Notes: generated by a model from the sequence alone, not told the origin. 64,000 nt of DNA from Pyruvatibacter mobilis (GCF_012848855.1 NZ_CP051630.1:1405501-1469500), one strand, 5' to 3'. Counted from the first letter of the stretch, positions 1 to 64,000 are shown. Made by a program: numbers and translations.

Positions 1-642
1 CACATATTCCGTATGCTGAGAGACTTCATGCGGCTGGCCGGTGCAGCAGACATGGCCGTTGAGGCAGATGACCTTGTCGGTGGCGGCCATGACCACGTGC
101 AGATCGTGGCTGACCATCAGGACGCCGCAGCCCCGCTGATCACGAATGGTCTTGATGAGTTCGTAGAGCGCCAGCTCGCCTGCGTGGTCCACACCGGCGA
201 CGGGCTCGTCCAGCACCAGCAATTGCGGGTCGCGCAACAGGGCGCGGGCCAGCAGCACACGCCTGAACTCGCCGCCGGACAGGGTATGCACCGACTGGTC
301 CACAAGGTGGGCGACGCCCGTTTCTTCCAGTGCCTCGATGATCAGGTGCCGGGGCCTGCGGGCCGCGCCAGTCATCAGGCGGGCGACGGTGACGGGCATC
401 ATCGGGTTGAGCTCAAGGCGCTGGGGCACATAGCCGATGGTGAGGCCCTGCACCCGCTGCACACTGCCGGCCGAGATTGCGCGCGTGCCGAGCAGGGCGC
501 GGACCAGGGTCGTCTTGCCGCCGCCATTGGGGCCGATGATGGTGACGATCTCACCTTCATCGACGCTCAGGCTGATGTCGTGCAGCAGGGTGCGGCCGCC
601 TATCGTGACGGCGAGGCCGCTTGCTTCGATCAGATGGCTCAT
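1..642 (-). CDS. znuC: Zinc ABC transporter ATP-binding protein ZnuC (3' end beyond window)
   Basis: This is the ATPase that powers high-affinity zinc import at the inner membrane, working with the permease ZnuB and the periplasmic binder ZnuA. The reading frame starts at the ATG at 642 (MSHLIEASGLAVTI) and stays open to base 1, so about 214 residues are visible and the C-terminus is missing. Walker A (GPNGGGKTT, about residues 39-47), the ABC signature LSGGE, Walker B (LLVLDEP) and the switch histidine (VSHDLHVV) are all present and ordered as in ABC ATPases. Its start overlaps the zur stop by four bases (ATGA), so the two are translationally coupled. The Zn assignment comes from the zur and znuA neighbours; the fold alone would also fit a Mn or Fe importer. 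Confidence 0.93.
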   Translation of the reverse strand, partial: MSHLIEASGLAVTIGGRTLLHDISLSVDEGEIVTIIGPNGGGKTTLVRALLGTRAISAGSVQRVQGLTIGYVPQRLELNPMMPVTVARLMTGAARRPRHLIIEALEETGVAHLVDQSVHTLSGGEFRRVLLARALLRDPQLLVLDEPVAGVDHAGELALYELIKTIRDQRGCGVLMVSHDLHVVMAATDKVICLNGHVCCTGQPHEVSQHTEYV

Positions 643-1130
643 GCGGTGGCGCTTTCGCGGCAATGGCTGCACAGGCCGGTGACCTCGACGGTGGTTTCAC
701 GCGGGGTGAAGCCGCTGTCCTTCGCTGCTTTCGCCACGGCCTTGTCGATGGTGGTGGAGGCGAATTCCGCCACCTGCGAGCAGTTGGTGCAGATCATGAT
801 CATCGGCCGGTGCTCATGGCCCGCATGGGGGCAGGCCATGAAGGCATTGAGGCTCTCGATCTTGTGGGCGAGACCGTGGCTCACCAGAAAATCAAGCGCG
901 CGGTAGATCACCGTCGGAGCCGGGCGGCGGCCGCGCCAGTCGATCCGCTCCATGATGTCGTAGGCACCCTGGGCCTGGTGGTCATCCAGCAGGACTTCCA
1001 GCACGGCCCGGCGATCCGGCGTCAGGCGCGCCTTCTTGCGAGCAAGCATGGCCTCGGCCTGGGCCAGCGCCTCGCTGCGGCACCGGGCATGGTCATGGGT
1101 CGTGCTGGGAAATGCGGAGGTTTCGGTCAT
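639..1130 (-). CDS. zur: Zinc uptake regulator Zur (Fur family)
   Basis: This is a 163-residue Fur-family repressor that senses zinc and shuts off zinc uptake genes. A winged-helix N-terminal half (YDIMERIDWRGRRPAPTVIYRALDFLVSHGLAHKIE, about 57-92) is followed by a dimerisation half. That half has a His-rich stretch (CPHAGHEH) and two CxxC pairs, ICTNC and LCSHC, the structural zinc site typical of Zur. It lies head to tail with znuC (4-base overlap) and divergent from znuA, with the Zur box at 1200-1214 between them, which supports Zur rather than Fur or Mur. Autoregulation is likely because the same intergenic region serves both directions. No strong ribosome site precedes the ATG at 1130; a slightly shorter start cannot be excluded. 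Confidence 0.93.
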   Translation of the reverse strand: MTETSAFPSTTHDHARCRSEALAQAEAMLARKKARLTPDRRAVLEVLLDDHQAQGAYDIMERIDWRGRRPAPTVIYRALDFLVSHGLAHKIESLNAFMACPHAGHEHRPMIMICTNCSQVAEFASTTIDKAVAKAAKDSGFTPRETTVEVTGLCSHCRESATA

Positions 1131-1199
1131 CTTGATATCAGGCCGCGCCTGGCCGACAGCGGCGCGCTGCGCCGGGTGAATTTGTTGTCAGCGATCATC

Positions 1200-1214
1200 T
1201 GTTACACTATAACA
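1200..1214. promoter_or_regulatory. Probable Zur box
   Basis: The sequence TGTTACACTATAACA has TGTTA/TAACA arms around a 5-base centre, close to the TGTTATA-type Zur operator known in proteobacteria. It lies 31 bases before the znuA start and in the znuA-zur divergent region, so it could control both transcripts. Binding is inferred. Confidence 0.8.
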
Positions 1215-1244
1215 AAACAAATTTCTTGCCAGAAGGTACAGACA

Positions 1245-2339
1245 ATGCGCGTTCTCGTCCAATCCCTGATTGTTTCACTGGGCCTTGTGTCCGCGTCTGC
1301 GGCTGTTGCCGCGCCGAAGGTGACGGCGACGATACCTGCCGTCCATTCCATCGTCAGTGGCGTGATGGACGGTGTCGGCACGCCGAAGCTTCTGATTCCG
1401 GGCGGCGCGTCTCCCCATACATACAGCCTCAAGCCGTCTGACGCACAGGCATTGTCGGAAGCCGAGCTGGTGGTCTGGGTCGGCCCGCAGATCGAAACCT
1501 TTCTTGTCGAGGATCTCGACACGCTGGCACCGAAGGCAAAGCACCTGGCCATGACCGGTGTGGACGGCATCACGCTCCTTGATATCCGCGAAGGCGGCAT
1601 CTGGGACGCCCATGCTCATGACCACGGTGACGGGCATGATCACGACGCGCATGATCATGAGGAGCACGACCACGACCATTCCAAGCATGACGACCATGAT
1701 CACGAGGCGCATGCAAAGCATGAGGATGATCATGGTCACGATCATGACCACGCCAAGCATGACGACCACGATCATGAAAGCCATGCAAAGCACGACGATC
1801 ATCATGGCCATGGCGACGAAACCGACGGGCATGTCTGGCTCGACCCGGCCAATGTGGTGGTCCTCGGCAAGGCCGTGGCCGATGCGCTGAGCGCCATCGA
1901 CCCGGACAATGCCGCGACCTATGCGGCCAACCAGCAGGCGCAGGCTGCGCGGCTGGCAGAGCTCGACGCGGCAACCGCCACCCGTCTTGAAGCCGTGGCG
2001 GACGTCCCCTTCATCGTCTTCCACGACGCCTATCAGTATTTCGAGGCCCGCTACGGCCTGTCCGCCGTCGGCTCGGTCACCGTGTCGGCCGACGTGGCGC
2101 CGGGCGCGGCCCGCATCCGCGAGATCCAGGAGCGCATCCAGGACCGGGGCGCCAAATGCGTGTTTGCCGAGCCGCAGTTCGAGCCGCGCGTGCTGACCGC
2201 CGTGCTGGAAGACAGCGAGGCGAAATCCGGCGTGCTGGACCCGGTGGGGGCTGACATCGATCCGGGTGCCGGGTTCTATCCGGCGCTGATCACCAAGCTG
2301 GCAGACGACATGATCGCCTGCCTCGGCGAGCAGTCCTGA
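1245..2339 (+). CDS. znuA: Zinc ABC transporter substrate-binding protein ZnuA
   Basis: This is a periplasmic zinc-binding protein of the cluster A-I (TroA/ZnuA) family, 364 residues, that delivers zinc to ZnuBC. A signal peptide (MRVLVQSLIVSLGLVSASAAVAA) is followed by the ligand motifs GGASPHTYSLKPSD (His about 62), DGHVWLDP after the loop, FHDAYQYF and the late acidic ligand in GADIDPG. Between residues about 121 and 194 sits an unusually long His/Asp-rich loop (runs of HDHDH) thought to trap zinc in this family; it contains an internal duplication. The frame is open far upstream, but the ATG at 1245 is chosen because it gives the signal peptide and has AGAAGG eight bases ahead. It is divergent from zur and preceded by the Zur box. 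Confidence 0.96.
   Translation: MRVLVQSLIVSLGLVSASAAVAAPKVTATIPAVHSIVSGVMDGVGTPKLLIPGGASPHTYSLKPSDAQALSEAELVVWVGPQIETFLVEDLDTLAPKAKHLAMTGVDGITLLDIREGGIWDAHAHDHGDGHDHDAHDHEEHDHDHSKHDDHDHEAHAKHEDDHGHDHDHAKHDDHDHESHAKHDDHHGHGDETDGHVWLDPANVVVLGKAVADALSAIDPDNAATYAANQQAQAARLAELDAATATRLEAVADVPFIVFHDAYQYFEARYGLSAVGSVTVSADVAPGAARIREIQERIQDRGAKCVFAEPQFEPRVLTAVLEDSEAKSGVLDPVGADIDPGAGFYPALITKLADDMIACLGEQS
1683..1807 (+). repeat. 72-bp tandem duplication in the znuA His-rich loop
   Basis: The 53 bases at 1683-1735 recur at 1755-1807 with a 72-base (24-codon) period and scattered third-position changes. Both copies encode KHDDHDHE(A/S)HAKH followed by an acidic/His tail. The period is in frame, so copy-number change would lengthen or shorten the metal-binding loop without breaking the gene. 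Confidence 0.85.
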
Positions 2340-2346
2340 CGGACGC

Positions 2347-3615
2347 TCAGCCGCCGAAGGATCGCAGGGCGAACCAGTAGCTGCCGGCAAGGCAGAGCAG
2401 GGACGCCGCTGCGATCCGGATACCGGCCTGGCGCGGCGTGCTGATCAGCGGGCCGGCCAGCACCGCCACGCCCCACAGGGCAGCAACAAAGACGACCTGC
2501 CCGATCTCCACCCCCACATTGAAGCTGAACAGTGCCAGCGCCAGCCGCTCCTGAGGCAGGCCAAGCTCCAGCAACACGCCTGCGAAGCCGAAGCCGTGAA
2601 TGAGGCCGAAAATGGTGGTGACCGCCGGCAGCAGCCTGCGCGCCAGATCCGCGTCGCGGGTGAGCCACAGATAGCCGGCCGTCAGCAGCAGCAGCCCCAG
2701 CCAGACCGCCGCGCCCAATTGCGCGCCGGTGAAAGCAGCCACACTCGCCAGCAGGCCGATGAGCAGGGCCGCGCCGCCAATGCCGCGCAGCGTCATGCCT
2801 GACGGCGCGACGAGGGCTTCCACGGCGACCAGCACGATGGTGAAGGCGATCAGCGCCTCGACCACCGGCGGATTGGGGACGGCGAGGCCGAGCACCGTCA
2901 TCGTCAGCGTGATGCTGTGGCCGATGGTGAAGCCCGTGACCACGAAGACCACGTCCCGCAGGCGGCGGCACAGCAGCAGAAGCCCGACCAGGAAAGCCAG
3001 ATGGTCGATGCCGATCCAGATGTGTTCGGCCCCGAGCTTGATGTAGCGCCAGGCGGTTTCGCCCGCGCTTTCCTGCAGCGGCGCCACGTCACCGTCACGG
3101 GTGAAAGCAAAATGGGCGGTGCGGTCGGTCGCCGTCATCAGTTGTTCTTCAAAGCCACCATCACCGGCCCGGGCGCGGGCAAAGTGAATGTGGCGGCTGG
3201 CGATGGGGAAGAAGGCGTTGTTGGTAAAGGCGACGGGCGCCTCCGCCGTGCCGGGCGGACAGGCAAAGCGCAGTTCGAGCGCGATGTCGGCCGCCGAGGC
3301 CCGGACCGGGCGGGGCGCATCTGCCGCCGCGCAAGGCGCGTCTCCGCGCTGCACGCTCAGCTGTTTCAGCACATGCGTGGCTAGCAGGGCCTCGAGGCTC
3401 TCCGCCTGCGGATCAAGCACGCCGAGACGCGTGACCTCGCGGGCCGGGACCCGGAAGGTGATCTCAATCTCGTCACCGTCAACGCTGAGGGACGACATCG
3501 ACTGGCTGCGCGTATGGGCGTCGGCCGCCGGGGTGACGAGCATGGTGGCCAGCAGCACCAGAACGGCCAGCAGTGCGGCACCGGCGTGACTGCGGCGGAA
3601 GGGCAGGGCTGTCAC
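2347..3615 (-). CDS. HupE/UreJ-family membrane protein with large periplasmic N-domain
   Basis: This 422-residue protein starts with a signal peptide (ending PAADA before HTRSQS), then has a periplasmic beta-type domain to about residue 190. A C-terminal set of about seven membrane segments follows, starting near EHIWIGIDHLAFLVGLLLL. The motif GxDHLxFLxGL and the later FGLIHGFGFAG and FSFNVGVEIGQ motifs are the hallmarks of the HupE/UreJ_2 family, which contains nickel and cobalt permeases; conserved His residues in membrane helices fit metal transport. The GTG start at 3615 overlaps the upstream stop (GTGA) and has GGAG at normal spacing; a longer open frame to 3687 lacks these. It is the last gene of the leftward nicO-DUF3604-PPIase operon. 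The substrate is unknown. Confidence 0.8.
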   Translation of the reverse strand: MTALPFRRSHAGAALLAVLVLLATMLVTPAADAHTRSQSMSSLSVDGDEIEITFRVPAREVTRLGVLDPQAESLEALLATHVLKQLSVQRGDAPCAAADAPRPVRASAADIALELRFACPPGTAEAPVAFTNNAFFPIASRHIHFARARAGDGGFEEQLMTATDRTAHFAFTRDGDVAPLQESAGETAWRYIKLGAEHIWIGIDHLAFLVGLLLLCRRLRDVVFVVTGFTIGHSITLTMTVLGLAVPNPPVVEALIAFTIVLVAVEALVAPSGMTLRGIGGAALLIGLLASVAAFTGAQLGAAVWLGLLLLTAGYLWLTRDADLARRLLPAVTTIFGLIHGFGFAGVLLELGLPQERLALALFSFNVGVEIGQVVFVAALWGVAVLAGPLISTPRQAGIRIAAASLLCLAGSYWFALRSFGG

Positions 3616-4508
3616 CGGGCAATCTCCGGCACGTCTTCCGGCGCTGCCGTGTAGCCTTCGGCAAAGGCGATGTCGGCGCGGCCCCACAGCCAGTTGAGAT
3701 AGGTGCGCAGGGCCGCGTCATCCCGGCGGCGGGCGTGTTCGGCAGCGACGAGCGCGCGAACCTCCTCGAAGGGACGCGGTGTGCCTGCATCCACCTCAAT
3801 CAGATGGATGAGCGCGATGCCGCCAGGCACCGGGACCGGCGCACTCGTGTCGCCCGGTTTGAGCGATCGCACGACTGCGAGCGCCGACGGGCCCGTATAG
3901 TCACGCAGCTTGGCAGGCGGCAACAGTGTGTCGGGCAGGGCGAGGGCGGGCCTGTCTCCGAAGCGCGTTGCCACGTCGCCGAAAGGTGTGCCCGCCTCAA
4001 GGGCTGCCTCCGCATCAGCCAACGCCTGCTGCTGGCCGTCGCCGCTCGCGAGGAAGAGCTGGGCGACGCGGTAGCGGGCGCTGCCGGAAAACAGCGCCGG
4101 GCTTTCCTCATAGAGGCGGCGGAGCTCTTCTTCCGGCGCCTCGCTGTCGGCGGCTTCGGCGAGGATGCTGGAGATCATCGCATTGACGATGGCCTTGCGG
4201 ACGGTGTTGTCACTGTCCACGAGGCCCACTTCGATGCCGCGCTGGATCAGCAGTTCCTCGTCGATCAGGCGGGCCAGGATGCGGGCGCGGTCCGCGTCGG
4301 TGAGCGCATTGCGCTTGTCGGCGGCGACCGCTTCCGTTGCCAGGGTGAGATCATCGGCCGTGACCGAGGCGCCATTCACCGAGGCAGCGAGACCCTGCTC
4401 GCCGCCCCAGTCATCGAACGGGTTTTCGGCCAACGCGCCCCACAGCCCGAGGGCCAGGCCACAGGTCACGGCGGCACCGGCGATACGCTGCCGGAAATGG
4501 GATGTCAC
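3612..4508 (-). CDS. Parvulin-like peptidyl-prolyl cis-trans isomerase
   Basis: This 298-residue protein has an N-terminal hydrophobic segment (IAGAAVTCGLALGLWGALA), a SurA-like helical region (LARLIDEELLIQRGIEVGLVDSD) and a rotamase-type domain. That domain runs from about residue 150 (YRVAQLFLAS ... GTPFGDVATRFGD ... SLKPGDTSAPVPVPGGIALIHLIE). The likely role is folding an exported or membrane partner in the periplasm, probably the DUF3604 or HupE-like protein of its operon (inference). The GTG at 4508 is preferred over an in-frame ATG 84 bases upstream because GGAG lies eight bases ahead and the upstream gene stops at 4522. Similarity to the rotamase family is moderate; catalysis is not assured. 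Confidence 0.75.
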   Translation of the reverse strand: MTSHFRQRIAGAAVTCGLALGLWGALAENPFDDWGGEQGLAASVNGASVTADDLTLATEAVAADKRNALTDADRARILARLIDEELLIQRGIEVGLVDSDNTVRKAIVNAMISSILAEAADSEAPEEELRRLYEESPALFSGSARYRVAQLFLASGDGQQQALADAEAALEAGTPFGDVATRFGDRPALALPDTLLPPAKLRDYTGPSALAVVRSLKPGDTSAPVPVPGGIALIHLIEVDAGTPRPFEEVRALVAAEHARRRDDAALRTYLNWLWGRADIAFAEGYTAAPEDVPEIAR

Positions 4509-4521
4509 GATAGGTCTCCGA

Positions 4522-6885
4522 TCAGCCGCGATGGGTGAGATAGATCGGCGATGACCAGGCACGGTGACCCACATCGGCCGTGCAGGCATCATCCGCGTCG
4601 GTGCGGTAATCGGCGTAGCACGGGTTCACCTTGATGCAATTGCCGTCCGCGTCGAACTCACAGCGGAGATTGGCCCCATTGATGGCCGGGGTCTTCTCCT
4701 GCACCGCGCGGGCATAATAGAGCGTGTCACGGCCCAGGGTTTCATATTCCGGGTCGGTGAAGGTGAAGGTACAGCCCGCTTCGTCAGGCTCGCACTGATG
4801 GGTGATGAAGGCGTCGTCGATAAGCTCGGCGACATCTTCGGTTCCATCGATCTGCGGCCGGATACGGATGATCTCGATACGGTCGATCACATGCCGGGTG
4901 TCAGTGGGGTTGTAGCATTCACCCCGGCAGAGACTGTCGAACCGGTCCTGCGGCATGGAGGCTTCGGCGCTGTCCGGACAGCCGGGCTTCTGCTTGAACG
5001 CCCCCACGGCCTTGACGCGGAAAGTGGGGCTCTTGCTCCGCTCCACGGTCGCGCCCATTGACGCGACGACGACGGGCTCGGCATCAGACAGCATCGGTGC
5101 GGCTGTGTCCTCCGCGGCAGCGTCCGTCTCTTCCGCACCGGCAGTCTCAGCATCAACCGTTTCGGCTTCGGCGTCCTCAGTCACTTCCGGCGCGGGGACT
5201 TCCACGGGGTCGATCATGTCGAACCACAGGAGGATGCGGGGCCCGGACGTGCCGTAGGTCTCCTTGCGCTTGAAGGCATCGAAGATGGCATCGCGGTCGC
5301 GGCCTTCGGAATGCACGGCAGCAAGGCCGCCTGCGGTCCAGAACGAGCCCTGGCGCTCGAACTCGGTGAGCTGGAAGCCCGGCACATCCGCAATGTCCTC
5401 ACGGGTCAGCGGCTTGGAGTAGGGCAGCGCCTCCTGCTTCTTCAGGTTCTGGCGGTCCGCCCAGACCTTGCTGCGGGGGCCGCGCGCGTCCGACTGATAC
5501 TCCCGGTCCACCGCCTTGTAGCCGGTGCCGGGACGGGCGCGGTGGGTGTCACTCGAGGCGATGAAGCCCCAGTTGAAGCGCTTGGGATTATCCGGGTCAT
5601 CCAGATTGCTGACCGCCAGGCCGTATTGCACCGAGGTGCCGGGCCGGTGATTGAAGGGCGGCAGGAAGCAGTCGCGGCACTGGCCTGCGTCCAGATATTC
5701 GGACGGGTCCTCGCCGGTGATCGTCAGATGGCCGGCAATCGAGAGCTGCGCGAAATTATGGCGGGCTTCCTCGGCGCGGGTGGTGCAGGTGGTCTCATCC
5801 TCGCCTGCTTCCTCGCAGCGGGCGCGGATGATTTCACCGGCGCGCCAGCAGGTCGGCAGGTAGTTGTAGCTCGGGGCGGGGCAGGTGATGTTGCCTTCGC
5901 CGTCGAGGGTGGCTGAGCGCCAGGGGCGGTATTCCTCGGAATTGCCGTGGCCGGACATGACCTCGATCAGCTCCTGGTTTTCCGGTCGCATGCGCGCGGT
6001 CAGCTGCTTGTCGAGGGTGGTGCCCGTCGGGGTGTAGAAGCCCCAGGACGTGCCGTGCGGGATGATGACGGGATCAAGCGCCAGCTCATCGAACAGCTTG
6101 CGGGCAAGGTCCTCCGGCGTGTCGGCGGCTTCATAGCACTGAGTGTCGAGCTCGTTGGAGGGCACGCCGGCCGGGCATTCCGGCACCGCCCGCACTTCCC
6201 GCATGAACTGGCGGAAGTTGAGATAGGGCTGGCGGTTTTCCCAATCGACCAGCGCTGTGGCGACGGGCAGGTTGCCGACGGAATTGCGCAAGGCATCGGT
6301 AGCGACGCCGCCGGCGGCGATGGCGCGCGGCGATACTTCGTCGTCATTCAGTCCACGGAAGATCACGTTCTTGTGGCCGTAATGCTCGGCCGGCGTCTGG
6401 CCGACCTGGGTCCACTCAAAGCCGATGAAGGACACCATGTCAGGATTGGCCGGATCACCGGACACCGCGTTGCACTGGCGGATCGTTTCCTTGGCTTCCT
6501 TCCAGCGGCGCGGGGTCGAGGCCTCGGCATGGTCGGTGATCGACCAGAAATCGAGGGCCGAGCAGTGACGGGCGAAATCACAGGCATCCGCCACCGGGTG
6601 CGCACCGGGGCCGGAATTCATCGGCAGGGCCCAGAGAAAGGCATCGGTGGAGAAGGTGGTGTGGACGTGGAGATCGCCAAACAGGATCTGCTTGGGTTCC
6701 GTCACATCCACCGCAGCGGCGGCGTCGGCCTGCGCGTCCTGGCGCGCCTGGACCACGTCAGCCGGGCGGACGGTGGCCTGCGGCTCACCCGCATGCATGA
6801 CGTCGCCTGCGACATTGGCGAGGTAGTAATAGCCGCCGCTGATCGCCACCACGAGGATGGCGAATGCAATAAGTACATAACGCAT
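4522..6885 (-). CDS. Exported DUF3604 protein (PHP-like metal-dependent hydrolase fold)
   Basis: This is a 787-residue protein anchored or exported by an N-terminal hydrophobic segment (MRYVLIAFAILVVAISGGYYY). The first motif, LFGDLHVHTTFSTDAF, followed by FWSITDHAE, resembles the His/Asp metal ligands of PHP-type phosphoesterases and is typical of DUF3604. Further motifs are SFIGFEWTQ, IIPHGTSWGFY, VMSGHGNSEEYRPW and SSDTHRARPGTGYK, again rich in His and Asp. A stretch at about 565-605 is an acidic Ala/Glu/Asp-rich linker. No enzyme activity has been established for the family as far as I know. The ATG at 6885 has GGGGGAC upstream. It lies 66 bases after nicO and 14 bases before the isomerase gene, so one operon is likely. 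Confidence 0.85.
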   Translation of the reverse strand: MRYVLIAFAILVVAISGGYYYLANVAGDVMHAGEPQATVRPADVVQARQDAQADAAAAVDVTEPKQILFGDLHVHTTFSTDAFLWALPMNSGPGAHPVADACDFARHCSALDFWSITDHAEASTPRRWKEAKETIRQCNAVSGDPANPDMVSFIGFEWTQVGQTPAEHYGHKNVIFRGLNDDEVSPRAIAAGGVATDALRNSVGNLPVATALVDWENRQPYLNFRQFMREVRAVPECPAGVPSNELDTQCYEAADTPEDLARKLFDELALDPVIIPHGTSWGFYTPTGTTLDKQLTARMRPENQELIEVMSGHGNSEEYRPWRSATLDGEGNITCPAPSYNYLPTCWRAGEIIRARCEEAGEDETTCTTRAEEARHNFAQLSIAGHLTITGEDPSEYLDAGQCRDCFLPPFNHRPGTSVQYGLAVSNLDDPDNPKRFNWGFIASSDTHRARPGTGYKAVDREYQSDARGPRSKVWADRQNLKKQEALPYSKPLTREDIADVPGFQLTEFERQGSFWTAGGLAAVHSEGRDRDAIFDAFKRKETYGTSGPRILLWFDMIDPVEVPAPEVTEDAEAETVDAETAGAEETDAAAEDTAAPMLSDAEPVVVASMGATVERSKSPTFRVKAVGAFKQKPGCPDSAEASMPQDRFDSLCRGECYNPTDTRHVIDRIEIIRIRPQIDGTEDVAELIDDAFITHQCEPDEAGCTFTFTDPEYETLGRDTLYYARAVQEKTPAINGANLRCEFDADGNCIKVNPCYADYRTDADDACTADVGHRAWSSPIYLTHRG

Positions 6886-6950
6886 CAGATTGTCCCCCAA
6901 TGCCTTCTTCTGTATGCGCCCCATGTTGAGCAGGGGCGTTTGAAACCGTG

Positions 6951-7904
6951 TCAGGCAGCGGCCGTGCCGTAGAACAGGGCCGCGCCCACGAGCATGACCA
7001 GCATGCCGCCGGCTGCGCTGAAGCCCGACAGCGCCGTGCTGGAGCCGGGCGCGATCGAGCCGCGCGTCCAGATAGTGAAGAGGCCGACACCCGCCAGCGT
7101 GACGCCCATGCCCAGCGAGATGGCGGCAACCGCCAGCAGGCCGAGCAGCCATGCACCGCTTGCAAGCGCGAACAGCACCGCGATCAGCGCGCCGGTGCAG
7201 GGCACGGCCCCCACCGCCAGCGACAGCAGGCCCCGTTCGCGTGCAGAGCTTACAGCCGTGTGGGTATGGGCGTGGTCATGATCATGTTCGTGATCGTGGC
7301 CGCAACCGCACCCGGCCTGGGCGATGCCGCCGGGCCAGGGCAGGGCAATGCCGCGCGGGGCCAGCCAGAGGGCTGCGGCGCGGTACAGCATCATGGCACC
7401 TGCCGCCGCAATGAGCGCGTAGCTGATCAGCTTGACGGTCAGGAAAGCGGGGCCGGACGCATCGATGACACCGCCCAGCAGGATCGCCGCCAGAATGGCA
7501 ATGAGCGCTGCGGAACCCACATGGAGCACGGCGATCTCACCGGCCATGCGCAAAGCCTCACGCGCCGGGGCCGTGCGGCCTGCAAAATATCCGGCGACCA
7601 CCAGCTTGCCGTGTCCTGGGCCCAGCGCATGCAGCGCGCCATAGGAGAACCCAAGCCCCAGCGGCAGCAGGGCTGCCTGGGTCATGCGGCCTGACTGGGC
7701 AGCGGCTTCCGCCCCGGCCAGTGCCTGCATCATGCCCGAATGCACTTTCTCGACCTGATAGATGATCTCACCCATCAGGGAAAATTCGGTATACATACCT
7801 GCGCAGGTTGTGCACGCGGCAGCGCCTTCCGGCCAAAGCAGGACGGTGGCGGCGGCAAGCGCAACCAGCACGGGCATGGCAGCATGGAGCGAACAGGTCT
7901 TCAT
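6951..7904 (-). CDS. NicO-family (RcnA/ZevB-like) metal permease
   Basis: This 317-residue membrane protein starts with a signal-like segment and a Cys pair (ACTTCAGMYTEF). The NicO signature follows (YGALHALGPGHGKLVVAGYF, near residue 105), then a cytoplasmic or periplasmic His-rich loop (GCGCGHDHEHDHDHAHTHT, about 200) and a second conserved block LAVGAVPCTGALIAVLF. Family members export Ni/Co (RcnA) or take part in zinc uptake (ZevB), so direction and metal are open; the zur/znuA neighbourhood makes zinc worth considering. It heads the leftward metal-linked operon and is divergent from the TetR gene only 28 bases away. Start chosen at ATG 7904; a start 60 bases upstream would overlap the regulator. 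Confidence 0.85.
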   Translation of the reverse strand: MKTCSLHAAMPVLVALAAATVLLWPEGAAACTTCAGMYTEFSLMGEIIYQVEKVHSGMMQALAGAEAAAQSGRMTQAALLPLGLGFSYGALHALGPGHGKLVVAGYFAGRTAPAREALRMAGEIAVLHVGSAALIAILAAILLGGVIDASGPAFLTVKLISYALIAAAGAMMLYRAAALWLAPRGIALPWPGGIAQAGCGCGHDHEHDHDHAHTHTAVSSARERGLLSLAVGAVPCTGALIAVLFALASGAWLLGLLAVAAISLGMGVTLAGVGLFTIWTRGSIAPGSSTALSGFSAAGGMLVMLVGAALFYGTAAA

Positions 7905-7932
7905 GGCGTCACTATGCCCGTTGAGATTTGTA

Positions 7933-8613
7933 ATGTCTTCCATTATTTTCATGGCGATGCAGCAAAAAACATCGGCAGCGGCCGCCGCCAAGGCCAGCAA
8001 AGCAACCACGAAGATCCGGCTCATCCGCGCCGCCGAGCGGCTGTTTGCGGAAAACGGCCTGGGGGCCGTGTCCGTGCGCGACATCACGCGGGCCGCCGGT
8101 GCCAAGAATGAATCGGCGCTGCATTATCATTTTGGCAGCAAGGAAGCCCTGATCCGCGCGGTCTTCGCTGACCGGATCAAAGACATCGATTCCAAGCGCC
8201 TGGCGCTGATGGAAGAGATGGATGCAGCCGGCGAGGGCAAAGACATGGTGCGGGTGATGGAGACGACCATCGCCCCCATGCTGGAGACCTGCATGGAAGA
8301 GGGCGGGCGGCTATACGCCATGTTCCTCATGCAGATCGCCGCCGACCCGCGCTTCGAGGTGGACCGGCTGATGGAAGACCTGGCACCGGACGGGGTGCAG
8401 GCCTCCAGCCGCCGGATGCTGAACCTGCTGGAAGACGTGCCGCGCGACAGCGTGCGGATGCGGATGCGCCTGCTGCCGTCCTTCATCATCGCCGCCATGG
8501 CGGATTTTGCCCGCGAAGTGGAGGCGGGGACCGCGCCGGATCTCGACTGGGCCATCGCCGAGGCAGGCCGCAGCCTTGCCGCCTATCTGACCGGGCCGAC
8601 ACCGAAAGGCTGA
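7933..8613 (+). CDS. TetR/AcrR-family transcriptional regulator
   Basis: This is a 226-residue regulator. The N-terminal helix-turn-helix is clear (RLIRAAERLFAENGLGAVSVRDITRAAGAKNESALHYHFGSKEALIRAVF, about 27-76), with the conserved YHFGSK-type end. The C-terminal ligand-binding half (PMLETCMEEGGRLYAMFLMQIAADPRF onwards) does not reveal a ligand. It is divergent from the NicO permease and followed after 198 bases by a glutathione transferase. Two spaced palindromes (8641-8688) lie in that downstream gap and are candidate operators. ATG 7933 has TGAGA upstream; ATG 7951 is possible. Confidence 0.88.
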   Translation: MSSIIFMAMQQKTSAAAAAKASKATTKIRLIRAAERLFAENGLGAVSVRDITRAAGAKNESALHYHFGSKEALIRAVFADRIKDIDSKRLALMEEMDAAGEGKDMVRVMETTIAPMLETCMEEGGRLYAMFLMQIAADPRFEVDRLMEDLAPDGVQASSRRMLNLLEDVPRDSVRMRMRLLPSFIIAAMADFAREVEAGTAPDLDWAIAEAGRSLAAYLTGPTPKG

Positions 8614-8640
8614 CCGCACAGCCTTAGTGGTGCCTGATTG

Positions 8641-8688
8641 CCTGCATGTGCTGCAGGGTCACGCTCGCCCTACCTGCATATCTGCAGG
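8641..8688. promoter_or_regulatory. Two spaced palindromes upstream of the GST gene
   Basis: CCTGCATGTGCTGCAGG (8641-8657) and CCTGCATATCTGCAGG (8673-8688) share CCTGCA/TGCAGG arms. Their centres are about 31-32 bases apart, near three helical turns, and each is followed by GTCACG. They look like a pair of operators for a dimeric regulator; the TetR protein just upstream is the obvious candidate. Confidence 0.5.
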
Positions 8689-8811
8689 ATGGTCACGAAG
8701 TTATTCATTGAAAGCCCCGGCCGGGTCACGCATCACTGCTGCGGTTTCACCGCATGCGCGGGTCCTGGCGGGCCTGACGGACATGCGGATCAACAGCAAG
8801 GGAGGCCGGGC

Positions 8812-9480
8812 ATGGCTTTGATCATCTATGGCATGGGGCCGTCACCATTTGTGCGCAAGGTGCGCGTGGTGATGGCGGAAAAGGGCGTCGACTACACGCT
8901 CGAGAACGTCAACATTTTCCCGGCGCCGGACTGGTTCATGGAGATCAGCCCGCTCAAGCGCATCCCGGTGCTGCGCGACACGGACAAGCCCGAGCCCAAC
9001 ACCATTCCGGATTCCTCGGCCATCTGCCTTTACCTCGAACAGACGCATCCGGAGCCGCAGCTTTACCCGCAGGACGGGTTCGAGCGCGGCCGGGCTGCCT
9101 GGCTCGAGGAATATGCGGACACGGAGATGGCGGGCAATATCGGCCTCGGCGTCTTCCGGCCGATCGCCCTGTCGGCGCTGATGGGCAAGGAACAGGACAC
9201 CGAAACCGCCAACAAGACGATGACGGAGAAGATGCCGCGCATCTTCGACTATCTGTCCGACGTGCTGGGCGACAGGGACTACATGGTGGGCTCGGCCTTC
9301 TCCATCGCCGACATCGCGGTGGCGACGCAGTTCGTCAATCTGCAGCATGCGGGCTTCAAGGTGGATGCCGCCAAGTGGCCGGCGCTGGCCGACTATGTGG
9401 CGCGCATACACGCGCGGCCGTCCTTCACCGCCCTGATCGACGAAGAAGCCGCCCTGTTCGCCAAGACCCGCGCCGCCTGA
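8812..9480 (+). CDS. Glutathione S-transferase
   Basis: This is a 222-residue cytosolic GST that would conjugate or reduce substrates with glutathione. The thioredoxin-like N-domain shows IYGMGPSPFVRKVRVVMAEKGVDY with Ser at the usual catalytic position, then the cis-Pro KRIPVL and the glutathione-binding PDSSAICLYLEQ. The all-helical C-domain contains the N-capping motif SIADIAVATQF (about 165-175). GGGAGG lies ten bases before the ATG at 8812. It stands alone with the spaced palindromes in its leader and is convergent with the Gfo/AKR fusion. Confidence 0.9.
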   Translation: MALIIYGMGPSPFVRKVRVVMAEKGVDYTLENVNIFPAPDWFMEISPLKRIPVLRDTDKPEPNTIPDSSAICLYLEQTHPEPQLYPQDGFERGRAAWLEEYADTEMAGNIGLGVFRPIALSALMGKEQDTETANKTMTEKMPRIFDYLSDVLGDRDYMVGSAFSIADIAVATQFVNLQHAGFKVDAAKWPALADYVARIHARPSFTALIDEEAALFAKTRAA

Positions 9481-9511
9481 GGCACGGGCCTCAATCCGTC
9501 AGTGGTGGGTT

Positions 9512-11545
9512 TCAGTCTCTCAGGTCGAGCCAGGCGATTTCCTGATCGCTGAGCTCGACCTGGAAGACATCCAGCGACGTGCGCAATTCCGCCAGCGTGC
9601 GCGGGCCGACTAGGGCGAAGGTCGGCATCTTCTGGCCCAGCACATAAGCCAGCGCGATGGTCATTGGGTGCACGCCCTTGCGGTCCGACAGCTCATAGGC
9701 CCTGCGGCGGCGCTCGAAATTGTCGTCGCTGTAAAAGGCGTTCATCAGGTCCGTGTCGGCCTTGATGTCGGGGCCTGCCCGCTCAGTGAAGAAGCCGCGC
9801 GCCTGGGACGACCAGGAGAAGAGGGCGGTGCCCGATTCCTCGAGCCATGTCCGGTACGCATCATCCGAACACGACATGACGCCGGGCCAGATGGGGTTGT
9901 TCATCCGCGCCAGCGAGAAATTGTTGGAGAGCACGGTAAAGCCCTGCTTGCCATTGGCCGCGGCATAGGCATTGGCTTCCTGCATCCGCGCCATCGACCA
10001 GTTGGAGCCGCCGAAGACGCTGAGCTTGCCTTCGTCCTTCAGCTCGTTGAGCAGGTCCACCCATTCGGCGATGGGCACCTGCGGGTCATCCCGGTGGAGG
10101 AAATAGATATCCGCCCGGTCGGTGCGCAGGCGGTCGAGGCTTTCCTCCAGCTGCGGGCGCACGGCGTCAGGCCGGCAGTCCGGCGTGTGCGCGCCCTTGC
10201 AGATCAGCACCACGTCATCGCGGATGCCGCGATCCTCGATCCAGCGGCCCAGGAGCTTTTCCATGATGCCGCCGCCATAAAGATGCGCCGTATCGAAGCA
10301 ATTGCCGCCCTGCATGACGAAATCATCGAACTGCACCGCGGCATGGGGCATGGTCGTCTGGTTGTCACAGCCCATCACGAGGGCCGAGACGGGACGGGCA
10401 ACTCCTTCAATGGCGCGCATCTGCATGGGTGCGCCGGGACGCTGGGCCAAAGCGCGGCGGGAGACGGTGGGCCAGCCCTGGTGGCGGCTTTCCGCCTGAT
10501 AGGCGAAGCCCGCGTCAGCGCGCCAGGCGTCCAGCGCCTGCATGTTGCCGAGCGTGTCGGCCATGGGCACCAGCGGGCTTTCGGTCAGGCCGCGGGCGAC
10601 ACAGTCGGCCACGTGGTCGGCCTCGATCTCGTAGAGCCATTTGTCCTGCGCCACGTCTATGGTCTGCGTGTCCTTGCCGAAGCGGCGGAGTTCGATTGCG
10701 GAGCTGCCGCCTTCGACACCGGCGGCGTGCCACGGGCCCGCCAGATGCAGGGAGCCCGTCTCGCCGAAGATGTTGACCGTGTTGGGCAGCCAGGCGGAGA
10801 CGGCGGTGGAGACCTGGGCGATCACGTCATTGTCGAAATGCAGGAGGGCTGCGGCCCATTCATCAACCCCGGTGCGGCCGAGGCGGGCCTTGCCCTGCAC
10901 CGATACGGGATCAAGGAAGCCGCGGCCGTCATTCGCACCCGCCACCAGCCGCGCCATGGAAACAGGGTAGAGGCCCACATCCATGATGCCGCCGCCGCCA
11001 AGCGCGTTGGAGAACAGGCGGCTCTCCGCGTTGAAGGGCGCGTGGAAGCCGAAGCTGGCTTCGATCATCCGTACACTGCCTATCTCACCGACTTCGATCA
11101 GTTCGACGAGCTTGCGGGTCTGCGGCGCCAGCCGGTACATGAAGGCTTCCATGAAGAAGACCTTCGCCGCGCGGGCGGCTTCCGCCATGGCCATCGTGTC
11201 GGCGTGGTTGAGGGCGGCGGGCTTTTCGACCAGCACGTGCTTGCCGGCTTCCGCCGCGCGGACGGCCCATTGGGCGTGGCTTGTATGTGGCGTGGCGATA
11301 TAGACCGCCTCCACCGCCGGGTCCGCGAGGAGGGCGTCATAGTCGCCGGATGCTTTTGTGTCTGAGGTGCCAGAGGCAACTGCTGCCACCTCGTCGGCCT
11401 GCAATTTGGCGATGAAGGCCGCGGCGCTCTCGGGCGTCCGGCTGCCGATCCGGGCCAGAGTGCCGCTGTCGCTCTTTGCGACGGCCCGCGCGAAAGCATG
11501 GGCGATCGCGCCCGTACCAAGGATGCCCCAGGAAAGTCCGGACAT
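9512..11545 (-). CDS. Fused Gfo/Idh/MocA dehydrogenase and aldo-keto reductase
   Basis: One uninterrupted 677-residue frame carries two oxidoreductases. Residues 1-330 are a Gfo/Idh/MocA protein: Rossmann GTGAIAHAFARAV (10-22), IATPHTSH, the EKPAA loop with its catalytic-region Lys, and a C-terminal beta domain (GGGGIMDVGLYP). Residues about 365-677 are an aldo-keto reductase with all four catalytic residues: Asp and Tyr in FDTAHLYGGG, Lys in VLICKGAH and His in IYFLHRDD. A short linker joins them. The C-domain looks full length (TIALAYVLGQ ... ALVGPRTLAELRTSL). Both families use NAD(P)H and sugar or polyol substrates, so a two-step redox (oxidise one position, reduce another) is plausible; the substrate is unknown. 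Confidence 0.9.
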   Translation of the reverse strand: MSGLSWGILGTGAIAHAFARAVAKSDSGTLARIGSRTPESAAAFIAKLQADEVAAVASGTSDTKASGDYDALLADPAVEAVYIATPHTSHAQWAVRAAEAGKHVLVEKPAALNHADTMAMAEAARAAKVFFMEAFMYRLAPQTRKLVELIEVGEIGSVRMIEASFGFHAPFNAESRLFSNALGGGGIMDVGLYPVSMARLVAGANDGRGFLDPVSVQGKARLGRTGVDEWAAALLHFDNDVIAQVSTAVSAWLPNTVNIFGETGSLHLAGPWHAAGVEGGSSAIELRRFGKDTQTIDVAQDKWLYEIEADHVADCVARGLTESPLVPMADTLGNMQALDAWRADAGFAYQAESRHQGWPTVSRRALAQRPGAPMQMRAIEGVARPVSALVMGCDNQTTMPHAAVQFDDFVMQGGNCFDTAHLYGGGIMEKLLGRWIEDRGIRDDVVLICKGAHTPDCRPDAVRPQLEESLDRLRTDRADIYFLHRDDPQVPIAEWVDLLNELKDEGKLSVFGGSNWSMARMQEANAYAAANGKQGFTVLSNNFSLARMNNPIWPGVMSCSDDAYRTWLEESGTALFSWSSQARGFFTERAGPDIKADTDLMNAFYSDDNFERRRRAYELSDRKGVHPMTIALAYVLGQKMPTFALVGPRTLAELRTSLDVFQVELSDQEIAWLDLRD

Positions 11546-11613
11546 GCGCCCTCACTTCATGTGCTGAAAGGGATGACTGAACGGGATATGCGGAACGGGG
11601 AAACCCGGGCGGC

Positions 11614-12498
11614 TCAGGATGCCTGCTGGTTGAGGGCTGCGGGCTCCGGGAAGAACAGCTTGGGCAGGCCCTTGAACGGGGCGGGCACATAATTCCGCGC
11701 GTTGAAGGGGACCCAGGTCTCGGGATCTTCCAGCAGGCGGTCGGCGATGGCGAGCAGAACCAGCGGGTTCACGCCCATGCCGATATGCGAGCAGATGATT
11801 TCGATATTCTCGCGTGGGGATTCGCCGTCAATGCCCAGATACTCGTCCGGGATGGCGGCGGTTTCCTGATGGACCACGCCGTCGAAGGGGCTGAAGATCG
11901 CCACCAGGGGCACACCGGGCGGCGGCTGGTGGATCGCCAGTTCCTCAAGCTCAACCTCGTTGAGCAGTTCCTCCACCGGGCGGCCGGTGAAGAAGCGCAC
12001 GGCCAGGCCGACGCCGCTGTTGAGCAGGTCATGGTCACCGGGCTTCACATGGGCCGGGCTGCCAAGGGTGATCACCCGGTCGATGTCCTCGGGGAACATG
12101 CGGGCAAGTTCACGTGCATAGACACCGCCCAGGCTCTGGCCGATGAGGGAGACGGCCTTGCCGTTTTCATCCGCCATCATCTTGATGCGGTCGCCCAAGA
12201 GGCGGCCGAGGGTGGCAATATATTCCATGCTCTCGGGGCCGCGATTGATGCCCAGCCCCCAGCTCTCGGCAACGAAGCCGCGCTTGTTGAGAAAGCGGTT
12301 CAAGGGGCGCAAAGACACTTCAGGACCGGAAAAGCCGGGGAGGGTGAGCACAGGCGTGCGCCCATCTCCCTTGGGGGCCATCTGATCGAGAATGGGATCG
12401 GTCATCAGCTTGGCGGCAAATTCACCCCCCGCCCAGAGGGCGTCGCCCTGAAGGCGGAGCAGATCGACGGTGTGCTTTATCGGCATGCGCGCTGCCAT
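11614..12498 (-). CDS. Lipase-like alpha/beta hydrolase
   Basis: This 294-residue hydrolase resembles triacylglycerol-lipase/PGAP1-like enzymes. It has PVLTLPGFSGPEVSLRPLNRFL at the oxyanion region, the nucleophile elbow SLIGQSLGGVYAREL (Ser about 132), VITLGSPAH, an acid candidate in FSPFDGVVHQETA and a late His in ICSHIGMGVNP. It therefore probably hydrolyses an ester, likely in the cytoplasm as no signal peptide is seen. ATG 12498 is chosen with GGGAG upstream; a TTG six codons earlier and an ATG four codons later are alternatives. A perfect TTAA-N7-TTAA (CtrA-type) site lies 75-89 bases upstream. Confidence 0.82.
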   Translation of the reverse strand: MAARMPIKHTVDLLRLQGDALWAGGEFAAKLMTDPILDQMAPKGDGRTPVLTLPGFSGPEVSLRPLNRFLNKRGFVAESWGLGINRGPESMEYIATLGRLLGDRIKMMADENGKAVSLIGQSLGGVYARELARMFPEDIDRVITLGSPAHVKPGDHDLLNSGVGLAVRFFTGRPVEELLNEVELEELAIHQPPPGVPLVAIFSPFDGVVHQETAAIPDEYLGIDGESPRENIEIICSHIGMGVNPLVLLAIADRLLEDPETWVPFNARNYVPAPFKGLPKLFFPEPAALNQQAS

Positions 12499-12572
12499 CC
12501 CGGGGACGGCTCCCAATCAGTTCAGAATTCCACACAAGTGTGACGCCTTTTACATGGGCACGCCATGCATTT

Positions 12573-12587
12573 TTAAGGCACCATTAA
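12573..12587. promoter_or_regulatory. Candidate CtrA box
   Basis: TTAAGGCACCATTAA matches the TTAA-N7-TTAA consensus of the alphaproteobacterial cell-cycle regulator CtrA. It lies upstream of the leftward lipase-like gene and downstream of the SPOR lipoprotein gene. The match is exact but the motif is short, so function is inferred. Confidence 0.5.
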
Positions 12588-12732
12588 TGCTCACGGAATG
12601 CGCACATATGCGTGTGCCCATTTTGCGGGCAGGGGTATGTAGTGGATATGGCGTTGTGCGCCCGGCGCTTCAATGCGCGGTCTAACCAATTGGTTTACAA
12701 CATGTTTTTCGGATGTCCCGCGCGCAATCAGG

Positions 12733-13506
12733 CTAGAAGGCATCGCCGGTGAAGCCCATGGGCTTGCAGTAGACGCCCTTGCTGGAGAGCGTGCGGCACA
12801 GGCCGTCGGCCGCCGTGTGGGAGGTCACCGGACCGGCGATGAGGCGCTGGAAGACGCCGTTTGAACCGGTGTTGATTCGCTGGATTCGGACGTTGAGGCC
12901 GGTCAGTTCAGCAGGGTGCTTGGCCTTCAGTTCCGCCCAGCCTTCCTTGAGCCGGTCGAGGCTGCGATAGGACGCGAGGTGAAGTCCCATTTCTCCGGGT
13001 ACGGAGCTTGTGGTGACGGGCTGCGCCTTGGTGCTGCGCGCCGGGGCCGGAGCGGGCGTTTTCCTCGGTGCCGGCGCCGGTGCGGGTGTCGCGCGGCCGG
13101 TGCCGGCGGGGATCGAGGCAGTGAAGGGGCCGAGCGCGCTTTCAACGGCGGCCACCCGTGATTTCAGGTTTTCCTCGCGCTCGACCAATTGCTCGAAGCT
13201 GGGGCGCACGACCGAGTAATCGAGCTTCAGCTGGGCCAGGTCGAACTCGAGGCGCGCCAGCCGCTGCTCTAGGGTTTCCCCCGGCACGGCGGACGGCAGC
13301 AGGGCAGGGTCGGCGGGGCCAGTCGTGGTGCCGGGGCCGGCGCTTGAGGTGATGATGGGATCCGTGCCCGAGAGCTCGGTACAGGCGGCGAGGCCGAGGC
13401 TGAGCGTTAGGGCGGCGATAAGGGCAGGCACGGAAGTGCGCGCGGTGCGGCCCGCAGCGCTGCGCCTATGCGTCCCTGACTTCACGGCCCCCGATTTCAC
13501 GGCCAT
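12733..13506 (-). CDS. SPOR-domain lipoprotein
   Basis: This 257-residue protein has a long basic N-terminus (to about residue 25), a hydrophobic segment and a lipobox LGLAAC with Cys at about 42. It then has a Gly/Thr/Pro linker, a predicted coiled coil (ETLEQRLARLEFDLAQLKLDY ... REENLKSRVAAVESAL), a Pro/Ala linker, and a C-terminal SPOR domain (MGLHLASYRSLDRLKEGWAELKAKHP ... FQRLIAGPVTSHTAADGLCRTL ... YCKPMGF). SPOR domains bind denuded septal peptidoglycan, so a role at the division site is likely. GGTGGAG precedes ATG 13506. It faces away from the small membrane gene at 14121, with two TTAACCAT motifs between them. Confidence 0.85.
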   Translation of the reverse strand: MAVKSGAVKSGTHRRSAAGRTARTSVPALIAALTLSLGLAACTELSGTDPIITSSAGPGTTTGPADPALLPSAVPGETLEQRLARLEFDLAQLKLDYSVVRPSFEQLVEREENLKSRVAAVESALGPFTASIPAGTGRATPAPAPAPRKTPAPAPARSTKAQPVTTSSVPGEMGLHLASYRSLDRLKEGWAELKAKHPAELTGLNVRIQRINTGSNGVFQRLIAGPVTSHTAADGLCRTLSSKGVYCKPMGFTGDAF

Positions 13507-14120
13507 CGCTCCACCCCGATCTCCAGCCCGTCCGTTCAACCGGAACGTCCGGGCCCAAGGGACCGGCTGCCTGCCGGGTGACAAAATGCCCGTAATCCCG
13601 GCGAATCAGCGCCTTTATCCCAACCTCGTGGGTACTCTGGCGGGTGGCGCCGGTCAAACCTCTTGGCGCGCCTCGTCGCAAGGTGGTCCTGCCGGCGGTG
13701 CCGCCGCGCTCACCCGCAGCCTGGCAGTGCTCGCGCCACATTGCCTAAAGCCTGACCGGTTTGATTAACCATTGGGCAACCATGCGCCTCAAAGCGCGTC
13801 ACCCGGCACCTGTCTGCCGGAAAATTAACCATGAAATTCCCGTCTGCTTGCGGGATTTCGCAGGCAGGACACAGACTTAGCCCCCGGCGGGCACATGGTC
13901 CGGGCGCAACTTCCAAGACCGGCCCGGTTCATGCAAACGCTGTCGCCCGAGACTGTTCTGCACAGGTCCGGGGGTGCGGATCCGTGCCGGAGAACCGCCG
14001 CACCGCTCAAGGCGCGCCTGACAAAGGCTGTGCGCCGGGCGGGGCACGCGGGACTTACCGGCACCGGCAGCCACCCGGGCCCGACTTTGGTAACGGCAAA
14101 CTGGTGAGAAGGATTGCCCC
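13507..14120. other. 614-base gap without a supported gene
   Basis: Short open frames exist on both strands (for example 13831-14151 +) but they lack ribosome sites, have Arg/Pro/Gly-rich shadow composition and no recognisable fold. The region holds the divergent promoters of the SPOR lipoprotein and the 14121 gene and two TTAACCAT motifs. I see no convincing RNA gene. Confidence 0.6.
13765..13832 (+). promoter_or_regulatory. Two TTAACCAT motifs (CtrA half-site type)
   Basis: TTAACCAT occurs at 13765-13772 and 13825-13832, exactly 60 bases apart on the same strand, inside the divergent region. This octamer is known as a CtrA half-site in Caulobacter-type promoters. Function here is inferred. 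Confidence 0.4.
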
Positions 14121-14450
14121 ATGTTTGAAGGCCTGCCCCTTGAGGCAATGATCGGCGTCGGCGCCTTTATCCTGTCCATGGTGCTGCTGGCGCTCATCCA
14201 TGGCGTCAGCAGTGCTGTTGCGACCGCGCGGGAATCGCGGCGCGAGGCAGCGCGGCTGGTGGAAGAGCTCAACGCGCTCGTCGGGGCGGTGGAAAAGGGT
14301 GCCGGCCCCCGCGCGCCGGGAACACCGGGTGCCCCCCGGCCGCTGCGCCGCCGCAAGCAGGGCGGACGCCACGCAGGCAATGGCCGCAAGGTCGTGCCGG
14401 GGCCCGCGCCCAAGCAGCCTTACGGGCCGCGCAGCCTCGCGAGGGTCTGA
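14121..14450 (+). CDS. Small single-pass membrane protein, hypothetical
   Basis: This 109-residue protein has one clear membrane segment near the start (MIGVGAFILSMVLLALIHGVSSAV, 10-33), then an amphipathic helix (ESRREAARLVEELNALVGAVEKG) and a Pro/Gly/Arg-rich basic tail that is probably disordered and cytoplasmic. AGAAGGA lies nine bases before the ATG, which supports a real gene despite the lack of a known family. Its divergent partner is the SPOR lipoprotein and it is followed by the nucleotide-sugar dehydratase, so an envelope role is a reasonable guess only. Confidence 0.65.
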   Translation: MFEGLPLEAMIGVGAFILSMVLLALIHGVSSAVATARESRREAARLVEELNALVGAVEKGAGPRAPGTPGAPRPLRRRKQGGRHAGNGRKVVPGPAPKQPYGPRSLARV

Positions 14451-14605
14451 GAGCCGTTACGGCGGCTGCCCGGCTGTTCACCGCGATCAGAAACAGGTTT
14501 TGCAGGGCGCGCCCGCCTCTGCTACTGCCAAGTTGGAAAACGCTCCGCTGCGCCGCGCCAGGCCCGCGGGGGCAGGGGCGTTGCTGGCTTGGTTCGGGCG
14601 CCTAG

Positions 14606-16519
14606 ATGGCATTGCTGATGGACAAGACACTCCGCCGTGCGGTGATCATGCTTCATGACGCCGGCATGGCGCTCGTCTCGTTTCCGATCGCGGTATTCCT
14701 GCGGCTGGGCTGGGACGCGCTGGACCACAGCGCCGCCGTGCTCGGCCAGGGCTGGGCGATCTTCAGCATAACTGCGCTTGGGGTGCTGGTGGGCACACGG
14801 CTCGACCGGGGGTCGTGGCGCTATGCCTCCGTGGATGACGCGCTGCAGATCGGCCGCGTCTCGCTAATTGCCAATCTCATTTTCCTGCTGGTCCTGTTCC
14901 TGCTGTTCCGCGCGGAGCTGTTTCCGCGCTCTGTCGTGGTGATCAACACCTTCGTCTTCGCAGCGCTGCTGGCCGCCCCGCGCCTGTTCTACCGGGCCTA
15001 CCGGGACGGGCGGATGGCCAACATCCTGGAGCGCGGCACCCAGTGGCGGGTGCCGGTGATCCTGCTGGGGGCAGGGGACGAAGCGGAGGCCTTCCAGCGG
15101 CAGATGCGCCGCGACAGCGGTGCAAATTACCGGGTGATCGGGATCGTTGATGATGACCCCGCCCGCATCGGCACAACCATTCGCGGGGTACGGGTGCACG
15201 GGCCGGTGCGTGACCTGGGCAAGATCGTCGCCAAGCTGGCCAAGCGCGGGGCGATGCCGGAGCGGCTGGTGATCACCGGCGATTATGCGGGTGACGTCAC
15301 GCGCTCCGAATTGCTGGCGATGGCGGTGGATCACGGCCTGCGCCTTGACCGCATCCCCCAGCAAAGCGTTCTGCACAAGGATGAAGGCACCCATTTCCAG
15401 GTTCAGCCGGTGGACGTGGCGGATCTTCTGAGCCGGCCGCAGGCAAAGCTCGACCGCGACGCGATGCGCAACCTGCTGGAAGGCAAGCGGGTGGCGATTA
15501 CCGGGGCGGGGGGCTCCATCGGCTCGGAACTGGCACGGCAGGTGGCAGGCTTCGCGCCGGCGTCCATCGCGCTGCTGGAGCAGTCCGAATACAACCTTTA
15601 TGAGATCGACCGGACGCTGGACGAGGATTTCGCCGGTGTTCCGCACACAGCGCATCTGTGCAATGTGCGCAATGGCGACCAGGTGGACCGCATCCTGGGT
15701 GCGGAGAAGCCGGACGTGGTGTTCCACGCCGCGGCGCTCAAGCATGTGCCGCTGCTGGAGCCGCAGCCCTCACAGGCGGTGCTGACCAATGTGCTGGGCA
15801 GCCGCAACGTGGCCGATGCCTGCGTACGCCACGGCGTCGGCGTGATGGTGATGATTTCCACTGACAAGGCGTCCGACCCGATCAGCGTCATGGGCGCGTC
15901 CAAGCGGGTGGCAGAGGCCTATGCGCAGGCGCTGGACATCGACCAGCGCGGAAAGGCCGACGGCACGCGCTTCGTCACCGTGCGGTTCGGCAATGTGCTG
16001 GGGTCAGCCGGCTCCGTGGTGCCGCTGTTCCAGAAGCAGATCGCCAAGGGCGGGCCGCTGACGGTGACCGACCCTGAGATGGTGCGCTACTTCATGACCA
16101 TCGAGGAAGCGGTGCAGCTCGTGCTGTTCGCCAGCGCGCGCGAGACGAGCCTTGATCAGAGCGTGGGCGCCATCGTGGTGCTCGACATGGGTGAGCCGGT
16201 CCGCATCATCGACATGGCGCGGCAGATGATCCGCCTCGCCGGCCTCGAGCCGGACGTGGATATCGAGATCAAGATCACCGGCGCGCGGCCCGGCGAGCGG
16301 CTGTCCGAGCCGCTGTTCGACAAGCGCGAGGAACACATGCCGTCGGGGCACCCGGCGCTGCTGCTGGCGCAGCCCGACGCGGGGCCGCTGGCGCAGGTGG
16401 CCGATGCTATTGACCGGATGGTGGTGCTGGCCCGCAAGGGGGATGAACAGGCGGCCCGTGCGGCACTCGAAAGCCAGACCGGCACGCGGCTGGGAGCCGA
16501 GGCCCATGCGGCCCAGTAG
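14606..16519 (+). CDS. Membrane nucleotide-sugar 4,6-dehydratase (WbpM/PglF/CapD family)
   Basis: This 637-residue enzyme of the large SDR family converts a UDP-HexNAc to its 4-keto-6-deoxy form, the first step to diamino- or 6-deoxy sugars for surface glycans. Four membrane segments occupy residues about 10-125. A CoA-binding-like Rossmann domain (VILLGAGDEAEAFQRQM) follows, then the catalytic domain with GAGGSIGSE (300-308) and HAAALKHVPLLE. Its active-site region ISTDKASDPISVMGASK shows Met in place of the usual SDR Tyr, as in WbpM/FlaA1. No strong ribosome site is visible; ATG 14618 is an alternative. It precedes glmU and glmS, which make its likely substrate. Confidence 0.9.
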   Translation: MALLMDKTLRRAVIMLHDAGMALVSFPIAVFLRLGWDALDHSAAVLGQGWAIFSITALGVLVGTRLDRGSWRYASVDDALQIGRVSLIANLIFLLVLFLLFRAELFPRSVVVINTFVFAALLAAPRLFYRAYRDGRMANILERGTQWRVPVILLGAGDEAEAFQRQMRRDSGANYRVIGIVDDDPARIGTTIRGVRVHGPVRDLGKIVAKLAKRGAMPERLVITGDYAGDVTRSELLAMAVDHGLRLDRIPQQSVLHKDEGTHFQVQPVDVADLLSRPQAKLDRDAMRNLLEGKRVAITGAGGSIGSELARQVAGFAPASIALLEQSEYNLYEIDRTLDEDFAGVPHTAHLCNVRNGDQVDRILGAEKPDVVFHAAALKHVPLLEPQPSQAVLTNVLGSRNVADACVRHGVGVMVMISTDKASDPISVMGASKRVAEAYAQALDIDQRGKADGTRFVTVRFGNVLGSAGSVVPLFQKQIAKGGPLTVTDPEMVRYFMTIEEAVQLVLFASARETSLDQSVGAIVVLDMGEPVRIIDMARQMIRLAGLEPDVDIEIKITGARPGERLSEPLFDKREEHMPSGHPALLLAQPDAGPLAQVADAIDRMVVLARKGDEQAARAALESQTGTRLGAEAHAAQ

Positions 16520-16642
16520 GCGCGGCGGACCGCTGATCGCGTAAAGCTCCGTCATCATACGTTATTTAAGATTGTAACGGCCCTGGCTTATTGAGAGCGG
16601 GGTCCACGACACAAAGACCTGCCTGCCCGGAGAGCCTCACCG

Positions 16643-18004
16643 ATGACCGCCACTGCCGCTTCCGCCAAACCGCTTGCCGTTGTCATTCTGGCGGCGGGCA
16701 AGGGCACGAGGATGCGTTCCGACACGCCGAAGGTGCTGCACGAGATCGCAGGGCTGCCCATTGTCGGCCACGCGGCCAAGGCGCCCGCAGCGCTCGACCC
16801 GCAGAAGCTGGTGATCGTCGTGGGGCCCGGCATGGAAGCCATCGCCGACAGCGTGCCGGGTGCCGTGGCCGCCGTGCAGCATGACCGGCTGGGGACGGCG
16901 CATGCGGTGCTGGCCGCCAAGGACGCACTTAGCGGCTTCGACGGTGATCTGATGATCCTCAACGGCGATGTGCCGCTGATCCGCCCTGAGACGCTGGCGG
17001 CGCTGCGCACGTCGCTTTCCGGCGGGGCGGCCGTGGCCGTTCTCGGCTTCCATTGCCATGACGACCATGCCTATGGGCGGCTGATCCTGGACGCGGACGG
17101 ACAGCTTGACCGGATCGTCGAGGACAAGGACGCTACCCCCGAAGAGAAGACGTCGACCCTCTGCAACTCCAACGCCATCGTGCTGGCGGGGGCCCATGCG
17201 TGGGACATTCTCGAAGCCATCGATAATGACAACGCGCAGGGCGAGTACTACCTGCCGGACGTCGTAAAGGTGGCGCGGGCGCGCGGGCTTGGCTGCACCC
17301 ATTCCGAAGCGCCGGAGGACGAGGTGCATGGCATCAATTCCCGGGTGGAGCTGGCGCGGGCCGAAGGCCTGCTGCAGGCGCGCCTGCGGCGTGCGGCGAT
17401 GGAGAACGGCGCGACACTGATCGCGCCGGAGACCGTTCATTTCAGCCATGACACGGTGCTGGGCCGCGACGTGATCGTGGAGCCGAACGTGGTGTTCGGC
17501 CCCGGCGTCACAGTGGGCGACCATGTCACCATCAAGGGGTTCTCGCATCTTGAGGGCACGCAGGTGCGCGACGGTGCGGTGCTGGGCCCCTATGCACGGC
17601 TTCGTCCGGGTACGGAGATTGGCGTCAAGGCCAAGATCGGCAATTTCGTCGAGACCAAGAAAGCCAAGATCGAGGACGGCGCCAAGGTCAACCATCTCTC
17701 CTATATCGGCGACGCGCGGGTGGGGACGGGCGCCAATGTGGGCGCGGGCACCATCACCTGCAATTACGACGGCTATGACAAACACTTCACCGATATCGGC
17801 GCGGGAGCCTTCATCGGCTCCAACACGTCGCTGGTGGCCCCTGTGACCATCGGCGACGGCGGCTATACGGGCTCAGGCAGCGTGATCACCAAGGATGTGA
17901 CGGGCGACGCGCTGGCGGTGGAGCGTTCCGTGCAGAAGGAGGTGCCCGGCTGGGCGGCCCGCTTCCGTGCGCGGAAGGAAGAAGCAAAGAAGAAAGGTGC
18001 CTGA
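16643..18004 (+). CDS. glmU: Bifunctional GlmU (GlcN-1-P acetyltransferase / GlcNAc-1-P uridyltransferase)
   Basis: This 453-residue cytoplasmic enzyme makes UDP-GlcNAc from glucosamine-1-phosphate, acetyl-CoA and UTP. The N-terminal nucleotidyltransferase domain carries VVILAAGKGTRMRSDTPKVL, the uridine-binding QHDRLGTAHAV and LNGDVPLI. The C-terminal left-handed beta helix carries PYARLRPGTEIG, GNFVETKKAKI, the catalytic-loop region NHLSYIGDARVG and CNYDGYDKHFT. Length is normal. It is followed after three bases by glmS, so the two consecutive steps to UDP-GlcNAc are co-transcribed (GlmM is elsewhere). Confidence 0.97.
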   Translation: MTATAASAKPLAVVILAAGKGTRMRSDTPKVLHEIAGLPIVGHAAKAPAALDPQKLVIVVGPGMEAIADSVPGAVAAVQHDRLGTAHAVLAAKDALSGFDGDLMILNGDVPLIRPETLAALRTSLSGGAAVAVLGFHCHDDHAYGRLILDADGQLDRIVEDKDATPEEKTSTLCNSNAIVLAGAHAWDILEAIDNDNAQGEYYLPDVVKVARARGLGCTHSEAPEDEVHGINSRVELARAEGLLQARLRRAAMENGATLIAPETVHFSHDTVLGRDVIVEPNVVFGPGVTVGDHVTIKGFSHLEGTQVRDGAVLGPYARLRPGTEIGVKAKIGNFVETKKAKIEDGAKVNHLSYIGDARVGTGANVGAGTITCNYDGYDKHFTDIGAGAFIGSNTSLVAPVTIGDGGYTGSGSVITKDVTGDALAVERSVQKEVPGWAARFRARKEEAKKKGA

Positions 18005-18007
18005 GGC

Positions 18008-19834
18008 ATGTGCGGCATTGTCGGTGTAATCGGTAAGAGTGACGCAGCGCCGGTGATCCTCGAGTCGCTGCGGCGGCTTGAATATCGCGGCTATGACAGC
18101 GCGGGCATCGCAACGCTGGTGGACGGCACCATCGACCGGCGGCGGGCCACCGGCAAGCTGCAGTCGCTGGCCGGCGAGCTGGACACGGCGCCGCTGCCGG
18201 GCTCGCTCGGCATCGGTCACACCCGCTGGGCGACCCATGGGGCCGCGACCACGGACAATGCGCATCCGCACGCCACCGAGCGGGTGGCGGTGGTTCACAA
18301 CGGCATCATCGAAAACTTCAAGGTGCTGCGCGAGGAGCTTGAAGGGAAGGGCACGCGCTTTTCCTCCGAGACCGACACCGAAGTGATCGCCCATCTGATC
18401 ACCGGCTATCTCGACATGGGCAAGAGCCCGAAGGACGCGGTGGCGGCGACGCTGGGGCGGCTTGAGGGTGCGTTTGCGCTGGCGATCATCTTCAAGGGTG
18501 AAGACGACCTGATGATCGGCGCGCGCGAAGGCAGCCCGCTGGCGGTCGGCTATGGCGACGGGGAAATGTATCTGGGGTCCGACGCTTTCGCGCTGGCCCC
18601 GATGACCAACCGGGTGGCCTATCTGGATGACGGCGACTGGGTGGTGATCAGCCGCACCAGCGTGCAGATCTTCGATGCCAAGGGCACGCCGGTGGAACGG
18701 ACGGTGCAGGTGGTGCCGGTATCCGCCGCCCTGGTGGACAAGGGCAATCACCGTCACTTCATGGCGAAGGAAATCCATGAGCAGCCGGAAGTGGTCGGCC
18801 ATGTGCTGGGCCATTACGTGGACCCGGCAAAACAGCTGCTGAAGCTGCCGGAAATGCCGTTCGACCTGGCGGCCATTCCCCGCATAACCATCGTGGCTTG
18901 TGGCACCGCTTATTATGCCGGCGTTGTTGCCAAGTACTGGTTCGAGCAGGTGGCGCGGGTGCCGGTGGACGTGGATGTGGCCTCCGAATTCCGCTACCGC
19001 GAATGCGCGATGACGCCGGGCGGGCTGGCGCTGTTCATCAGCCAGTCGGGCGAGACGGCGGACACGCTGGCGGCGCTGCGCTATTGCCGCAGCCAGGACC
19101 AGCACATCGCCAGCATCGTCAATGTGACCGAGAGCACGATCGCGCGCGAGTCCGACCACATCTTCCCGACACTGGCCGGACCTGAAATCGGCGTTGCCTC
19201 AACCAAGGCCTTTGTCTGCCAGCTGATGGTTCTGGCCGTGCTGGCAATTGCGACGGCACGGGCGCGCGGGGCCATCGACGCGGATGAAGAGCAGCGGCTG
19301 GCCGCCGAGCTGACGGCGATGCCGCGCCATCTGTCCGACGCGCTGCATCTGGGCCCGCTGATCGAGAAGCTGGCGCAGGATGAACTGACCGATGCGACGG
19401 ATGTGCTTTATCTGGGCCGCGGGGCCAGTTTCCCGCTGGCACTGGAGGGCGCGCTGAAGCTCAAGGAAATTTCCTATATCCACGCCGAAGGCTATCCGGC
19501 GGGCGAACTGAAGCACGGGCCGATCGCGCTGATTGACGACACGTTGCCGGTAATCGTCATCGCGCCGTGGGACAGGCTGTTCGAGAAGACCGTCTCCAAC
19601 ATGCAGGAAGTGATGGCGCGGGGAGGGCGGATCATCCTGCTGTCTGACCGCAAGGGCATCAGCATTGCAGGCGATGAAGCCACTGCGGTGGTGGAATTGC
19701 CGGATGTGGACCCGTTCACGGCGCCCATTCTCTATGCGGTGCCGCTTCAGCTGGTGGCTTACTTCACCGCCGTCCACAAGGGCACGGATGTGGATCAGCC
19801 GCGCAACCTGGCCAAATCAGTCACCGTAGAATAG
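18008..19834 (+). CDS. glmS: Glutamine-fructose-6-phosphate aminotransferase (isomerizing) GlmS
   Basis: This 608-residue enzyme converts fructose-6-phosphate and glutamine to glucosamine-6-phosphate, the entry point to peptidoglycan and LPS amino sugars. The N-terminal glutaminase has the nucleophile Cys right after Met (MCGIVGVIG), HTRWATHG and HNGIIENF. Two SIS domains follow (TIVACGTAYYAG, SQSGETADTLAALR; YLGRGASFPLALEGALKLKEISYIHAEGYPAGELKHGPIALI), and the C-terminus DQPRNLAKSVTVE is the conserved end. No glmS ribozyme or riboswitch-like leader is possible here since only three bases separate it from glmU. Confidence 0.97.
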   Translation: MCGIVGVIGKSDAAPVILESLRRLEYRGYDSAGIATLVDGTIDRRRATGKLQSLAGELDTAPLPGSLGIGHTRWATHGAATTDNAHPHATERVAVVHNGIIENFKVLREELEGKGTRFSSETDTEVIAHLITGYLDMGKSPKDAVAATLGRLEGAFALAIIFKGEDDLMIGAREGSPLAVGYGDGEMYLGSDAFALAPMTNRVAYLDDGDWVVISRTSVQIFDAKGTPVERTVQVVPVSAALVDKGNHRHFMAKEIHEQPEVVGHVLGHYVDPAKQLLKLPEMPFDLAAIPRITIVACGTAYYAGVVAKYWFEQVARVPVDVDVASEFRYRECAMTPGGLALFISQSGETADTLAALRYCRSQDQHIASIVNVTESTIARESDHIFPTLAGPEIGVASTKAFVCQLMVLAVLAIATARARGAIDADEEQRLAAELTAMPRHLSDALHLGPLIEKLAQDELTDATDVLYLGRGASFPLALEGALKLKEISYIHAEGYPAGELKHGPIALIDDTLPVIVIAPWDRLFEKTVSNMQEVMARGGRIILLSDRKGISIAGDEATAVVELPDVDPFTAPILYAVPLQLVAYFTAVHKGTDVDQPRNLAKSVTVE

Positions 19835-19863
19835 CTGCGTAATAGATTGGATTTTATGCAGTT

Positions 19864-19885
19864 TTTATCGCGACTGCGCGATAAA
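19864..19885. other. Perfect 9-bp hairpin after glmS
   Basis: TTTATCGCG and CGCGATAAA flank the loop ACTG, 30 bases past the glmS stop. No U-tract follows on the + strand, so it is not a classic terminator; it may protect the transcript 3' end or bind a regulator. Confidence 0.4.
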
Positions 19886-20061
19886 GACCGGACAAATCCG
19901 TCGTCAATTTTCCGAAAAGCCATCCGCGCCTGCGCACCGGGGCGCAAGCCCTTGTGTGGTCCAGTGCCGCCATGCAGCGGGGCTTGCCCGCGGGCGGCGG
20001 CATGACTTGAAACCGCACGTTTCCCGCACCGCGCTGTCTGTTAGGCTGGAGGATGAGTGCG

Positions 20062-21819
20062 ATGGAGCGATTCGTGACCGGCAAACCGGCGAAGAGTGAC
20101 GCGGCCCTGCGGACACAGGCTTGCGCGGCAGTGAAATTCCCGACACGGGGGGGCCCGACACTGGGTTTCCCGACACTGGGGTTCCCTACGATTGCGGGCG
20201 GGATGACGGCACTTGCCTTGATCGCCGCCGGCATCGTGATGGCCGGTGCGCCGGGCATGGCGCTCGCGCAGTCACAGGTTCAACCTGGCCAGGCCATGAC
20301 GGCGCAGGACGCCGAGCGGCAGCTTCTCGAGAAGACGAACGCGGCCACGCAGGCGCTGATTAACAACCGGCTGGACGAGGCGATGCGCCTGTTCGACGAG
20401 ATCATCGCCACCAATGCGCGGGCCCCGCAGCTGATGGCGGCGGCGCATTATCATCGCGGGATCATTTATCAGAAGCGCGGCGCCTTCAACGAGGCGGCGT
20501 CGGATTACACCACCGCGCTGTGGCTCGACGCGCTGCCTGACAACATGCGCGCGCGCACCCATTACAATCGCGGCACGGCGCTGGACAATCTTGGCCAGCA
20601 GGACCGCGCCAAGGCGGATTTCGACGCGGCGATCGCGCTGATGCCGGAGATGGCCCCGGCCTACAACAACCGCGCCAATGTGCTGCGCCGCATGGGCGAG
20701 TATGAGGCCGCCATCGCCGATTACGACACCTCGATCGCGCTCGGCAATCCGCTGCCGCATCTGCCGCATTACGGCCGCGCCGCGGCGCGCGAAGCACTGG
20801 GCGACATCGAAGGCGCGCGGGCCGATCTCGAACAGGCCGTGTCGCTGGCACCGGATTACGCCCCGGCCCGAACCGCGCTGGCAGATCTGCCGGAAGCGCC
20901 GTCCGCGCTGACAGTCGCCGCCGCGCCGCAAGCTGTGACGGCCGAGCCGGTGGCAAGCCCCCCGGTAGCCAGCACCCCGGTGGCAAGCAGGGCAGAGACA
21001 GCCGTGACACCGGTTGAGACCGCCATGCTTCCGGCACCGGTGACGCCGGTTCAGCCCCTGGCAGCAGCCAATGACGCGCCGCGCGGGCCGGCCGTTCCCG
21101 GCCAGGTTCCGACGTCCGGGCAGCTTGCCACAGCGCCGCACATGCCGTTCGCACAGCAACCCGGCATGGCCGCCACCACAGCGCCGGAGAGCGGCCAGCA
21201 GCGCGTGACGACGGCCAGCACGGCCGCCGCAGCAGCAGCCGCACCAGTGGCCACACCGGCAGCCGCAACGCCGGCACAGGTCAGCGGCCGCTGGACGACG
21301 ACGATCCTGCCGGCAGGCAGCAACCAGGCCATCCGCCTGGATGATGCGGGCCCGGCGCTGGCGCTCAAAGCCAACGAGGAAACGCAGCTTGCCGCCATGG
21401 CAACGCCGGTCACGGCACCCGCCGCGGCGGGCATGGGGCTGCAGCCGAAAAAGGGCCTGGCATTCCCCGGCGTTCCGGCAGAGGCCTATCGCTCGGCGGC
21501 TGCCGAGCCGGCCCGGTCGGCTCCGGTGCGCCAGGCACCTGTGCGGCAGGCTGCCTCTGCGGGCGCAGGGTCAGGCTATGCGGTGCAGCTGGGCAGTTTC
21601 CGCTCGGAGACCGAGGCCGAAGCCGCCTGGCAGGCGGCGACGCGGCGGCTGGGTCCGGCGCTGCAGGACCGGGATCACCTGGTGCAGCGGGCCGACATTC
21701 CCGGCAAGGGCGTCTATTACCGGCTGCGCGTGGGCCCCATGAGCGCCAGGACGGCCGCCAGCGCCCTGTGCAGCACGCTGAAGTCGCAGGGGCAGGATTG
21801 CTACGTCAGCAAGCTCTGA
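20062..21819 (+). CDS. TPR and SPOR domain protein
   Basis: This 585-residue exported protein has a signal-like segment (MTALALIAAGIVMAGAPGMALAQ), then three to four tetratricopeptide repeats (NRLDEAMRLFDEIIA; MAAAHYHRGIIYQKRGAFNEAASDY; RARTHYNRGTALDNLGQQDRAKADFDAAIAL; AYNNRANVLRRMGEYEAAIADYDTSI). A long Ala/Pro/Thr/Val-rich linker (about 280-500) and a C-terminal SPOR domain follow (GYAVQLGSFRSETEAEAAWQAATRRLG ... YYRLRVGPMSARTAASALCSTLKSQG). It probably links protein scaffolding to septal peptidoglycan. GGAGG best serves ATG 20062, but that leaves about 47 residues before the signal; ATG 20203, with GGGCGGG ahead, would give a standard signal peptide. The extra N-terminus carries a G7 run and 15-base repeats. 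Confidence 0.85.
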   Translation: MERFVTGKPAKSDAALRTQACAAVKFPTRGGPTLGFPTLGFPTIAGGMTALALIAAGIVMAGAPGMALAQSQVQPGQAMTAQDAERQLLEKTNAATQALINNRLDEAMRLFDEIIATNARAPQLMAAAHYHRGIIYQKRGAFNEAASDYTTALWLDALPDNMRARTHYNRGTALDNLGQQDRAKADFDAAIALMPEMAPAYNNRANVLRRMGEYEAAIADYDTSIALGNPLPHLPHYGRAAAREALGDIEGARADLEQAVSLAPDYAPARTALADLPEAPSALTVAAAPQAVTAEPVASPPVASTPVASRAETAVTPVETAMLPAPVTPVQPLAAANDAPRGPAVPGQVPTSGQLATAPHMPFAQQPGMAATTAPESGQQRVTTASTAAAAAAAPVATPAAATPAQVSGRWTTTILPAGSNQAIRLDDAGPALALKANEETQLAAMATPVTAPAAAGMGLQPKKGLAFPGVPAEAYRSAAAEPARSAPVRQAPVRQAASAGAGSGYAVQLGSFRSETEAEAAWQAATRRLGPALQDRDHLVQRADIPGKGVYYRLRVGPMSARTAASALCSTLKSQGQDCYVSKL

Positions 21820-21890
21820 CAGGCCTGAAGACGGCAGTTTCGCGGGGTGCGGCACTGGACGAGGAGGGCGGCCGGACTAGGTCCGACCCC

Positions 21891-22151
21891 ATGACAGAAA
21901 AACCGCCCACGATACATACCGAAACGGCCGCCGCCGTGACCCACGAAGCTGGCGGCAGCACCGAAGCGCAAGCCGTCCACGCCGCGCGCACCCTGATTGC
22001 CCAATACGGCGAAGACGCCCAGGTCATCGCCATGATGCGGGTCTCAGAACTCGGTTTTGCCGGGGACATGGACGGTTACGCATTCTGGGAGATGGTGCTG
22101 GCCGCCATCGAAGTGCTGACCGATCCGGCGACGGCAAAGTACGACGCCTGA
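21891..22151 (+). CDS. Small conserved-looking hypothetical protein
   Basis: This 86-residue acidic, soluble protein has no signal peptide or membrane segment. The C-terminal half (AARTLIAQYGEDAQVIAMMRVSELGFAGDMDGYAFWEMVLAAIEVL) reads as two amphipathic helices with a conserved-looking core, while the first 25 residues are Thr/Ala-rich and probably disordered. It follows the TPR-SPOR gene by 71 bases. The ribosome site is weak (AGGT). I recognise no family with certainty; codon use and helix pattern favour a real gene. Confidence 0.6.
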   Translation: MTEKPPTIHTETAAAVTHEAGGSTEAQAVHAARTLIAQYGEDAQVIAMMRVSELGFAGDMDGYAFWEMVLAAIEVLTDPATAKYDA

Positions 22152-22189
22152 AGCGCTGCCCCAAAAAACCACGCTACCATTTATTTTCC

Positions 22190-22203
22190 ATAATATATAT
22201 TAT
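22190..22203. promoter_or_regulatory. AT-only palindrome before the PNPOx-like gene
   Basis: ATAATATATATTAT is a perfect 14-base palindrome in an otherwise GC-rich genome, 147 bases before the 22350 start. It may hold a -10 element or a protein site. Weak evidence. Confidence 0.3.
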
Positions 22204-22349
22204 GCGCATATTGTGCTGACATATTCTGGCACGAGAGGCTGTCTATTCCGCTGAATTCTGCCGCGTTCCGTTGCCACTGAGTTGCACTTGCGGCATCGCC
22301 CGTGCACTCTTCGCGTGTTTACAGGCAATGCATTTTCAGGGGCACGATC

Positions 22350-22970
22350 ATGGCGGATGGGACACTTAGGACCGAAGAGGATCTTCGCGGAACATATGCG
22401 ATGCCGGGTGATCCGGTGCTGGCGAAGGATATCCGGCATATTGATGCGCATTGCGCCCGCTTCATCGAGCTGTCGCCCTTCTGCGTGATCGGCACGTCGC
22501 GGGCGGACGGGTTTGGCGATGTATCGCCGCGCGGCGGCGAGCCGGGCTTCGTCCATGTTCTCGACAAGACTCATCTGGCGATGCCTGACCGGCCGGGCAA
22601 CAACCGGCTGGACACGCTGGGCAACATCACTGCGAATCCCGCCGTGGGGCTGCTGTTCTTCCTGCCGGGCGTCAACGAGATGCTGCGGGTGAACGGCACC
22701 GCGTCGATCTCCACCGATCCCGAACTGATGGCGCGCTTCGATGCGGAGGGCCGACCGCCGCTGTCGGTGACCGTGATCGAGGTGAAGGAGGCCTATATGC
22801 ACTGCGCCAAGGCCATCAAGCGCGCGGGGCTGTGGGATCCGGCAGCGCAGATCAAGCGCGCCGACTTCCCCTCGCTGGGCCAGATCATGCGGGACCAGCT
22901 GTCGCTGGACGTGGAGGCCGAACTGATCGACCAGGCGCTGGATCAGGACGCGCGGGACAATCTTTACTGA
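22350..22970 (+). CDS. Pyridoxamine 5'-phosphate oxidase-fold flavoprotein
   Basis: This 206-residue protein of the PNPOx-like split-barrel superfamily closely resembles the subgroup annotated as MSMEG_1061-type FMN-dependent oxidoreductases. Typical features are IELSPFCVIGTSRADGFGDVSPRGGEPGFVHVLDKTHLAMPDRPGNNRLDTLGNI, where the RPGNNRLDTL block binds the FMN phosphate, then VGLLFFLPGVNEMLRVNGTASIS and the tail AYMHCAKAIKRAGLW. It is probably a flavin- or deazaflavin-dependent reductase rather than a true pyridoxamine oxidase. AGGGG precedes the ATG. Transcribed alone, convergent with the VOC gene. Confidence 0.85.
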   Translation: MADGTLRTEEDLRGTYAMPGDPVLAKDIRHIDAHCARFIELSPFCVIGTSRADGFGDVSPRGGEPGFVHVLDKTHLAMPDRPGNNRLDTLGNITANPAVGLLFFLPGVNEMLRVNGTASISTDPELMARFDAEGRPPLSVTVIEVKEAYMHCAKAIKRAGLWDPAAQIKRADFPSLGQIMRDQLSLDVEAELIDQALDQDARDNLY

Positions 22971-23036
22971 GAGCGACGACCGCCGGGCCGGGTGAGATCC
23001 CGGCCCCCCCCTTCCCTCTGACAACCGGCTATCGGG

Positions 23037-23948
23037 TCAGGTGTTCGCTTCGGCCTCGGGGTCCGGGCCGATGATGAGTGTGGGCACACCACCGCTGTGG
23101 TCCTTCACCGTGGCGACGACCGTGCCGGGCTTGCGGCCCTTGCGGACCTCCGAGACGGTGACGCCGGCAGCCGCCAGCCGGTCGCGCGCAGCGGCAACGT
23201 CAGCCGCGCGAAAGGCCATGCCCCAGAAAAAGGCCGGCGCGTCCTCCGCCATGGGCGGCGTCTTGTCGTCGCCATAGCGCTGGATGACCTCCAGCGTGAT
23301 GCCGCCGAGGCGGAAGAACATCATCCGTGCGCCCCATTGCGGCGCGTCGCGGTCTAGCGCCAGGCGGATGCCCATTTTGGTGCCGAAGACGTCAACTGCC
23401 CGGTCGCCGTCCGGCGTGTTGACCACCACGTGATCGACCGCATGCAGCGTGGCCGCTTCCGGCCCACGGGGCGCGGCGATGGGGCGCGTGCTCGCATCGG
23501 ACACATGCTCGATGGCAAACAGGAACAGGCCCAGCACGTCCTCCTCCGGCACGAAGACATTGCGCCACTGGCGCACGCCGCCATTCGGGCCATCCGGGCC
23601 GTCCGGGGCGTGGCCTTCGCCGGGCTGCGGCGCCGACGCATGGAGCCCGGCTGCCCGCCATTCCTCCGACAGGGCCTGGGCGTTCTCCGTACCCAGAGCA
23701 ATGCCGATGAGGCCGTCACCGCGCGCATCGAGAAAGGCCGTCAGCCGATCAGCAAAGGGCCCCTCTCCCACCGGCGAAATCATCTCCACATAGGTGTTCT
23801 CAAGCTGGAAGATGGCATTGGCGGTGCCGTAGTCCGGGTGGCTGCCGGTGAGGGACACGCTGCGGCCTGTCAGCTTTTCATAGTCCGCCGTCACAGCCTC
23901 AAGGTCGCGAACGGCGACAAGCACATGGTCGATGGATGCCAGGGGCAT
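23037..23948 (-). CDS. Two-domain VOC / glyoxalase-like protein
   Basis: This 303-residue protein has a glyoxalase-like fold repeated twice: SIDHVLVAVRDLEAVTADYEKLTG (5-28) starts the first half and AVDHVVVNTPDGDRAVDVFGTKMGIRLAL (about 185-213) the second. Each half carries paired beta-alpha-beta-beta-beta units with a possible metal His at the start (DHV) and a Glu in YVEMISP and LEVIQRYG. No substrate can be named. GGGAG lies seven bases before ATG 23948, which rejects a longer frame to 24086. It follows the DUF1835 gene by 40 bases and is probably co-transcribed with it. Confidence 0.8.
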   Translation of the reverse strand: MPLASIDHVLVAVRDLEAVTADYEKLTGRSVSLTGSHPDYGTANAIFQLENTYVEMISPVGEGPFADRLTAFLDARGDGLIGIALGTENAQALSEEWRAAGLHASAPQPGEGHAPDGPDGPNGGVRQWRNVFVPEEDVLGLFLFAIEHVSDASTRPIAAPRGPEAATLHAVDHVVVNTPDGDRAVDVFGTKMGIRLALDRDAPQWGARMMFFRLGGITLEVIQRYGDDKTPPMAEDAPAFFWGMAFRAADVAAARDRLAAAGVTVSEVRKGRKPGTVVATVKDHSGGVPTLIIGPDPEAEANT

Positions 23949-23988
23949 TTTGGTCTCCCTCACCGCGCGGACGGCGCGCGCCTTATTG

Positions 23989-25347
23989 TTACGGGGCGGT
24001 CCCGGTGATTGCCAGGCGGCCCTCCGACATGGTCCAGCGGAACGGGACACCGCCCCTGTCCGGCGAGGCGACACGCAGGCCGCCAACCCACCGCTCCCCT
24101 GTATAGGACATCATGTAGTCCGCTTCACCCGCCAGCAGCGCCATGCCTTGGCCATTCAGTGCAACACGCCGCCGGAGCCACTCAGGCAAAGGATCGGTGC
24201 CGGCATCCGGGTCCGGGCCCCCTTCCCCCTTCACTTCCATCACATCAACAGGCGGGTTTGTACTGGACACAAAATCATCCAGCACATGCCAGAACATGAG
24301 GTCACCGAGATATGGCAGTTCCTCATATTTGGTCATCAGTTCACGGAAGAGCTGGCCGCCCGTGCAGGTACCCTTGTCAGCCAGGATACGCAGGACGAGA
24401 CCTTGCGTCTGCGACAGGCCATTGGCTCCGGACGGCAGTTCCTGCAGGTGGCGGCGCAGGGCGCGGGCCATGGGCGGGATGGCAGGTGTTCCCGCTGTGG
24501 CGAGGGCCACAAGGCCGGACGGCTCTTCGGCCGTTAGCGCCTGCCAGGCATCGCGCCCGAGCGCCAGTTGCGCGTCTCCCACCGGCACGCGGTGGTTGTC
24601 CCAGAGCCAAAGCAGCATGTCCGGGGCAAGCTGGCCCAGCCCGGTAAATCCCGGCACGCCGGGCACGCTGTCCACGCAGACAAGCTCAAGCCTCGCCGGA
24701 CGCACGGCCGGGTCTTTCGCCGCCAGCGCGGCAAGCACATGGGCGAGGATGAGCTGGTCGTAGCTGTCATGCTCGAACCAGAGCACGAGGTGTTGCGCGG
24801 CAAGCGCTGTGTCCAGCGCGTCGTACTCCTGCCGTCCACGGGCAAGCGCGTCGGCCATCCGGTAGCCGTAGGACGATGCGATGAAGGCGGCCCGTTCGGA
24901 GAGAAAGGCATCACGCGGCAGGTCGCGCACGGGGCCCTGGCAGAACGGGTCGGCGAATTCGACGAAGCGGCCGAGGAAGCCCGCGATCTCCAGCCCGTGG
25001 CGGATGTCCGAGCCGCAGCGCAGATGCACCACATCTTCCGTATCCGGAGGGGTCAGACGGCCAGCCTCGCGCTGGCGCCTGCTTTCCTGCAGCCGGTCGC
25101 AATGGGCCTTGAGCTTCGGCCAGCTTGCAAAGCCGTTTTCGCGGGCGATGACGAGCTGGGCATCCGCCAGCCGCAGCGCGGCGGACGCGGGATCGGTTAT
25201 GCCCGCATGGGCCGTCAGGCGGTCAAGGGCATCGGGCTGGCCGCTGCGCAGGGCCTTGAGCAAGTCCTTGGCGCGGCGGCGCTGCTGCTCGAGATTGAGC
25301 AGGCCGTGAAAATAGTCGTGCTGATGGGTATGGCTGTCGGAAGGCAT
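23989..25347 (-). CDS. DUF1835 domain protein
   Basis: This 452-residue protein has an N-terminal ankyrin-like or helical region (LNLEQQRRRAKDLLKALRSGQPDALDRLTAH ... LRLADAQLVIARENGFASWPKLKAH). The DUF1835 core then starts at VVHLRCGSDIRHGLEIAGFLGRFVEFADPFCQGPV (about 106-140) and continues with LVLWFEHDSYDQLILAHVLAAL and LELVCVDSVPGVPGFTGLGQL. A helical C-terminal part (FRELMTKYEELPYLGDLMFWHVLDDF) follows. Function is unknown for the family; the HLRCGSD and FEHDxYDQL motifs are the family signature. AAGGGGAA precedes the ATG. Confidence 0.82.
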   Translation of the reverse strand: MPSDSHTHQHDYFHGLLNLEQQRRRAKDLLKALRSGQPDALDRLTAHAGITDPASAALRLADAQLVIARENGFASWPKLKAHCDRLQESRRQREAGRLTPPDTEDVVHLRCGSDIRHGLEIAGFLGRFVEFADPFCQGPVRDLPRDAFLSERAAFIASSYGYRMADALARGRQEYDALDTALAAQHLVLWFEHDSYDQLILAHVLAALAAKDPAVRPARLELVCVDSVPGVPGFTGLGQLAPDMLLWLWDNHRVPVGDAQLALGRDAWQALTAEEPSGLVALATAGTPAIPPMARALRRHLQELPSGANGLSQTQGLVLRILADKGTCTGGQLFRELMTKYEELPYLGDLMFWHVLDDFVSSTNPPVDVMEVKGEGGPDPDAGTDPLPEWLRRRVALNGQGMALLAGEADYMMSYTGERWVGGLRVASPDRGGVPFRWTMSEGRLAITGTAP

Positions 25348-25535
25348 ACGATTCCCCTTGAAGGAAATGCCTGTGTCCGCATGTCAGGCAGGAAATCGAT
25401 GCGATCGGTCTGGTAAGGCCGTGTGGTGGGCGCAGCCCTTTCCGCGGACGGGGAGGCACCTTGCAGCACCTCCCCGCACCTTGTCGTCCGGCCGGGCACG
25501 GGTCAAGCCCCCTGCCCGGCGATGATGTTCAGGCC

Positions 25536-26642
25536 CTAGTAATAGGTGGCCAGGGCTTCCTTGCTGAACTCGTTCAGGTCGTTGAAGCGGCCTTCATGGA
25601 TTTTCTTGGCCCATTCGTGATCACTGATCAGGGCGCGGCCGACGGCGATGAGATCGAACTCATCGGCTTCCATGCGCTCCAGCAGGTCTTCCATGTGGTC
25701 CGCATCGTTCGACGCGTCCTGACCGGCGAAGGTGGCGAGGAATTCCTGGTTCAGGCTGACGCTGCCGACGGAGATGGTCGGCTTGCCGGTCATCTTCTTG
25801 GTCCAGCCTGCGAGGTTCATGGTCGAGCCGTCGAATTCGGGCTCCCAGAAACGGCGGGTGGAGCAATGGAAGATATCCACGCCTGCATCGGTGAGCGGGG
25901 CGAGGAAGGCTTCGAGCTCGGCCTCGGTGGGCGCAAGACGGGCGTCATAGTCCTGCTGCTTCCACTGGGAGAAGCGGAGGATGATGGGGAAATCCGGGTC
26001 CGTCGCGGCGCGGCAGGCCTTTACGATTTCCTCGGCGAAGCGGGCGCGCTGCACCTGGTTGCCGCCCCACGCATCGCTGCGCTCATTGGTACCGCCCCAG
26101 AAGAACTGGTCCACCAGATAGCCGTGCGCCCCGTGGATTTCGATGCCATCCATGCCGATGCTCTTGGCCGCGGCGGCGCCCTTGGCGAACGCCTCGATGA
26201 CGTCGGTCACGTCCTGCTCGGACATGGGCTCGGCCACCTGCTTGCCCGGCTTGATAAGGCCGGAGGGACCGGCGCTGGGCAGGTCCGGGTGGGGGCCGGA
26301 GCCCGGCTTGCGGGCCATGCCCACATGCCACAGCTGCGGTACGATCTTGCCGCCGACGCGGTGCACTTCCTCCACCACATTGGCCCAGCCGGCCAGCGCG
26401 GCTTCACCATGGAAGGCCGGGACATTGGTGTCGAAGCTGGCGACCGGATGATCGACCGTGGTGCCTTCGGTGATGATGAGGCCGACTTCGGCTTCCGCGC
26501 GGCGGCGGTAATAGTCGGCAACGTCCTGGCCGGGCACCTGGTTGGGGGAATGGCTGCGCGTCATGGGAGCCATGACGATACGATTTTCAAGCGACAGCTT
26601 GCCGTGCTTGAAGGGCCGGAAGAGTGTGTCTACAGAGGTCAT
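25536..26642 (-). CDS. NADH:flavin oxidoreductase, Old Yellow Enzyme family
   Basis: This is a 368-residue FMN-dependent ene-reductase-type TIM barrel: LFRPFKHGKLSLENRIVMAPMTRSHS at the N-terminus, GLIITEGTTVD, IVPQLWHVGM with the active-site His, DGIEIHGAHGYLVDQFFWGGTNERSDAWGG (substrate-binding His and flavin contacts, about 178-207) and the phosphate-binding VGSVSL and IAVGRALISDHEWAKKI. The likely role is reduction of electron-poor alkenes or nitro compounds. Transcribed alone; divergent from the acyltransferase gene. Confidence 0.93.
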   Translation of the reverse strand: MTSVDTLFRPFKHGKLSLENRIVMAPMTRSHSPNQVPGQDVADYYRRRAEAEVGLIITEGTTVDHPVASFDTNVPAFHGEAALAGWANVVEEVHRVGGKIVPQLWHVGMARKPGSGPHPDLPSAGPSGLIKPGKQVAEPMSEQDVTDVIEAFAKGAAAAKSIGMDGIEIHGAHGYLVDQFFWGGTNERSDAWGGNQVQRARFAEEIVKACRAATDPDFPIILRFSQWKQQDYDARLAPTEAELEAFLAPLTDAGVDIFHCSTRRFWEPEFDGSTMNLAGWTKKMTGKPTISVGSVSLNQEFLATFAGQDASNDADHMEDLLERMEADEFDLIAVGRALISDHEWAKKIHEGRFNDLNEFSKEALATYY

Positions 26643-26761
26643 ATGATATCCGCTTATTCGGTAGGGAATTCGGTTCGCCTGCTGTTTAGCAGCAAACCGG
26701 CGATTGAGCTAATCTCCCGCCATATCGGCATCAGGGGCCGGATCAACAAGGGGCAAATCCC

Positions 26762-27484
26762 GTGCGCAAGGACCACCGGCCGTTCTGGCTCAAGAGGCTG
26801 CACCGCACCGTCATGCGCTGGCGCAGCCGCCACTTCCTGGAGCCGCAATTCGACGCCGTGGGCCCCTATATGGACGCGGTGTACCCGCAATATGTGACAG
26901 TGCACGGACCGAACATCTCGATCGGCCGGTGCGCCACGCTGCGCTCGGCCCGCGCCTACCCCATCACTCTCACCACATGGACCAGCGCGGACCGCGAGGG
27001 GCGCATCGACATTGGTGATCATGTGTTGATCTCACCGGGCACGCGGATTCTCTCCTCCGACCATGTGCGGATCGGCAGCAACACGATGATCGCCGGCGAG
27101 GTCTATATCTCGGACTCCGACTGGCACGACGTCTATGACCGGACCAGCGAGCAAGATGCGCACAGCCCCATCACGCTGGAAGAGAATGTGTGGCTCGGCT
27201 ACGGGGTGAAGATCTGCAAGGGCGTCACCATCGGCCGCAACAGCGTGGTGGGCGCCGGATCGGTTGTCGCCAAGTCCCTGCCCGCCAATGTGATCGCGGT
27301 TGGCAATCCGGCCCGCGTGGTGCGCACGCTCGACCCAGACAGGCCGCTGCGTCTTCGCTCGGAACTCTATGCGGACCCGCCGGCGCTGGAAGCGGAGATG
27401 GACAAGCTGGAGAGTTACTTCCTGCGCGGCAATTCGTTTTTCGGCTGGCTGCGCGCACTGGTCGCACCCACGCGGCGGGATTGA
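26762..27484 (+). CDS. Left-handed beta-helix acyltransferase (LacA/Maa-like)
   Basis: This 240-residue protein has a hexapeptide-repeat domain. Repeats begin around VHGPNISIGRCATLRS and IDIGDHVLISPGTRILSSDHVRIGSNTMIAGEVYISDSDWHDVYDR (His candidate), and finish with ITLEENVWLGYGVKICKGVTIGRNSVVGAGSVVAKSLPANVIAVGNPARVVR, the usual acetyl-CoA end. A basic N-terminal helix and a C-terminal helical tail extend it. It probably O-acetylates a sugar or surface glycan. It starts at GTG 26762 with AAGGGG upstream. Confidence 0.85.
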   Translation: MRKDHRPFWLKRLHRTVMRWRSRHFLEPQFDAVGPYMDAVYPQYVTVHGPNISIGRCATLRSARAYPITLTTWTSADREGRIDIGDHVLISPGTRILSSDHVRIGSNTMIAGEVYISDSDWHDVYDRTSEQDAHSPITLEENVWLGYGVKICKGVTIGRNSVVGAGSVVAKSLPANVIAVGNPARVVRTLDPDRPLRLRSELYADPPALEAEMDKLESYFLRGNSFFGWLRALVAPTRRD

Positions 27485-27494
27485 CTGCCCCCTC

Positions 27495-27508
27495 CTGATC
27501 CAGATCAA
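27495..27508. promoter_or_regulatory. FNR/FixK-type box
   Basis: CTGATCCAGATCAA differs by one base from the TTGAT-N4-ATCAA consensus. A TAGCGT (-10-like, TAnnnT) starts about 30 bases after the box centre, the geometry of a class II FNR promoter. It precedes the 42-residue membrane protein gene by 56 bases. Confidence 0.65.
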
Positions 27509-27564
27509 CGCCGCATGGCTGCCGCACCTCCTAGCGTGGGATATCTGTGTAAGGAGGACACGGC

Positions 27565-27693
27565 ATGGAACCTGGAAACATCGCCTATCTCGCCCTTGTG
27601 GGCATCGGCATGCTGTCATTCGGCGTGACGCTCTTCATCTGCTCGATGGTGGCGACGGATCGCGCCGACCCGTTCGGCCATGCGTCTGACTGA
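27565..27693 (+). CDS. 42-residue membrane protein, probably FNR-controlled
   Basis: This is a short frame: MEPGNIAYLALVGIGMLSFG then VTLFICSMVATDRADPFG and HASD. One membrane helix spans about residues 6-29; the short hydrophilic tail (TDRADPFGHASD) probably lies outside the membrane. A strong ribosome site (AAGGAGG, seven bases ahead), an FNR-type box upstream and a rho-independent terminator 38 bases after the stop make it a complete stand-alone gene. Small single-helix proteins of this kind include respiratory-complex subunits (CydX, CcoQ type), which fits oxygen control, but I do not recognise the family. Confidence 0.75.
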   Translation: MEPGNIAYLALVGIGMLSFGVTLFICSMVATDRADPFGHASD

Positions 27694-27730
27694 TGCCGGC
27701 TGCCCGATGCGGGCTGAGTAACCGATACAA

Positions 27731-27761
27731 AAACGCGCCCCGGACTGACCGGGGCGCGTTT
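27731..27761. terminator. Bidirectional rho-independent terminator
   Basis: AAACGCGCCCCGG and CCGGGGCGCGTTT form a perfect 13-bp stem around the loop ACTGA, with A/T at both ends. It separates the rightward 42-residue gene from the leftward ialB-like gene. Confidence 0.9.
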
Positions 27762-27804
27762 GCATTTCAGGCGTGCCTGATCGGCGCGCTTTCTGGCTCT
27801 GTGA

Positions 27805-28422
27805 TTACTGGCCGGGCACGTATTGCTGCGTGGCCGGGCCCGGCGTGGGCGTCAGCGACGGCTGGCTTGCCACCGGCTTGCGCTCGGCGAGGCGGTTAAA
27901 GGCGGCGGTGAACCCTTCCAGCGACACCGGCGCATCCAGGCGCTTGCCCAGATAGCCGTAGCTGATGGTCATGGTGTTGCCGGACTTCATGTTGGCCACC
28001 AGTTCGTCAGTCAGCGGCGCGGTGGCGCGGCAACCGGCCTGGGTGCAGTTGGTATAGGGCGCGGCCATCTGGCGGCCTTCGTCGATCTTGAGGCCGAGGC
28101 CGATGGGCAGTTCCACGCCCAGCGGGGTGCGGTTGACCATCAGCAGATCCGCCGTCTGCGGATGATAGGCAATGGTCACGTGCAGCAGCACCTGCTCGGT
28201 CTCGGCATTGCTGAGCACCTGCTGGATGGTGCAGAACTCGCGGCCACCCTGCTCGGTGCATTCAAACACCCAGGCGCCGGACTTCTCGACCACGGTCTGC
28301 TTGGCTTCGGGGCCGCCATCCTGCGCCAGGGCAGGCGCTGCCAGGGCCAGGGTCAGGCCGGCGGCAATGCCGAAGGCAGTCCCTGCGGCCTTGCGCGTGA
28401 CTGCGCCAATCGTGCGGATCAT
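27805..28422 (-). CDS. Invasion-associated locus B (IalB) family protein
   Basis: This 205-residue exported protein has a signal peptide ending LALAAPALAQ (about residue 34). The family pattern is GAWVFECTEQGGREFCTIQQVL (paired cysteines), then LLMVNRTPLGVELPIGLGLKIDEGR, YTNCTQAGCRATAPLTDELVANMKSG (second Cys pair) and VSLEGFTAAFNRL. A Pro/Thr-rich tail follows. IalB-like proteins are widespread in free-living alphaproteobacteria and the name does not imply pathogenicity; the periplasmic role is unknown. Transcribed alone, with the terminator at 27731-27761 behind it. Confidence 0.9.
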   Translation of the reverse strand: MIRTIGAVTRKAAGTAFGIAAGLTLALAAPALAQDGGPEAKQTVVEKSGAWVFECTEQGGREFCTIQQVLSNAETEQVLLHVTIAYHPQTADLLMVNRTPLGVELPIGLGLKIDEGRQMAAPYTNCTQAGCRATAPLTDELVANMKSGNTMTISYGYLGKRLDAPVSLEGFTAAFNRLAERKPVASQPSLTPTPGPATQQYVPGQ

Positions 28423-28602
28423 GAACTCGTCCTCATATCTGTTTCAGGGTGCGGTGCCATCCCCTGCTCCCCCGGTGGGCAATTCGCTAACGCGGGCGTG
28501 CGGGCGCTGTCAATTGGCCGGGCCGCGGCGGGCGCTGTTTATGCGCCCGAATTCAGCCAGAAACGCCTGTGATTCATTTGCTCTACATATTGCAGGCTCT
28601 AG

Positions 28603-28641
28603 ACATTGCCTGACACAAGACACTGCCTGACACATTGCCTG
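28603..28641. repeat. Short tandem repeats before the binding-protein gene
   Basis: ACATTGCCTGACACA (28603-28617), ACACTGCCTGACACA (28620-28634) and ACATTGCCTG (28632-28641) repeat in the leader of the 28718 gene and may be regulator sites. Meaning unknown. Confidence 0.5.
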
Positions 28642-28717
28642 CGGCAGAGTTCCGGGACACCCTAGGGTGAACCGGAGCGATTCAGTCTCCCACAGCAATC
28701 GGACACAAGGGTTAAGG

Positions 28718-30559
28718 ATGAAGATGGGCGCTTTTGTGATGGCGCGCGCACGCCGTGCGGTGACGGGAACCCTCGGCGGTGCGACAGCGGCGCTGTTCGT
28801 GTTGGTGCTGGTGCTGGCGGGCACGGCCCAGGCGGAGCCGAGCCACGGCATTGCGATGCATGGCACCCCGAAATATCCGGCGGGCTTCACCCGCTTCGAC
28901 TATGTGAACGACCGGGCGCCGAAGGAAGGCGAAGTCCGGCTGGCGGCGATCGGCAGCTTCGACAGCCTGAACCCGATGATTGTGCGCGGCACGCCCGCTG
29001 CCGGCATTCGCTGGCATGTGTTCGAGAGCCTGATGGGCCGCGCTTACGATGAGCCGTTTTCGCTCTATGGCCTGATTGCCCAAACAATCGAGACGCCGGA
29101 CGACCGCAGCTGGGTGGAATTTACCCTGCGGCCGGAAGCAAAATTCTCGGACGGCACGCCGGTGACCGTGGACGACGTCATCTTCTCGGTGGAAACCCTG
29201 CGCGACCAGGGGCGCCCGAACCACAAATATTATTACGGCAAGGTCGCCGCCATGGAGAAGGTGGGCGAGCGAACGGTGCGGCTGACCTTCACCGAGGAAG
29301 GCGACCGGGAGATGCCGCTGATCATGGGGCTGATGCCGATCCTGCCGAAGCATGTTTATGGCGGGCAGGATTTCACCCGCACCGGGCTGACGCCGATGAT
29401 CGGCTCCGGGCCCTACACCATCGGCAAGGTGGAGCCGGGCGCCAGCATCACCTATGTGCGGAACCCGGATTATTGGGGCAAGGACGTGCCGGTGGCGCGC
29501 GGGCACAATAATTTTGACCGCATCCGCTATGACTATTTCCGCGATGCCAATGCCTCCTTCGAGGCATTCAAGGCAGGCGAATACACCCTGCGCATCGAGG
29601 ATGACCCGACGCGCTGGGCCACGGGCTATGACGTGCCGGCGGTAAAGGACGGACGGATCATCCGTGAAAAGATCAAGCTCGGCACGCCGTCCGGCATGCG
29701 GGCGCTGGTGTTCAACACGCGGCGGGACCTGTTTGCGGATGTGCGGGTGCGCAAGGCGCTGGGCCTGATGTTCGATTTCGAGTGGGTGAACAAGAACCTG
29801 TTCCACGGGCTTTATGCCCGCACGCAGAGCTATTTCGACAATTCGGAGTTGTCGTCCGCCGGCCGTCCCGCCTCGCCAAAGGAAAAGGCGCTGCTGGCGC
29901 CCTACCCCGACGCGGTGACGCCTGAGATCATGGCCATGGGCTATGTGGCGCCACGGACCGACGGGTCCGGCCGCAACCGGGCGCAGATGCGCGACGCGAT
30001 GGCGCTGCTGAAGGACGCAGGCTACGCGGTGACCGACGCCAAGCTGGTGGATGCTGCCACGGGCGCGCAGATGTCGTTCGAAATCCTGGTGGCGAGCCCG
30101 GAAGACGAGCGCATCGCGCTGACCTTTGCGCGGAACCTCGAACGGGTGGGCATCGACGCCAAGGTGCGCAACGTGGATTCAAGCCAGTACCAGCAGCGCC
30201 GCCAGACCTATGACTACGACATGATCTTCAATTTCTGGTCAGCGTCCCTGAGCCCGGGCAATGAGCAGAGCTTCTATTGGGGCAGCGACAGTGCCGACAC
30301 CGACGGCACGCGCAACTATATGGGCGTGACGTCAGAGGCCGTGGACGCGATGATCGCAGCCATGCTGGAAGCCCGCGACCGCGAGGACTTCGTGGCGGCC
30401 GTGCGGGCGCTCGACCGGGTGCTGCTGTCGGGCCACTACGTGATCCCGCTCTACCACGCACCGCATCAATGGGTGGCGCGGTGGCAGGAGCTGGAGCATC
30501 CGCGCGTGCAGCCGCAGATCGTGCGCTTCGATACGTGGTGGGCGGCGGGGCGCAACTAG
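28718..30559 (+). CDS. Extracellular solute-binding protein family 5 (YejA-like), orphan
   Basis: This 613-residue periplasmic oligopeptide/microcin-C-type binding protein has a signal segment (ALFVLVLVLAGTAQA) and the opening HGIAMHGTPKYPAGFTRFDYVNDRAPKEGEVRLAAIGSFDSLNP, characteristic of the YejA group. The family-5 core follows (WVEFTLRPEAKFSDGTPVTVDDVIFSVETL; GPYTIGKVEPGASITYVRNPDYWGKD; FYWGSDSADTDGTRNYMGV). No permease or ATPase gene lies beside it, which is unusual because yejA normally heads yejABEF. ATG 28718 is preferred (AAGGG eight bases ahead) over GTG 28667 and ATG 28724. Confidence 0.9.
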   Translation: MKMGAFVMARARRAVTGTLGGATAALFVLVLVLAGTAQAEPSHGIAMHGTPKYPAGFTRFDYVNDRAPKEGEVRLAAIGSFDSLNPMIVRGTPAAGIRWHVFESLMGRAYDEPFSLYGLIAQTIETPDDRSWVEFTLRPEAKFSDGTPVTVDDVIFSVETLRDQGRPNHKYYYGKVAAMEKVGERTVRLTFTEEGDREMPLIMGLMPILPKHVYGGQDFTRTGLTPMIGSGPYTIGKVEPGASITYVRNPDYWGKDVPVARGHNNFDRIRYDYFRDANASFEAFKAGEYTLRIEDDPTRWATGYDVPAVKDGRIIREKIKLGTPSGMRALVFNTRRDLFADVRVRKALGLMFDFEWVNKNLFHGLYARTQSYFDNSELSSAGRPASPKEKALLAPYPDAVTPEIMAMGYVAPRTDGSGRNRAQMRDAMALLKDAGYAVTDAKLVDAATGAQMSFEILVASPEDERIALTFARNLERVGIDAKVRNVDSSQYQQRRQTYDYDMIFNFWSASLSPGNEQSFYWGSDSADTDGTRNYMGVTSEAVDAMIAAMLEARDREDFVAAVRALDRVLLSGHYVIPLYHAPHQWVARWQELEHPRVQPQIVRFDTWWAAGRN

Positions 30560-30588
30560 CGCCCTGCCCCCGCACACAGTCCGCGATC

Positions 30589-31176
30589 CTATTCAGCTGC
30601 CGCCTGGGCCAGCCGTGCCTGCTTGAGGGTGCGCGTGCGCTCGGACCATTTCTCGATATGCGCCTTCGCCTGGGCGGCCTCGTCGGCCATGATCTCGTCG
30701 TGCTTGGCGTCCCGCACGGTGATCTCGAGCGCCAGGCCGTTGGGATCGAAGAAATAGACCGAGTGGCAAAAGCCGTGGTCGATGGGACCGAAGACCGGCA
30801 CCTTGGCCTCTTCCAGCCGCTGCTTGAACTGCGCCTGCTCGTCCATCGAGGCCACTTCGAAGGCGAAGTGATAATCCTCGATGCCATCCTTCATGGCGAA
30901 CAGCCCCTCTTCCACCGAATTGGGCTCATCGAAGAAGGCGAGGAAATTGCCGTCGCCCATCTTGAAGAACAGATGCATGTAGGGCCGGTCATTGCCCGCC
31001 GGGTCCTTGTCGAAGGCCAGCGCGGCAGCGTCTTCCAGGCCGAGAATATCGACATAGAATTTGCGCGTTTCCCCGGCGTCGCGGCAGCGATAGGCCGAGT
31101 GATGAATGCCTGAAATGGTGGGGGCCCCGGTCTTGATGTCGCCGATATGGTCCACCGTTGCCAGAAGTTCCTTCAT
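30589..31176 (-). CDS. VOC-family dioxygenase/glyoxalase-like protein
   Basis: This 195-residue protein has one vicinal-oxygen-chelate module: ISGIHHSAYRCRDAGETRKFYVDILGLEDA (metal His at about 25), HFAFEVASMDEQAQFKQRLEEAKVPVFGPIDHGFCHSVYFFDPNGLALEITVR with the second His and the Glu ligand in LEITV. The three-ligand pattern is intact, so a metal enzyme is likely, perhaps a ring-cleaving dioxygenase or lyase. A helical C-terminal tail (about 160-195) is added. GGGAGG precedes the ATG. Confidence 0.85.
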   Translation of the reverse strand: MKELLATVDHIGDIKTGAPTISGIHHSAYRCRDAGETRKFYVDILGLEDAAALAFDKDPAGNDRPYMHLFFKMGDGNFLAFFDEPNSVEEGLFAMKDGIEDYHFAFEVASMDEQAQFKQRLEEAKVPVFGPIDHGFCHSVYFFDPNGLALEITVRDAKHDEIMADEAAQAKAHIEKWSERTRTLKQARLAQAAAE

Positions 31177-31249
31177 GGCGTCCTCCCGTTGTCACGTCAG
31201 GAAGCCTAGCGCCTTGGCGGGCGCTTGCAAGCACCGGCGACCCGCACCG

Positions 31250-31987
31250 TCAGGCCGGGTCGCGGGCGAAGATGGCTTCCAGGCTCGTCATGTTCATCCC
31301 GTGCTTGACGTAATTGTAGGGCGTCACATTCACGGCCTTGATGATCTTGCGCAGGATCTCGGTGCCCTCCCCGCTTTCGGCGGGTGCCAGGTCCACATCG
31401 ATGATGTTGATGCAGGCGGGGTCCTGCTCAAAGGACTGGATGGCGTTGAGGCCGTTGCCGGTGCACCAGCCAAGCAGCAGCCGGTTGATGCCTTCATGGG
31501 CGACGACCAGCGCCGTGTGCCAGCCCGGTGACATGAGAAGATCGGTGAACCCCTCCACCGCACGGTCGAGCGCGTCGGCGAACGCCTCCCCTTCCGGGCC
31601 CATGCGGGCACCGGGGCGGCCTGCCTGATCAAAGGCGAAGGTCATGACGGCGGCAATGTCATCGCGGTCATTGATCGGGCCGAAGCCACCGCCGTGAAGC
31701 TCAACGAGGCGCTTGTCCACCTCAAGCTCCGGCACCGGGGTGTCAAGCTCGGCCAGCACGCCACGGGCGGTTTGCTCCGTACGCGGATAGCCGGAGCAGA
31801 TGGCCCGGTCGAAGGTGACATGGGACAGGGCCTTGCCTCCGGCTGTCGCCTGGGCCTGACCGAGGTCGGTGAGCGGCACGAGGGACGTGTCCCCGGTCTC
31901 ACGCACGATGGACGAGAAATAGTCCACATGGCCGTGACGCATCAGATAGATGCGCCGGCGGCCCGTGGTTCCGGGCAACGCACTCAT
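31250..31987 (-). CDS. Histidine phosphatase family protein
   Basis: This 245-residue protein of the phosphoglycerate-mutase-like superfamily has the catalytic RHG motif (IYLMRHGHVDYFSS, His about 18), a second Arg/Glu set (SGYPRTEQTARGV; DKRLVELHGGGFG) and the second catalytic His in ALVVAHEGINRLLLGW. It probably hydrolyses a phosphate ester. It ends with an unusual tail (TPYNYVKHGMNMTSLEAIF). It follows the CoA-transferase-family gene by 28 bases on the same strand, so co-transcription is likely; the substrate is unknown. Confidence 0.87.
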   Translation of the reverse strand: MSALPGTTGRRRIYLMRHGHVDYFSSIVRETGDTSLVPLTDLGQAQATAGGKALSHVTFDRAICSGYPRTEQTARGVLAELDTPVPELEVDKRLVELHGGGFGPINDRDDIAAVMTFAFDQAGRPGARMGPEGEAFADALDRAVEGFTDLLMSPGWHTALVVAHEGINRLLLGWCTGNGLNAIQSFEQDPACINIIDVDLAPAESGEGTEILRKIIKAVNVTPYNYVKHGMNMTSLEAIFARDPA

Positions 31988-32015
31988 GCCGCTAACTCCA
32001 ACAGATGTGACCGGC

Positions 32016-33146
32016 TCAGATGGCCGCCTTGTCCTTCAGGCCGGCGATCTCGTCAGCCGAGAAACCGAATTCGCCGAGCACTGCATCGGTGTCGCCACCG
32101 GCAGACGGGGGCGGCCCCTGGATTTCGGACGGCGTGCCGAAGAAGCGCGGGGCCACGTTGGGCTGCACGACGCCATCGATCTCGACGATGGTCTCACGCG
32201 CCTTGTTGTGCGGGTGATCCTTGGCCTCGCCGATGGAGAGCACGGGGGCAAAGCAGATGTCCGTACCTTCCATAATCCCGCACCATTCGTCGCGCGACTT
32301 GGTCTTGAAGACGGCTGCGATCTTGTCCTTGAGCTCCGGCCATTTGGACTTGTCCATTTGTGCGTCATAGGCGGCGTCATCGAGACCGGCCTTCTCGCGC
32401 AGCAGGGCATAGAACTGCGGCTCGATGGAGCCAATGGAGATGAACTTGCCGTCGGAGCACTCATAGGTGTCGTAGAAGTGCGCGCCGCCGTCGAGCATGT
32501 TGCGGTAGCGGTCGTCTTCCCACATGCCCGACGCCATGAAGCCGAAGAACATGCTCATCAGCGAGGTGGCGCCATCGGTCATGGCGGTGTCCACCACCTG
32601 GCCCTTGCCGGTGTCGCGGGCGCTGAGGAGCGCGGCCAGCATGCCCATGGCGAGGTAGAGCGCGCCGCCGCCGAAATCACCCACCAGGTTAAGCGGCGGG
32701 ACGGGCTTGCCCTCCTTGGGGCCGATGGCGTGCAGGGCACCGGTTAGCGAGATGTAATTGATGTCGTGGCCGGCGGCCAGCGCCAGCGGCCCTTCCTGGC
32801 CCCAGCCGGTCATGCGGCCATAGACGATCTTCGGGTTGCGCTTCAGCACCACGTCCGGGCCAAGGCCGAGGCGCTCCATCACGCCGGGGCGGAAGCCTTC
32901 CTGCAGGACGTCCGCCTTTTCGACGAGCTTCAGCACGGTCTCGATGGCATCCGGGTTCTTGAGGTCGAGCGCGATCGACTTGCGGCCACGGGCGGTGATG
33001 TCGAACTTGGAACCGCCCTGGGCGCCCTTGCGGTCGATCCGGATCACATCCGCGCCCATGTCGGACAGAAGCATGGCGCAGAACGGCCCCGGGCCGATGC
33101 CTGCGAATTCGAGAACCTTGACGCCGGAAAGCGGCCCCTTACCCAT
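32016..33146 (-). CDS. Alpha-methylacyl-CoA racemase (CoA-transferase III family)
   Basis: This 376-residue member of the CaiB/BaiF family probably interconverts (R)- and (S)-2-methylacyl-CoA so that branched acids or sterol side chains can enter beta-oxidation. The family start [30 protein letters not shown] is present. The residues that match the racemase active site are all found: His127 in AAGHDINYI, Asp157 in LVGDFGGG and Glu242 in GSIEPQFY. This favours racemase over formyl-type CoA transferase. ATG 33146 has GGGAGAC upstream; the open frame extends further without support. Confidence 0.87.
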
Positions 33147-33367
33147 GACGATGTCTCCCTCGACAAATCGGTTTGATTGGCTTGTTGGCCCCGGTTTTAG
33201 CCGGTTGGCCTGAGGGCAGCAAATGGCCATTCCCGGTGCCAGCATGCCCCTGCGTCAACCGGGCCGGGTGATGGCGGGTGGCCTGCATCCGGGGGCATGG
33301 GTGCGGAAAAGTGCCCCGCCGCCATTGGGGAGAGAGGAGACCGCAGCATCACACTCCAGACTCCGTA

Positions 33368-33499
33368 TCCCTCCGGCTTGACCGGAGGGTCTACTCTCAA
33401 TGCTGCTTGCCGCAGCCCGTGCGGACAGCTGTGTTCCCCTGCCTCCGGCACTGTGCCCAACATCAAAAGCGAGTGGGCCCTCCGGTCAAGCCGGAGGGA
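33368..33499. repeat. 22-bp inverted repeat pair, each copy itself a hairpin
   Basis: The 22 bases at 33368-33389 are the exact reverse complement of 33478-33499. Each copy also folds on itself (CCCTCCGG ... CCGGAGGG), so the unit can form either two small hairpins or one long stem with an 88-base loop. Confidence 0.85.
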
Positions 33500-33531
33500 T
33501 GCGGGTGATGGTGGGGGTGCGCGAAAAGTCA

Positions 33532-33690
33532 CCTCTCCCCTTGCGGGAGAGGTCGGTGCGCCAGCACCGGGTGAGGGGGATGGGCCTGTCAGCTATCTCA
33601 ACTTCTGAAATCCATCACCACCGCTGCCGCCCCCTCACCCTCCCACGGGCTTGCGCCCGCGGGCCCCTCCCTCTCCCGCAAGGGGAGAGG
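33532..33690. repeat. 21-bp inverted repeat pair with self-complementary arms
   Basis: 33532-33552 is the exact reverse complement of 33670-33690, and each copy is a CCTCTCCC...GGGAGAGG hairpin. Together with the 10-base inverted pair inside it (33569-33578 / 33631-33640), the element has nested symmetry over 159 bases. Confidence 0.85.
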
Positions 33691-33774
33691 GAAGAGTGTG
33701 CATTGCCGCCCTCCCTCACCCAATCTCCGTGTGCGGCTTTTCAAGCCCGCCGATCCCGGCCTATACCTGCGGCC

Positions 33775-35301
33775 ATGGGAACAACTAGATATTCAGCGCC
33801 GCTGCCGCCTGAGCGGTTCAACATGGCGGCGTTTTGTCTGGCGCCGGCACCGCACCGGGTGCCGGGGAAGGTGGCGCTTACCGTCGAGCATGGTTCGGGC
33901 GCGCCCGACCGGTGGACCTATGGGGCGCTGGACGAGGCAGTGCAGGGAATTGCCGCGGGGCTTGCGGCGCGCGGGCTCTCGCAAGGTGACCGGGTGATGA
34001 TCCGTATGGGGAACACCCCGGACGCGGCGCTGATGTTCTTCGGCGCCATTGCAGGCGGGTTCGTGCCTGTCCCTTCCTCTGCGCAGCTGACAGCGGAGGA
34101 AGCGCGTTTCGTGCTGACCAACAGCGGCGCGGGGCTTGTCGCGAAATCACCTGAGCTTGCGCTTGATGCGGGCGACGTGCCGGTGCTGCTGCCGGATGAC
34201 ATCGCGGCCCTGCGCACGACGCCGGGTCAGGGCTATGCGGACACACACCGGGATGACCCGGCCTTTCTCGTCTACACCTCCGGCACCAGCGGCACGCCCA
34301 AGGGCGTGCTGCATGCGCAACGCAGCGTGTGGGGCCGCAAGCCGATGGTCGATGGCTGGTACGGCCTTACGCGCGACGACGTGATGGTGCATGCGGGCGC
34401 GATGAACTGGACCTATACGCTGGGGGTTGGCCTGTCCGACCCATGGGCCAATGGCGCGGCGACGGTGCTCTATAACGGGCCGAAGGACGTGACCGTGTGG
34501 CCGAAGCTGATCCGCGCTCATGGGGGCACGCTGTTTGCGGCTGTGCCCAGTCTCTACCGCCAGATGCTGCGCGACAGCGACATTGACGACGGGGTGCCGA
34601 CCCTGCGGCATGGGCTGACGGCGGGCGAGCCCCTGCCCGCGCGCGTGGCAGAGGCCTGGGCCACGGCCACGGGGCTTGACCTGTTCGAAGCGCTGGGGAT
34701 GAGCGAATGCTCGACCTATATCTCCTCCGGCCCGTTGACGCCGACGCGGACCGGCAGTCCCGGCCGGGCGCAGCCGGGGCGCTGCGTGGCCGTGTTGCCG
34801 GCGGATGAAGACGCCGAGCCGGTGCCACTTGCGGCCGGAGAGGTGGGACTGCTCGCGGTGCACCGCTCGGACCCCGGCCTGATGCTCGGCTATTGGAACC
34901 GACCCGATGAAGACGCGCAGGTGTGGCGCGGGGACTGGTTCTGCGGCGGCGATCTCGCCCGGCTCGATGACGACGGTTATGTGTGGTTCGAGGGCCGCGC
35001 CGATGATGTGATGAACGCCTTCGGCTATCGCGTCAGCCCGGCGGAGGTGGAAGCGGCCATCGCAACCCATCCGGATGTGGCTGAAGTCGGCGTGCGGGAA
35101 GTTGTGGCGGGCAACGGGCTTGCCATCATCGCCGCCTTCGTGCGCCCGGCCGGTGAGGCCCGGGACGCCGACGCGCTCATGGCGCATTCGCGGGCGCATC
35201 TGGCGGACTACAAGATGCCGCGCGAGATCCGCTTCCTGGAGGCCCTGCCCCACACGGCCAATGGCAAGCTGGCCCGGCGGATGCTGCCGGACCGGCTCTA
35301 A
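33775..35301 (+). CDS. AMP-forming acyl-CoA synthetase
   Basis: This 508-residue adenylate-forming ligase activates a carboxylic acid to its CoA thioester. The P-loop FLVYTSGTSGTPKGVLHAQ (about 164-182), the A5-type motif EALGMSECSTYI, the hinge region GDWFCGGDLARLDDDGYVWFEGRADDVMNAFGYRVSPAEVE and the catalytic Lys near the C-terminus (HTANGKLARRML) are all present. The sequence resembles aryl or cyclic acid CoA ligases as much as fatty-acid ones. Start uncertain: ATG 33775 lacks a good ribosome site and the frame is open to 33400 through the repeat region; ATG 33823 is also possible. Confidence 0.9.
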   Translation: MGTTRYSAPLPPERFNMAAFCLAPAPHRVPGKVALTVEHGSGAPDRWTYGALDEAVQGIAAGLAARGLSQGDRVMIRMGNTPDAALMFFGAIAGGFVPVPSSAQLTAEEARFVLTNSGAGLVAKSPELALDAGDVPVLLPDDIAALRTTPGQGYADTHRDDPAFLVYTSGTSGTPKGVLHAQRSVWGRKPMVDGWYGLTRDDVMVHAGAMNWTYTLGVGLSDPWANGAATVLYNGPKDVTVWPKLIRAHGGTLFAAVPSLYRQMLRDSDIDDGVPTLRHGLTAGEPLPARVAEAWATATGLDLFEALGMSECSTYISSGPLTPTRTGSPGRAQPGRCVAVLPADEDAEPVPLAAGEVGLLAVHRSDPGLMLGYWNRPDEDAQVWRGDWFCGGDLARLDDDGYVWFEGRADDVMNAFGYRVSPAEVEAAIATHPDVAEVGVREVVAGNGLAIIAAFVRPAGEARDADALMAHSRAHLADYKMPREIRFLEALPHTANGKLARRMLPDRL

Positions 35302-35344
35302 GCAACGGAGACCCGGGCGGACATGCCGGACCCGGACCCTCTTG

Positions 35345-35857
35345 TTACGAACCCGCGTCCCGCGCCCGCTTGCGGCGGGCCAGGGTGCCGGGTCCGGCGC
35401 GCTGGCTGAGATGCTCCGGCGGGATCGGCTTGCCCTTGCGGTCGTGGATCATCTGCTGCGGGATCGGTTTGCCATCGCGGGTATCGATGATCTCGAAGCT
35501 GGCCCCATCCGGATGCACGGCCCATTTGTCGCCCCATTGCGACAAGGCCACGATCACCGGAAACAGCTCCAGGCCTTTTTGCGTCAACTGATACTCGAAG
35601 TGCTTGCCCCCGTTCGGGTCCGGCACCTTCTCCAGGATGCCGCCAGCGGTCAGATCGTTGAGCCGTGACGTCAGGGTGTTCTTGGCGATCCCCAGTGACT
35701 TCTCAAAATCCCGGAACCGGCGCACGCCCATGAAGGCGTCCCGGATGATGAGCAGGGCCCACCAGGGTCCGATCACGTCCAGCGACCTTGCGATGGAGCA
35801 CGGCATATCGCCGAAGGACGTCACTTTCACATCAGGCTCCCATTTTGGTTGCATCAT
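35345..35857 (-). CDS. HxlR-family transcriptional regulator
   Basis: This is a 170-residue winged-helix regulator. The conserved opening MPCSIARSLDVIGPWWALLIIRDAFMGVRRFRDFEKSLGIAKNTLTSRLNDLTAGGILEKV (about 18-78) includes the family cysteine, which in quinone- and aldehyde-sensing HxlR proteins reacts with electrophiles. A C-terminal extension (about 110-170, rich in Lys/Arg) is longer than usual. It is divergent from two tautomerase-like genes; the shared region has a GACCA-TTT-TGGTC palindrome, so it probably represses both sides. Confidence 0.9.
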   Translation of the reverse strand: MMQPKWEPDVKVTSFGDMPCSIARSLDVIGPWWALLIIRDAFMGVRRFRDFEKSLGIAKNTLTSRLNDLTAGGILEKVPDPNGGKHFEYQLTQKGLELFPVIVALSQWGDKWAVHPDGASFEIIDTRDGKPIPQQMIHDRKGKPIPPEHLSQRAGPGTLARRKRARDAGS

Positions 35858-35886
35858 AGGACCATTTTGGTCTTATATTGAGACCA
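35840..35886. promoter_or_regulatory. Candidate HxlR operator and divergent promoter
   Basis: GACCATTTTGGTC (35860-35872) has 5-base arms. CCATTTTGG also occurs at 35840-35848, 22 bases (two turns) away and inside the first codons of the regulator gene, and a further GACCA half-site is at 35882-35886. TTATAT between the sites may be a -10 element. Confidence 0.6.
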
Positions 35887-35940
35887 CTATAACACAGGTG
35901 GCCATTCCGACCGCCTGTAAACTCCAGGGAAGGGACCGCC

Positions 35941-36255
35941 ATGATCCCCTGCATTTGTTTTTTCCAGGACGGCCAGATCGACGGCGCGCGCCGGGCCGCT
36001 CTCACGGCGCAGCTCGACGCGTTTTCCCGCCGGGCTTTCGACGCCCCGGCAAACCAGACGTGGATTGCCGTACCGCCGGGCAACGGCTTCACCGAAGCAA
36101 AACCCTCCACCAGTTCGATCGTGACCTTTCAGGCCGACACGGCACTTGATCAGCCGACACGGATCCGGCTGCTTGAGGAGATCTGCGACATCTGGATGGC
36201 GGAGACCGGCTGTTCCCTGAACGAGATCGTCGCCACCGTCACCGACCCGCAATAG
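35941..36255 (+). CDS. Tautomerase-like small protein lacking the N-terminal proline
   Basis: This 104-residue protein shows the beta-alpha-beta pattern of the 4-oxalocrotonate tautomerase superfamily twice (CICFFQDGQIDGARRAALTAQLDAFSRRAF; SIVTFQADTALDQPTRIRLLEEICDIWMAETGCSLNEIVATVTDP). The gene starts M-I-P, so after Met removal the first residue is Ile, not the catalytic Pro of the family. It may be a non-catalytic partner of the next gene product (36310). AAGGGA precedes the ATG. It is divergent from the HxlR gene and probably under its control. Confidence 0.7.
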   Translation: MIPCICFFQDGQIDGARRAALTAQLDAFSRRAFDAPANQTWIAVPPGNGFTEAKPSTSSIVTFQADTALDQPTRIRLLEEICDIWMAETGCSLNEIVATVTDPQ

Positions 36256-36309
36256 GCACCGCACCCTGGCAGGGCTCATTGCCCCCGCCCTTTCGAGGAG
36301 GACTTCATC

Positions 36310-36723
36310 ATGCCGCTTTACCTCTGCAATGCGCGCCCCGGTGCCGTGTCTGACACCGCGAAGGCGCAGATCGCCGGCGACATCACCCGCATCCATTGCG
36401 AAGCAACGGGCGCACCTCCGGCCTTTGTTCATGTCTTCTTCTTCGAAGACGGGCTGGCACCGGATATCGGGGAGGGAACCATCGCGCTTTACGGCAATAT
36501 CCGCCGCGGCCGGACGGATGCACAGAAAGACCAGATCAAGGCGGATATGCGCCATGCCGTTCACCAGCGCACAAATGTGCCTCTGGACGGGATCGGCATG
36601 AGCCTTCAGGACGTGCCCGCCAGCTGGGTCATGGAAGGTGGCGACATCATGCCGGAACCGGGGGAGGAAGCCGCCTGGCTGGTGGCCCACGAGGCGAAGG
36701 TGGCGGCGGCCAAATCGGCGTGA
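36310..36723 (+). CDS. Tautomerase-family protein (cis-CaaD/Tautomerase_3-like)
   Basis: This 137-residue protein starts MPLYLCNARPGAVSDTAKAQIAGDITRIHCEATGAPPAFVHVFFFED. Removal of Met exposes Pro1, the catalytic base of tautomerases, and the arginines in NIRRGRTDAQKDQIK match the substrate-binding Arg pair of the cis-3-chloroacrylic acid dehalogenase / malonate semialdehyde decarboxylase type. A C-terminal extension (GEEAAWLVAHEAKVAAAK) follows. AGGAGG is seven bases ahead; the previous tautomerase-like gene ends 54 bases upstream, so the two form an operon. Confidence 0.8.
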   Translation: MPLYLCNARPGAVSDTAKAQIAGDITRIHCEATGAPPAFVHVFFFEDGLAPDIGEGTIALYGNIRRGRTDAQKDQIKADMRHAVHQRTNVPLDGIGMSLQDVPASWVMEGGDIMPEPGEEAAWLVAHEAKVAAAKSA

Positions 36724-36971
36724 GCCCTGCCCTGCTCCGGCCTGGCGCGCGTATCGGCCCAGCCGGTGGATAAAAAATCTGCCCCGGGTGATCCAGCCGG
36801 CCCGGGTCGCCGTATCCAAAACGTCTTCTGCCGAAGACGAACAGCAGGGCCGTGCAGCCGGGCTATTGGAGTACCTTGTCCCCTCTCTCCACCCGGCGGC
36901 ACGGCCCTTATTCGTTTCGGCGTGCTTTTCCGCCAAAAATGCTGCGGCTTGCTGCCGCCGGGACCCACCGC

Positions 36972-37736
36972 CTAGAGCGACTGGCCGTCGTCGATGGTGA
37001 TCGAGGTGCCGGTGATGATGCGGCCCTGCTCGGAGGCCAGCAGCAGCAGCGCGCCGTCGAGATCTGCGATTTCGCCGAGGCGGCGGCGCGGATAGGACAT
37101 CACCTGCTTCTGGCCGCCTTCGGTCTCAAACCAATGGGCGTTGATCTCGGTTTCGATGAAACCGGGGCACAGGGCCGTCACGTTGATTTCGTGGCGGGCC
37201 CATTCGCGCGCCAGAGAGCGGGTCATCATCAGGACACCTGCCTTCGACATGCAATAGACGGACAGGCCGGGCAGCACCGTGTGCCCGCCGATCGAGGCAA
37301 TGTTGATGATGCGGCCCGGGCGGCCCATGGCGATCATCCGCTTGGCGGTTTCCTGCGCCATGAAGAACGCGCCCTTGAGGTTGGTGTCCATCACCGTGTC
37401 ATAGGCTTCCTCGGTGACGTCGGTGGCGCGCTGGTCCACGTTCATGCCGGCATTGTTGACGAGGATGTCGATGGGGCCGAGCTCGGTCTCGCAGGTTTCA
37501 ACGCAGGTGCGGATGCTGTCGAGGCTGGTGACGTCCAGGGAGATGGGCAGCGCACGGCCGTCAATCGCCTCGATCTCCGCCTTGAGGTCGGCCAGACGCT
37601 CGGTGCGGCGGCCGGTGATGGCGACGCGCGCACCGGCCTTGGCGAGGGTCAGCGCCATGTGGCGGCCGAAGCCCGAGGTGGTGCCGGAGATGAGCGCGGT
37701 CTTGCCGGTGAGGTCGATGGTGTGGGCGTCGGTCAT
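36972..37736 (-). CDS. SDR-family oxidoreductase
   Basis: This is a 254-residue classical short-chain dehydrogenase: cofactor motif ALISGTTSGFGRHMAL (TGxxxGxG variant GTTSGFG, about 15-21), NNAG at about 92, the catalytic Ser in NIASIGG and the Tyr/Lys pair in YCMSK, then CPGFIETEINAHW. All catalytic residues are intact. An Arg after the Rossmann strand (ITGRRTERL) suggests NADP(H). ATG 37736 with GGAG is preferred over a longer frame. The substrate is unknown; it is divergent from the FrnE-like gene. Confidence 0.92.
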   Translation of the reverse strand: MTDAHTIDLTGKTALISGTTSGFGRHMALTLAKAGARVAITGRRTERLADLKAEIEAIDGRALPISLDVTSLDSIRTCVETCETELGPIDILVNNAGMNVDQRATDVTEEAYDTVMDTNLKGAFFMAQETAKRMIAMGRPGRIINIASIGGHTVLPGLSVYCMSKAGVLMMTRSLAREWARHEINVTALCPGFIETEINAHWFETEGGQKQVMSYPRRRLGEIADLDGALLLLASEQGRIITGTSITIDDGQSL

Positions 37737-37967
37737 GAGATGGCTCCGCTGATGTGCGATGAATGACTGGGTGTGGCGGGTTCGGGCGCATCCTAGGTGG
37801 CGGTGCGCGGCGGTCAATCGGCAATGGGTCCAGCAATGGGCTCGGCAAAGCGGCCAGCAAAGAGGAGTCCGCCGTCACCGGCTGGTGATTTGGACGTTGT
37901 GGTGCAAACGGCCCATACTGACGACGAACCGACACAAGACCCATCAGGACGAGCGGGAGGCCATCCC

Positions 37968-38615
37968 ATGTTCATCGACGTTGTATCCGACACGGTGTGC
38001 CCGTGGTGCTATATCGGCAAGAAGCGGTTTGACGCCGCGCGGACGGAGCGCCCGGATATTGAGCTGGAGGTGCGCTGGCGGCCGTTCCAGCTCGACCCGA
38101 CAATCCCGCCGGAAGGCGTGGACCGGCGTGAATATCTGGAAGCCAAGTTCGGAAAGAATCGATCACGTGAAGTTGGTGATGCCATCCGGGAAGCCGGTGA
38201 GGACGCGGGTATTTCCTTTGCGTTCGACAAGATCGACCGTTCACCGAACACATTTGATTCGCACCGGCTGATCCGCTGGAGCGCCAGCGCGGGCTGCCAG
38301 AACGAAATCGTGGATATCCTGTTCCGCCGCTATTTCGAGGACGGCGAAGACATCGGCGACCGCAAGGTGCTGGTGGATGCGGCACAGGAAGCAGGCATGG
38401 ATCACGAGCTTGTGGCCTATCTGCTCTTGCACAACAAGGACGCGGAACTTGTGGCCAAGGAAGCCAGCCAGGCGCGCGAGATGGGAATCTCCGGCGTGCC
38501 CACCTTCCTGTTCCAGGGCGCCTATGCCGTGATGGGCGCACAGGAAGTGACGGGCTATCTGCGCGCTATCGACAAGGTGCAGGCCAAGCTGAGCGAGCAG
38601 GCCTCAGCGCAATGA
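37968..38615 (+). CDS. FrnE-like DsbA-family oxidoreductase
   Basis: This 215-residue cytosolic thioredoxin-fold protein has the active site DTVCPWCYIGKKRF (CPWC at about 12-15), the DsbA helical insert (FQLDPTIPPEGVDRREYLEAKFG ... DSHRLIRWSA) and the cis-Pro region GISGVPTFLFQG. No signal peptide is present, which fits FrnE or 2-hydroxychromene-2-carboxylate isomerase-like members rather than periplasmic DsbA. GGGAGG precedes ATG 37968. It overlaps the following acetyltransferase gene by four bases (ATGA). Confidence 0.9.
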   Translation: MFIDVVSDTVCPWCYIGKKRFDAARTERPDIELEVRWRPFQLDPTIPPEGVDRREYLEAKFGKNRSREVGDAIREAGEDAGISFAFDKIDRSPNTFDSHRLIRWSASAGCQNEIVDILFRRYFEDGEDIGDRKVLVDAAQEAGMDHELVAYLLLHNKDAELVAKEASQAREMGISGVPTFLFQGAYAVMGAQEVTGYLRAIDKVQAKLSEQASAQ

Positions 38616-39172
38616 GCGCAGCGCCTGCGGCGGGATCCGGCGTCACTGTCCGCGAAGCCCGGGCCGAGGAACTCGAGTGCCTTCTTGCGGTGCACCGGGC
38701 GGCCTTCGGCAGCGATGAGGAAGCAGGGCTTGTCCGGGCCATCCTGATGGATGAGAGCGCGGCACCGACGCTGTCGCTGGTGGCGGCGGATGGGGACGAT
38801 GTGCTGGGGCACATCCTGTTTTCACGGGTGCGGCTGGGCGGCGACGCAGACGGCTCGATCCTGTGTCCGCTGGCCGTGATGCCGGAGGCGCAGGCACGCG
38901 GCATCGGCGGCGCGCTGATCCGCGAGGGGCTTGCGCGCCTGGCCGCAAGCAATGCGGGCGACGATGTGTGCGCGGTCTTCGTGTATGGCGACCCGGCCTA
39001 TTACGGGCGGTTCGGCTTCACGGCGGCGATCCCGCAGGAGTTGCCGCCGCCGCATCCCATCCCCGAGGCGCATCTCGATGCGTGGATGGTGCGGGCGCCG
39101 GATGGCGGGGCTCTCGACGTGGCGGGCCCGGTGCGCTGCTGCGACGCGCTGGATGATCCAGCCTACTGGTAA
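38612..39172 (+). CDS. GNAT-family N-acetyltransferase
   Basis: This is a 186-residue acetyl-CoA-dependent transferase similar to the YhbS type. It has VTVREARAEELECLLAVHRAAFGSDEEAGLVRAIL at the N-terminus, the acetyl-CoA loop LAVMPEAQARGIGGALIREGLARL (Q/RxxGxG/A pattern, about 91-114) and YGDPAYYGRFGFTAAIPQELPPPHPIPEAHLDAWMV. Start overlaps the FrnE-like stop (ATGA), so the two are translationally coupled. A terminator follows at 39187. Confidence 0.87.
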   Translation: MSAAPAAGSGVTVREARAEELECLLAVHRAAFGSDEEAGLVRAILMDESAAPTLSLVAADGDDVLGHILFSRVRLGGDADGSILCPLAVMPEAQARGIGGALIREGLARLAASNAGDDVCAVFVYGDPAYYGRFGFTAAIPQELPPPHPIPEAHLDAWMVRAPDGGALDVAGPVRCCDALDDPAYW

Positions 39173-39186
39173 GCAGGCATGAAAAA

Positions 39187-39211
39187 GGGAGGCACGCTGG
39201 CGCGGCCTCCC
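39187..39211. terminator. Hairpin between convergent genes
   Basis: GGGAGGC and GCCTCCC pair around an 11-base loop, with TCTTCCTT after it on the + strand and an A-run before it (Ts on the other strand). A likely terminator for the acetyltransferase side and perhaps for the chemoreceptor. Confidence 0.65.
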
Positions 39212-39239
39212 TCTTCCTTGATCCTCGTATCAGCCCGTA

Positions 39240-40961
39240 TCAGGCGGCGCCGCGGACGCCGCTGAGGAAGGAGCTGACGGCCGCGTTGAGCGTGTCGCTC
39301 TCAGCGGCCAGCTGGCTCGTCGCGTCCGCCATTTCGGACACGCTCTTCTGCACATCCATGTTGCGGGTGTTGACGACACCGATGCTGGCGGCGGTCTGCG
39401 AGACGCCGGTGGCCACCACCTGCGCACGGCTGGCGATTTCCTGCGTGGCGGAGTTCTGTTCCTCCACAGCGGACGACACGCTGGTGGCGATGGACGACAC
39501 CTCGTTGATCGTCTCGCGGATCTCGCTGATGGCCGTCACCGCTTCGGCAGAGATCGATTGCACTTCGGCGATGCGCTCGGAAATGTCCTGGGTGGCCTTG
39601 GCCGTCTGGCTGGCCAGCGCCTTCACTTCCGACGCCACGACCGCAAAGCCTTTGCCGGCCTCGCCCGCGCGGGCGCTTTCGATGGTGGCGTTCAGCGCTA
39701 GCAGGTTGGTCTGCTCGGCGATGTCGCTGATGAGGCCGACGACCTCACCGATCTTCTCGGCGGTTTCGCTGAGATTGGCGACGGTGCCGGCAGTGGACTC
39801 GATGCGCTGGTTGGCCGTGGTGGCCACGCTGTTGGCCTGGGCCATCTGCTGGGCAACCTCTGCCACGGTGACGGAGAGTTCCTCCACCGAGGCGGCAACG
39901 GCCTGAACGGCATCCGACGCTTCGCCGGTGGTCTGGGTCACGGATTCCGTTTCCCGGCCGGCTTCCGCCACGTTGCTGTTCACCTGGTTCGAGGTCTCGG
40001 TCAGGGCGCGGGTGGCGTCCGACAGCTTGGCGACGATCTGGCCGACGCGGGTTTCAAAGTCATCCGCCAGACCGCGCATGGAGGCCTGCTTCTCCTGCTC
40101 GGCGCGGGCCTCGTTCTCGGCCTGCTCGGCGCGCAGGCGCTCATTCTCGATCATGCCTTCATTGAAGACCTGGACCGCGCGGGCCATGTCGCCGATCTCG
40201 TCACCATTGTCGAGATAGGGCACGGTCACCGACTTGTCGTTGGCCGCCAGCTTGCGCATGACCTCGGACAGGACCGGGATCGGCTTCATCATGGCGCGGA
40301 ACGCGATGAAGGCGACTGCCACGGCGATTGCCAGCACGAGCAGCGAGGACAGCGCAAGGCTGCCGGTGACGTTAGACATCAGCGCGTCCACGTTGGACTT
40401 CAGCACGCCCGCATAGAGGATGCCGATGACGTCGCCCGCCGGATTGAAGATCGGCTTGTAGACCGTGTAGTAGTCGAGGCCGAGAATGTTGGCCTCACCC
40501 CGGAAGGTCTCGCCCGCGGACACCACCGGGAAGACGGCGCCGGACTTGCCCAGCGGCGTGCCCACGGCGCGCGAGCCGTCGGGCTTGGTGATATTGGTGG
40601 TCTTGCGCCAGAAATCGCCATTGGCCGGATCAAGCGCGAAGACGGTGGCCGTCTCGCCGGTGATCTTGCCGACCTTGTCGATCATGTCGTGGGACGTGAA
40701 CTCGGGAATTTCAGCCAGGGTCAGGCGCTCGACATTGCCCTCGGCATTGAAGCGCGTTTCGAGACCCGGCACCGTGTCGCCCATGATCAGCGCCGCCGCA
40801 CGGACGCTGGCCGCCTGACGGCTGAGCACGTCATTCTGGATCTGGCTGGTGATCTGGAAAATGGTGGCGCCGCCGATGGCAGCGATGGACAGAACGATCA
40901 GGCCGATCGTCAGCGCGACGGTGCGAACCGTCAGCTTTGTCTTAGACAGGAACGAAAACAT
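39240..40961 (-). CDS. Methyl-accepting chemotaxis protein with Cache sensor
   Basis: This 573-residue transmembrane chemoreceptor has TM1 at about 12-33, a periplasmic Cache-type sensor (about 35-185, with [18 protein letters not shown] and [27 protein letters not shown]), TM2 at about 195-217, and HAMP ([19 protein letters not shown]...[17 protein letters not shown]). The cytoplasmic signalling coiled coil follows, with the hairpin tip [51 protein letters not shown]. It would signal to CheA. No CheR-docking pentapeptide is seen at the C-terminus. ATG 40961 has GGGGG upstream. Confidence 0.95.
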
Positions 40962-41087
40962 GTAACCCCCTACCCCGGGTTTTATTGATCCCTGTCGCCG
41001 GTTATGCCCTGTTTCCAATTACTTTCAGGTTAAATGATTTTCACCCCATTGGTTGCAAACGAAGATGTGAAGCAACCGGTGCGCGCA

Positions 41088-44000
41088 TCAGGCGCCGGAG
41101 CCGCCGCGGGCCAGTTCAGCCAGCTCGTCCATCACCTGGCGGGTGCCCTTGAGGCGGTCTTCCGCGTCAGGCCAATTGTGCTTGACCACGATCTTGTGGT
41201 CGGGCCGCAGCTTGGCTTCGCCGCGGGCGCGGTTGATGAACTGAACGAGCCCCGCGGGGTTGGCGAACTCGTTGTTGCGGAAGCCAATGGTACAGCCCTT
41301 GGGCCCGGCGTCGATCTTCTCGACGTTGGCGGCACGGCACAGCCGCTTGATCTCGACGATCTCCAGCAGGTGCTTCACCTCGCCCGGAAGCGGCCCGAAG
41401 CGGTCGATCAGCTCGGCGGCGAAGCTTTCGATCTCCGCGTGTTCCTCGAGCGATGCCAGGCGGCGGTAAAGGCTCATGCGAACATCAAGATCGGCCACAT
41501 AGGTGTCGGGGATCAGGACGGCCGTGCCCACATTGATCTGCGGCGACCATTCGCCCTCTTCCTTGTCTAGGCCGCCGGCACGGGCCTGGGCCACGGCTTC
41601 TTCCAGCATGTGCTGATACAGCTCGTAGCCCACTTCGCGAATATGGCCTGACTGCTCATCGCCCAAAAGGTTGCCCGCGCCGCGGATATCCATGTCGTGG
41701 CTGGCAAGATTGAAGCCCGCCCCGAGACTGTCCAGCGACTGGAGGACCTTGAGGCGTTTTTCCGCGTTGGGCGTCAGCGTGCGGTTGGGCGGCACCGTGA
41801 GATAGGCAAAGGCGCGCGACTTGGACCGGCCGACGCGGCCACGCAACTGGTAGAGCTGGGCAAGGCCGAACATGTCGGCCCGGTGGACGATCATGGTGTT
41901 GGCGGTCGGGATGTCGAGCCCGCTTTCCACGATGGTGGTGGACAGCAGCACATCATATTTGCCGTCGTAGAAGGCATTCATGATGTCGTCGAGCTGGCCC
42001 GGCGGCATCTGCCCGTGCGCGGTGACGGATCTGATTTCCGGCACATATTCGCGGAGGAACTCTTCCGCCTCGGCCAGGTCGGAAATGCGCGGGCAGACAT
42101 AGAAGCTCTGGCCGCCGCGATAGCGCTCGCGCAGCAGGGCCTCGCGGATCACGACCGGGTCGAATGGCGTAACAAAGGTGCGGACGGCAAGCCGGTCCAC
42201 CGGCGGGGTGGCGATGATGGAGAGTTCGCGCACGCCCGTCAGCGCCAGTTGCAGCGTGCGCGGAATGGGCGTGGCCGTCAGCGTCAGCACATGAACATCG
42301 GCCTTGAGCTGCTTGAGGCGCTCCTTGTGCGCGACGCCGAAACGCTGCTCCTCATCGACGATGAGCAGGCCGAGATCCTTGAACTTGATGCTCTTGGCCA
42401 GCAGCGCGTGGGTGCCGACCACGATGTCGAGATCACCGGATGCCATGGCGGCGCGGGTCTCTTCCGCTTCCTTGGCGGACACCATGCGCGACAGCTGGGC
42501 GACCTTGAGTGGCCAGCCGGCGAAACGCTCCTGGAAGGTGCGGGTATGCTGGCGGGCCAGCAGCGTTGTCGGCACGATGAGCGCCACCTGGCGACCGGAC
42601 ATGGCGGCCGCAAAGGCGGCACGCAGGGCCACTTCCGTCTTGCCGAAGCCAACGTCACCGCAGACCAGCCGATCCATGGGCTTGCTCTCGGCAAGGTCGG
42701 AGATCACGTCGCCAATGGCGCGGGCCTGATCCTCGGTTTCCTCGTATGGGAAGCGGGCGGCGAATTCATCATAGAGGCCCGCCGCGGGCACGGCCGGTTC
42801 GGCTGTCTTGAGCGCGCGGGCGGCAGCAACGGCGATGAGCTGATCCGCGATTTCGCGGATGCGCTCCTTCATCTTGGCCTTGCGCGCCTGCCATGCCCCG
42901 CCGCCCAGCTTGTCGAGCACCACTTCGGTGTCGTCGGAGCCGTAGCGGGACAGCAGCTCGATATTCTCGACGGGCAAATAGAGCTTGTCGTTGCCCGCAT
43001 AGACGATCAGCAGGCAGTCATGCGGCGCGCCCTGGACTTCGATGGTCTCAAGGCTGGTGAACTGGCCGATGCCGTGATCAACGTGAACGACGAAATCGCC
43101 CTGGGACAGGCTTGAGACTTCCGACAGGAAATTCTGGGCGCGGCGGGTCTTCCGGGTGCGGACCAGGCGGTCGCCCAGCACATCCTGCTCGGCGATGACG
43201 GCGAGGTCCGGGGTCTCGAACCCCGTTTCAAGGCCCAGCACCACGAGCGGGACCGTGCCCTTCGGCGCGGACAGGGCGTCGTGCCAGCTATCGACGATGG
43301 TGACAGGCTCGATACGGTGCTCGGCCAGCACGTGGCTCATGCGCTCGGCGGAGCCGTCGGACCATGCAGCGATCACCGCGCGCTTGCCGGATTTCGCCAG
43401 GCCGTTGATGTGGCCGCGCAGGGCATCGAACACATTGGCGTTCTCGGCCTTGCGCTCAGGCGCGAAGTCGCGGCCCGGGCGGGCGCCCATATCCATCGCG
43501 TCAGGCGCATCCGGCACATCGAAATGCGACAGGGCGCGGACCGGGTGGTCGCGCAGGGAAGCTGCGAACTCATCCATGGTGAGGTAGAGCGAGTCCGGCG
43601 GCATGGGCCGGTAGGACGGCGTATCGAAATCGGCCGCGGTTTTCTTTTTCTTCGATGCCTTGGCGACGGCGGCGCTGGCTTCGGCGTCTTCGGCGCGGGC
43701 CGCGTAGTAATCGTCGATGAGTTCGCGGCGCTCGCCGGCGGCTTCCTCCACCAGCGGATCGAGGGTGATGATGGTCCCCTCCCCCGCATAGTCGAAGAGC
43801 GTTGCCACATCCTCATGGAAGAGCGGGAGCCAGTGCTCCATGCCCTGGTGGCGGCGGCCTTCGCTCACCGCCTCATAGAGCGGGTCCTCGCCGGTGACGG
43901 TGCCGAAGAGCTGGACATAGCCTGCCCGGAAGCGGCGGATGGTCTCCTCGTCCAGCATGATCTCGGTCGCCGGAACCAGTTCCACCGAAGTGAGCTGGCC

Positions 44001-44651
44001 GGTGGTGAGCTGGGTCTCCGGATCGAAACTGCGGATGGCTTCCAGCGTGTCGCCGAACAAGTCAAGCCGCACGGGCTCGGCAAAGCCGGGCGGGAAGATA
44101 TCGACGATGCCGCCGCGCACGGCGAACTCGCCCTGTTCGCGCACGGTGCCCGAGCGCAGATAGCCGTCGCGCCCAAGGAAGGCGAGCAGCTTGTCGAGGT
44201 CGATGACATTGCCCTGGGCAGCGCGCCAGCTGGTATCCGCCATGACGCTGCGGGACGGCATGCGCTGGAGGCTGGCATTGACGGTGGCGATGAGAATGGC
44301 CGGACCGGATGTCTCGTCCCGTGCGGCAAGTTCCGCCAGCGCGGCCATGCGCCGGGCCACGACGTCGCTGTTGGGCGACACGCGGTCATAGGGCAGGCAA
44401 TCCCAGCCAGGCAGTTCGATGATGGCGATGTCGGGCGAGAAGAAGCACAGCGCTTCCTTGAGGCGGGCCAGGCGCGGCTCGTCGCGGGCGATGTGGACGA
44501 CAAGACCATTGCGGGCGCGGGCGAGGTCGCCCAGGGCGATGGCATCAAAGCCTTCCGGCACGCCGCCGGTCGCAAGGCGGCCTTCGGCGGAGACAAAGGG
44601 AGTGTCTGCCGCCGCCATCCGGCCCGGCATGCTGGTCTGGCTTTTGCTCAT
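41088..44651 (-). CDS. mfd: Transcription-repair coupling factor Mfd
   Basis: This 1187-residue translocase removes stalled RNA polymerase at DNA lesions and recruits UvrA. The N-terminal UvrB-like region ([26 protein letters not shown]) is followed by the RNA-polymerase-interacting domain ([18 protein letters not shown], about 525-542) and the two RecA-like motor domains with Walker [20 protein letters not shown] and Walker [20 protein letters not shown]. The translocation motif ([17 protein letters not shown]) and the C-terminal UvrA-binding domain ([15 protein letters not shown]) follow. Length is normal. It follows sdhE by 21 bases. Confidence 0.97.
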
Positions 44652-44672
44652 CTTAAAAGTGTCTTGCGGTAC

Positions 44673-44984
44673 TCAGCCGCCCATGCGCTCGCGCGTGCCC
44701 ACGATATGCGCCTGGAGACGGCGCAGGACCGGCGTCATGTGGGCCTCGGGCACGGGCTTGGTCTGGCAAATCCAGCGATAGACGTCCTGGTCGTTTTCTT
44801 CCATCAGCGCTTCGAGCGCTGCGATGTCGTCCGTGCTGAGGTCATCAATATAGGTATCAACGAACGTGCCGATGATGAGGTCGTTTTCCTTGATGCCCCG
44901 ATGCCACGCGCGGAAGCGCAGACGGCGGCGGCGGGCGCCGTCATCCAGGCTGTCGGACCCGGAAGTCTGTGTGGTGTCTGTCAT
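44673..44984 (-). CDS. sdhE: FAD assembly factor SdhE (succinate dehydrogenase assembly factor 2)
   Basis: This 103-residue protein promotes covalent attachment of FAD to the succinate dehydrogenase flavoprotein. The family motif RGIKENDLIIG (RGxxExD) lies near residues 29-39, followed by the acidic helical bundle DIAALEALMEENDQDVYRWICQTKPVPE. The N-terminus is disordered. It lies directly before mfd on the same strand; mfd, sdhE and recG near each other is a recurring alphaproteobacterial order. Confidence 0.95.
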   Translation of the reverse strand: MTDTTQTSGSDSLDDGARRRRLRFRAWHRGIKENDLIIGTFVDTYIDDLSTDDIAALEALMEENDQDVYRWICQTKPVPEAHMTPVLRRLQAHIVGTRERMGG

Positions 44985-45121
44985 GGCCAGCGATATACCT
45001 TGTGATGGGGATGAAAGTCAGCCCCTAGATAGCTATATCGGCCTCACAAATCTGCCACCTGGCCCGCCTTCCGCAGCCCTGCCTGCCCCCTTCCACAGTC
45101 CCCCGCCACAGGCATCGCGCC

Positions 45122-46003
45122 ATGAGCCCTTTCGAGACCATTCGCAGCCGGAAAGCCCGGCAAACCGCCCTGCTGCCTGACGGGCGGCGGCTGGGCTATG
45201 CGGATACGGGCGATGAAAGCCTGCCGCCGGTGTTCTATTTCCACGGGTTTCCCGGCTCGCGGCTGGAAGCCTCGTTCCTGACCATTCCCGAGGCGCGGCT
45301 GATCGGCGTGGACCGGCCGGGATATGGGCTTTCCACTCCCCTGCGGGGCCGGACCCTGCGGGGGTTCGCGGCGGATATCGCCGCGCTGGCGGATCATCTG
45401 GGGATCGGGTCATTCGGGGTGATGGGCGTGTCCGGCGGCGGGCCCTATGCGGCGATCTGCGCACGGATGCTGCCGGACCGGGTGGCGGCGGCGGCGCTGG
45501 TGTGCCCGCTGGGGCCGCCGGAAGCGCCTGCCATGCGGCGCGGGCGGCTGAAGCTGCTGACAGATCTCGGCCGGCGTCCGGTGTCGCGGGCGGTGCTGTT
45601 CCGGCTTGGGCGGGCGATCATGCTGGATGACCGGCTGGTGCGCCGGGCGCTGGCCTATCGCGCGCGGATGCCGCGGGCGAGCGCGGACCAGGCCCTGATG
45701 CGCGGCGAGATGGGTCAGCTGATGCTGGAAAGCTGGCGAGAGGCGCTCAATACCGGCATTGAGGGCATTTCGGCGGATGCGCGCATTTACGGCACGCCGT
45801 GGGGGTGGCGGCTGGCGGAGCTGCGGGTGCCCTTCTATCTGTGGCACGGGGAAGCGGACATCATCGTGCCGCCGTCGGTGGGCCGCTATTACGCCGAGCG
45901 TGTGCCGGGCATCGAAAGCCATTTCAGCCCCGATGACGGGCATTTCTCAGTCGTGCTAAATCACCGGGATGACATCATCCAGCGGCTCGTCAGCCACCTC
46001 TAG
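45122..46003 (+). CDS. Alpha/beta-fold hydrolase
   Basis: This is a 293-residue hydrolase: PPVFYFHGFPGSRLEASF (oxyanion HGFPG), GVDRPGYGLS, nucleophile elbow GVMGVSGGGPYAAICA (Ser about 102), an acidic residue in WHGEADIIVPPSVG and the catalytic His in PDDGHFSVV. A cap domain occupies about 130-215. The triad is complete; the substrate is unknown (epoxide-hydrolase or esterase-like). Its 3' end overlaps the recG start by 35 bases, so translation of the two is probably coupled. Confidence 0.9.
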   Translation: MSPFETIRSRKARQTALLPDGRRLGYADTGDESLPPVFYFHGFPGSRLEASFLTIPEARLIGVDRPGYGLSTPLRGRTLRGFAADIAALADHLGIGSFGVMGVSGGGPYAAICARMLPDRVAAAALVCPLGPPEAPAMRRGRLKLLTDLGRRPVSRAVLFRLGRAIMLDDRLVRRALAYRARMPRASADQALMRGEMGQLMLESWREALNTGIEGISADARIYGTPWGWRLAELRVPFYLWHGEADIIVPPSVGRYYAERVPGIESHFSPDDGHFSVVLNHRDDIIQRLVSHL

Positions 46004-48125
46004 CCCCCGCGTCCCCCCAAGCCCCCGCGTCCCCAAGGGCCGGCCTGAAAACCTGTTTCCGCTGTTCGCGGAGGCGGTGAAGCTGCCGGGCATCGGGCCG
46101 CGGCTGCAGAAACTGCTGGAAAAGCTGACCGGCCCCAAAGTCATCGACCTTTTGTGGCATCTGCCTTCCGGACTGATCGACCGGCGGCACCGGCCCCATA
46201 TCATCGACGCACGGGCCGGACAGGTGGCAACGCTGGACGTGACCGTGGGGCCGCACAAGCCGACGCCACGGGGCAGCCGGGCGCCCTACCGCATTCCGTG
46301 CACGGACGAGACCGGGGAGATCACCCTCACCTTCTTCCATGCGCGGGAGGACTATCTCCGCCGCACGCTGCCGGAGGGCGAGCGGCGGATCATTTCAGGC
46401 GAGGTGGAGATCTATAACGGGCTGGCGCAGATGTCCCACCCGGACCACATCCTGACCCCTGATGAAGCGCAGGACCTGCCCCCCTATGAGCCCGTCTATC
46501 CGCTGACGGCGGGACTGTCCGGCAAGGTGCTGGCCAAGGCGATCCAGGCGGCGCTGGAGCGGGTGCCGGAATTGCCGGAATGGATGGACGCGGCCTGGGC
46601 ACGGCAGCAGCATTATCCCGCCTGGCATGAGGCGGTGCGCGCGGTGCACCAGCCGGAGGCGCCCGACGCCATTGAGCCGCGCCACCCGGCCCGGGCGCGG
46701 CTGGCCTATGACGAGATGCTGGCAAACCAACTGGCGCTGGCGCTTGTCCGGGCACGGATGAAACGGACACGCGGGCGGCCGCTGACCGGCGACGGGCGGC
46801 TGCGGCGCAAGGTGATGGATCACCTGCCGTTTGAGCTGACCCGCGGGCAGATGCTGGCGGTGGCGGAGATCGAAGCTGATCTCAAGGAGCCCTATCGCAT
46901 GCTGCGGCTGCTGCAAGGGGATGTGGGCTCCGGCAAGACCATGGTGGCGCTGATGGCCATGCTGGTGGCGGTCGAGGCCGGGGCGCAGGCGGCGCTGATG
47001 GCGCCGACGGAAATCCTGGCACGGCAGCACGCCAAGACGCTGGCCCCGCTCTGCGAGGCAGCGGGGGTGCGGCTGGCGGTGCTGACCGGGCGCGACAAGG
47101 GCAAGGCGCGCGAGGCCATCGTGCAGGCGGCGGAAGCCGGGGAGATTGATATTCTGGTCGGCACGCACGCGCTGTTCCAGGGCAGCGTAGCCTTCCGGGA
47201 CCTTGCGGTCGCCGTGGTGGACGAGCAGCACCGCTTCGGGGTGCGCGAGCGGATGGAACTGTCATCCAAGGGCGTGGCCGGTACGGACGTGCTGGTGATG
47301 ACCGCGACCCCCATTCCACGCACGCTGCAGCTCACTGCCTATGGCGACATGGATGTGTCGCGGCTGACGGAGAAGCCGTCGGGCCGCAAGCCTGTCGTCA
47401 CCCGCGCCCTGCCGCTGGAGCGGATGGATGAGGTGATCGCCGGGCTCGCCCGGGCCATCGGCGAGGGACGGCAGGTCTATTGGGTGTGTCCGCTGGTGGA
47501 AGAGTCCGACGTGCTGGACGTTGCCGCCGCCGAGGACCGCTATGCAGGCCTCAAAGCCGCGCTGGGGGCGCGGGTCGGGCTGGTGCATGGGCGGATGAAG
47601 GGGCCGGAGCGCGAAGAGGTGATGGGCGCGTTCCAGGCAGGTGACATCGACATCCTGGTGGCGACGACTGTGATCGAGGTGGGCGTGGATGTGCCCAATG
47701 CGTCGATCATGGTGATCGAGCACGCGGAGCGGTTCGGGCTGGCGCAGCTGCACCAGTTGCGGGGCCGCGTGGGCCGGGGGTCGGCGGCATCAAGCTGCCT
47801 GCTGCTCTACAAGACGCCCCTCGGCGAGGTCGCCAAGAAGCGCATTGCGACCCTGCGGGACACGGAAGACGGCTTCGTGATTGCCGAGGAAGACCTGATC
47901 CTGCGCGGGGCCGGCGAAGTGCTGGGCACGCGGCAATCAGGGCTGCCGCAATTCCGGCTTGCGTCGCTGGAAGCCCATGCGGACCTGATTGCTGCGGCGC
48001 GGGATGATGTGGAGCTGATCCTGCAGCGGGACCCGGAGCTTGAGAGCGAGCGCGGGGCGGCGCTCAGGGTTTTGCTCTATTTATTCGAGCGGGACGAGGC
48101 GATCCGCTTCCTGCGGGCCGGTTAA
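45969..48125 (+). CDS. recG: ATP-dependent DNA helicase RecG
   Basis: This 718-residue helicase remodels stalled replication forks and Holliday junctions. The N-terminal wedge/OB domain (LFAEAVKLPGIGPRLQKLLEKL; EVEIYNGLAQMSHPDHIL) precedes two RecA-like domains: Walker A RLLQGDVGSGKTMVALMAM, the RecG-type DEQH box VAVVDEQHRFGVRERMEL, and [22 protein letters not shown]. The only upstream start in frame is ATG 45969, inside the preceding hydrolase gene. The added N-terminus (SPRVPPSPRVPKG) is encoded by a 15-base direct repeat and is atypical of RecG, so a non-ATG start further in cannot be excluded. Confidence 0.96.
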   Translation: MTSSSGSSATSSPRVPPSPRVPKGRPENLFPLFAEAVKLPGIGPRLQKLLEKLTGPKVIDLLWHLPSGLIDRRHRPHIIDARAGQVATLDVTVGPHKPTPRGSRAPYRIPCTDETGEITLTFFHAREDYLRRTLPEGERRIISGEVEIYNGLAQMSHPDHILTPDEAQDLPPYEPVYPLTAGLSGKVLAKAIQAALERVPELPEWMDAAWARQQHYPAWHEAVRAVHQPEAPDAIEPRHPARARLAYDEMLANQLALALVRARMKRTRGRPLTGDGRLRRKVMDHLPFELTRGQMLAVAEIEADLKEPYRMLRLLQGDVGSGKTMVALMAMLVAVEAGAQAALMAPTEILARQHAKTLAPLCEAAGVRLAVLTGRDKGKAREAIVQAAEAGEIDILVGTHALFQGSVAFRDLAVAVVDEQHRFGVRERMELSSKGVAGTDVLVMTATPIPRTLQLTAYGDMDVSRLTEKPSGRKPVVTRALPLERMDEVIAGLARAIGEGRQVYWVCPLVEESDVLDVAAAEDRYAGLKAALGARVGLVHGRMKGPEREEVMGAFQAGDIDILVATTVIEVGVDVPNASIMVIEHAERFGLAQLHQLRGRVGRGSAASSCLLLYKTPLGEVAKKRIATLRDTEDGFVIAEEDLILRGAGEVLGTRQSGLPQFRLASLEAHADLIAAARDDVELILQRDPELESERGAALRVLLYLFERDEAIRFLRAG

Positions 48126-48201
48126 CCCCACACTTTTTGGTTGTATTTTTCCCGCTTTCTCGTGATGCGGGTTAGGAAAGTGTTTCGTTCTTCTGGCTAA
48201 T

Positions 48202-48217
48202 GTCCCCGGTTGGGGAC
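48202..48217. promoter_or_regulatory. Palindrome upstream of the GGDEF gene
   Basis: GTCCCCGGTTGGGGAC has six-base arms around GGTT and lies 17 bases before the GTG start at 48234, where it could block the ribosome site or bind a repressor. No U-tract follows. Confidence 0.4.
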
Positions 48218-48233
48218 ACGAAACAGGACGGAC

Positions 48234-50156
48234 GTGGTGGATACCGAAAAGGCACGCCTCGACGCTCTACATGCACTGAACGTGCTCGAAACGGCGCAGG
48301 AAGAACGGTTCGACCGTTTGACCCGTATTGCCGCGCGCGCGTTCAATGCCCCCATCGCCCTTGTGTCACTGGTTGACCGAGACCGGCAGTGGTTCAAGTC
48401 GCGTCAGGGACTGGATGTCAGCGAGACGCCGCGCAGCCTTGCTTTCTGCGAGCACGCGGTGCGCAGCCGTGAACTGGTGCTGGTGCCGGACGCGACCAAG
48501 GATGGGCGCTTCGAGGACAACCCGCTGGTGACGGGCGACCCGAACATCCGCTTTTACGCGGGCGCGCCGCTGTTTTCCTCCTGCGGGCGCTATGTGCTCG
48601 GCACGCTGTGCGTGATCGACACCATCCCGCGCCTGGATACGGAGCCTCATCTGCCCATCCTTGAGGACCTGGCGGCAACAGCGTCCCACGAACTGGCAGC
48701 GGGCCATGCCCGTGAGCAGATGGAACACGCCCTATCCGGGCTGGATGACGAACGCAGCCTGCACCGGCTGGTGATCGAGAACATGCCGGCGACGCTGGCG
48801 GTCATCAATACGGACCTCACCTACAAGCTGATCAATCAGAGCTTCTCCCAGTTTTCCCACGGCAAACTTCGCCCCGGCATGCGGATGCGGGACGTTCTGG
48901 GCGAGGAACGCTTTGCGATCATTGAGCCCTACCTCAAGCGTGCCCTTGAGGGGCACACGGTGCATTTCGAGGCCGCGAGCACCGACAAGGACGGCGAGCC
49001 CATAAATTACGAAGTGCGGTATCAGCCAAACTTCGACGCACATGGAAATGTGATCAGCATCACTGCTCTTGGCACCGACGTTACGCGGCGGCGGCGGCTG
49101 GAATCCAGTATCGCCGCGCTGGCGCGAATGCATTTCGGTGCCAATGCCAACCTCGCTGAAAACTCCCAGGATGCACTGGGGCGTGTGGCGAACCTGCTCA
49201 ACATGCGTTTTGCCGGCATCATGCGGCGCTCGCCCACGGGCCAGTTTGAGAGCACTGTGACCCATGCGCCGGACGGTTTCCAGATCGGCGGCATGCCGGT
49301 GGCAAAGCACCTGATGCGGCGGGTAGTCTCCAGCGGGGACTGCGTTGCCATTGAAGACGTCAAGATCGACCCTGACGTCTCCGGCATTACGCCGGGCAAG
49401 TTTCCGATCCGTGCCTTTGCCGGGGCGCCAATCGTCGTCAACAATGAGGTGATCGGCGGTGTGGGCTTTGCCAACACAGCGCCCCACACGGGCAAATTCC
49501 TCGACATCGAGATCGAGGTCGTGCGTCTGGCCGGCAGCATCATCGCCCGCGAAATCGCCCGCACCCAGGCCGATGAGAAAATTGCGAGCCGCGAGCGCGA
49601 GCTGCATGAGCTGGCAACCACGGATCCGCTGACCAACCTGCCGAACCGGCGTGAATTGCTACGGCGCGGGCAATGCGAAGTGGACCGCGCGCGCCGTTAT
49701 GAGACCACATTCTCAATTGCGATCATGGACATCGACTACTTCAAGTCGATTAACGACACCCATGGCCATGCGACCGGCGATCTGACGTTGGTGGAGACGG
49801 CCAACATCCTGAAGAATGCCATCCGCACCGTTGATTGCGTGGGGCGTATCGGCGGTGAGGAATTTGCCCTGCTCCTTCCGGAAACCCCGGCCAACGGCGC
49901 ATATGAAGCCATGGAAAAAGTGCGCCAGGCGATCGAGGCGCACACCTATTTTTCCAAGGATACCGACATCAAGATCAGCGCAAGCTTCGGGGTTGCAACG
50001 CACCAGGACGGCGAAAGCCTGGAAGACCTGATGAGCCGGGCAGATCAGCTTCTCTATCTCGCCAAGCAGAGCGGGCGGAACCAGGTGCGTTCCGACCTGC
50101 ATACGCGCAAGCATCTCACATTGCTGTCGGCCGGCCCGCGCAAGCCGCGCTCCTGA
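48234..50156 (+). CDS. Diguanylate cyclase with GAF-PAS-GAF sensor modules
   Basis: This 640-residue cytosolic protein makes c-di-GMP. An N-terminal GAF (ARLDALHALNVLETAQEERFDRLTRIAARAF ... FYAGAPLFSSCGRYVLGTLCVID, about 5-150) is followed by PAS (ENMPATLAVINTDLTYKLIN...; about 177-290) and a second GAF (FAGIMRRSPTGQFESTVTHAP ... AFAGAPIVVNNEVIGGVGFAN). The cyclase domain (ATTDPLTNLPNRRELL, then RIGGEEFALLLPE) comes last. GGEEF is intact and RTVD five residues before it is a consensus inhibitory I-site. GTG 48234 with AGGACGG is preferred over TTG 48210. No EAL domain. Confidence 0.93.
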   Translation: MVDTEKARLDALHALNVLETAQEERFDRLTRIAARAFNAPIALVSLVDRDRQWFKSRQGLDVSETPRSLAFCEHAVRSRELVLVPDATKDGRFEDNPLVTGDPNIRFYAGAPLFSSCGRYVLGTLCVIDTIPRLDTEPHLPILEDLAATASHELAAGHAREQMEHALSGLDDERSLHRLVIENMPATLAVINTDLTYKLINQSFSQFSHGKLRPGMRMRDVLGEERFAIIEPYLKRALEGHTVHFEAASTDKDGEPINYEVRYQPNFDAHGNVISITALGTDVTRRRRLESSIAALARMHFGANANLAENSQDALGRVANLLNMRFAGIMRRSPTGQFESTVTHAPDGFQIGGMPVAKHLMRRVVSSGDCVAIEDVKIDPDVSGITPGKFPIRAFAGAPIVVNNEVIGGVGFANTAPHTGKFLDIEIEVVRLAGSIIAREIARTQADEKIASRERELHELATTDPLTNLPNRRELLRRGQCEVDRARRYETTFSIAIMDIDYFKSINDTHGHATGDLTLVETANILKNAIRTVDCVGRIGGEEFALLLPETPANGAYEAMEKVRQAIEAHTYFSKDTDIKISASFGVATHQDGESLEDLMSRADQLLYLAKQSGRNQVRSDLHTRKHLTLLSAGPRKPRS

Positions 50157-50165
50157 GGCGGCGCC

Positions 50166-50510
50166 TCAGCCTGCTCGGCGCTGCGCCATGAAGACGGCGA
50201 GCCAGACGGTCGGTGGTGCTGCCTGTGTGTAGGTGACCCGGTGGCGGCAATGGGCCGGAAGGAACAGCCAGTCACCCCGCACAAGCCCGCGCTCCCCTTC
50301 CCCCTCGATCTCCAGCCGCGCGCTGCCTTCCAGCAGGCAGACCCATTCATCCTCTTCCTGGTCGAACCAGCCTGTTTCCGGCGCGGTCTGGCCGGTGGAG
50401 ACGATGCGCTCGATGCGCACGGGGCCGTGCGACAGCAGCGGATCATATTCTTCCTCCGTCAGCGGATGATCCGGCAGACCAGAGAACAGATTGCCGCCTT
50501 GCGTGCTCAC
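50166..50510 (-). CDS. Cupin-domain protein
   Basis: This 114-residue single-domain cupin has the first metal motif approximated by EDEWVCLLEGSARLEIEGE and the second by GDWLFLPAHCRHRVTY. The first motif lacks the usual paired His (DEW instead of HxH), so metal binding may be altered. Length and beta-barrel pattern fit small stand-alone cupins. Its ATG overlaps the DUF502 stop (ATGA), so the two genes are co-translated. Function unknown. Confidence 0.82.
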   Translation of the reverse strand: MSTQGGNLFSGLPDHPLTEEEYDPLLSHGPVRIERIVSTGQTAPETGWFDQEEDEWVCLLEGSARLEIEGEGERGLVRGDWLFLPAHCRHRVTYTQAAPPTVWLAVFMAQRRAG

Positions 50511-51235
50511 CGATTCCGCTCCAGCACCCGTTCAAGCTCCGCCTCGGTATGCACGTGGTACGGCTCGCCGCCATCCTCGGGCCTGTATTCCGGTGCGACC
50601 AGGCCCGCGGAAATGACCATCTTGGCGGCATCCTCCACGGACATCTGAAGGGGGATGACATCGCTGCGCGGGACAAACAGCAAAAAGCCGCTGGTGGGGT
50701 TGGGTGTGGTGGGCAGGAAGACGCTCACCATTTCCTCATCCGCCCGCGCCTGTATCTCGCCCTTGGCGGCGGTGGTGACGAAGGCAATGGAATAGACGCC
50801 ACGGCGCGGATATTCGATCAGCGCCACTTCCCGGAACGAGTTCTGAGACTGGCTCAGGACCGTTTCAAAAATCTGCTTCAGCGCGCCATAGATGTTGCGC
50901 ACCAGCGGCATGCGGCCCACCAGCCGCTCGCCATAGCTGACGAGGGTACGGCCGAACAGGTTGGCGGTGAGTGCCCCCAGCAGGGTGAGCAGCAGCACCG
51001 CAAGCACGACACCGACGCCGGGTATGGTGACATCCAGATATTGTTCCGGCCGGTAGCGCGCCGGGATCATGGGCGTGAACCAGGCATCCACGAAATCAAC
51101 GAACCACATGATGAGCAGCACGGTGATGGTCACCGGGGCGGCCACCACAAGGCCCGTCAGGAAGTAGTTGCGCAGGCGCGACAGAATCCCCAGGCGCGAG
51201 GGGCGGTCAGGGGTTTCCGGCAGGTCGTCGGTCAT
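50507..51235 (-). CDS. DUF502 membrane protein
   Basis: This 242-residue protein has two membrane helices (NYFLTGLVVAAPVTITVLLIMWFVDFVD, about 22-50, and GVGVVLAVLLLTLLGALTANLFG, about 74-96). A conserved cytosolic half follows with PLVRNIYGALKQIFETV, FREVALIEYPRRGVYSIAFVT and VSVFLPTTPNPTSGFLLFVPRSDVIPLQMSVEDAAKMVISAGL, the DUF502 signature. Function unknown; some members affect membrane physiology. ATG 51235 is preferred over an upstream in-frame start because the family begins here. A 4-base overlap joins it to the cupin gene. Confidence 0.9.
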   Translation of the reverse strand: MTDDLPETPDRPSRLGILSRLRNYFLTGLVVAAPVTITVLLIMWFVDFVDAWFTPMIPARYRPEQYLDVTIPGVGVVLAVLLLTLLGALTANLFGRTLVSYGERLVGRMPLVRNIYGALKQIFETVLSQSQNSFREVALIEYPRRGVYSIAFVTTAAKGEIQARADEEMVSVFLPTTPNPTSGFLLFVPRSDVIPLQMSVEDAAKMVISAGLVAPEYRPEDGGEPYHVHTEAELERVLERNR

Positions 51236-51393
51236 GAATGGAAGATCCGGCTGGGGAGTGACGTAGGGGCAGTCTAGCCTGACGGAAGGCGTCTGGTCAT
51301 CAGCCTCTTGGGGGCTAGAATGAACGGGAAAACGCCATTCAAACACGCCCCACGCCCCGCAGAACGGGCGGGCGGCGGACAGAGGAAACACCC

Positions 51394-52425
51394 ATGAAAG
51401 CACCCGCCGGACACCGCATCCGCCTGGACCCGGAAGACGAGTATTGCCACGAGCCGGACGCGGCCAAGAACTATAATGAGAGCATGTATTTCAACGTGTT
51501 CGACCCGGAGCGGAAGGTCGGCGGCTGGTTCCGCGTCGGCAACCGGCCCAATGAAGGCTACGCGGAAATGTCCGTGTGCCTCTACCTGCCGGACGGGCGC
51601 GTGGGCTTCATGTATGCGCGGCCGAAGATCAGCGGCAACACCGAGCTGAATGCGGGCGGGCTGAAGATCGAGGTCGTGGAGCCGTTCAAGAAGCTGCGGG
51701 TGACCTATTCAGGCAAGCTGTGCGTGATGACGGAGCCGAACGAAATGGCCGAGCCGTCGCGCGCCTTCAAGACCAACCCTGTCGTCGATTGCGAGGTGGC
51801 CCTCGACTATGAGGGCGTGTCGCCGATGTTCGGCGGGCAGACGGTGAAAGAAGACGGCAGCGAGCTGGACCTGGACCCGGAGAAGAGCTTTGCCAAGGCT
51901 CACTACGAGCAGCACTGCGCCGCCAGCGGGCACTTCGCCATCGGCGACGAGCGCTTTGAGGTGGACGGCTTCGGCCTGCGCGACAAGAGCTGGGGGCCGC
52001 GCTACTGGCAGGCGATCCACTGGTATCGCTGGCTGCCGATGAATTTCGGGCGTGACTTCGCGATGATGATTTCCATCGTCACCAATGCGGAAGGCCAGAG
52101 CCGGATGGGGGGCATGGTGCTGAAGGACGGCGCCTATGACCTGATCGAGCACGCGGAGATCGACAGCGACTGGGACGACAACTGGTACCAGACCGCAATG
52201 CGCGCGACTGTGCGGACGGAAAGCGGTGCCGCCTACGAGGTGAGCGGCAAGGTGATGTCCCTCATTCCCCTGCGCAACCGGCGGACCACGCCTGAAGGCG
52301 ATGAGCTGCTGACGCGGATCACCGAAGGCATGACCGAGTTCACCTGCGACGGGCAGACGGGCTATGGCCTGTCGGAATATCTCGACCAGATCGTGGACGG
52401 CAAACCTGTGAGCCTCGCATCATGA
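51394..52425 (+). CDS. Lipocalin/AttH-like hypothetical protein (DUF7064-type)
   Basis: This 343-residue soluble protein with alternating beta-strand character has FNVFDPERKVGGWFRVGNRPNEGYAEMSVCLYLPDGRVGFMYARP, DGFGLRDKSWGPRYWQAIHWYRWLPMNFG and RTESGAAYEVSGKVMSLIPLRNRR. This pattern recalls AttH/hydroxyneurosporene-synthase-like beta-barrel proteins that occur beside acyl-CoA metabolism genes in alpha- and actinobacteria. No signal peptide. GAGGAA precedes the ATG and the stop overlaps the kinase-fold gene by four bases. The family assignment is tentative. Confidence 0.7.
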   Translation: MKAPAGHRIRLDPEDEYCHEPDAAKNYNESMYFNVFDPERKVGGWFRVGNRPNEGYAEMSVCLYLPDGRVGFMYARPKISGNTELNAGGLKIEVVEPFKKLRVTYSGKLCVMTEPNEMAEPSRAFKTNPVVDCEVALDYEGVSPMFGGQTVKEDGSELDLDPEKSFAKAHYEQHCAASGHFAIGDERFEVDGFGLRDKSWGPRYWQAIHWYRWLPMNFGRDFAMMISIVTNAEGQSRMGGMVLKDGAYDLIEHAEIDSDWDDNWYQTAMRATVRTESGAAYEVSGKVMSLIPLRNRRTTPEGDELLTRITEGMTEFTCDGQTGYGLSEYLDQIVDGKPVSLAS

Positions 52426-53444
52426 GTGCTGCGGAAAACAACGATCCGAAACACGACATTGCCCTGGCCCTTCGCGAGGCACTGGGGCGGGCGCTCGCCA
52501 ATATCGACCTTGTGCGCAATGTACGGCGGCTGTCGGGCGGTGCGAGCCAGGAGACATGGGCGTTTGACGCGGTGACGGACCATCACGTCCACCCGCTGAT
52601 CCTGCGCCGGGCACCGGGCGGGCACACCAATACCAAGCGCGACACGGCGGTGCCGCTGGCGACCGAAGCGCATCTGATCCAGCTGGCCCAGAAGCAGGGC
52701 GTGCCGGTGCCGCCGGTGACGCTGGTGCTGGACGAGACCGACGGGCTTGGTGACGGCTTCATCATGGAGCGCATCGAGGGCGAGACCATTGCGCGGAAGA
52801 TCCTCCGCGACGAGGCCTATGCGGAGGCGCGGCCGAGGCTTGCTCGGCAATGCGGCGAGATGCTTGCCCGCATCCATGATGTGCCGCTTGATAAATTGCC
52901 GGACCTCCAGCGCTCCCCGGCGCGGGCGGAGATCGACAAGTATCGCGACATCTATAAATCGACCAACCATCCGCATCCGGTGTTCGAGCTGGCCTTCCGC
53001 TACCTGGAAGACAATCTGCCGGCGGACGACCGGCTGACGCTGGTGCATGGGGACTTCCGGAACGGCAACCTGATGGTGGGGCCTGACGGCGTGCGCGCGG
53101 TGCTGGACTGGGAGCTGGCGCATATCGGTGACCCGATGGAGGACCTCGGCTGGATCTGTGTCAATTCATGGCGGTTCGGTGAGATCGACAATCCTGTCGG
53201 CGGCTTCGGCTCGCGGGAGGACATGTTCGCCGGCTATGAAGCCGCCGGCGGGCCGAGCGTGGACCCGGAGCGGGTGAAGTACTGGGAAGTGCTGGGCACG
53301 CTCAAATGGGGGGTGATGTGCCTCATCATGGTGCAGGCCTTCAGCAGCGGCATGGACCGCTCCGTCGAACGCGCGGCCATCGGGCGGCGCGCCTCTGAAA
53401 CCGAGATTGACCTGCTCAATCTCCTCGCCCCGCGCCATATCTGA
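52422..53444 (+). CDS. Phosphotransferase-fold protein (APH family, ACAD10-like)
   Basis: This 340-residue protein has the aminoglycoside-phosphotransferase fold: NVRRLSGGASQETWAFDAV (nucleotide loop), FIMERIEGETI, the catalytic loop LVHGDFRNGNLMVG (HGDxRxGN) and the metal motif VLDWELAHIGDPMEDLGWI. Relatives sit beside acyl-CoA dehydrogenases and phosphorylate hydroxy-acyl-CoA or related substrates in the ACAD10 route, so a role in lipid catabolism rather than antibiotic resistance is likely. ATGA overlap with the gene before; DUF6285 gene follows by 12 bases. Confidence 0.88.
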   Translation: MSAAENNDPKHDIALALREALGRALANIDLVRNVRRLSGGASQETWAFDAVTDHHVHPLILRRAPGGHTNTKRDTAVPLATEAHLIQLAQKQGVPVPPVTLVLDETDGLGDGFIMERIEGETIARKILRDEAYAEARPRLARQCGEMLARIHDVPLDKLPDLQRSPARAEIDKYRDIYKSTNHPHPVFELAFRYLEDNLPADDRLTLVHGDFRNGNLMVGPDGVRAVLDWELAHIGDPMEDLGWICVNSWRFGEIDNPVGGFGSREDMFAGYEAAGGPSVDPERVKYWEVLGTLKWGVMCLIMVQAFSSGMDRSVERAAIGRRASETEIDLLNLLAPRHI

Positions 53445-53456
53445 AGGAGCACTCCC

Positions 53457-53846
53457 ATGCAGGATCAACCCGCTGCAAAAGACCTCGTGCTGGCCGTGCG
53501 CGAGTTTCTTGAAAATGTCGCCATGCCGAAGCTCGAGGGGCACGACGCCTTTCATGCACGCGTGGCGGCGAATGCGCTGGCCATCGTGGAGCGCGAGCTG
53601 GTCATCGGGCCGGACAGCAATGCGGAGGAGGCAGCGCGGCTGCGCAGCCTACTGGGCGAAGACGGTTCGCTGCACGACCTCAACGTAAAGCTGTGCGACG
53701 CGATCAGCGAGGGGCGGATGACGCTGGACACGCAAGGGCTGGCGGACCACCTTTGGCTGACGACGCTGACCAAGCTTGCCATCGACCAGCCCCGCTATGC
53801 GGCCTATCGCCGGGCGAAGGATACCATCGCGGAGCTGGATGCGTGA
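53457..53846 (+). CDS. DUF6285 protein
   Basis: This 129-residue all-helical protein (DLVLAVREFLENVAMPKLEGHDAFHARVAANALAIVERELVIG ... LWLTTLTKLAIDQPRYAAYRRA) fits the small family DUF6285, found almost always next to APH-type phosphotransferase genes of lipid operons. It is probably an accessory or structural partner of that enzyme. AAGGAG precedes the ATG. The biochemical role is unknown. Confidence 0.8.
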   Translation: MQDQPAAKDLVLAVREFLENVAMPKLEGHDAFHARVAANALAIVERELVIGPDSNAEEAARLRSLLGEDGSLHDLNVKLCDAISEGRMTLDTQGLADHLWLTTLTKLAIDQPRYAAYRRAKDTIAELDA

Positions 53847-53906
53847 TGGCCCCCGCCCGGCCGTCACGCCGGGCGCACTGACCGAAACAGAGCCGAGGAG
53901 CCTTCC

Positions 53907-54704
53907 ATGATCATGATGTCCGACGACGGACCGGTGGCCATTGTCACCTTCGAGAACCCGCCGATGGGATTCATGAACATGGAGATGGTGAAGGAGCTGG
54001 ACCGGATCGTCGCCGCCTATGAGGCGGACGACAATGTCCGGGCCATTGTCTTCACCGGCGGGCTGCCAAACGTCTTCATCCGGCACTATGACGTGGGCGA
54101 GATCGTGCAGGCGGGCGAGTTGGTGCGCCAGTCCGGCCGTTCGACAGACGACATCGCCGAGGCGGCGCGGGCGGAAACCGATATCGCCCGGCTGTTTGAC
54201 CGGGTGGACCGGATGGGCAAGCCGACGATCGCGGCGATCAACGGCATGTGCATGGGCGGCGGGTTCGAGTTTGCCCTGTGCTGCGACATCCGCATCGCGG
54301 CGCCGGGCCCCTACACCATCGGCCTGCCTGAAACCAATGTGGGCATCTTTCCCGGTGCGGGCGGGACCCAGCGTCTGCCGCGGGCGGTGGGCGAAGCGCG
54401 CGCGCTGGAAATGATCCTGCGCGGGCGCGTGGTGTCGCCGGAGGAAGCGGCGCAGCTGGGCATGGTGCACTGGGTGGAGACCCATGATCTGCTGCAGGCG
54501 GCGATCAATGTCGGCAAGGATATGGCGCGCAAGGCGCCTGCCGCGCTGGCGGCAGCGAAGCGGCTGGTGAAGGGCGCGACGGACCGGCCGCTGGCGGACG
54601 GGCTGGCGGAGGAGCGCGCCGCCTTCATGCGGCTGCTGGTTGAGGATGATGACGCCATGGCGCGGATGCAGGCCTTTCTCGACGGCGACGGGGAGATTGC
54701 CTGA
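53907..54704 (+). CDS. Enoyl-CoA hydratase/isomerase family protein
   Basis: This is a 265-residue crotonase-fold enzyme. The oxyanion/CoA block [36 protein letters not shown] and the second block [23 protein letters not shown] are present. Glu residues stand at both catalytic positions of true hydratases (GGGFE and LPETN), so hydratase activity is likely. GGAG precedes ATG 53907. It continues the rightward operon and overlaps yceI by one base. Confidence 0.92.
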
Positions 54705-55294
54705 TGCAGCGTTTCCTGGCCGTGCTGATGATGGCAAGCGTTATGGCGCTGCCCCTTCCGCTGCGGGCGGAGACCCTGTTCTTGACGCTTGACCCGCAGC
54801 ACACCCATGTGATGTTCAGCGTCATGCATCTGGGGCTGGCGCGCACCCACGGCACCTTTGACAAGGTGGAAGGACGGGCGGTGGTGGACCGCAACCGGCC
54901 GGAGAGCGCCGTGGTGGAGGTCAGCATCGACATTGCAAGCCTCGACAGCGGGCTGGACGCGCGCGACGCCAATCTGATGGGCGGGTCGTGGTTCGACGCG
55001 GAGGATCATCCGCGCATGAACTTTGTCGCCACCGGGTTCGACCCGTCAGGTGAAGCGGCAGGTCTTCTGACGGGAGACCTGACCCTGCGCGGCGTGACCC
55101 GGCCGGTGACGCTGGATGTGACCTATAACGGGTCGGCGGGCGATCCGTTTTCCTCGCGCAAGACCCGGCACGGTTTCACGGCGAAGGGGGTGATCCGGCG
55201 GTCCGATTTCGGGATGGATTTCGGGCTTGATTTCGTCGGGGACGAGATCACCCTGACTATCGACACGGAATTCCTTCAGGATACGGATGACTAG
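54704..55294 (+). CDS. YceI-family periplasmic lipid-binding protein
   Basis: This 196-residue exported lipocalin-like protein has a signal peptide ([22 protein letters not shown]). The YceI pattern follows: [86 protein letters not shown] and [33 protein letters not shown]. The family binds isoprenoid or amphipathic lipids. The ATG shares its A with the crotonase stop (TGATG), so translation is coupled. Confidence 0.93.
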
Positions 55295-55336
55295 CGCCCC
55301 TGCCCTCATGCGGCGGTACCCAAGCGGAGTGACCTG

Positions 55337-56500
55337 ATGATGCTCAGATATCTGGCCTGGCTCGCAGGCGGTGTGATCGCGCTGATCGCCCTTGGCGTTG
55401 TGGCGCTGTTCCTGTTCCGGGCCGAGATCATACGCTTCATGGTGCAGCCGGGGGACGCCTTCATGGCCTATACACCGCCGCCTGCGCCGGACTATGCCGA
55501 CGCGGCCTCGTGGTCCGCCCTGCCCGGCCGTGATGACACGGCGGACCTGGTGCCGCCGGGCATGGACCAGCAGCCGGATGACAGGGCCGCGCAGGTGGAC
55601 GTGTTCTTCATCCACCCGACAACCCATCTCACCGGCGAGAGCTGGAACGCTGCGATCGACGAGCCGGAGTCCCGGCGGCTGGTCGACCGGGCGGTGATGG
55701 CCCACCAGGCGAGCGCCTTCAACCTGGCCGGCCGCATCTACGCGCCGCGCTACCGGCAGGCGACGCTCTACTCCTTCCTTGAACCCTGGGACGAGCTGTC
55801 GGACCCGCAGGGGCCGAAGGCGCTGGACCTTGCCTATCAGGACGTGGCGCGGGCCTTTGAGGCCTATATCCGTCTCTACAACAACGGGCGGCCGTTCATC
55901 CTGGCAGCGCATAGTCAGGGGTCGCTGCATCTTCTGCGGCTGATGCAGGACTATCTGCGCCGGCCCGAGCTGAAGCAGCGGCTGGTGGCGGCCTATCCCA
56001 TCGGCATGTCAGTGCCCGTGTCGCTGTTCTCGCGCGAGCTTGCCCATGTGCCGCCCTGTGCGGCGCCGGAAGAGACCGGCTGTCTCGTCAGTTTCAACAG
56101 CTTCGGTCCCGCGGGCCATCCTGTGGACTGGTTCGAGCAGCAGCGGGTGTGGCAGGGCAACCGGCTGGAGCCCGTTGCGGGCCGCGCGCTCAACTGCACC
56201 AATCCCCTGAGCTGGCGGCTGGACGGCGCAGCGGCGGGCGGCGCGCTGCACAAGGGGGCCCTGCCCTATAGCGGGATCGAGGACGACGCCCCGCTGACCC
56301 GGCTGGCCGATCCGCAGCAGCTTGATTTTTCGGTCCAGTGCCGGGAGGGCATTGCCTATATGGACCGGGAGCCGCCGGAGGTGTTCAGCGAGATGGTTTT
56401 CGCCAATGACGACTATCACGTCTATGACTACAACCTGTTCTACGGCTCCATTCGCGACAATGCGGCGCTGCGTGCGGCCGCATATCTTGCGCTGCAATAA
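55337..56500 (+). CDS. DUF3089 alpha/beta-hydrolase-like protein
   Basis: This 387-residue protein is anchored or exported by an N-terminal hydrophobic segment (YLAWLAGGVIALIALGVVALFLF). The DUF3089 pattern follows: VDVFFIHPTTHLTGESWNAAID, ALDLAYQDVARAFEAYIRLYNNGRPFILAAHSQGSLHLLRLMQDYL (nucleophile elbow AHSQGS) and a C-terminal YHVYDYNLFYGSIRDNAALRAAAYL with a candidate His. It is probably a secreted lipase or esterase. Its gene follows yceI by 42 bases in the same direction. Confidence 0.9.
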   Translation: MMLRYLAWLAGGVIALIALGVVALFLFRAEIIRFMVQPGDAFMAYTPPPAPDYADAASWSALPGRDDTADLVPPGMDQQPDDRAAQVDVFFIHPTTHLTGESWNAAIDEPESRRLVDRAVMAHQASAFNLAGRIYAPRYRQATLYSFLEPWDELSDPQGPKALDLAYQDVARAFEAYIRLYNNGRPFILAAHSQGSLHLLRLMQDYLRRPELKQRLVAAYPIGMSVPVSLFSRELAHVPPCAAPEETGCLVSFNSFGPAGHPVDWFEQQRVWQGNRLEPVAGRALNCTNPLSWRLDGAAAGGALHKGALPYSGIEDDAPLTRLADPQQLDFSVQCREGIAYMDREPPEVFSEMVFANDDYHVYDYNLFYGSIRDNAALRAAAYLALQ

Positions 56501-56696
56501 ATTCCGGGCAGATCCGTTCCCCCGTGTCCACGGATGTTGCACTGCACGACGGCCCACTTGGCGGGCGTGGCGTGCGGGCGTAGCCTTTGCCTCAAGGTCA
56601 AAGCACCGCGCCCAATGACGGGCTTGGCCTCGATGGCAACATCACGCATGCCCGCTCCGGGGCTTGACCCGGCGGGGATGATGGGGAGGAAAAATC

Positions 56697-57242
56697 ATGA
56701 AGCAGTTCAAGTCAGGACTCCGTCTTGCTTCGGCGCTTGCGGTGGCAGCGTCGATGTTCGGCGCACCGGCCGCGTGGGCGTTCAGCGGCGTCGAACCGTT
56801 TCTCGGTCAATGGCTGGGCGAGGGCGTAACCAAGAGCAGCGGGGCCATGGAGAATGTCGATTTCCGCGGCACCGATCTGGATGTGCAGATCTATCCCAAG
56901 GGCGCCGGCGGCTTCATCGTCTCGCAGCGCGAAGTGCTGTGGTCGGCGGGCGAGGAAGTGCAGAACTCGATGACGCTGGTCTTCGAGCCGACGGTGCAGC
57001 CGGGCGTTTTCGAGGCACAGTCGGACTGCAACCCGGTGTCACGGGTCGGCTGCGCCTGGGCGCGGATCGCCGGGGACACGCTGACCATCACCATGCTGTC
57101 GTTCCAGCGGGCGGACGAGGCCAATTACCGGGTCTACAAACGCACGCTGACCGATGACGGGCTGGAGCTGGCCTACAGCCACATGGTGGACGACACGGTG
57201 GCCGAGAGCTTCGAAGGCTTCGCGGTGCGGCAGATCAACTGA
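56697..57242 (+). CDS. Exported beta-barrel hypothetical protein
   Basis: This 181-residue protein has a signal peptide (MKQFKSGLRLASALAVAASMFGAPAAWA). The mature part has FLGQWLGEGVTKSS, IYPKGAGGFIVSQREVLW, MTLVFEPTVQPGVFEAQSDCNP (Cys) and RADEANYRVYKRTLTDDGLELAYSHMVDD, alternating strands that suggest a small lipocalin-like barrel. Two cysteines (SDCNPVSRVGCAW) may form a disulfide. No family recognised. GGGAGG precedes ATG 56697; a strong terminator follows. Confidence 0.75.
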   Translation: MKQFKSGLRLASALAVAASMFGAPAAWAFSGVEPFLGQWLGEGVTKSSGAMENVDFRGTDLDVQIYPKGAGGFIVSQREVLWSAGEEVQNSMTLVFEPTVQPGVFEAQSDCNPVSRVGCAWARIAGDTLTITMLSFQRADEANYRVYKRTLTDDGLELAYSHMVDDTVAESFEGFAVRQIN

Positions 57243-57275
57243 TCCGTACACGTATTCAAGCCAGCAGCCTTACAC

Positions 57276-57303
57276 AGAGGCCCGCACCCCGGTGCGGGCC
57301 TCT
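57276..57303 (+). terminator. Rho-independent terminator
   Basis: AGAGGCCCGCACC and GGTGCGGGCCTCT form a 13-bp stem with a two-base centre (so effectively a few unpaired bases), followed by TCTGTTTGT. It ends the 56697 transcript. Confidence 0.8.
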
Positions 57304-57378
57304 TCTGTTTGTCACAGGGACTTGCTACAGGTCTTGCTGGCGCTTGCGCCTCACCATGAAATGATCGGGGGAACCATC

Positions 57379-57582
57379 ATGTACGCCATTCTCGCTGTCA
57401 CGCTTCACCTGCTGTCGGGCCCGGATGTCTGGGTCGTTACCGATGCGGGCACCTTCAAGGACAAGGCCGCCTGCGAGGCGGAGGTCGCCAAGTCGGTGCC
57501 GGCCAAGCTCAAGGAAGATGAGCAGAAGGCCTATGAGGCCGGTGCGCTTCAATATGTGTGCCTGCGGGTAATCGAGAAGTAG
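57379..57582 (+). CDS. Small hypothetical protein
   Basis: This 67-residue protein has a hydrophobic N-terminus (MYAILAVTLHLLSG), then VWVVTDAGTFKDKAACEAEVAKSVPAKLKEDEQKAYEAGALQYVCLRVIEK, with two cysteines flanking a helical stretch. The pattern resembles small exported or membrane-tethered proteins with a single disulfide. GGGGGAA precedes the ATG at 57379, and terminators lie on both sides, so it is a complete single-gene unit. Function unknown. Confidence 0.7.
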   Translation: MYAILAVTLHLLSGPDVWVVTDAGTFKDKAACEAEVAKSVPAKLKEDEQKAYEAGALQYVCLRVIEK

Positions 57583-57610
57583 GCTTCGGCCCCATATCCG
57601 TACACAAACA

Positions 57611-57640
57611 AAAAGGCCGGGGCATTGCCCCGGCCTTTTT
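57611..57640. terminator. Bidirectional rho-independent terminator
   Basis: AAAAGGCCGGGGC and GCCCCGGCCTTTTT pair around ATT, with A and T runs on either side, between the convergent small gene and the thiolase gene. Confidence 0.92.
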
Positions 57641-57661
57641 CGCGTTCTGACGGGCGCGCTG

Positions 57662-58864
57662 TTACGCGCCGTGGGCACCGATGATCGACACCGAACACAC
57701 ATTCGATGACGGCGACCCGCCGAGATTGTGGGTCAGGCCGATCTTCGGGTCAGCGAGCTGGCGCTCCCCTGCCCGGCCCTGCAGCTGCAGGTACATTTCA
57801 TAGAGCATGCGCAGGCCCGACGCGCCGATCGGGTGGCCGAAGCATTTGAGGCCGCCATCGATCTGGCACGGCACCTGGCCGTCGGCGTCATAGAAGCCAT
57901 CCATCACATCTTTCACGGCGCCGCCTTCCGGCGAGATGAACAAGTCTTCCATGGTCACCAGTTCGGTGACGGAGAAGCAGTCATGCACTTCCATCATCGA
58001 GACCTCGTCGCGCGGCTTTTCGATGCCGGCTTCCTGATAGGCCTTCTTAGCGGCGATGCGGGCGGTGTGGAAATAGGAGCCGTCCCACGAATTGTGCTGG
58101 CTTTCCAGACCGTTCGACACCGACAGCTGCAGCGCTTTCACGGTGACGATGTCATGCTTGCCGAGGGACTTGGCGATCTCCGGCGTCGTCACGATGGCAG
58201 CCGCTGCGCCATCCGACACGCCGCAGCAATCAAACAGGCCCAGCGGCTCGGCGATCATCGGGGCGTTCAGCACCTGCTCTTCGGACACGGCTTTCTGCAG
58301 ATGCGCCTTCTGGTTCTTGGCGCCGTTCTCGTGGCTCTTCACCGACACATGCGCAATGGCGCGCTTCAAATCGTCCTTGTTGACGCCGTGCTTGGCGCGA
58401 TAGGCGGAGGCGAGCTGGGCGAAGTTGCCGGGCGCTGAGCCCGTCGGGGCCCACTGCGGAATGAGCGTGCCCATATTGCCCACCGGCAGGCCGCCATAGC
58501 CCGTGTCCTTCAGCTTCTCGACACCAAGCGCCAGCGCGATATCGCAGGCCCCGGACGCCACGGCATAGACCGCGCCGCGGAACGCTTCGGAGCCGGAGGC
58601 ACAGAAATTCTCGACGCGGGTGACGGCGATGTTCGGCAGCTTGAGAGCAACCGACAGCGGCGTGCCGCCCTTGCCGGTGCCGATCTCATCGATATGGGTG
58701 GAGAACCAGGCGGCGTCGAGCTGCGTCGGTTCCACGCCTGCGTCCTGCATCGCCTCGAGATAGGCCTCGACCATCAGGTCTTCGGGGTCGGCGTCCCAGC
58801 GTTCGCCGAATTTCGAGCAGCCCATGCCCAGAATGGCGACTTTGTCCTTGATGCCGCTTGCCAT
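57662..58864 (-). CDS. Thiolase (SCP-x/acetyl-CoA acetyltransferase type)
   Basis: This 400-residue thiolase of the SCP-2/SCP-x branch has the nucleophilic Cys88 in RVENFCASGSEAFRGAVYAVASG and the C-terminal His in GGLKCFGHPIGASGLRMLYEMYLQL. The end NLGGSPSSNVCSVSIIG carries a Cys in the family's second-Cys region. The sequence is closer to the steroid-type thiolases (partnered by DUF35 proteins) than to FadA. AGGAGG precedes the ATG. It is last in the leftward operon with the HMG-CoA-synthase-like/DUF35 protein, which may be its partner. Confidence 0.93.
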   Translation of the reverse strand: MASGIKDKVAILGMGCSKFGERWDADPEDLMVEAYLEAMQDAGVEPTQLDAAWFSTHIDEIGTGKGGTPLSVALKLPNIAVTRVENFCASGSEAFRGAVYAVASGACDIALALGVEKLKDTGYGGLPVGNMGTLIPQWAPTGSAPGNFAQLASAYRAKHGVNKDDLKRAIAHVSVKSHENGAKNQKAHLQKAVSEEQVLNAPMIAEPLGLFDCCGVSDGAAAAIVTTPEIAKSLGKHDIVTVKALQLSVSNGLESQHNSWDGSYFHTARIAAKKAYQEAGIEKPRDEVSMMEVHDCFSVTELVTMEDLFISPEGGAVKDVMDGFYDADGQVPCQIDGGLKCFGHPIGASGLRMLYEMYLQLQGRAGERQLADPKIGLTHNLGGSPSSNVCSVSIIGAHGA

Positions 58865-58922
58865 GTTGCACTTCCTCCTGTGGGCCCGGTCCGTGCCGGG
58901 CGATTGCAGTTCGAGTTTCTTG

Positions 58923-59297
58923 TTACCGTTTAGAATAGGCCCATGCGGCGGCGACCAAAAGCCCGCCCATGACCGCTGTGTTCTTCACAAATAGCTGAAG
59001 TTCCGCGCGCATGAGGTCCTCCGGCACGGCCCAGAAATTGTGGACGCCGATATTGATCGCCAGCGTCAGCCCCGCCAGCACCAGGGCCGCGATCACGGCT
59101 TGGAGGCCAAACACCAGCATGGCGCCGAACACCACCTCGATCACCACCGATGCCCAGAACAGGGGCACGTGGAACGGCACGTCGCGCGCCACCATCAATT
59201 CCAGCCCCTGGGCCGGGTCCATGGCCTTCATCAGGCCGGGCAGCAGAAAGAACAGGCCCAGCAGTACGCGGCCGACAACACCAACAATCCCCATCAC
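58923..59297 (-). CDS. DoxX-family membrane protein
   Basis: This 124-residue membrane protein of the DoxX/DoxD family has four predicted helices: VVGRVLLGLFFLLPGLMKAMDP, PLFWASVVIEVVFGAMLVFGLQ, AVIAALVLAGLTLAINIGV and AVMGGLLVAAAWAYSK. The opening GRVLLGLFFLLPGLMK is the family signature. Function in redox or quinone chemistry is suggested for relatives only. Its start overlaps the hydrolase stop (ATGA), so the two are co-translated. Confidence 0.9.
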   Translation of the reverse strand: MMGIVGVVGRVLLGLFFLLPGLMKAMDPAQGLELMVARDVPFHVPLFWASVVIEVVFGAMLVFGLQAVIAALVLAGLTLAINIGVHNFWAVPEDLMRAELQLFVKNTAVMGGLLVAAAWAYSKR

Positions 59298-60022
59298 GAC
59301 ACCCCCATCTTGCCCAGTGCCTTGTTGATTTCATCCGCCAGGTCCTGCGGCACGGACAGGAAGGGCGAGTGGCTTGCTGCCATCTCGCTGGTCGGCATGC
59401 CCCGCGCGTCACACATGTCACGCTGCAGGTCCGGGTGCACGGCGCGGTCCTGTGTACAGATGATGCCGAAGGCAGGCAGCGACGCGGCGCGGCCCTCGGG
59501 ATCCTCCAGTGCTTCTGTGATCGGCTGGATCGGCTGCGGGATCAGCCGGGCATTGGCCCGGGACTGATCTTCTGCCGTGCAGTCCGCATAAAAGACATCA
59601 CTCCCGGCGCCGTCCTCAATCACCGTGCGGCCACCGTCCGGTGCAAGCGCCACGCGCTCACTCAGCTCGTCCGCCGGGGCTGCCCCGGCAAGCTCGGCGA
59701 TGCTGTCGCCGTGGTCCGGCACGAAGGCTGCGAGATAGATCAGGCCCGCCACATTGCTGGATAGCGCCGCCGCGTGGGTGATGACAGCCCCGCCCATGGA
59801 ATGGCCCACCAGCACCACCTGCCCGCTCTCACCATTGGCGACAGATGCAATCGCGCGGCCATAGTCTTCCAGCGTTGTGGTGGCCGGTGCGCCATCCGCC
59901 GTGTCATGGCCGGGCAGCGCGGGCGTCAGCACCGTGTGGCCCTTGGCTTCCAGAAGCGGCACCAGCCGCTCCCAGCACCAGGGGCCATGCCACGCGCCAT
60001 GGACGAGGATGAGCGTTGCCAC
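59294..60022 (-). CDS. Alpha/beta hydrolase (esterase, EstC/MES-like)
   Basis: This 242-residue hydrolase opens ATLILVHGAWHGPWCWERLVPLLEAKGHTVLTPALPGH, has the nucleophile elbow VVLVGHSMGGAVITHAA (Ser about 82) and IICTQDRAVHP for the acid, and ends with the catalytic His in EMAASHSPFLSVPQDLADEI. The layout matches the plant-type methyl-esterase / hydroxynitrile-lyase-like family and bacterial EstC. It lies nine bases after the HMG-CoA-synthase-like gene; the substrate is probably a small ester. Confidence 0.9.
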   Translation of the reverse strand: MATLILVHGAWHGPWCWERLVPLLEAKGHTVLTPALPGHDTADGAPATTTLEDYGRAIASVANGESGQVVLVGHSMGGAVITHAAALSSNVAGLIYLAAFVPDHGDSIAELAGAAPADELSERVALAPDGGRTVIEDGAGSDVFYADCTAEDQSRANARLIPQPIQPITEALEDPEGRAASLPAFGIICTQDRAVHPDLQRDMCDARGMPTSEMAASHSPFLSVPQDLADEINKALGKMGVS

Positions 60023-60031
60023 CTTCGGCCC

Positions 60032-61528
60032 CTATTCCGCTGCCTGGGCCGTCTGTCCGGCGGCGGCCTCCACCTTGGGAACGGCCTTCCAGAAATACCG
60101 GGTGAAGCCGCGGCGGTCGTCTTTGGAGTGGATGCGGAATGCGAGGTCCACCTCCATGCCGGAATCCACCGTACCCGGAATAACGTCTGTGAAGGACATC
60201 ATGATGCGGCCGCCTTCCTCGAAGGTGATCATGCCGTAATGGTTGGGCGGGTTCTTGGACGCCGACAGGAAATCCGCGGACCAGGACAGGATCTTGGCCT
60301 TCTTCTCCGCGAACTTGTAAGGCTCCTGGGTGTCCACCGTGTGGTCATTCGGGTTCACCGAAATGCGTGACCGGGGGAACTGGACGGTGCCCGTCTTGGT
60401 GCAGCGGCCGCCGACGAGACCCATGATCATGTCCTCGTTGCGGTAAAGCGTGGTGAGCGCCGTCTTGTTGTCCTGCTCGGCGCGCATGCCCTGCTCCCAT
60501 TCAACGAGACCGTTGAAGACGAGGAGCTTCATGTAATTGTCTTCCTGGCGGCCCTGGGCCAGCGAGCCTGTGATGCCGCGCTTGTCGGCCATGGAGCCGA
60601 TCAGGTCGGTCGCCTCGAAGATGAGCGCGTCGCAGCCCTGGCCGAATTGCAGCGCCAGGATCTTGTCGCCGGGCTTGGCGTCCTGAAGCGCATGCACCAG
60701 CATGACGAGCCCGTGGGCAGCCCCGGCTTCGCCGCACTGAAGGGCGAGATTGTCGCGCACCTTTTCGGGGTCGATACCGGCCTTCTTGGCAAGCGACTGC
60801 GGCAGGCGCGGGAACACGCAAGGCAGCACGAAGTGATCGATGTCCCCGGCGCTGACACCGGTCTTCTCGAGTACCGCGGCAATGGCCTTGGGCACGATCT
60901 TTGAGTAGCCCTCGTCGCGGATCCAGCGTTCTTCCCAGTTGTAGTCGAACTCCTCGCCCTCACCGCGGAAGTGATCGACGAAGTCCACCGTCTCGGTGTG
61001 GGCGCCGATGAATTTGGCGATGACATTCTCTGTGCCGACGCTGAGCGCGGCACCGGCATCACCGAAATCCATTTCCTGGGCGCTGGCGGCCCGGCTGCGG
61101 CGATGTTCACCTGCCGCCACGAGCGCGTTCTTTGCGGTGCCCGCACCTACGGCATTGAGCGCCTGGATCAGGGCCGAGGTGCCGGCGCGCTGGGTGGAGG
61201 CGATGTCGGCGGACTGGATGCCGCTTTCAAGCGTCAGGGCCGCCGCCACGATGCCCGCGTTCAGGCGGTCGGTGAACGGCATGGTGGTGGAGGCGAAAAA
61301 GATCGCGTCGATGTGGCTGCGGTCGTCATCCTTGCCGAGGCAGTCACGGGCGGCTTCCACCGCCATGGTGATCGCGTCTTCATCCCAATTGGCCATGGAG
61401 CGCTCGCCCTTGGCCTTGCCGATTAAGTTGGGTGCCAGCCATTGGTGTGCGGCGGCAATGGACTTACGTTGAAGACGCAAACGCGGAATATATCCGCCAA
61501 GCGAGGTGAGCCCGATATCCTGGGTCAT
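60032..61528 (-). CDS. HMG-CoA-synthase-like/DUF35 fusion with altered active site
   Basis: This 498-residue protein has a thiolase-fold domain (about 1-340, KAS III/HMG-CoA synthase type: LTSLGGYIPRLRL, AVEAARDCLG, AGEHRRSRAASAQEMDFGDAGAALSVG). A C-terminal DUF35-like OB domain follows (about 372-490: VQFPRSRISVNP, YGMITFEEGGRIMMSFTDVIPGTVDSGMEVDLAFR). The usual nucleophile Cys is Gln113 in DIASTQRAGTSAL. By eye the His position reads Pro236 (DIDHFVLPCVFP) and the Asn position Glu267 (LQCGEAGAAH). The zinc ribbon of DUF35 also keeps only one Cys. So it may be a decarboxylase-like or scaffold protein for the thiolase of its operon. ATG 61528 with GGGGAA is preferred over ATG 61543/61558. Confidence 0.85.
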   Translation of the reverse strand: MTQDIGLTSLGGYIPRLRLQRKSIAAAHQWLAPNLIGKAKGERSMANWDEDAITMAVEAARDCLGKDDDRSHIDAIFFASTTMPFTDRLNAGIVAAALTLESGIQSADIASTQRAGTSALIQALNAVGAGTAKNALVAAGEHRRSRAASAQEMDFGDAGAALSVGTENVIAKFIGAHTETVDFVDHFRGEGEEFDYNWEERWIRDEGYSKIVPKAIAAVLEKTGVSAGDIDHFVLPCVFPRLPQSLAKKAGIDPEKVRDNLALQCGEAGAAHGLVMLVHALQDAKPGDKILALQFGQGCDALIFEATDLIGSMADKRGITGSLAQGRQEDNYMKLLVFNGLVEWEQGMRAEQDNKTALTTLYRNEDMIMGLVGGRCTKTGTVQFPRSRISVNPNDHTVDTQEPYKFAEKKAKILSWSADFLSASKNPPNHYGMITFEEGGRIMMSFTDVIPGTVDSGMEVDLAFRIHSKDDRRGFTRYFWKAVPKVEAAAGQTAQAAE

Positions 61529-61592
61529 TAACGCGTTCCCCATGCTTGTTTTGTTCAATGTTGATTGGGCGGGAGTTTAGGGGGAACTCGGG

Positions 61593-62078
61593 ATGGCGCA
61601 CAACATATTGGGCACGTTGGAAACGCCGGTTTTGGCGGAGGAATTGGTGCCCGTTCCGGATAAGCAGAATGACGCTGCGGAAATCGGTCCCGCCTGGCTG
61701 CATTTATCGCGCCGGGGTTTGTGGATCGCGCTGGGTGTCAGCTTCCTGCTGATCGGGGCGGTGGGCGTTTTTCTGCCCCTGATCCCCACAACCGGCCCGC
61801 TGATCGTCGCCGCCTGGGCCTTCGCCAAGGGCTCCCCTGCCCTGCATCGCTGGCTGTTGAGCAACCGGCTGTTCGGGCCGTTCATTCTTGAGTGGGAGAC
61901 CTATGGGGTCATCAAGCCGCGCGCCAAGCTGCTGGCGCTGGGCAGCATGGGTCTGGCCTCGGCGTGGATGGCGTTCGGGGCGGACATGCACTGGGCGCTG
62001 GCTGCCCTCGGCATAGGACTGTGCGGCATCGGCTCAGCTTATGTGGCCAGCCGACCGTCGTCCCACGAAACAAAATGA
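61593..62078 (+). CDS. DUF454 (YbaN-like) inner-membrane protein
   Basis: This 161-residue protein has two to three membrane helices (LWIALGVSFLLIGAVGVFLPLIPTTGPLIVAAWAFAKGSPALHRWLL; LLALGSMGLASAWMAFGADMHWALAALGIGLCGIGSAYV). The motif GxxGxxLPxxPTTPF-like (GVFLPLIPTTGPL) and FGPFILEWETYGVIKPRAKLLAL are the DUF454/YbaN signature. A 40-residue acidic N-terminal extension is unusual. Divergent from the HMG-CoA-synthase-like gene. Function unknown. Confidence 0.87.
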   Translation: MAHNILGTLETPVLAEELVPVPDKQNDAAEIGPAWLHLSRRGLWIALGVSFLLIGAVGVFLPLIPTTGPLIVAAWAFAKGSPALHRWLLSNRLFGPFILEWETYGVIKPRAKLLALGSMGLASAWMAFGADMHWALAALGIGLCGIGSAYVASRPSSHETK

Positions 62079-62115
62079 TGAAAGGCGGCTTTGGCGGGCC
62101 GCCGCCGCAGGGCCG

Positions 62116-62496
62116 CTAGACGACCTTGGTATAGCCGCGCTCGATCACGCGCTCGATGGCTTCAAAGGCTTCGCGCAGTTCTTCGAACGCCATGCGGTGA
62201 CGCTGCAGGTCATCAAGGGCTGCCACCGGCGGCACGCCTGGGGTCTCCACCAGGGCCAGCGCCTTTGCGAGGTAGCCGGCGCGCAGCTCCGCGATGCGGA
62301 CAGCCATGCGAGTCATCACCTCGGGGGTGATTTCCGGCAGCTTGGCGCGCAGCACCATCTCGTTCGCATCCATGATGGTGCGATCCATGCGTTCGCGGAA
62401 CGCCTGCAGCGCGTGGCGCTGCTCGCGGTCAAGCTCGGCACTCGTCAGCAGACGGTCGACCTTGCGCGTCTCAACTTTGCCTACGTAGCGAACCAT
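62116..62496 (-). CDS. Helical hypothetical protein
   Basis: This 126-residue all-alpha protein without signal peptide contains YVGKVETRKVDRLLTSAELDREQRHALQAFRERMDRTI, LRAKLPEITPEVMTRMAVRIAELRAGYLAKAL and RHRMAFEELREAFEAIERVIERGYTKVV. Heptad-like spacing suggests a helical bundle or coiled coil. TTTGGAGG eight bases ahead of the ATG supports expression, and a near-CtrA box lies 60-74 bases upstream. No family recognised. Confidence 0.7.
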   Translation of the reverse strand: MVRYVGKVETRKVDRLLTSAELDREQRHALQAFRERMDRTIMDANEMVLRAKLPEITPEVMTRMAVRIAELRAGYLAKALALVETPGVPPVAALDDLQRHRMAFEELREAFEAIERVIERGYTKVV

Positions 62497-62555
62497 GCAG
62501 ACACCTCCAAACCGGAAACGGGCTGTTCCCAGATGATTAGTCTGGCATGTGGATA

Positions 62556-62570
62556 TTAACGGACCATTAG
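62556..62570. promoter_or_regulatory. Near-consensus CtrA box
   Basis: TTAACGGACCATTAG differs from TTAA-N7-TTAA in the last base. It lies upstream of the leftward helical protein gene at a promoter-like distance. Confidence 0.4.
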
Positions 62571-62606
62571 GCCGGAACAGGACAATTCACGGCCACATCA
62601 AACGAC

Positions 62607-63032
62607 TTACGGGAAGCGCTGGGCTCCGTCTTCGGCCAAGGGAGCGTGCGGATTCCAGGACACTTCCCACATATGGCCGTCCGGGTCGGCGAAATAGCCG
62701 GAATGCCCGCCCCAGAACACGTCCTCACCGGCCTTAACCAAGCGGGCACCGGCGGCCACCGCTTCGTCCAGCACCGTGGCGACCTCGCCCTTCTCGCGCA
62801 CATTGTAGGCGAAGGTCATACGGGCAGGCCCTGTCTCCGGCATCGTCTCGCCCGGGAACTCCTTTGCCATCTCCTCATGCGGGTAGAGCGCGAAGACGAA
62901 GCAGCCCATGTTGAAGAAGGCGATACTGTCCTCTGACGAGGCGGCTTCCTCAAAGCCGAGACGGCCATAGAAGGCCCGCGAGGCGGCGAGGTCTTTTACG
63001 GTGAGCGTGATGACGCTGATTCGCTGGTCCAT
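62607..63032 (-). CDS. VOC-family protein
   Basis: This is a 141-residue single glyoxalase-like module: ISVITLTVKDLAASRAFYGRLGFEEA at the start, SIAFFNMGCFVFALYPHEEMAKEFP, FAYNVREKGEVATVLDEAVAAGARLVKAGEDVFWGGHSGYFADPDGHMWEVSWNP. Metal-ligand positions are only partly conserved (Thr/Glu rather than His at the first site), so it may bind a hydrophobic ligand or drug instead of catalysing. ATG 63032 with GGAATG upstream is preferred over ATG 63077. Confidence 0.85.
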   Translation of the reverse strand: MDQRISVITLTVKDLAASRAFYGRLGFEEAASSEDSIAFFNMGCFVFALYPHEEMAKEFPGETMPETGPARMTFAYNVREKGEVATVLDEAVAAGARLVKAGEDVFWGGHSGYFADPDGHMWEVSWNPHAPLAEDGAQRFP

Positions 63033-63123
63033 GCAACATTCCTGGCTAAGATCGTCCGGATCGGGACGATGCAGCATACGCGGCGCTGCGGTAAGTGCTA
63101 GAACGGGAGCGGTAAATTCGTGC

Positions 63124-63597
63124 TCAGAGAGACGGCCGCTTGGGGCGCTTGAGCTGCATCATCGCGTCCTTGCCCTCGGCTAGCCGGAAGCCGAACTGCT
63201 CGTAGAAGCCGTGCGCGTCCTTGGTGGCCAGCGTCCAGTTATAGACCTTCTCCAGCGGCGGATAGCTGAGGATGGCGCGCATCAGCATCTTGCCGCAGCC
63301 CTGCCCCTTGAAGCTGTCGATGACGAAGACGTCCGACACCCAGGCAAAACGCGTCATATCCGTCACCAGGCGGGTGAAGCCTATCTGGCGGCCGGTGGGC
63401 AGGTGATAGAGGCCGAAGGGCAGGCCGTTGGCCACGCTTTCCATCAGCTGCTCCGGTGCCATGTCGCCGGCCCAGTAGGTTTCCGACAGGGTGTTCATGA
63501 TGACCGCCCGGTCGAGCCGGTTGCGGTCGGTGGACACCTCGAAGTCGCCCTCGCGGAAGGTGCTGCCGGTCCAGCGCGTTTGGGTTTCAGTGCTCAC
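63124..63597 (-). CDS. GNAT-family N-acetyltransferase
   Basis: This is a 157-residue acetyltransferase: DRAVIMNTLSETYWAGDMAPEQLMESVANGLPFGLYHLPTGRQIGFTRLVTDMTRFAWVSDVFVIDSFKGQGCGKMLMRAILSYP, where DSFKGQGCGKML is the acetyl-CoA loop, then YNWTLATKDAHGFYEQFGFR. It is probably a small-molecule or protein N-acetyltransferase of the YitI/ElaA-like group. Its start overlaps the metallohydrolase stop (ATGA), so the two are one transcript. Confidence 0.88.
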   Translation of the reverse strand: MSTETQTRWTGSTFREGDFEVSTDRNRLDRAVIMNTLSETYWAGDMAPEQLMESVANGLPFGLYHLPTGRQIGFTRLVTDMTRFAWVSDVFVIDSFKGQGCGKMLMRAILSYPPLEKVYNWTLATKDAHGFYEQFGFRLAEGKDAMMQLKRPKRPSL

Positions 63598-64000
63598 AGG
63601 GGATACTCCAGCACCATGCCGTCATAGGCGGGTACGATGCCCTCGGGCAGCTCGCCCAGCAGCGTGCGGTAGTCGAGGTCCACATGCAGGTTGGTCAGCA
63701 CGCCCAGCTTTGGCTTCATCTCGCCGAGCCATTCCAGCGCCAGGTCGAGATTGGCGTGGGAGGGGTGCGGCGCGCGGCGCAGCGCATCGACGATCCAGCA
63801 GTCGATGCCGCGCAGAGATTGGCGCGCGCGCTCCGGCACGCCGATGACATCCGGTGAATAGGCAACGCTGCCCATGCGGAAGCCGAGAGAGGGAATATCG
63901 CCATGCTCGAGCAGCAGCGGTTCGAAGGTGACCGCGCCGCCAGGCCCGTCGATGGTGACCGGTGAATGGGCTTCCATCTCATGGGCGTTGAGGATGGGCG
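63594..64000 (-). CDS. MBL-fold metallohydrolase (PhnP-like), 5' end beyond window
   Basis: The visible 134-135 residues are the C-terminal half of a metallo-beta-lactamase-fold phosphodiesterase related to PhnP. They carry VTFEPLLLEHGDIPSLGFRMGSVAYSPDVIGV, DCWIVDALRRAPHPSHANLDLALEWLGEMKPKLGVLTNLHVDLDYRTLLGELPEGIVPAYDGMVLEY, with the late ligands Asp (VDA) and His (PHPSHAN, TNLHVDLDY). The reading frame continues open past base 64000, so the N-terminal HxHxDH is outside the window. The 3' end overlaps the GNAT start by four bases. Confidence 0.9.
   Translation of the reverse strand, partial: PILNAHEMEAHSPVTIDGPGGAVTFEPLLLEHGDIPSLGFRMGSVAYSPDVIGVPERARQSLRGIDCWIVDALRRAPHPSHANLDLALEWLGEMKPKLGVLTNLHVDLDYRTLLGELPEGIVPAYDGMVLEYPL

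Follow-up and report, generated by a model that had tools for sequence, protein, structure and literature searches.

A fused KAS III/HMG-CoA synthase-like and DUF35 protein with Gln at the nucleophile site as the likely structural partner of an operon-encoded thiolase

Introduction

What is the function of an HMG-CoA synthase-like protein in which a Gln occupies the position of the nucleophilic Cys and whose gene lies in the same operon as that of an intact thiolase? This question is raised by a locus found at positions 57662 to 61528 of the window, i.e. the whole 64,000-nucleotide stretch of DNA analysed here. A first-pass annotation made from the sequence had proposed two possible roles for this protein, either as a decarboxylase of malonyl-type groups or as a DUF35-bearing scaffold serving the thiolase.

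Published complexes offer points of comparison. In the archaeal complex, DUF35 links the thiolase to HMG-CoA synthase (HMGCS) and the CoA site is common to both (PMC12329534). In PhlACB, the PhlA subunit is devoid of the key Cys and Glu residues and only residues of PhlC catalyse the reaction, even though all three proteins are required (PMC6392133). Furthermore, a 2010 study of SSO2064 homologues records DUF35 fusions to thiolase-superfamily domains as well as the pairing of active and inactive phlABC members (PMC2954200).

Results

Organization of the locus

The open reading frame at 60032-61528 on the minus strand was confirmed; it encodes 498 residues from an ATG at 61528. The features of the locus are the following.

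60032..61528, minus strand: whole gene of the fused pseudo-KAS III/HMG-CoA synthase-like and DUF35 protein, 498 aa
60500..61522, minus strand: KAS III/HMGCS-like domain, residues 3-343 (VIA-align and profile match to 6esq_I)
60083..60460, minus strand: DUF35 domain, residues 357-482, with a rudimentary zinc ribbon and an OB fold (Pfam PF01796 and PF12172; profile match to 6esq_E)
61286..61288, minus strand: Thr81, which replaces the catalytic Glu of HMG-CoA synthase (alignment)
61190..61192, minus strand: Gln113 codon (CAG), nucleophile site (alignments to 6esq and family alignment)
60821..60823, minus strand: Pro236, at the catalytic His site (alignment)
60728..60730, minus strand: Glu267, at the catalytic Asn site, which is Asp in PhlA (alignment)
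60401..60403, minus strand: Cys376, the sole zinc-ribbon cysteine left
59294..60022, minus strand: alpha/beta hydrolase (esterase) gene, between the fusion and thiolase genes in the window's genus only
58923..59297, minus strand: DoxX-family gene, between the fusion and thiolase genes in the window's genus only
57662..58864, minus strand: intact thiolase, 400 aa (NCBIfam NF004810/PRK06157)
58601..58603, minus strand: Cys88 codon of the thiolase

Since the fusion, hydrolase, DoxX and thiolase genes follow one another on one strand with a 9-nt gap, a 4-nt overlap and a 58-nt gap, respectively, they probably form a single operon. The first-pass annotation considered that DoxX and the esterase complete this unit. 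While their tight spacing does place both in the operon, their insertion inside the pair is confined to the window's genus, which sets them outside the core unit as genus-specific passengers, and we rejected them as core parts.

The fusion protein scores below the cut-off of the HMG-CoA synthase equivalogs (188 vs 244 bits for NF003274; 139.7 vs 353 bits for TIGR00748). The OB fold of its C-terminal domain is recognised through the match to 6esq_E and by PF01796 (OB_ChsH2_C), which gives 26.9 bits for the protein against a cut-off of 27.1 and reaches 31 bits in the genome search. No relatives of the fusion protein were found in the viral collection searched. The closest named relative of the window's organism is Candidatus Phaeomarinobacter sp. 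(92%).

Catalytic positions of the KAS III-like domain

The AlphaFold2 model of the fusion protein (pLDDT 87.4, pTM 0.89) is best matched by the HMGCS of the archaeal thiolase/HMGCS/DUF35 complex (6esq_I, VIA-align Z 43.0, rmsd 2.0, 323 residues), followed by PhlA (Z 40.8-42.1) and by MucA from an acyltransferase complex (Z 39.5), the remaining HMGCS/FabH entries giving a Z of 35.5 or less. This structural comparison, suggested as a check in the first-pass annotation, brings out the 6esq HMGCS and PhlA as closest.

In two alignments, Gln113 coincides with Cys114 of the HMG-CoA synthase from Methanothermococcus (6esq; ADIASTQRAGTSAL vs ADLEFACKAGTAGI), as it does with a profile built from 20 family members, and in the model residue 113 sits between strand 105-109 and helix 115-129, that is at the KAS III nucleophile turn. 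Alignment with 6esq and PhlA puts Pro236 at the His site (VFHQPN) and Glu267 at the Asn site (GNT). The initial assignments of Gln113 to the nucleophile Cys and of Pro236 and Glu267 to the His and Asn sites, made by eye, are therefore upheld. To these losses must be added that of the catalytic Glu (SESHP), replaced by Thr81, which had escaped the earlier annotation. The same nucleophile site is held by a Gly in PhlA and by a Glu in MucA (9vbo).

Five cysteines occur in the fusion protein (C63, C237, C265, C299 and C376), and the family conserves none of them except C376, which belongs to the zinc ribbon. A substitute Cys nucleophile elsewhere in the chain was rejected on this ground, and the alternative Cys/His/Asn triad envisaged along with the original claim finds no Cys able to stand in. 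Likewise, an active HMG-CoA synthase was rejected because its Cys, Glu and His are replaced by Gln113, Thr81 and Pro236 and because of the equivalog scores given above.

Variation and selection across the family

The 126 relatives in the family alignment belong to Alphaproteobacteria, Betaproteobacteria, some Gammaproteobacteria, SAR324 and Actinomycetota. The nucleophile site is occupied by Gln (97 sequences), Leu (18), Met (5), Arg (3), Ala (1), Gly (1) or Ile (1) and never by Cys, while the His site is a Pro in 120/126. Two other positions are well conserved, namely a family-specific His272 (118/126) and an acidic residue, Glu or Asp, at 267 (113/126); His272 is absent from some divergent paired members (e.g. 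L069, L071, L174, L178). As some loci correspond to one genome region taken twice (e.g. L046/L094 and L045/L099), raw locus counts are not independent, and a second count was therefore made on 82 tips with an identity of at most about 85%. It gives 62 Gln, 10 Leu, 4 Met, 3 Arg and three single residues, and the maximum-likelihood tree of these tips requires at least 14 changes at the nucleophile site, at least 10 of which are of the Gln/non-Gln kind.

Between congeners, the fusion gene is under purifying selection, with a dN/dS of about 0.07 (dN about 0.07, dS about 0.9). A sequencing error or a recent pseudogene was rejected given this ratio and the absence of Cys in all relatives; hence the Cys-bearing close relatives that would have pointed to an error, as the first-pass annotation had contemplated, do not occur among the 126 sequences. 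Nevertheless, the divergence of the fusion protein is about 2.8 times that of the thiolase (median of 104 loci), as expected for a scaffold beside an enzyme. In Alphaproteobacteria, Betaproteobacteria and Actinomycetota, members of the family occur in degradative operons under the names HMG-CoA synthase, 3-oxoacyl-ACP synthase III or 'OB-fold protein'.

Pairing with an intact thiolase

The thiolase reaches 717.9 bits against the PRK06157 cut-off of 403 and thus belongs to this family. Its Cys88, His294, Asp295, Cys296, His344 and Asn380 are identical in 112/112 paired thiolases and in the archaeal thiolase, in agreement with the earlier description of an intact enzyme with Cys88 and His. Its closest solved relatives are the archaeal acetoacetyl-CoA thiolase, BbsB and SCP2-type thiolases (E 3e-57 to 6e-42), PhlC being more distant (E 3e-19). 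As its AlphaFold2 model is mediocre (pLDDT 69), it was left out of the analysis.

In 104/118 fusion loci, a thiolase gene is found downstream of the fusion gene and in the same orientation; unpaired loci are mostly located at contig ends, apart from a few such as L126 and L141. Among 289 alphaproteobacterial genomes, the fusion family is present in 52 and the thiolase family in 51, with 51 genomes common to both, and in the sole mismatch (G210) the match is an unfused HMGS-like gene. Caulobacter vibrioides is one of the species that possess the thiolase family. The pair thus appears obligate or nearly so. Two genomes (G082 and G197) which also carry the pair harbor an extra thiolase copy beside an amidase gene and without an adjacent partner; the thiolase may therefore not always need a local partner.

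DUF35 domain and origin of the fusion

The two halves of the family profile match two subunits of one archaeal complex, residues 1-338 corresponding to 6esq_I and residues 357-480 to the DUF35 subunit 6esq_E (E 8.7e-9). In two alphaproteobacterial loci (L074 and L169), the corresponding genes are separate and adjacent in the order thiolase, Cys-less HMGS-like protein and four-Cys DUF35 protein, and the fused gene retains their HMGS-DUF35 order. The best reading of these sequence data is that the fusion protein would combine two subunits of a known type of complex in one chain.

The zinc-ribbon positions of the window protein read C-T-S-D, three of the four cysteines being gone. The depletion reported in the first-pass annotation is thus correct for the window's clade, in which this three-Cys loss is found, yet 56/126 relatives keep all four cysteines, and Cys376 persists in 123/126, also in relatives that lack the other three. 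The tree requires three changes to account for the losses, and judging from these patterns the zinc ribbon was apparently lost after the fusion.

Catabolic neighbourhoods

Outside the close relatives of the window, the pair is surrounded by genes for CoA ligases, acyl-CoA dehydrogenases, enoyl-CoA hydratases, 3-hydroxyacyl-CoA dehydrogenases, SDRs, MaoC hydratases and ring-hydroxylating oxygenases. These catabolic neighbourhoods point to thiolysis in a beta-oxidation-like degradation as our best guess for what the pair may do.

On plasmid p3 of Novosphingobium sp. ES2-1, the gene order is acyl-CoA dehydrogenase, SDR, fusion protein, thiolase, enoyl-CoA hydratases, lipid-transfer protein, OB-fold protein and P450, which mirrors the published edc operon of Novosphingobium (Caenibius) tardaugens. 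The ES2-1 copy is a fusion with a Leu at the Cys site; it shares only about 31% identity with the window protein and has retained its zinc-ribbon cysteines. In the edc cluster, EGO55_13555 and EGO55_13550 likewise associate an 'HMG-CoA synthase' with a thiolase, and EGO55_13555 is among the two genes that the authors left without a role (PMC7793797). The family offers an answer, since the synteny with ES2-1 suggests that EGO55_13555 is a counterpart of the fusion protein and may be the dead partner of the adjacent thiolase.

Discussion

Altogether, we propose that the protein is a catalytically dead fusion of a PhlA-type KAS III/HMGCS-like domain with a PhlB-type DUF35 domain that would act as the structural partner of the operon's thiolase, a reading to which we give a probability of about 0.78. 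It is favored because catalytic residues are lost in every relative examined and because pairing and co-occurrence with an intact thiolase are near-constant. Of the two roles initially put forward, that of a scaffold for the Cys88 thiolase is strongly supported by the fold, the conserved gene pair, the co-occurrence and the PhlA/PhlB/PhlC precedent, whereas the decarboxylase did not hold.

Indeed, the replacement of Cys by Gln is the signature of KSQ domains among the ketosynthases of polyketide synthases, and Gln113, being the commonest residue at this site in both counts, could by this token decarboxylate malonyl-type thioesters to feed the thiolase. However, a catalytic Gln would not be swapped as freely as the changes on the tree imply, Leu, Met, Arg, Ala, Gly or Ile being found in otherwise normal paired members, and the His and Asn needed for ketosynthase-type decarboxylation are here Pro and Glu/Asp. 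In addition, the operon comprises no ACP or acyltransferase gene, and KSQ domains are part of the KAS I/II-type ketosynthase lineage, not of KAS III, all of which makes this activity exceedingly improbable. A biosynthetic rather than thiolytic complex performing Friedel-Crafts or other C-acylations is also conceivable, as PhlACB and MucABC are the nearest complexes of known structure to contain a Cys-less subunit. Still, this is very unlikely, for the thiolase is nearer to the archaeal acetoacetyl-CoA, BbsB and SCP2-type enzymes than to PhlC, has retained the Cys296 of its HDC motif, and has a partner whose relatives reside in degradative operons.

A different possibility is that the KAS domain was repurposed, with a new active site made of Glu/Asp267, His272 and the FDYxWEERW loop and with an acyl-CoA chemistry of its own, e.g. 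hydrolysis, isomerisation or proton transfer. The conservation of the family-specific His272 and of the acidic residue 267 could mean a residual or new function, and segment 181-207 is more conserved than average. On the other hand, some divergent paired members have no His272, the evolutionary rate of the domain is 2.8 times that of the thiolase, and the conserved stretches 185-198 and 347-353 are modelled with low confidence in the monomer, as would befit interface loops; an independent chemistry is hence unlikely. The same elements (His272, Glu/Asp267 and the FDYxWEERW loop) might confer on the KAS III-like domain, its condensing chemistry gone, a new catalytic or gating role within a shared tunnel, enabling a reaction beyond that of a plain thiolase, which we view as rather unlikely too. 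If true, this could concern, for instance, the thiolytic cleavage of 3-oxoacyl-CoAs that are ring-derived or sterically blocked, as part of the catabolism of estrogen and related compounds.

Returning to the structural partner, its mode of action can be sketched from the archaeal complex and PhlACB. The fusion protein would form dimers and contact the thiolase by means of its DUF35 domain as well as two conserved loops, 181-207 and 341-360. Both segments show a conservation at or above the family average, and the confidence of the single-chain model is lowest, the C-terminal tail aside, at 185-198 and 347-353, a combination that fits loops ordering upon partner binding; we thus infer from the model that they may constitute the thiolase interface. 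The fusion protein would moreover shape an acyl-CoA tunnel leading into the thiolase active site (Cys88, His294/Cys296 and His344), so that channelling of acyl-CoA is plausible by the same analogy, while all the chemistry would take place in the thiolase active site. The most likely reaction would be the cleavage of 3-oxoacyl-CoA derived from the beta-oxidation of unusual acids (branched, cyclic or aromatic-derived), presumably in the thiolytic direction.

PhlACB (the DAPG acyltransferase, PpATase; PDB 5m3k and 5mg5; CsATase 9skh) shares with this system an inactive HMGCS/KAS III-like subunit lacking both Cys and Glu, a DUF35 subunit and an active thiolase-fold subunit with Cys88. It differs by its three separate genes, by a Gly instead of a Gln at the Cys site and, with respect to the proposed thiolysis, by its biosynthetic and CoA-independent acyl transfer and by PhlC not being the closest relative of the thiolase. 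The archaeal complex (6esq) provides the best fold for the KAS domain, a DUF35 subunit matching the C-terminal half and a thiolase among the closest solved ones, but its HMGCS is catalytically alive (Cys114 and Glu82) and unfused. BbsAB (benzoylsuccinyl-CoA thiolase), Shy-Sal and ChsH2-Ltp2 also associate a thiolase-fold enzyme with a DUF35 domain borne by a partner chain (PMC12329534); in contrast to the window pair, they are not described as having a KAS III-like subunit, and Sal and Ltp2 are aldolases.

The dead-partner design is thus already known from PhlA, and from MucA by its residue, as are DUF35 fusions to thiolase-superfamily domains; the available text of the 2010 work does not describe this fusion family, its role or its co-occurrence with the thiolase (PMC2954200). 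What is new is a large, fused and always Cys-less family operating in catabolism, near one-to-one with one thiolase family, together with a testable role for the edc gene. If the fusion protein is indeed a dead partner, the puzzle of an apparent HMG-CoA synthase in the estrogen-degradation (edc) cluster would disappear, a prediction that is directly testable, and the inactive-partner design of PhlACB would prove to be widespread in catabolism, in a single-chain form tied to one thiolase family.

Genomic context of the fusion/thiolase pair

Four genes face the operon that carries the pair, i.e., the KAS III/HMG-CoA-synthase-like DUF35 fusion gene and the intact PRK06157 thiolase gene.

51394-54704, + strand: genes for a DUF7064 protein, an APH-family kinase, a DUF6285 protein and an enoyl-CoA hydratase, oriented towards the operon

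In about 40 of the 118 loci from relatives, APH and DUF6285 genes again lie close to the pair, on the other strand. LvaB, the 12-kDa partner in levulinate catabolism, is presumably a DUF6285 member. The product of the window's APH-family kinase gene is similar to the kinase LvaA, and that of the DUF6285 gene presumably to LvaB. LvaA and LvaB work on 4-hydroxyvaleryl-CoA in this pathway (PMC6692424).

62116-62496, - strand: 126-aa ORF

This ORF only matches class I tRNA synthetases below threshold (16.8 bits, cut-off 23.4), probably by chance.

Relatives of the pair and of the fusion protein

L180:8517-9725; L181:901-2109: extra intact PRK06157 thiolase genes (genomes G197, G082)
L178:8995-11542: plasmid-borne pair, in operon with ring-hydroxylating dioxygenase and CoA ligase genes
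60401-60403, - strand: codon of Cys376, first zinc-ribbon cysteine of the fusion protein

In the related genomes G197 and G082, the additional thiolase gene adjoins an amidase gene, and no fusion partner was found locally. On one Mycobacterium avium plasmid and on plasmids of Rhodococcus, the pair lies inside ring-hydroxylating-dioxygenase/CoA-ligase operons, and the nucleophile position of the fusion protein is occupied by Gly or Ala. In the alignment of 126 relatives, Cys376 is retained in 123, and the other three zinc-ribbon cysteines are jointly lost in more than half.
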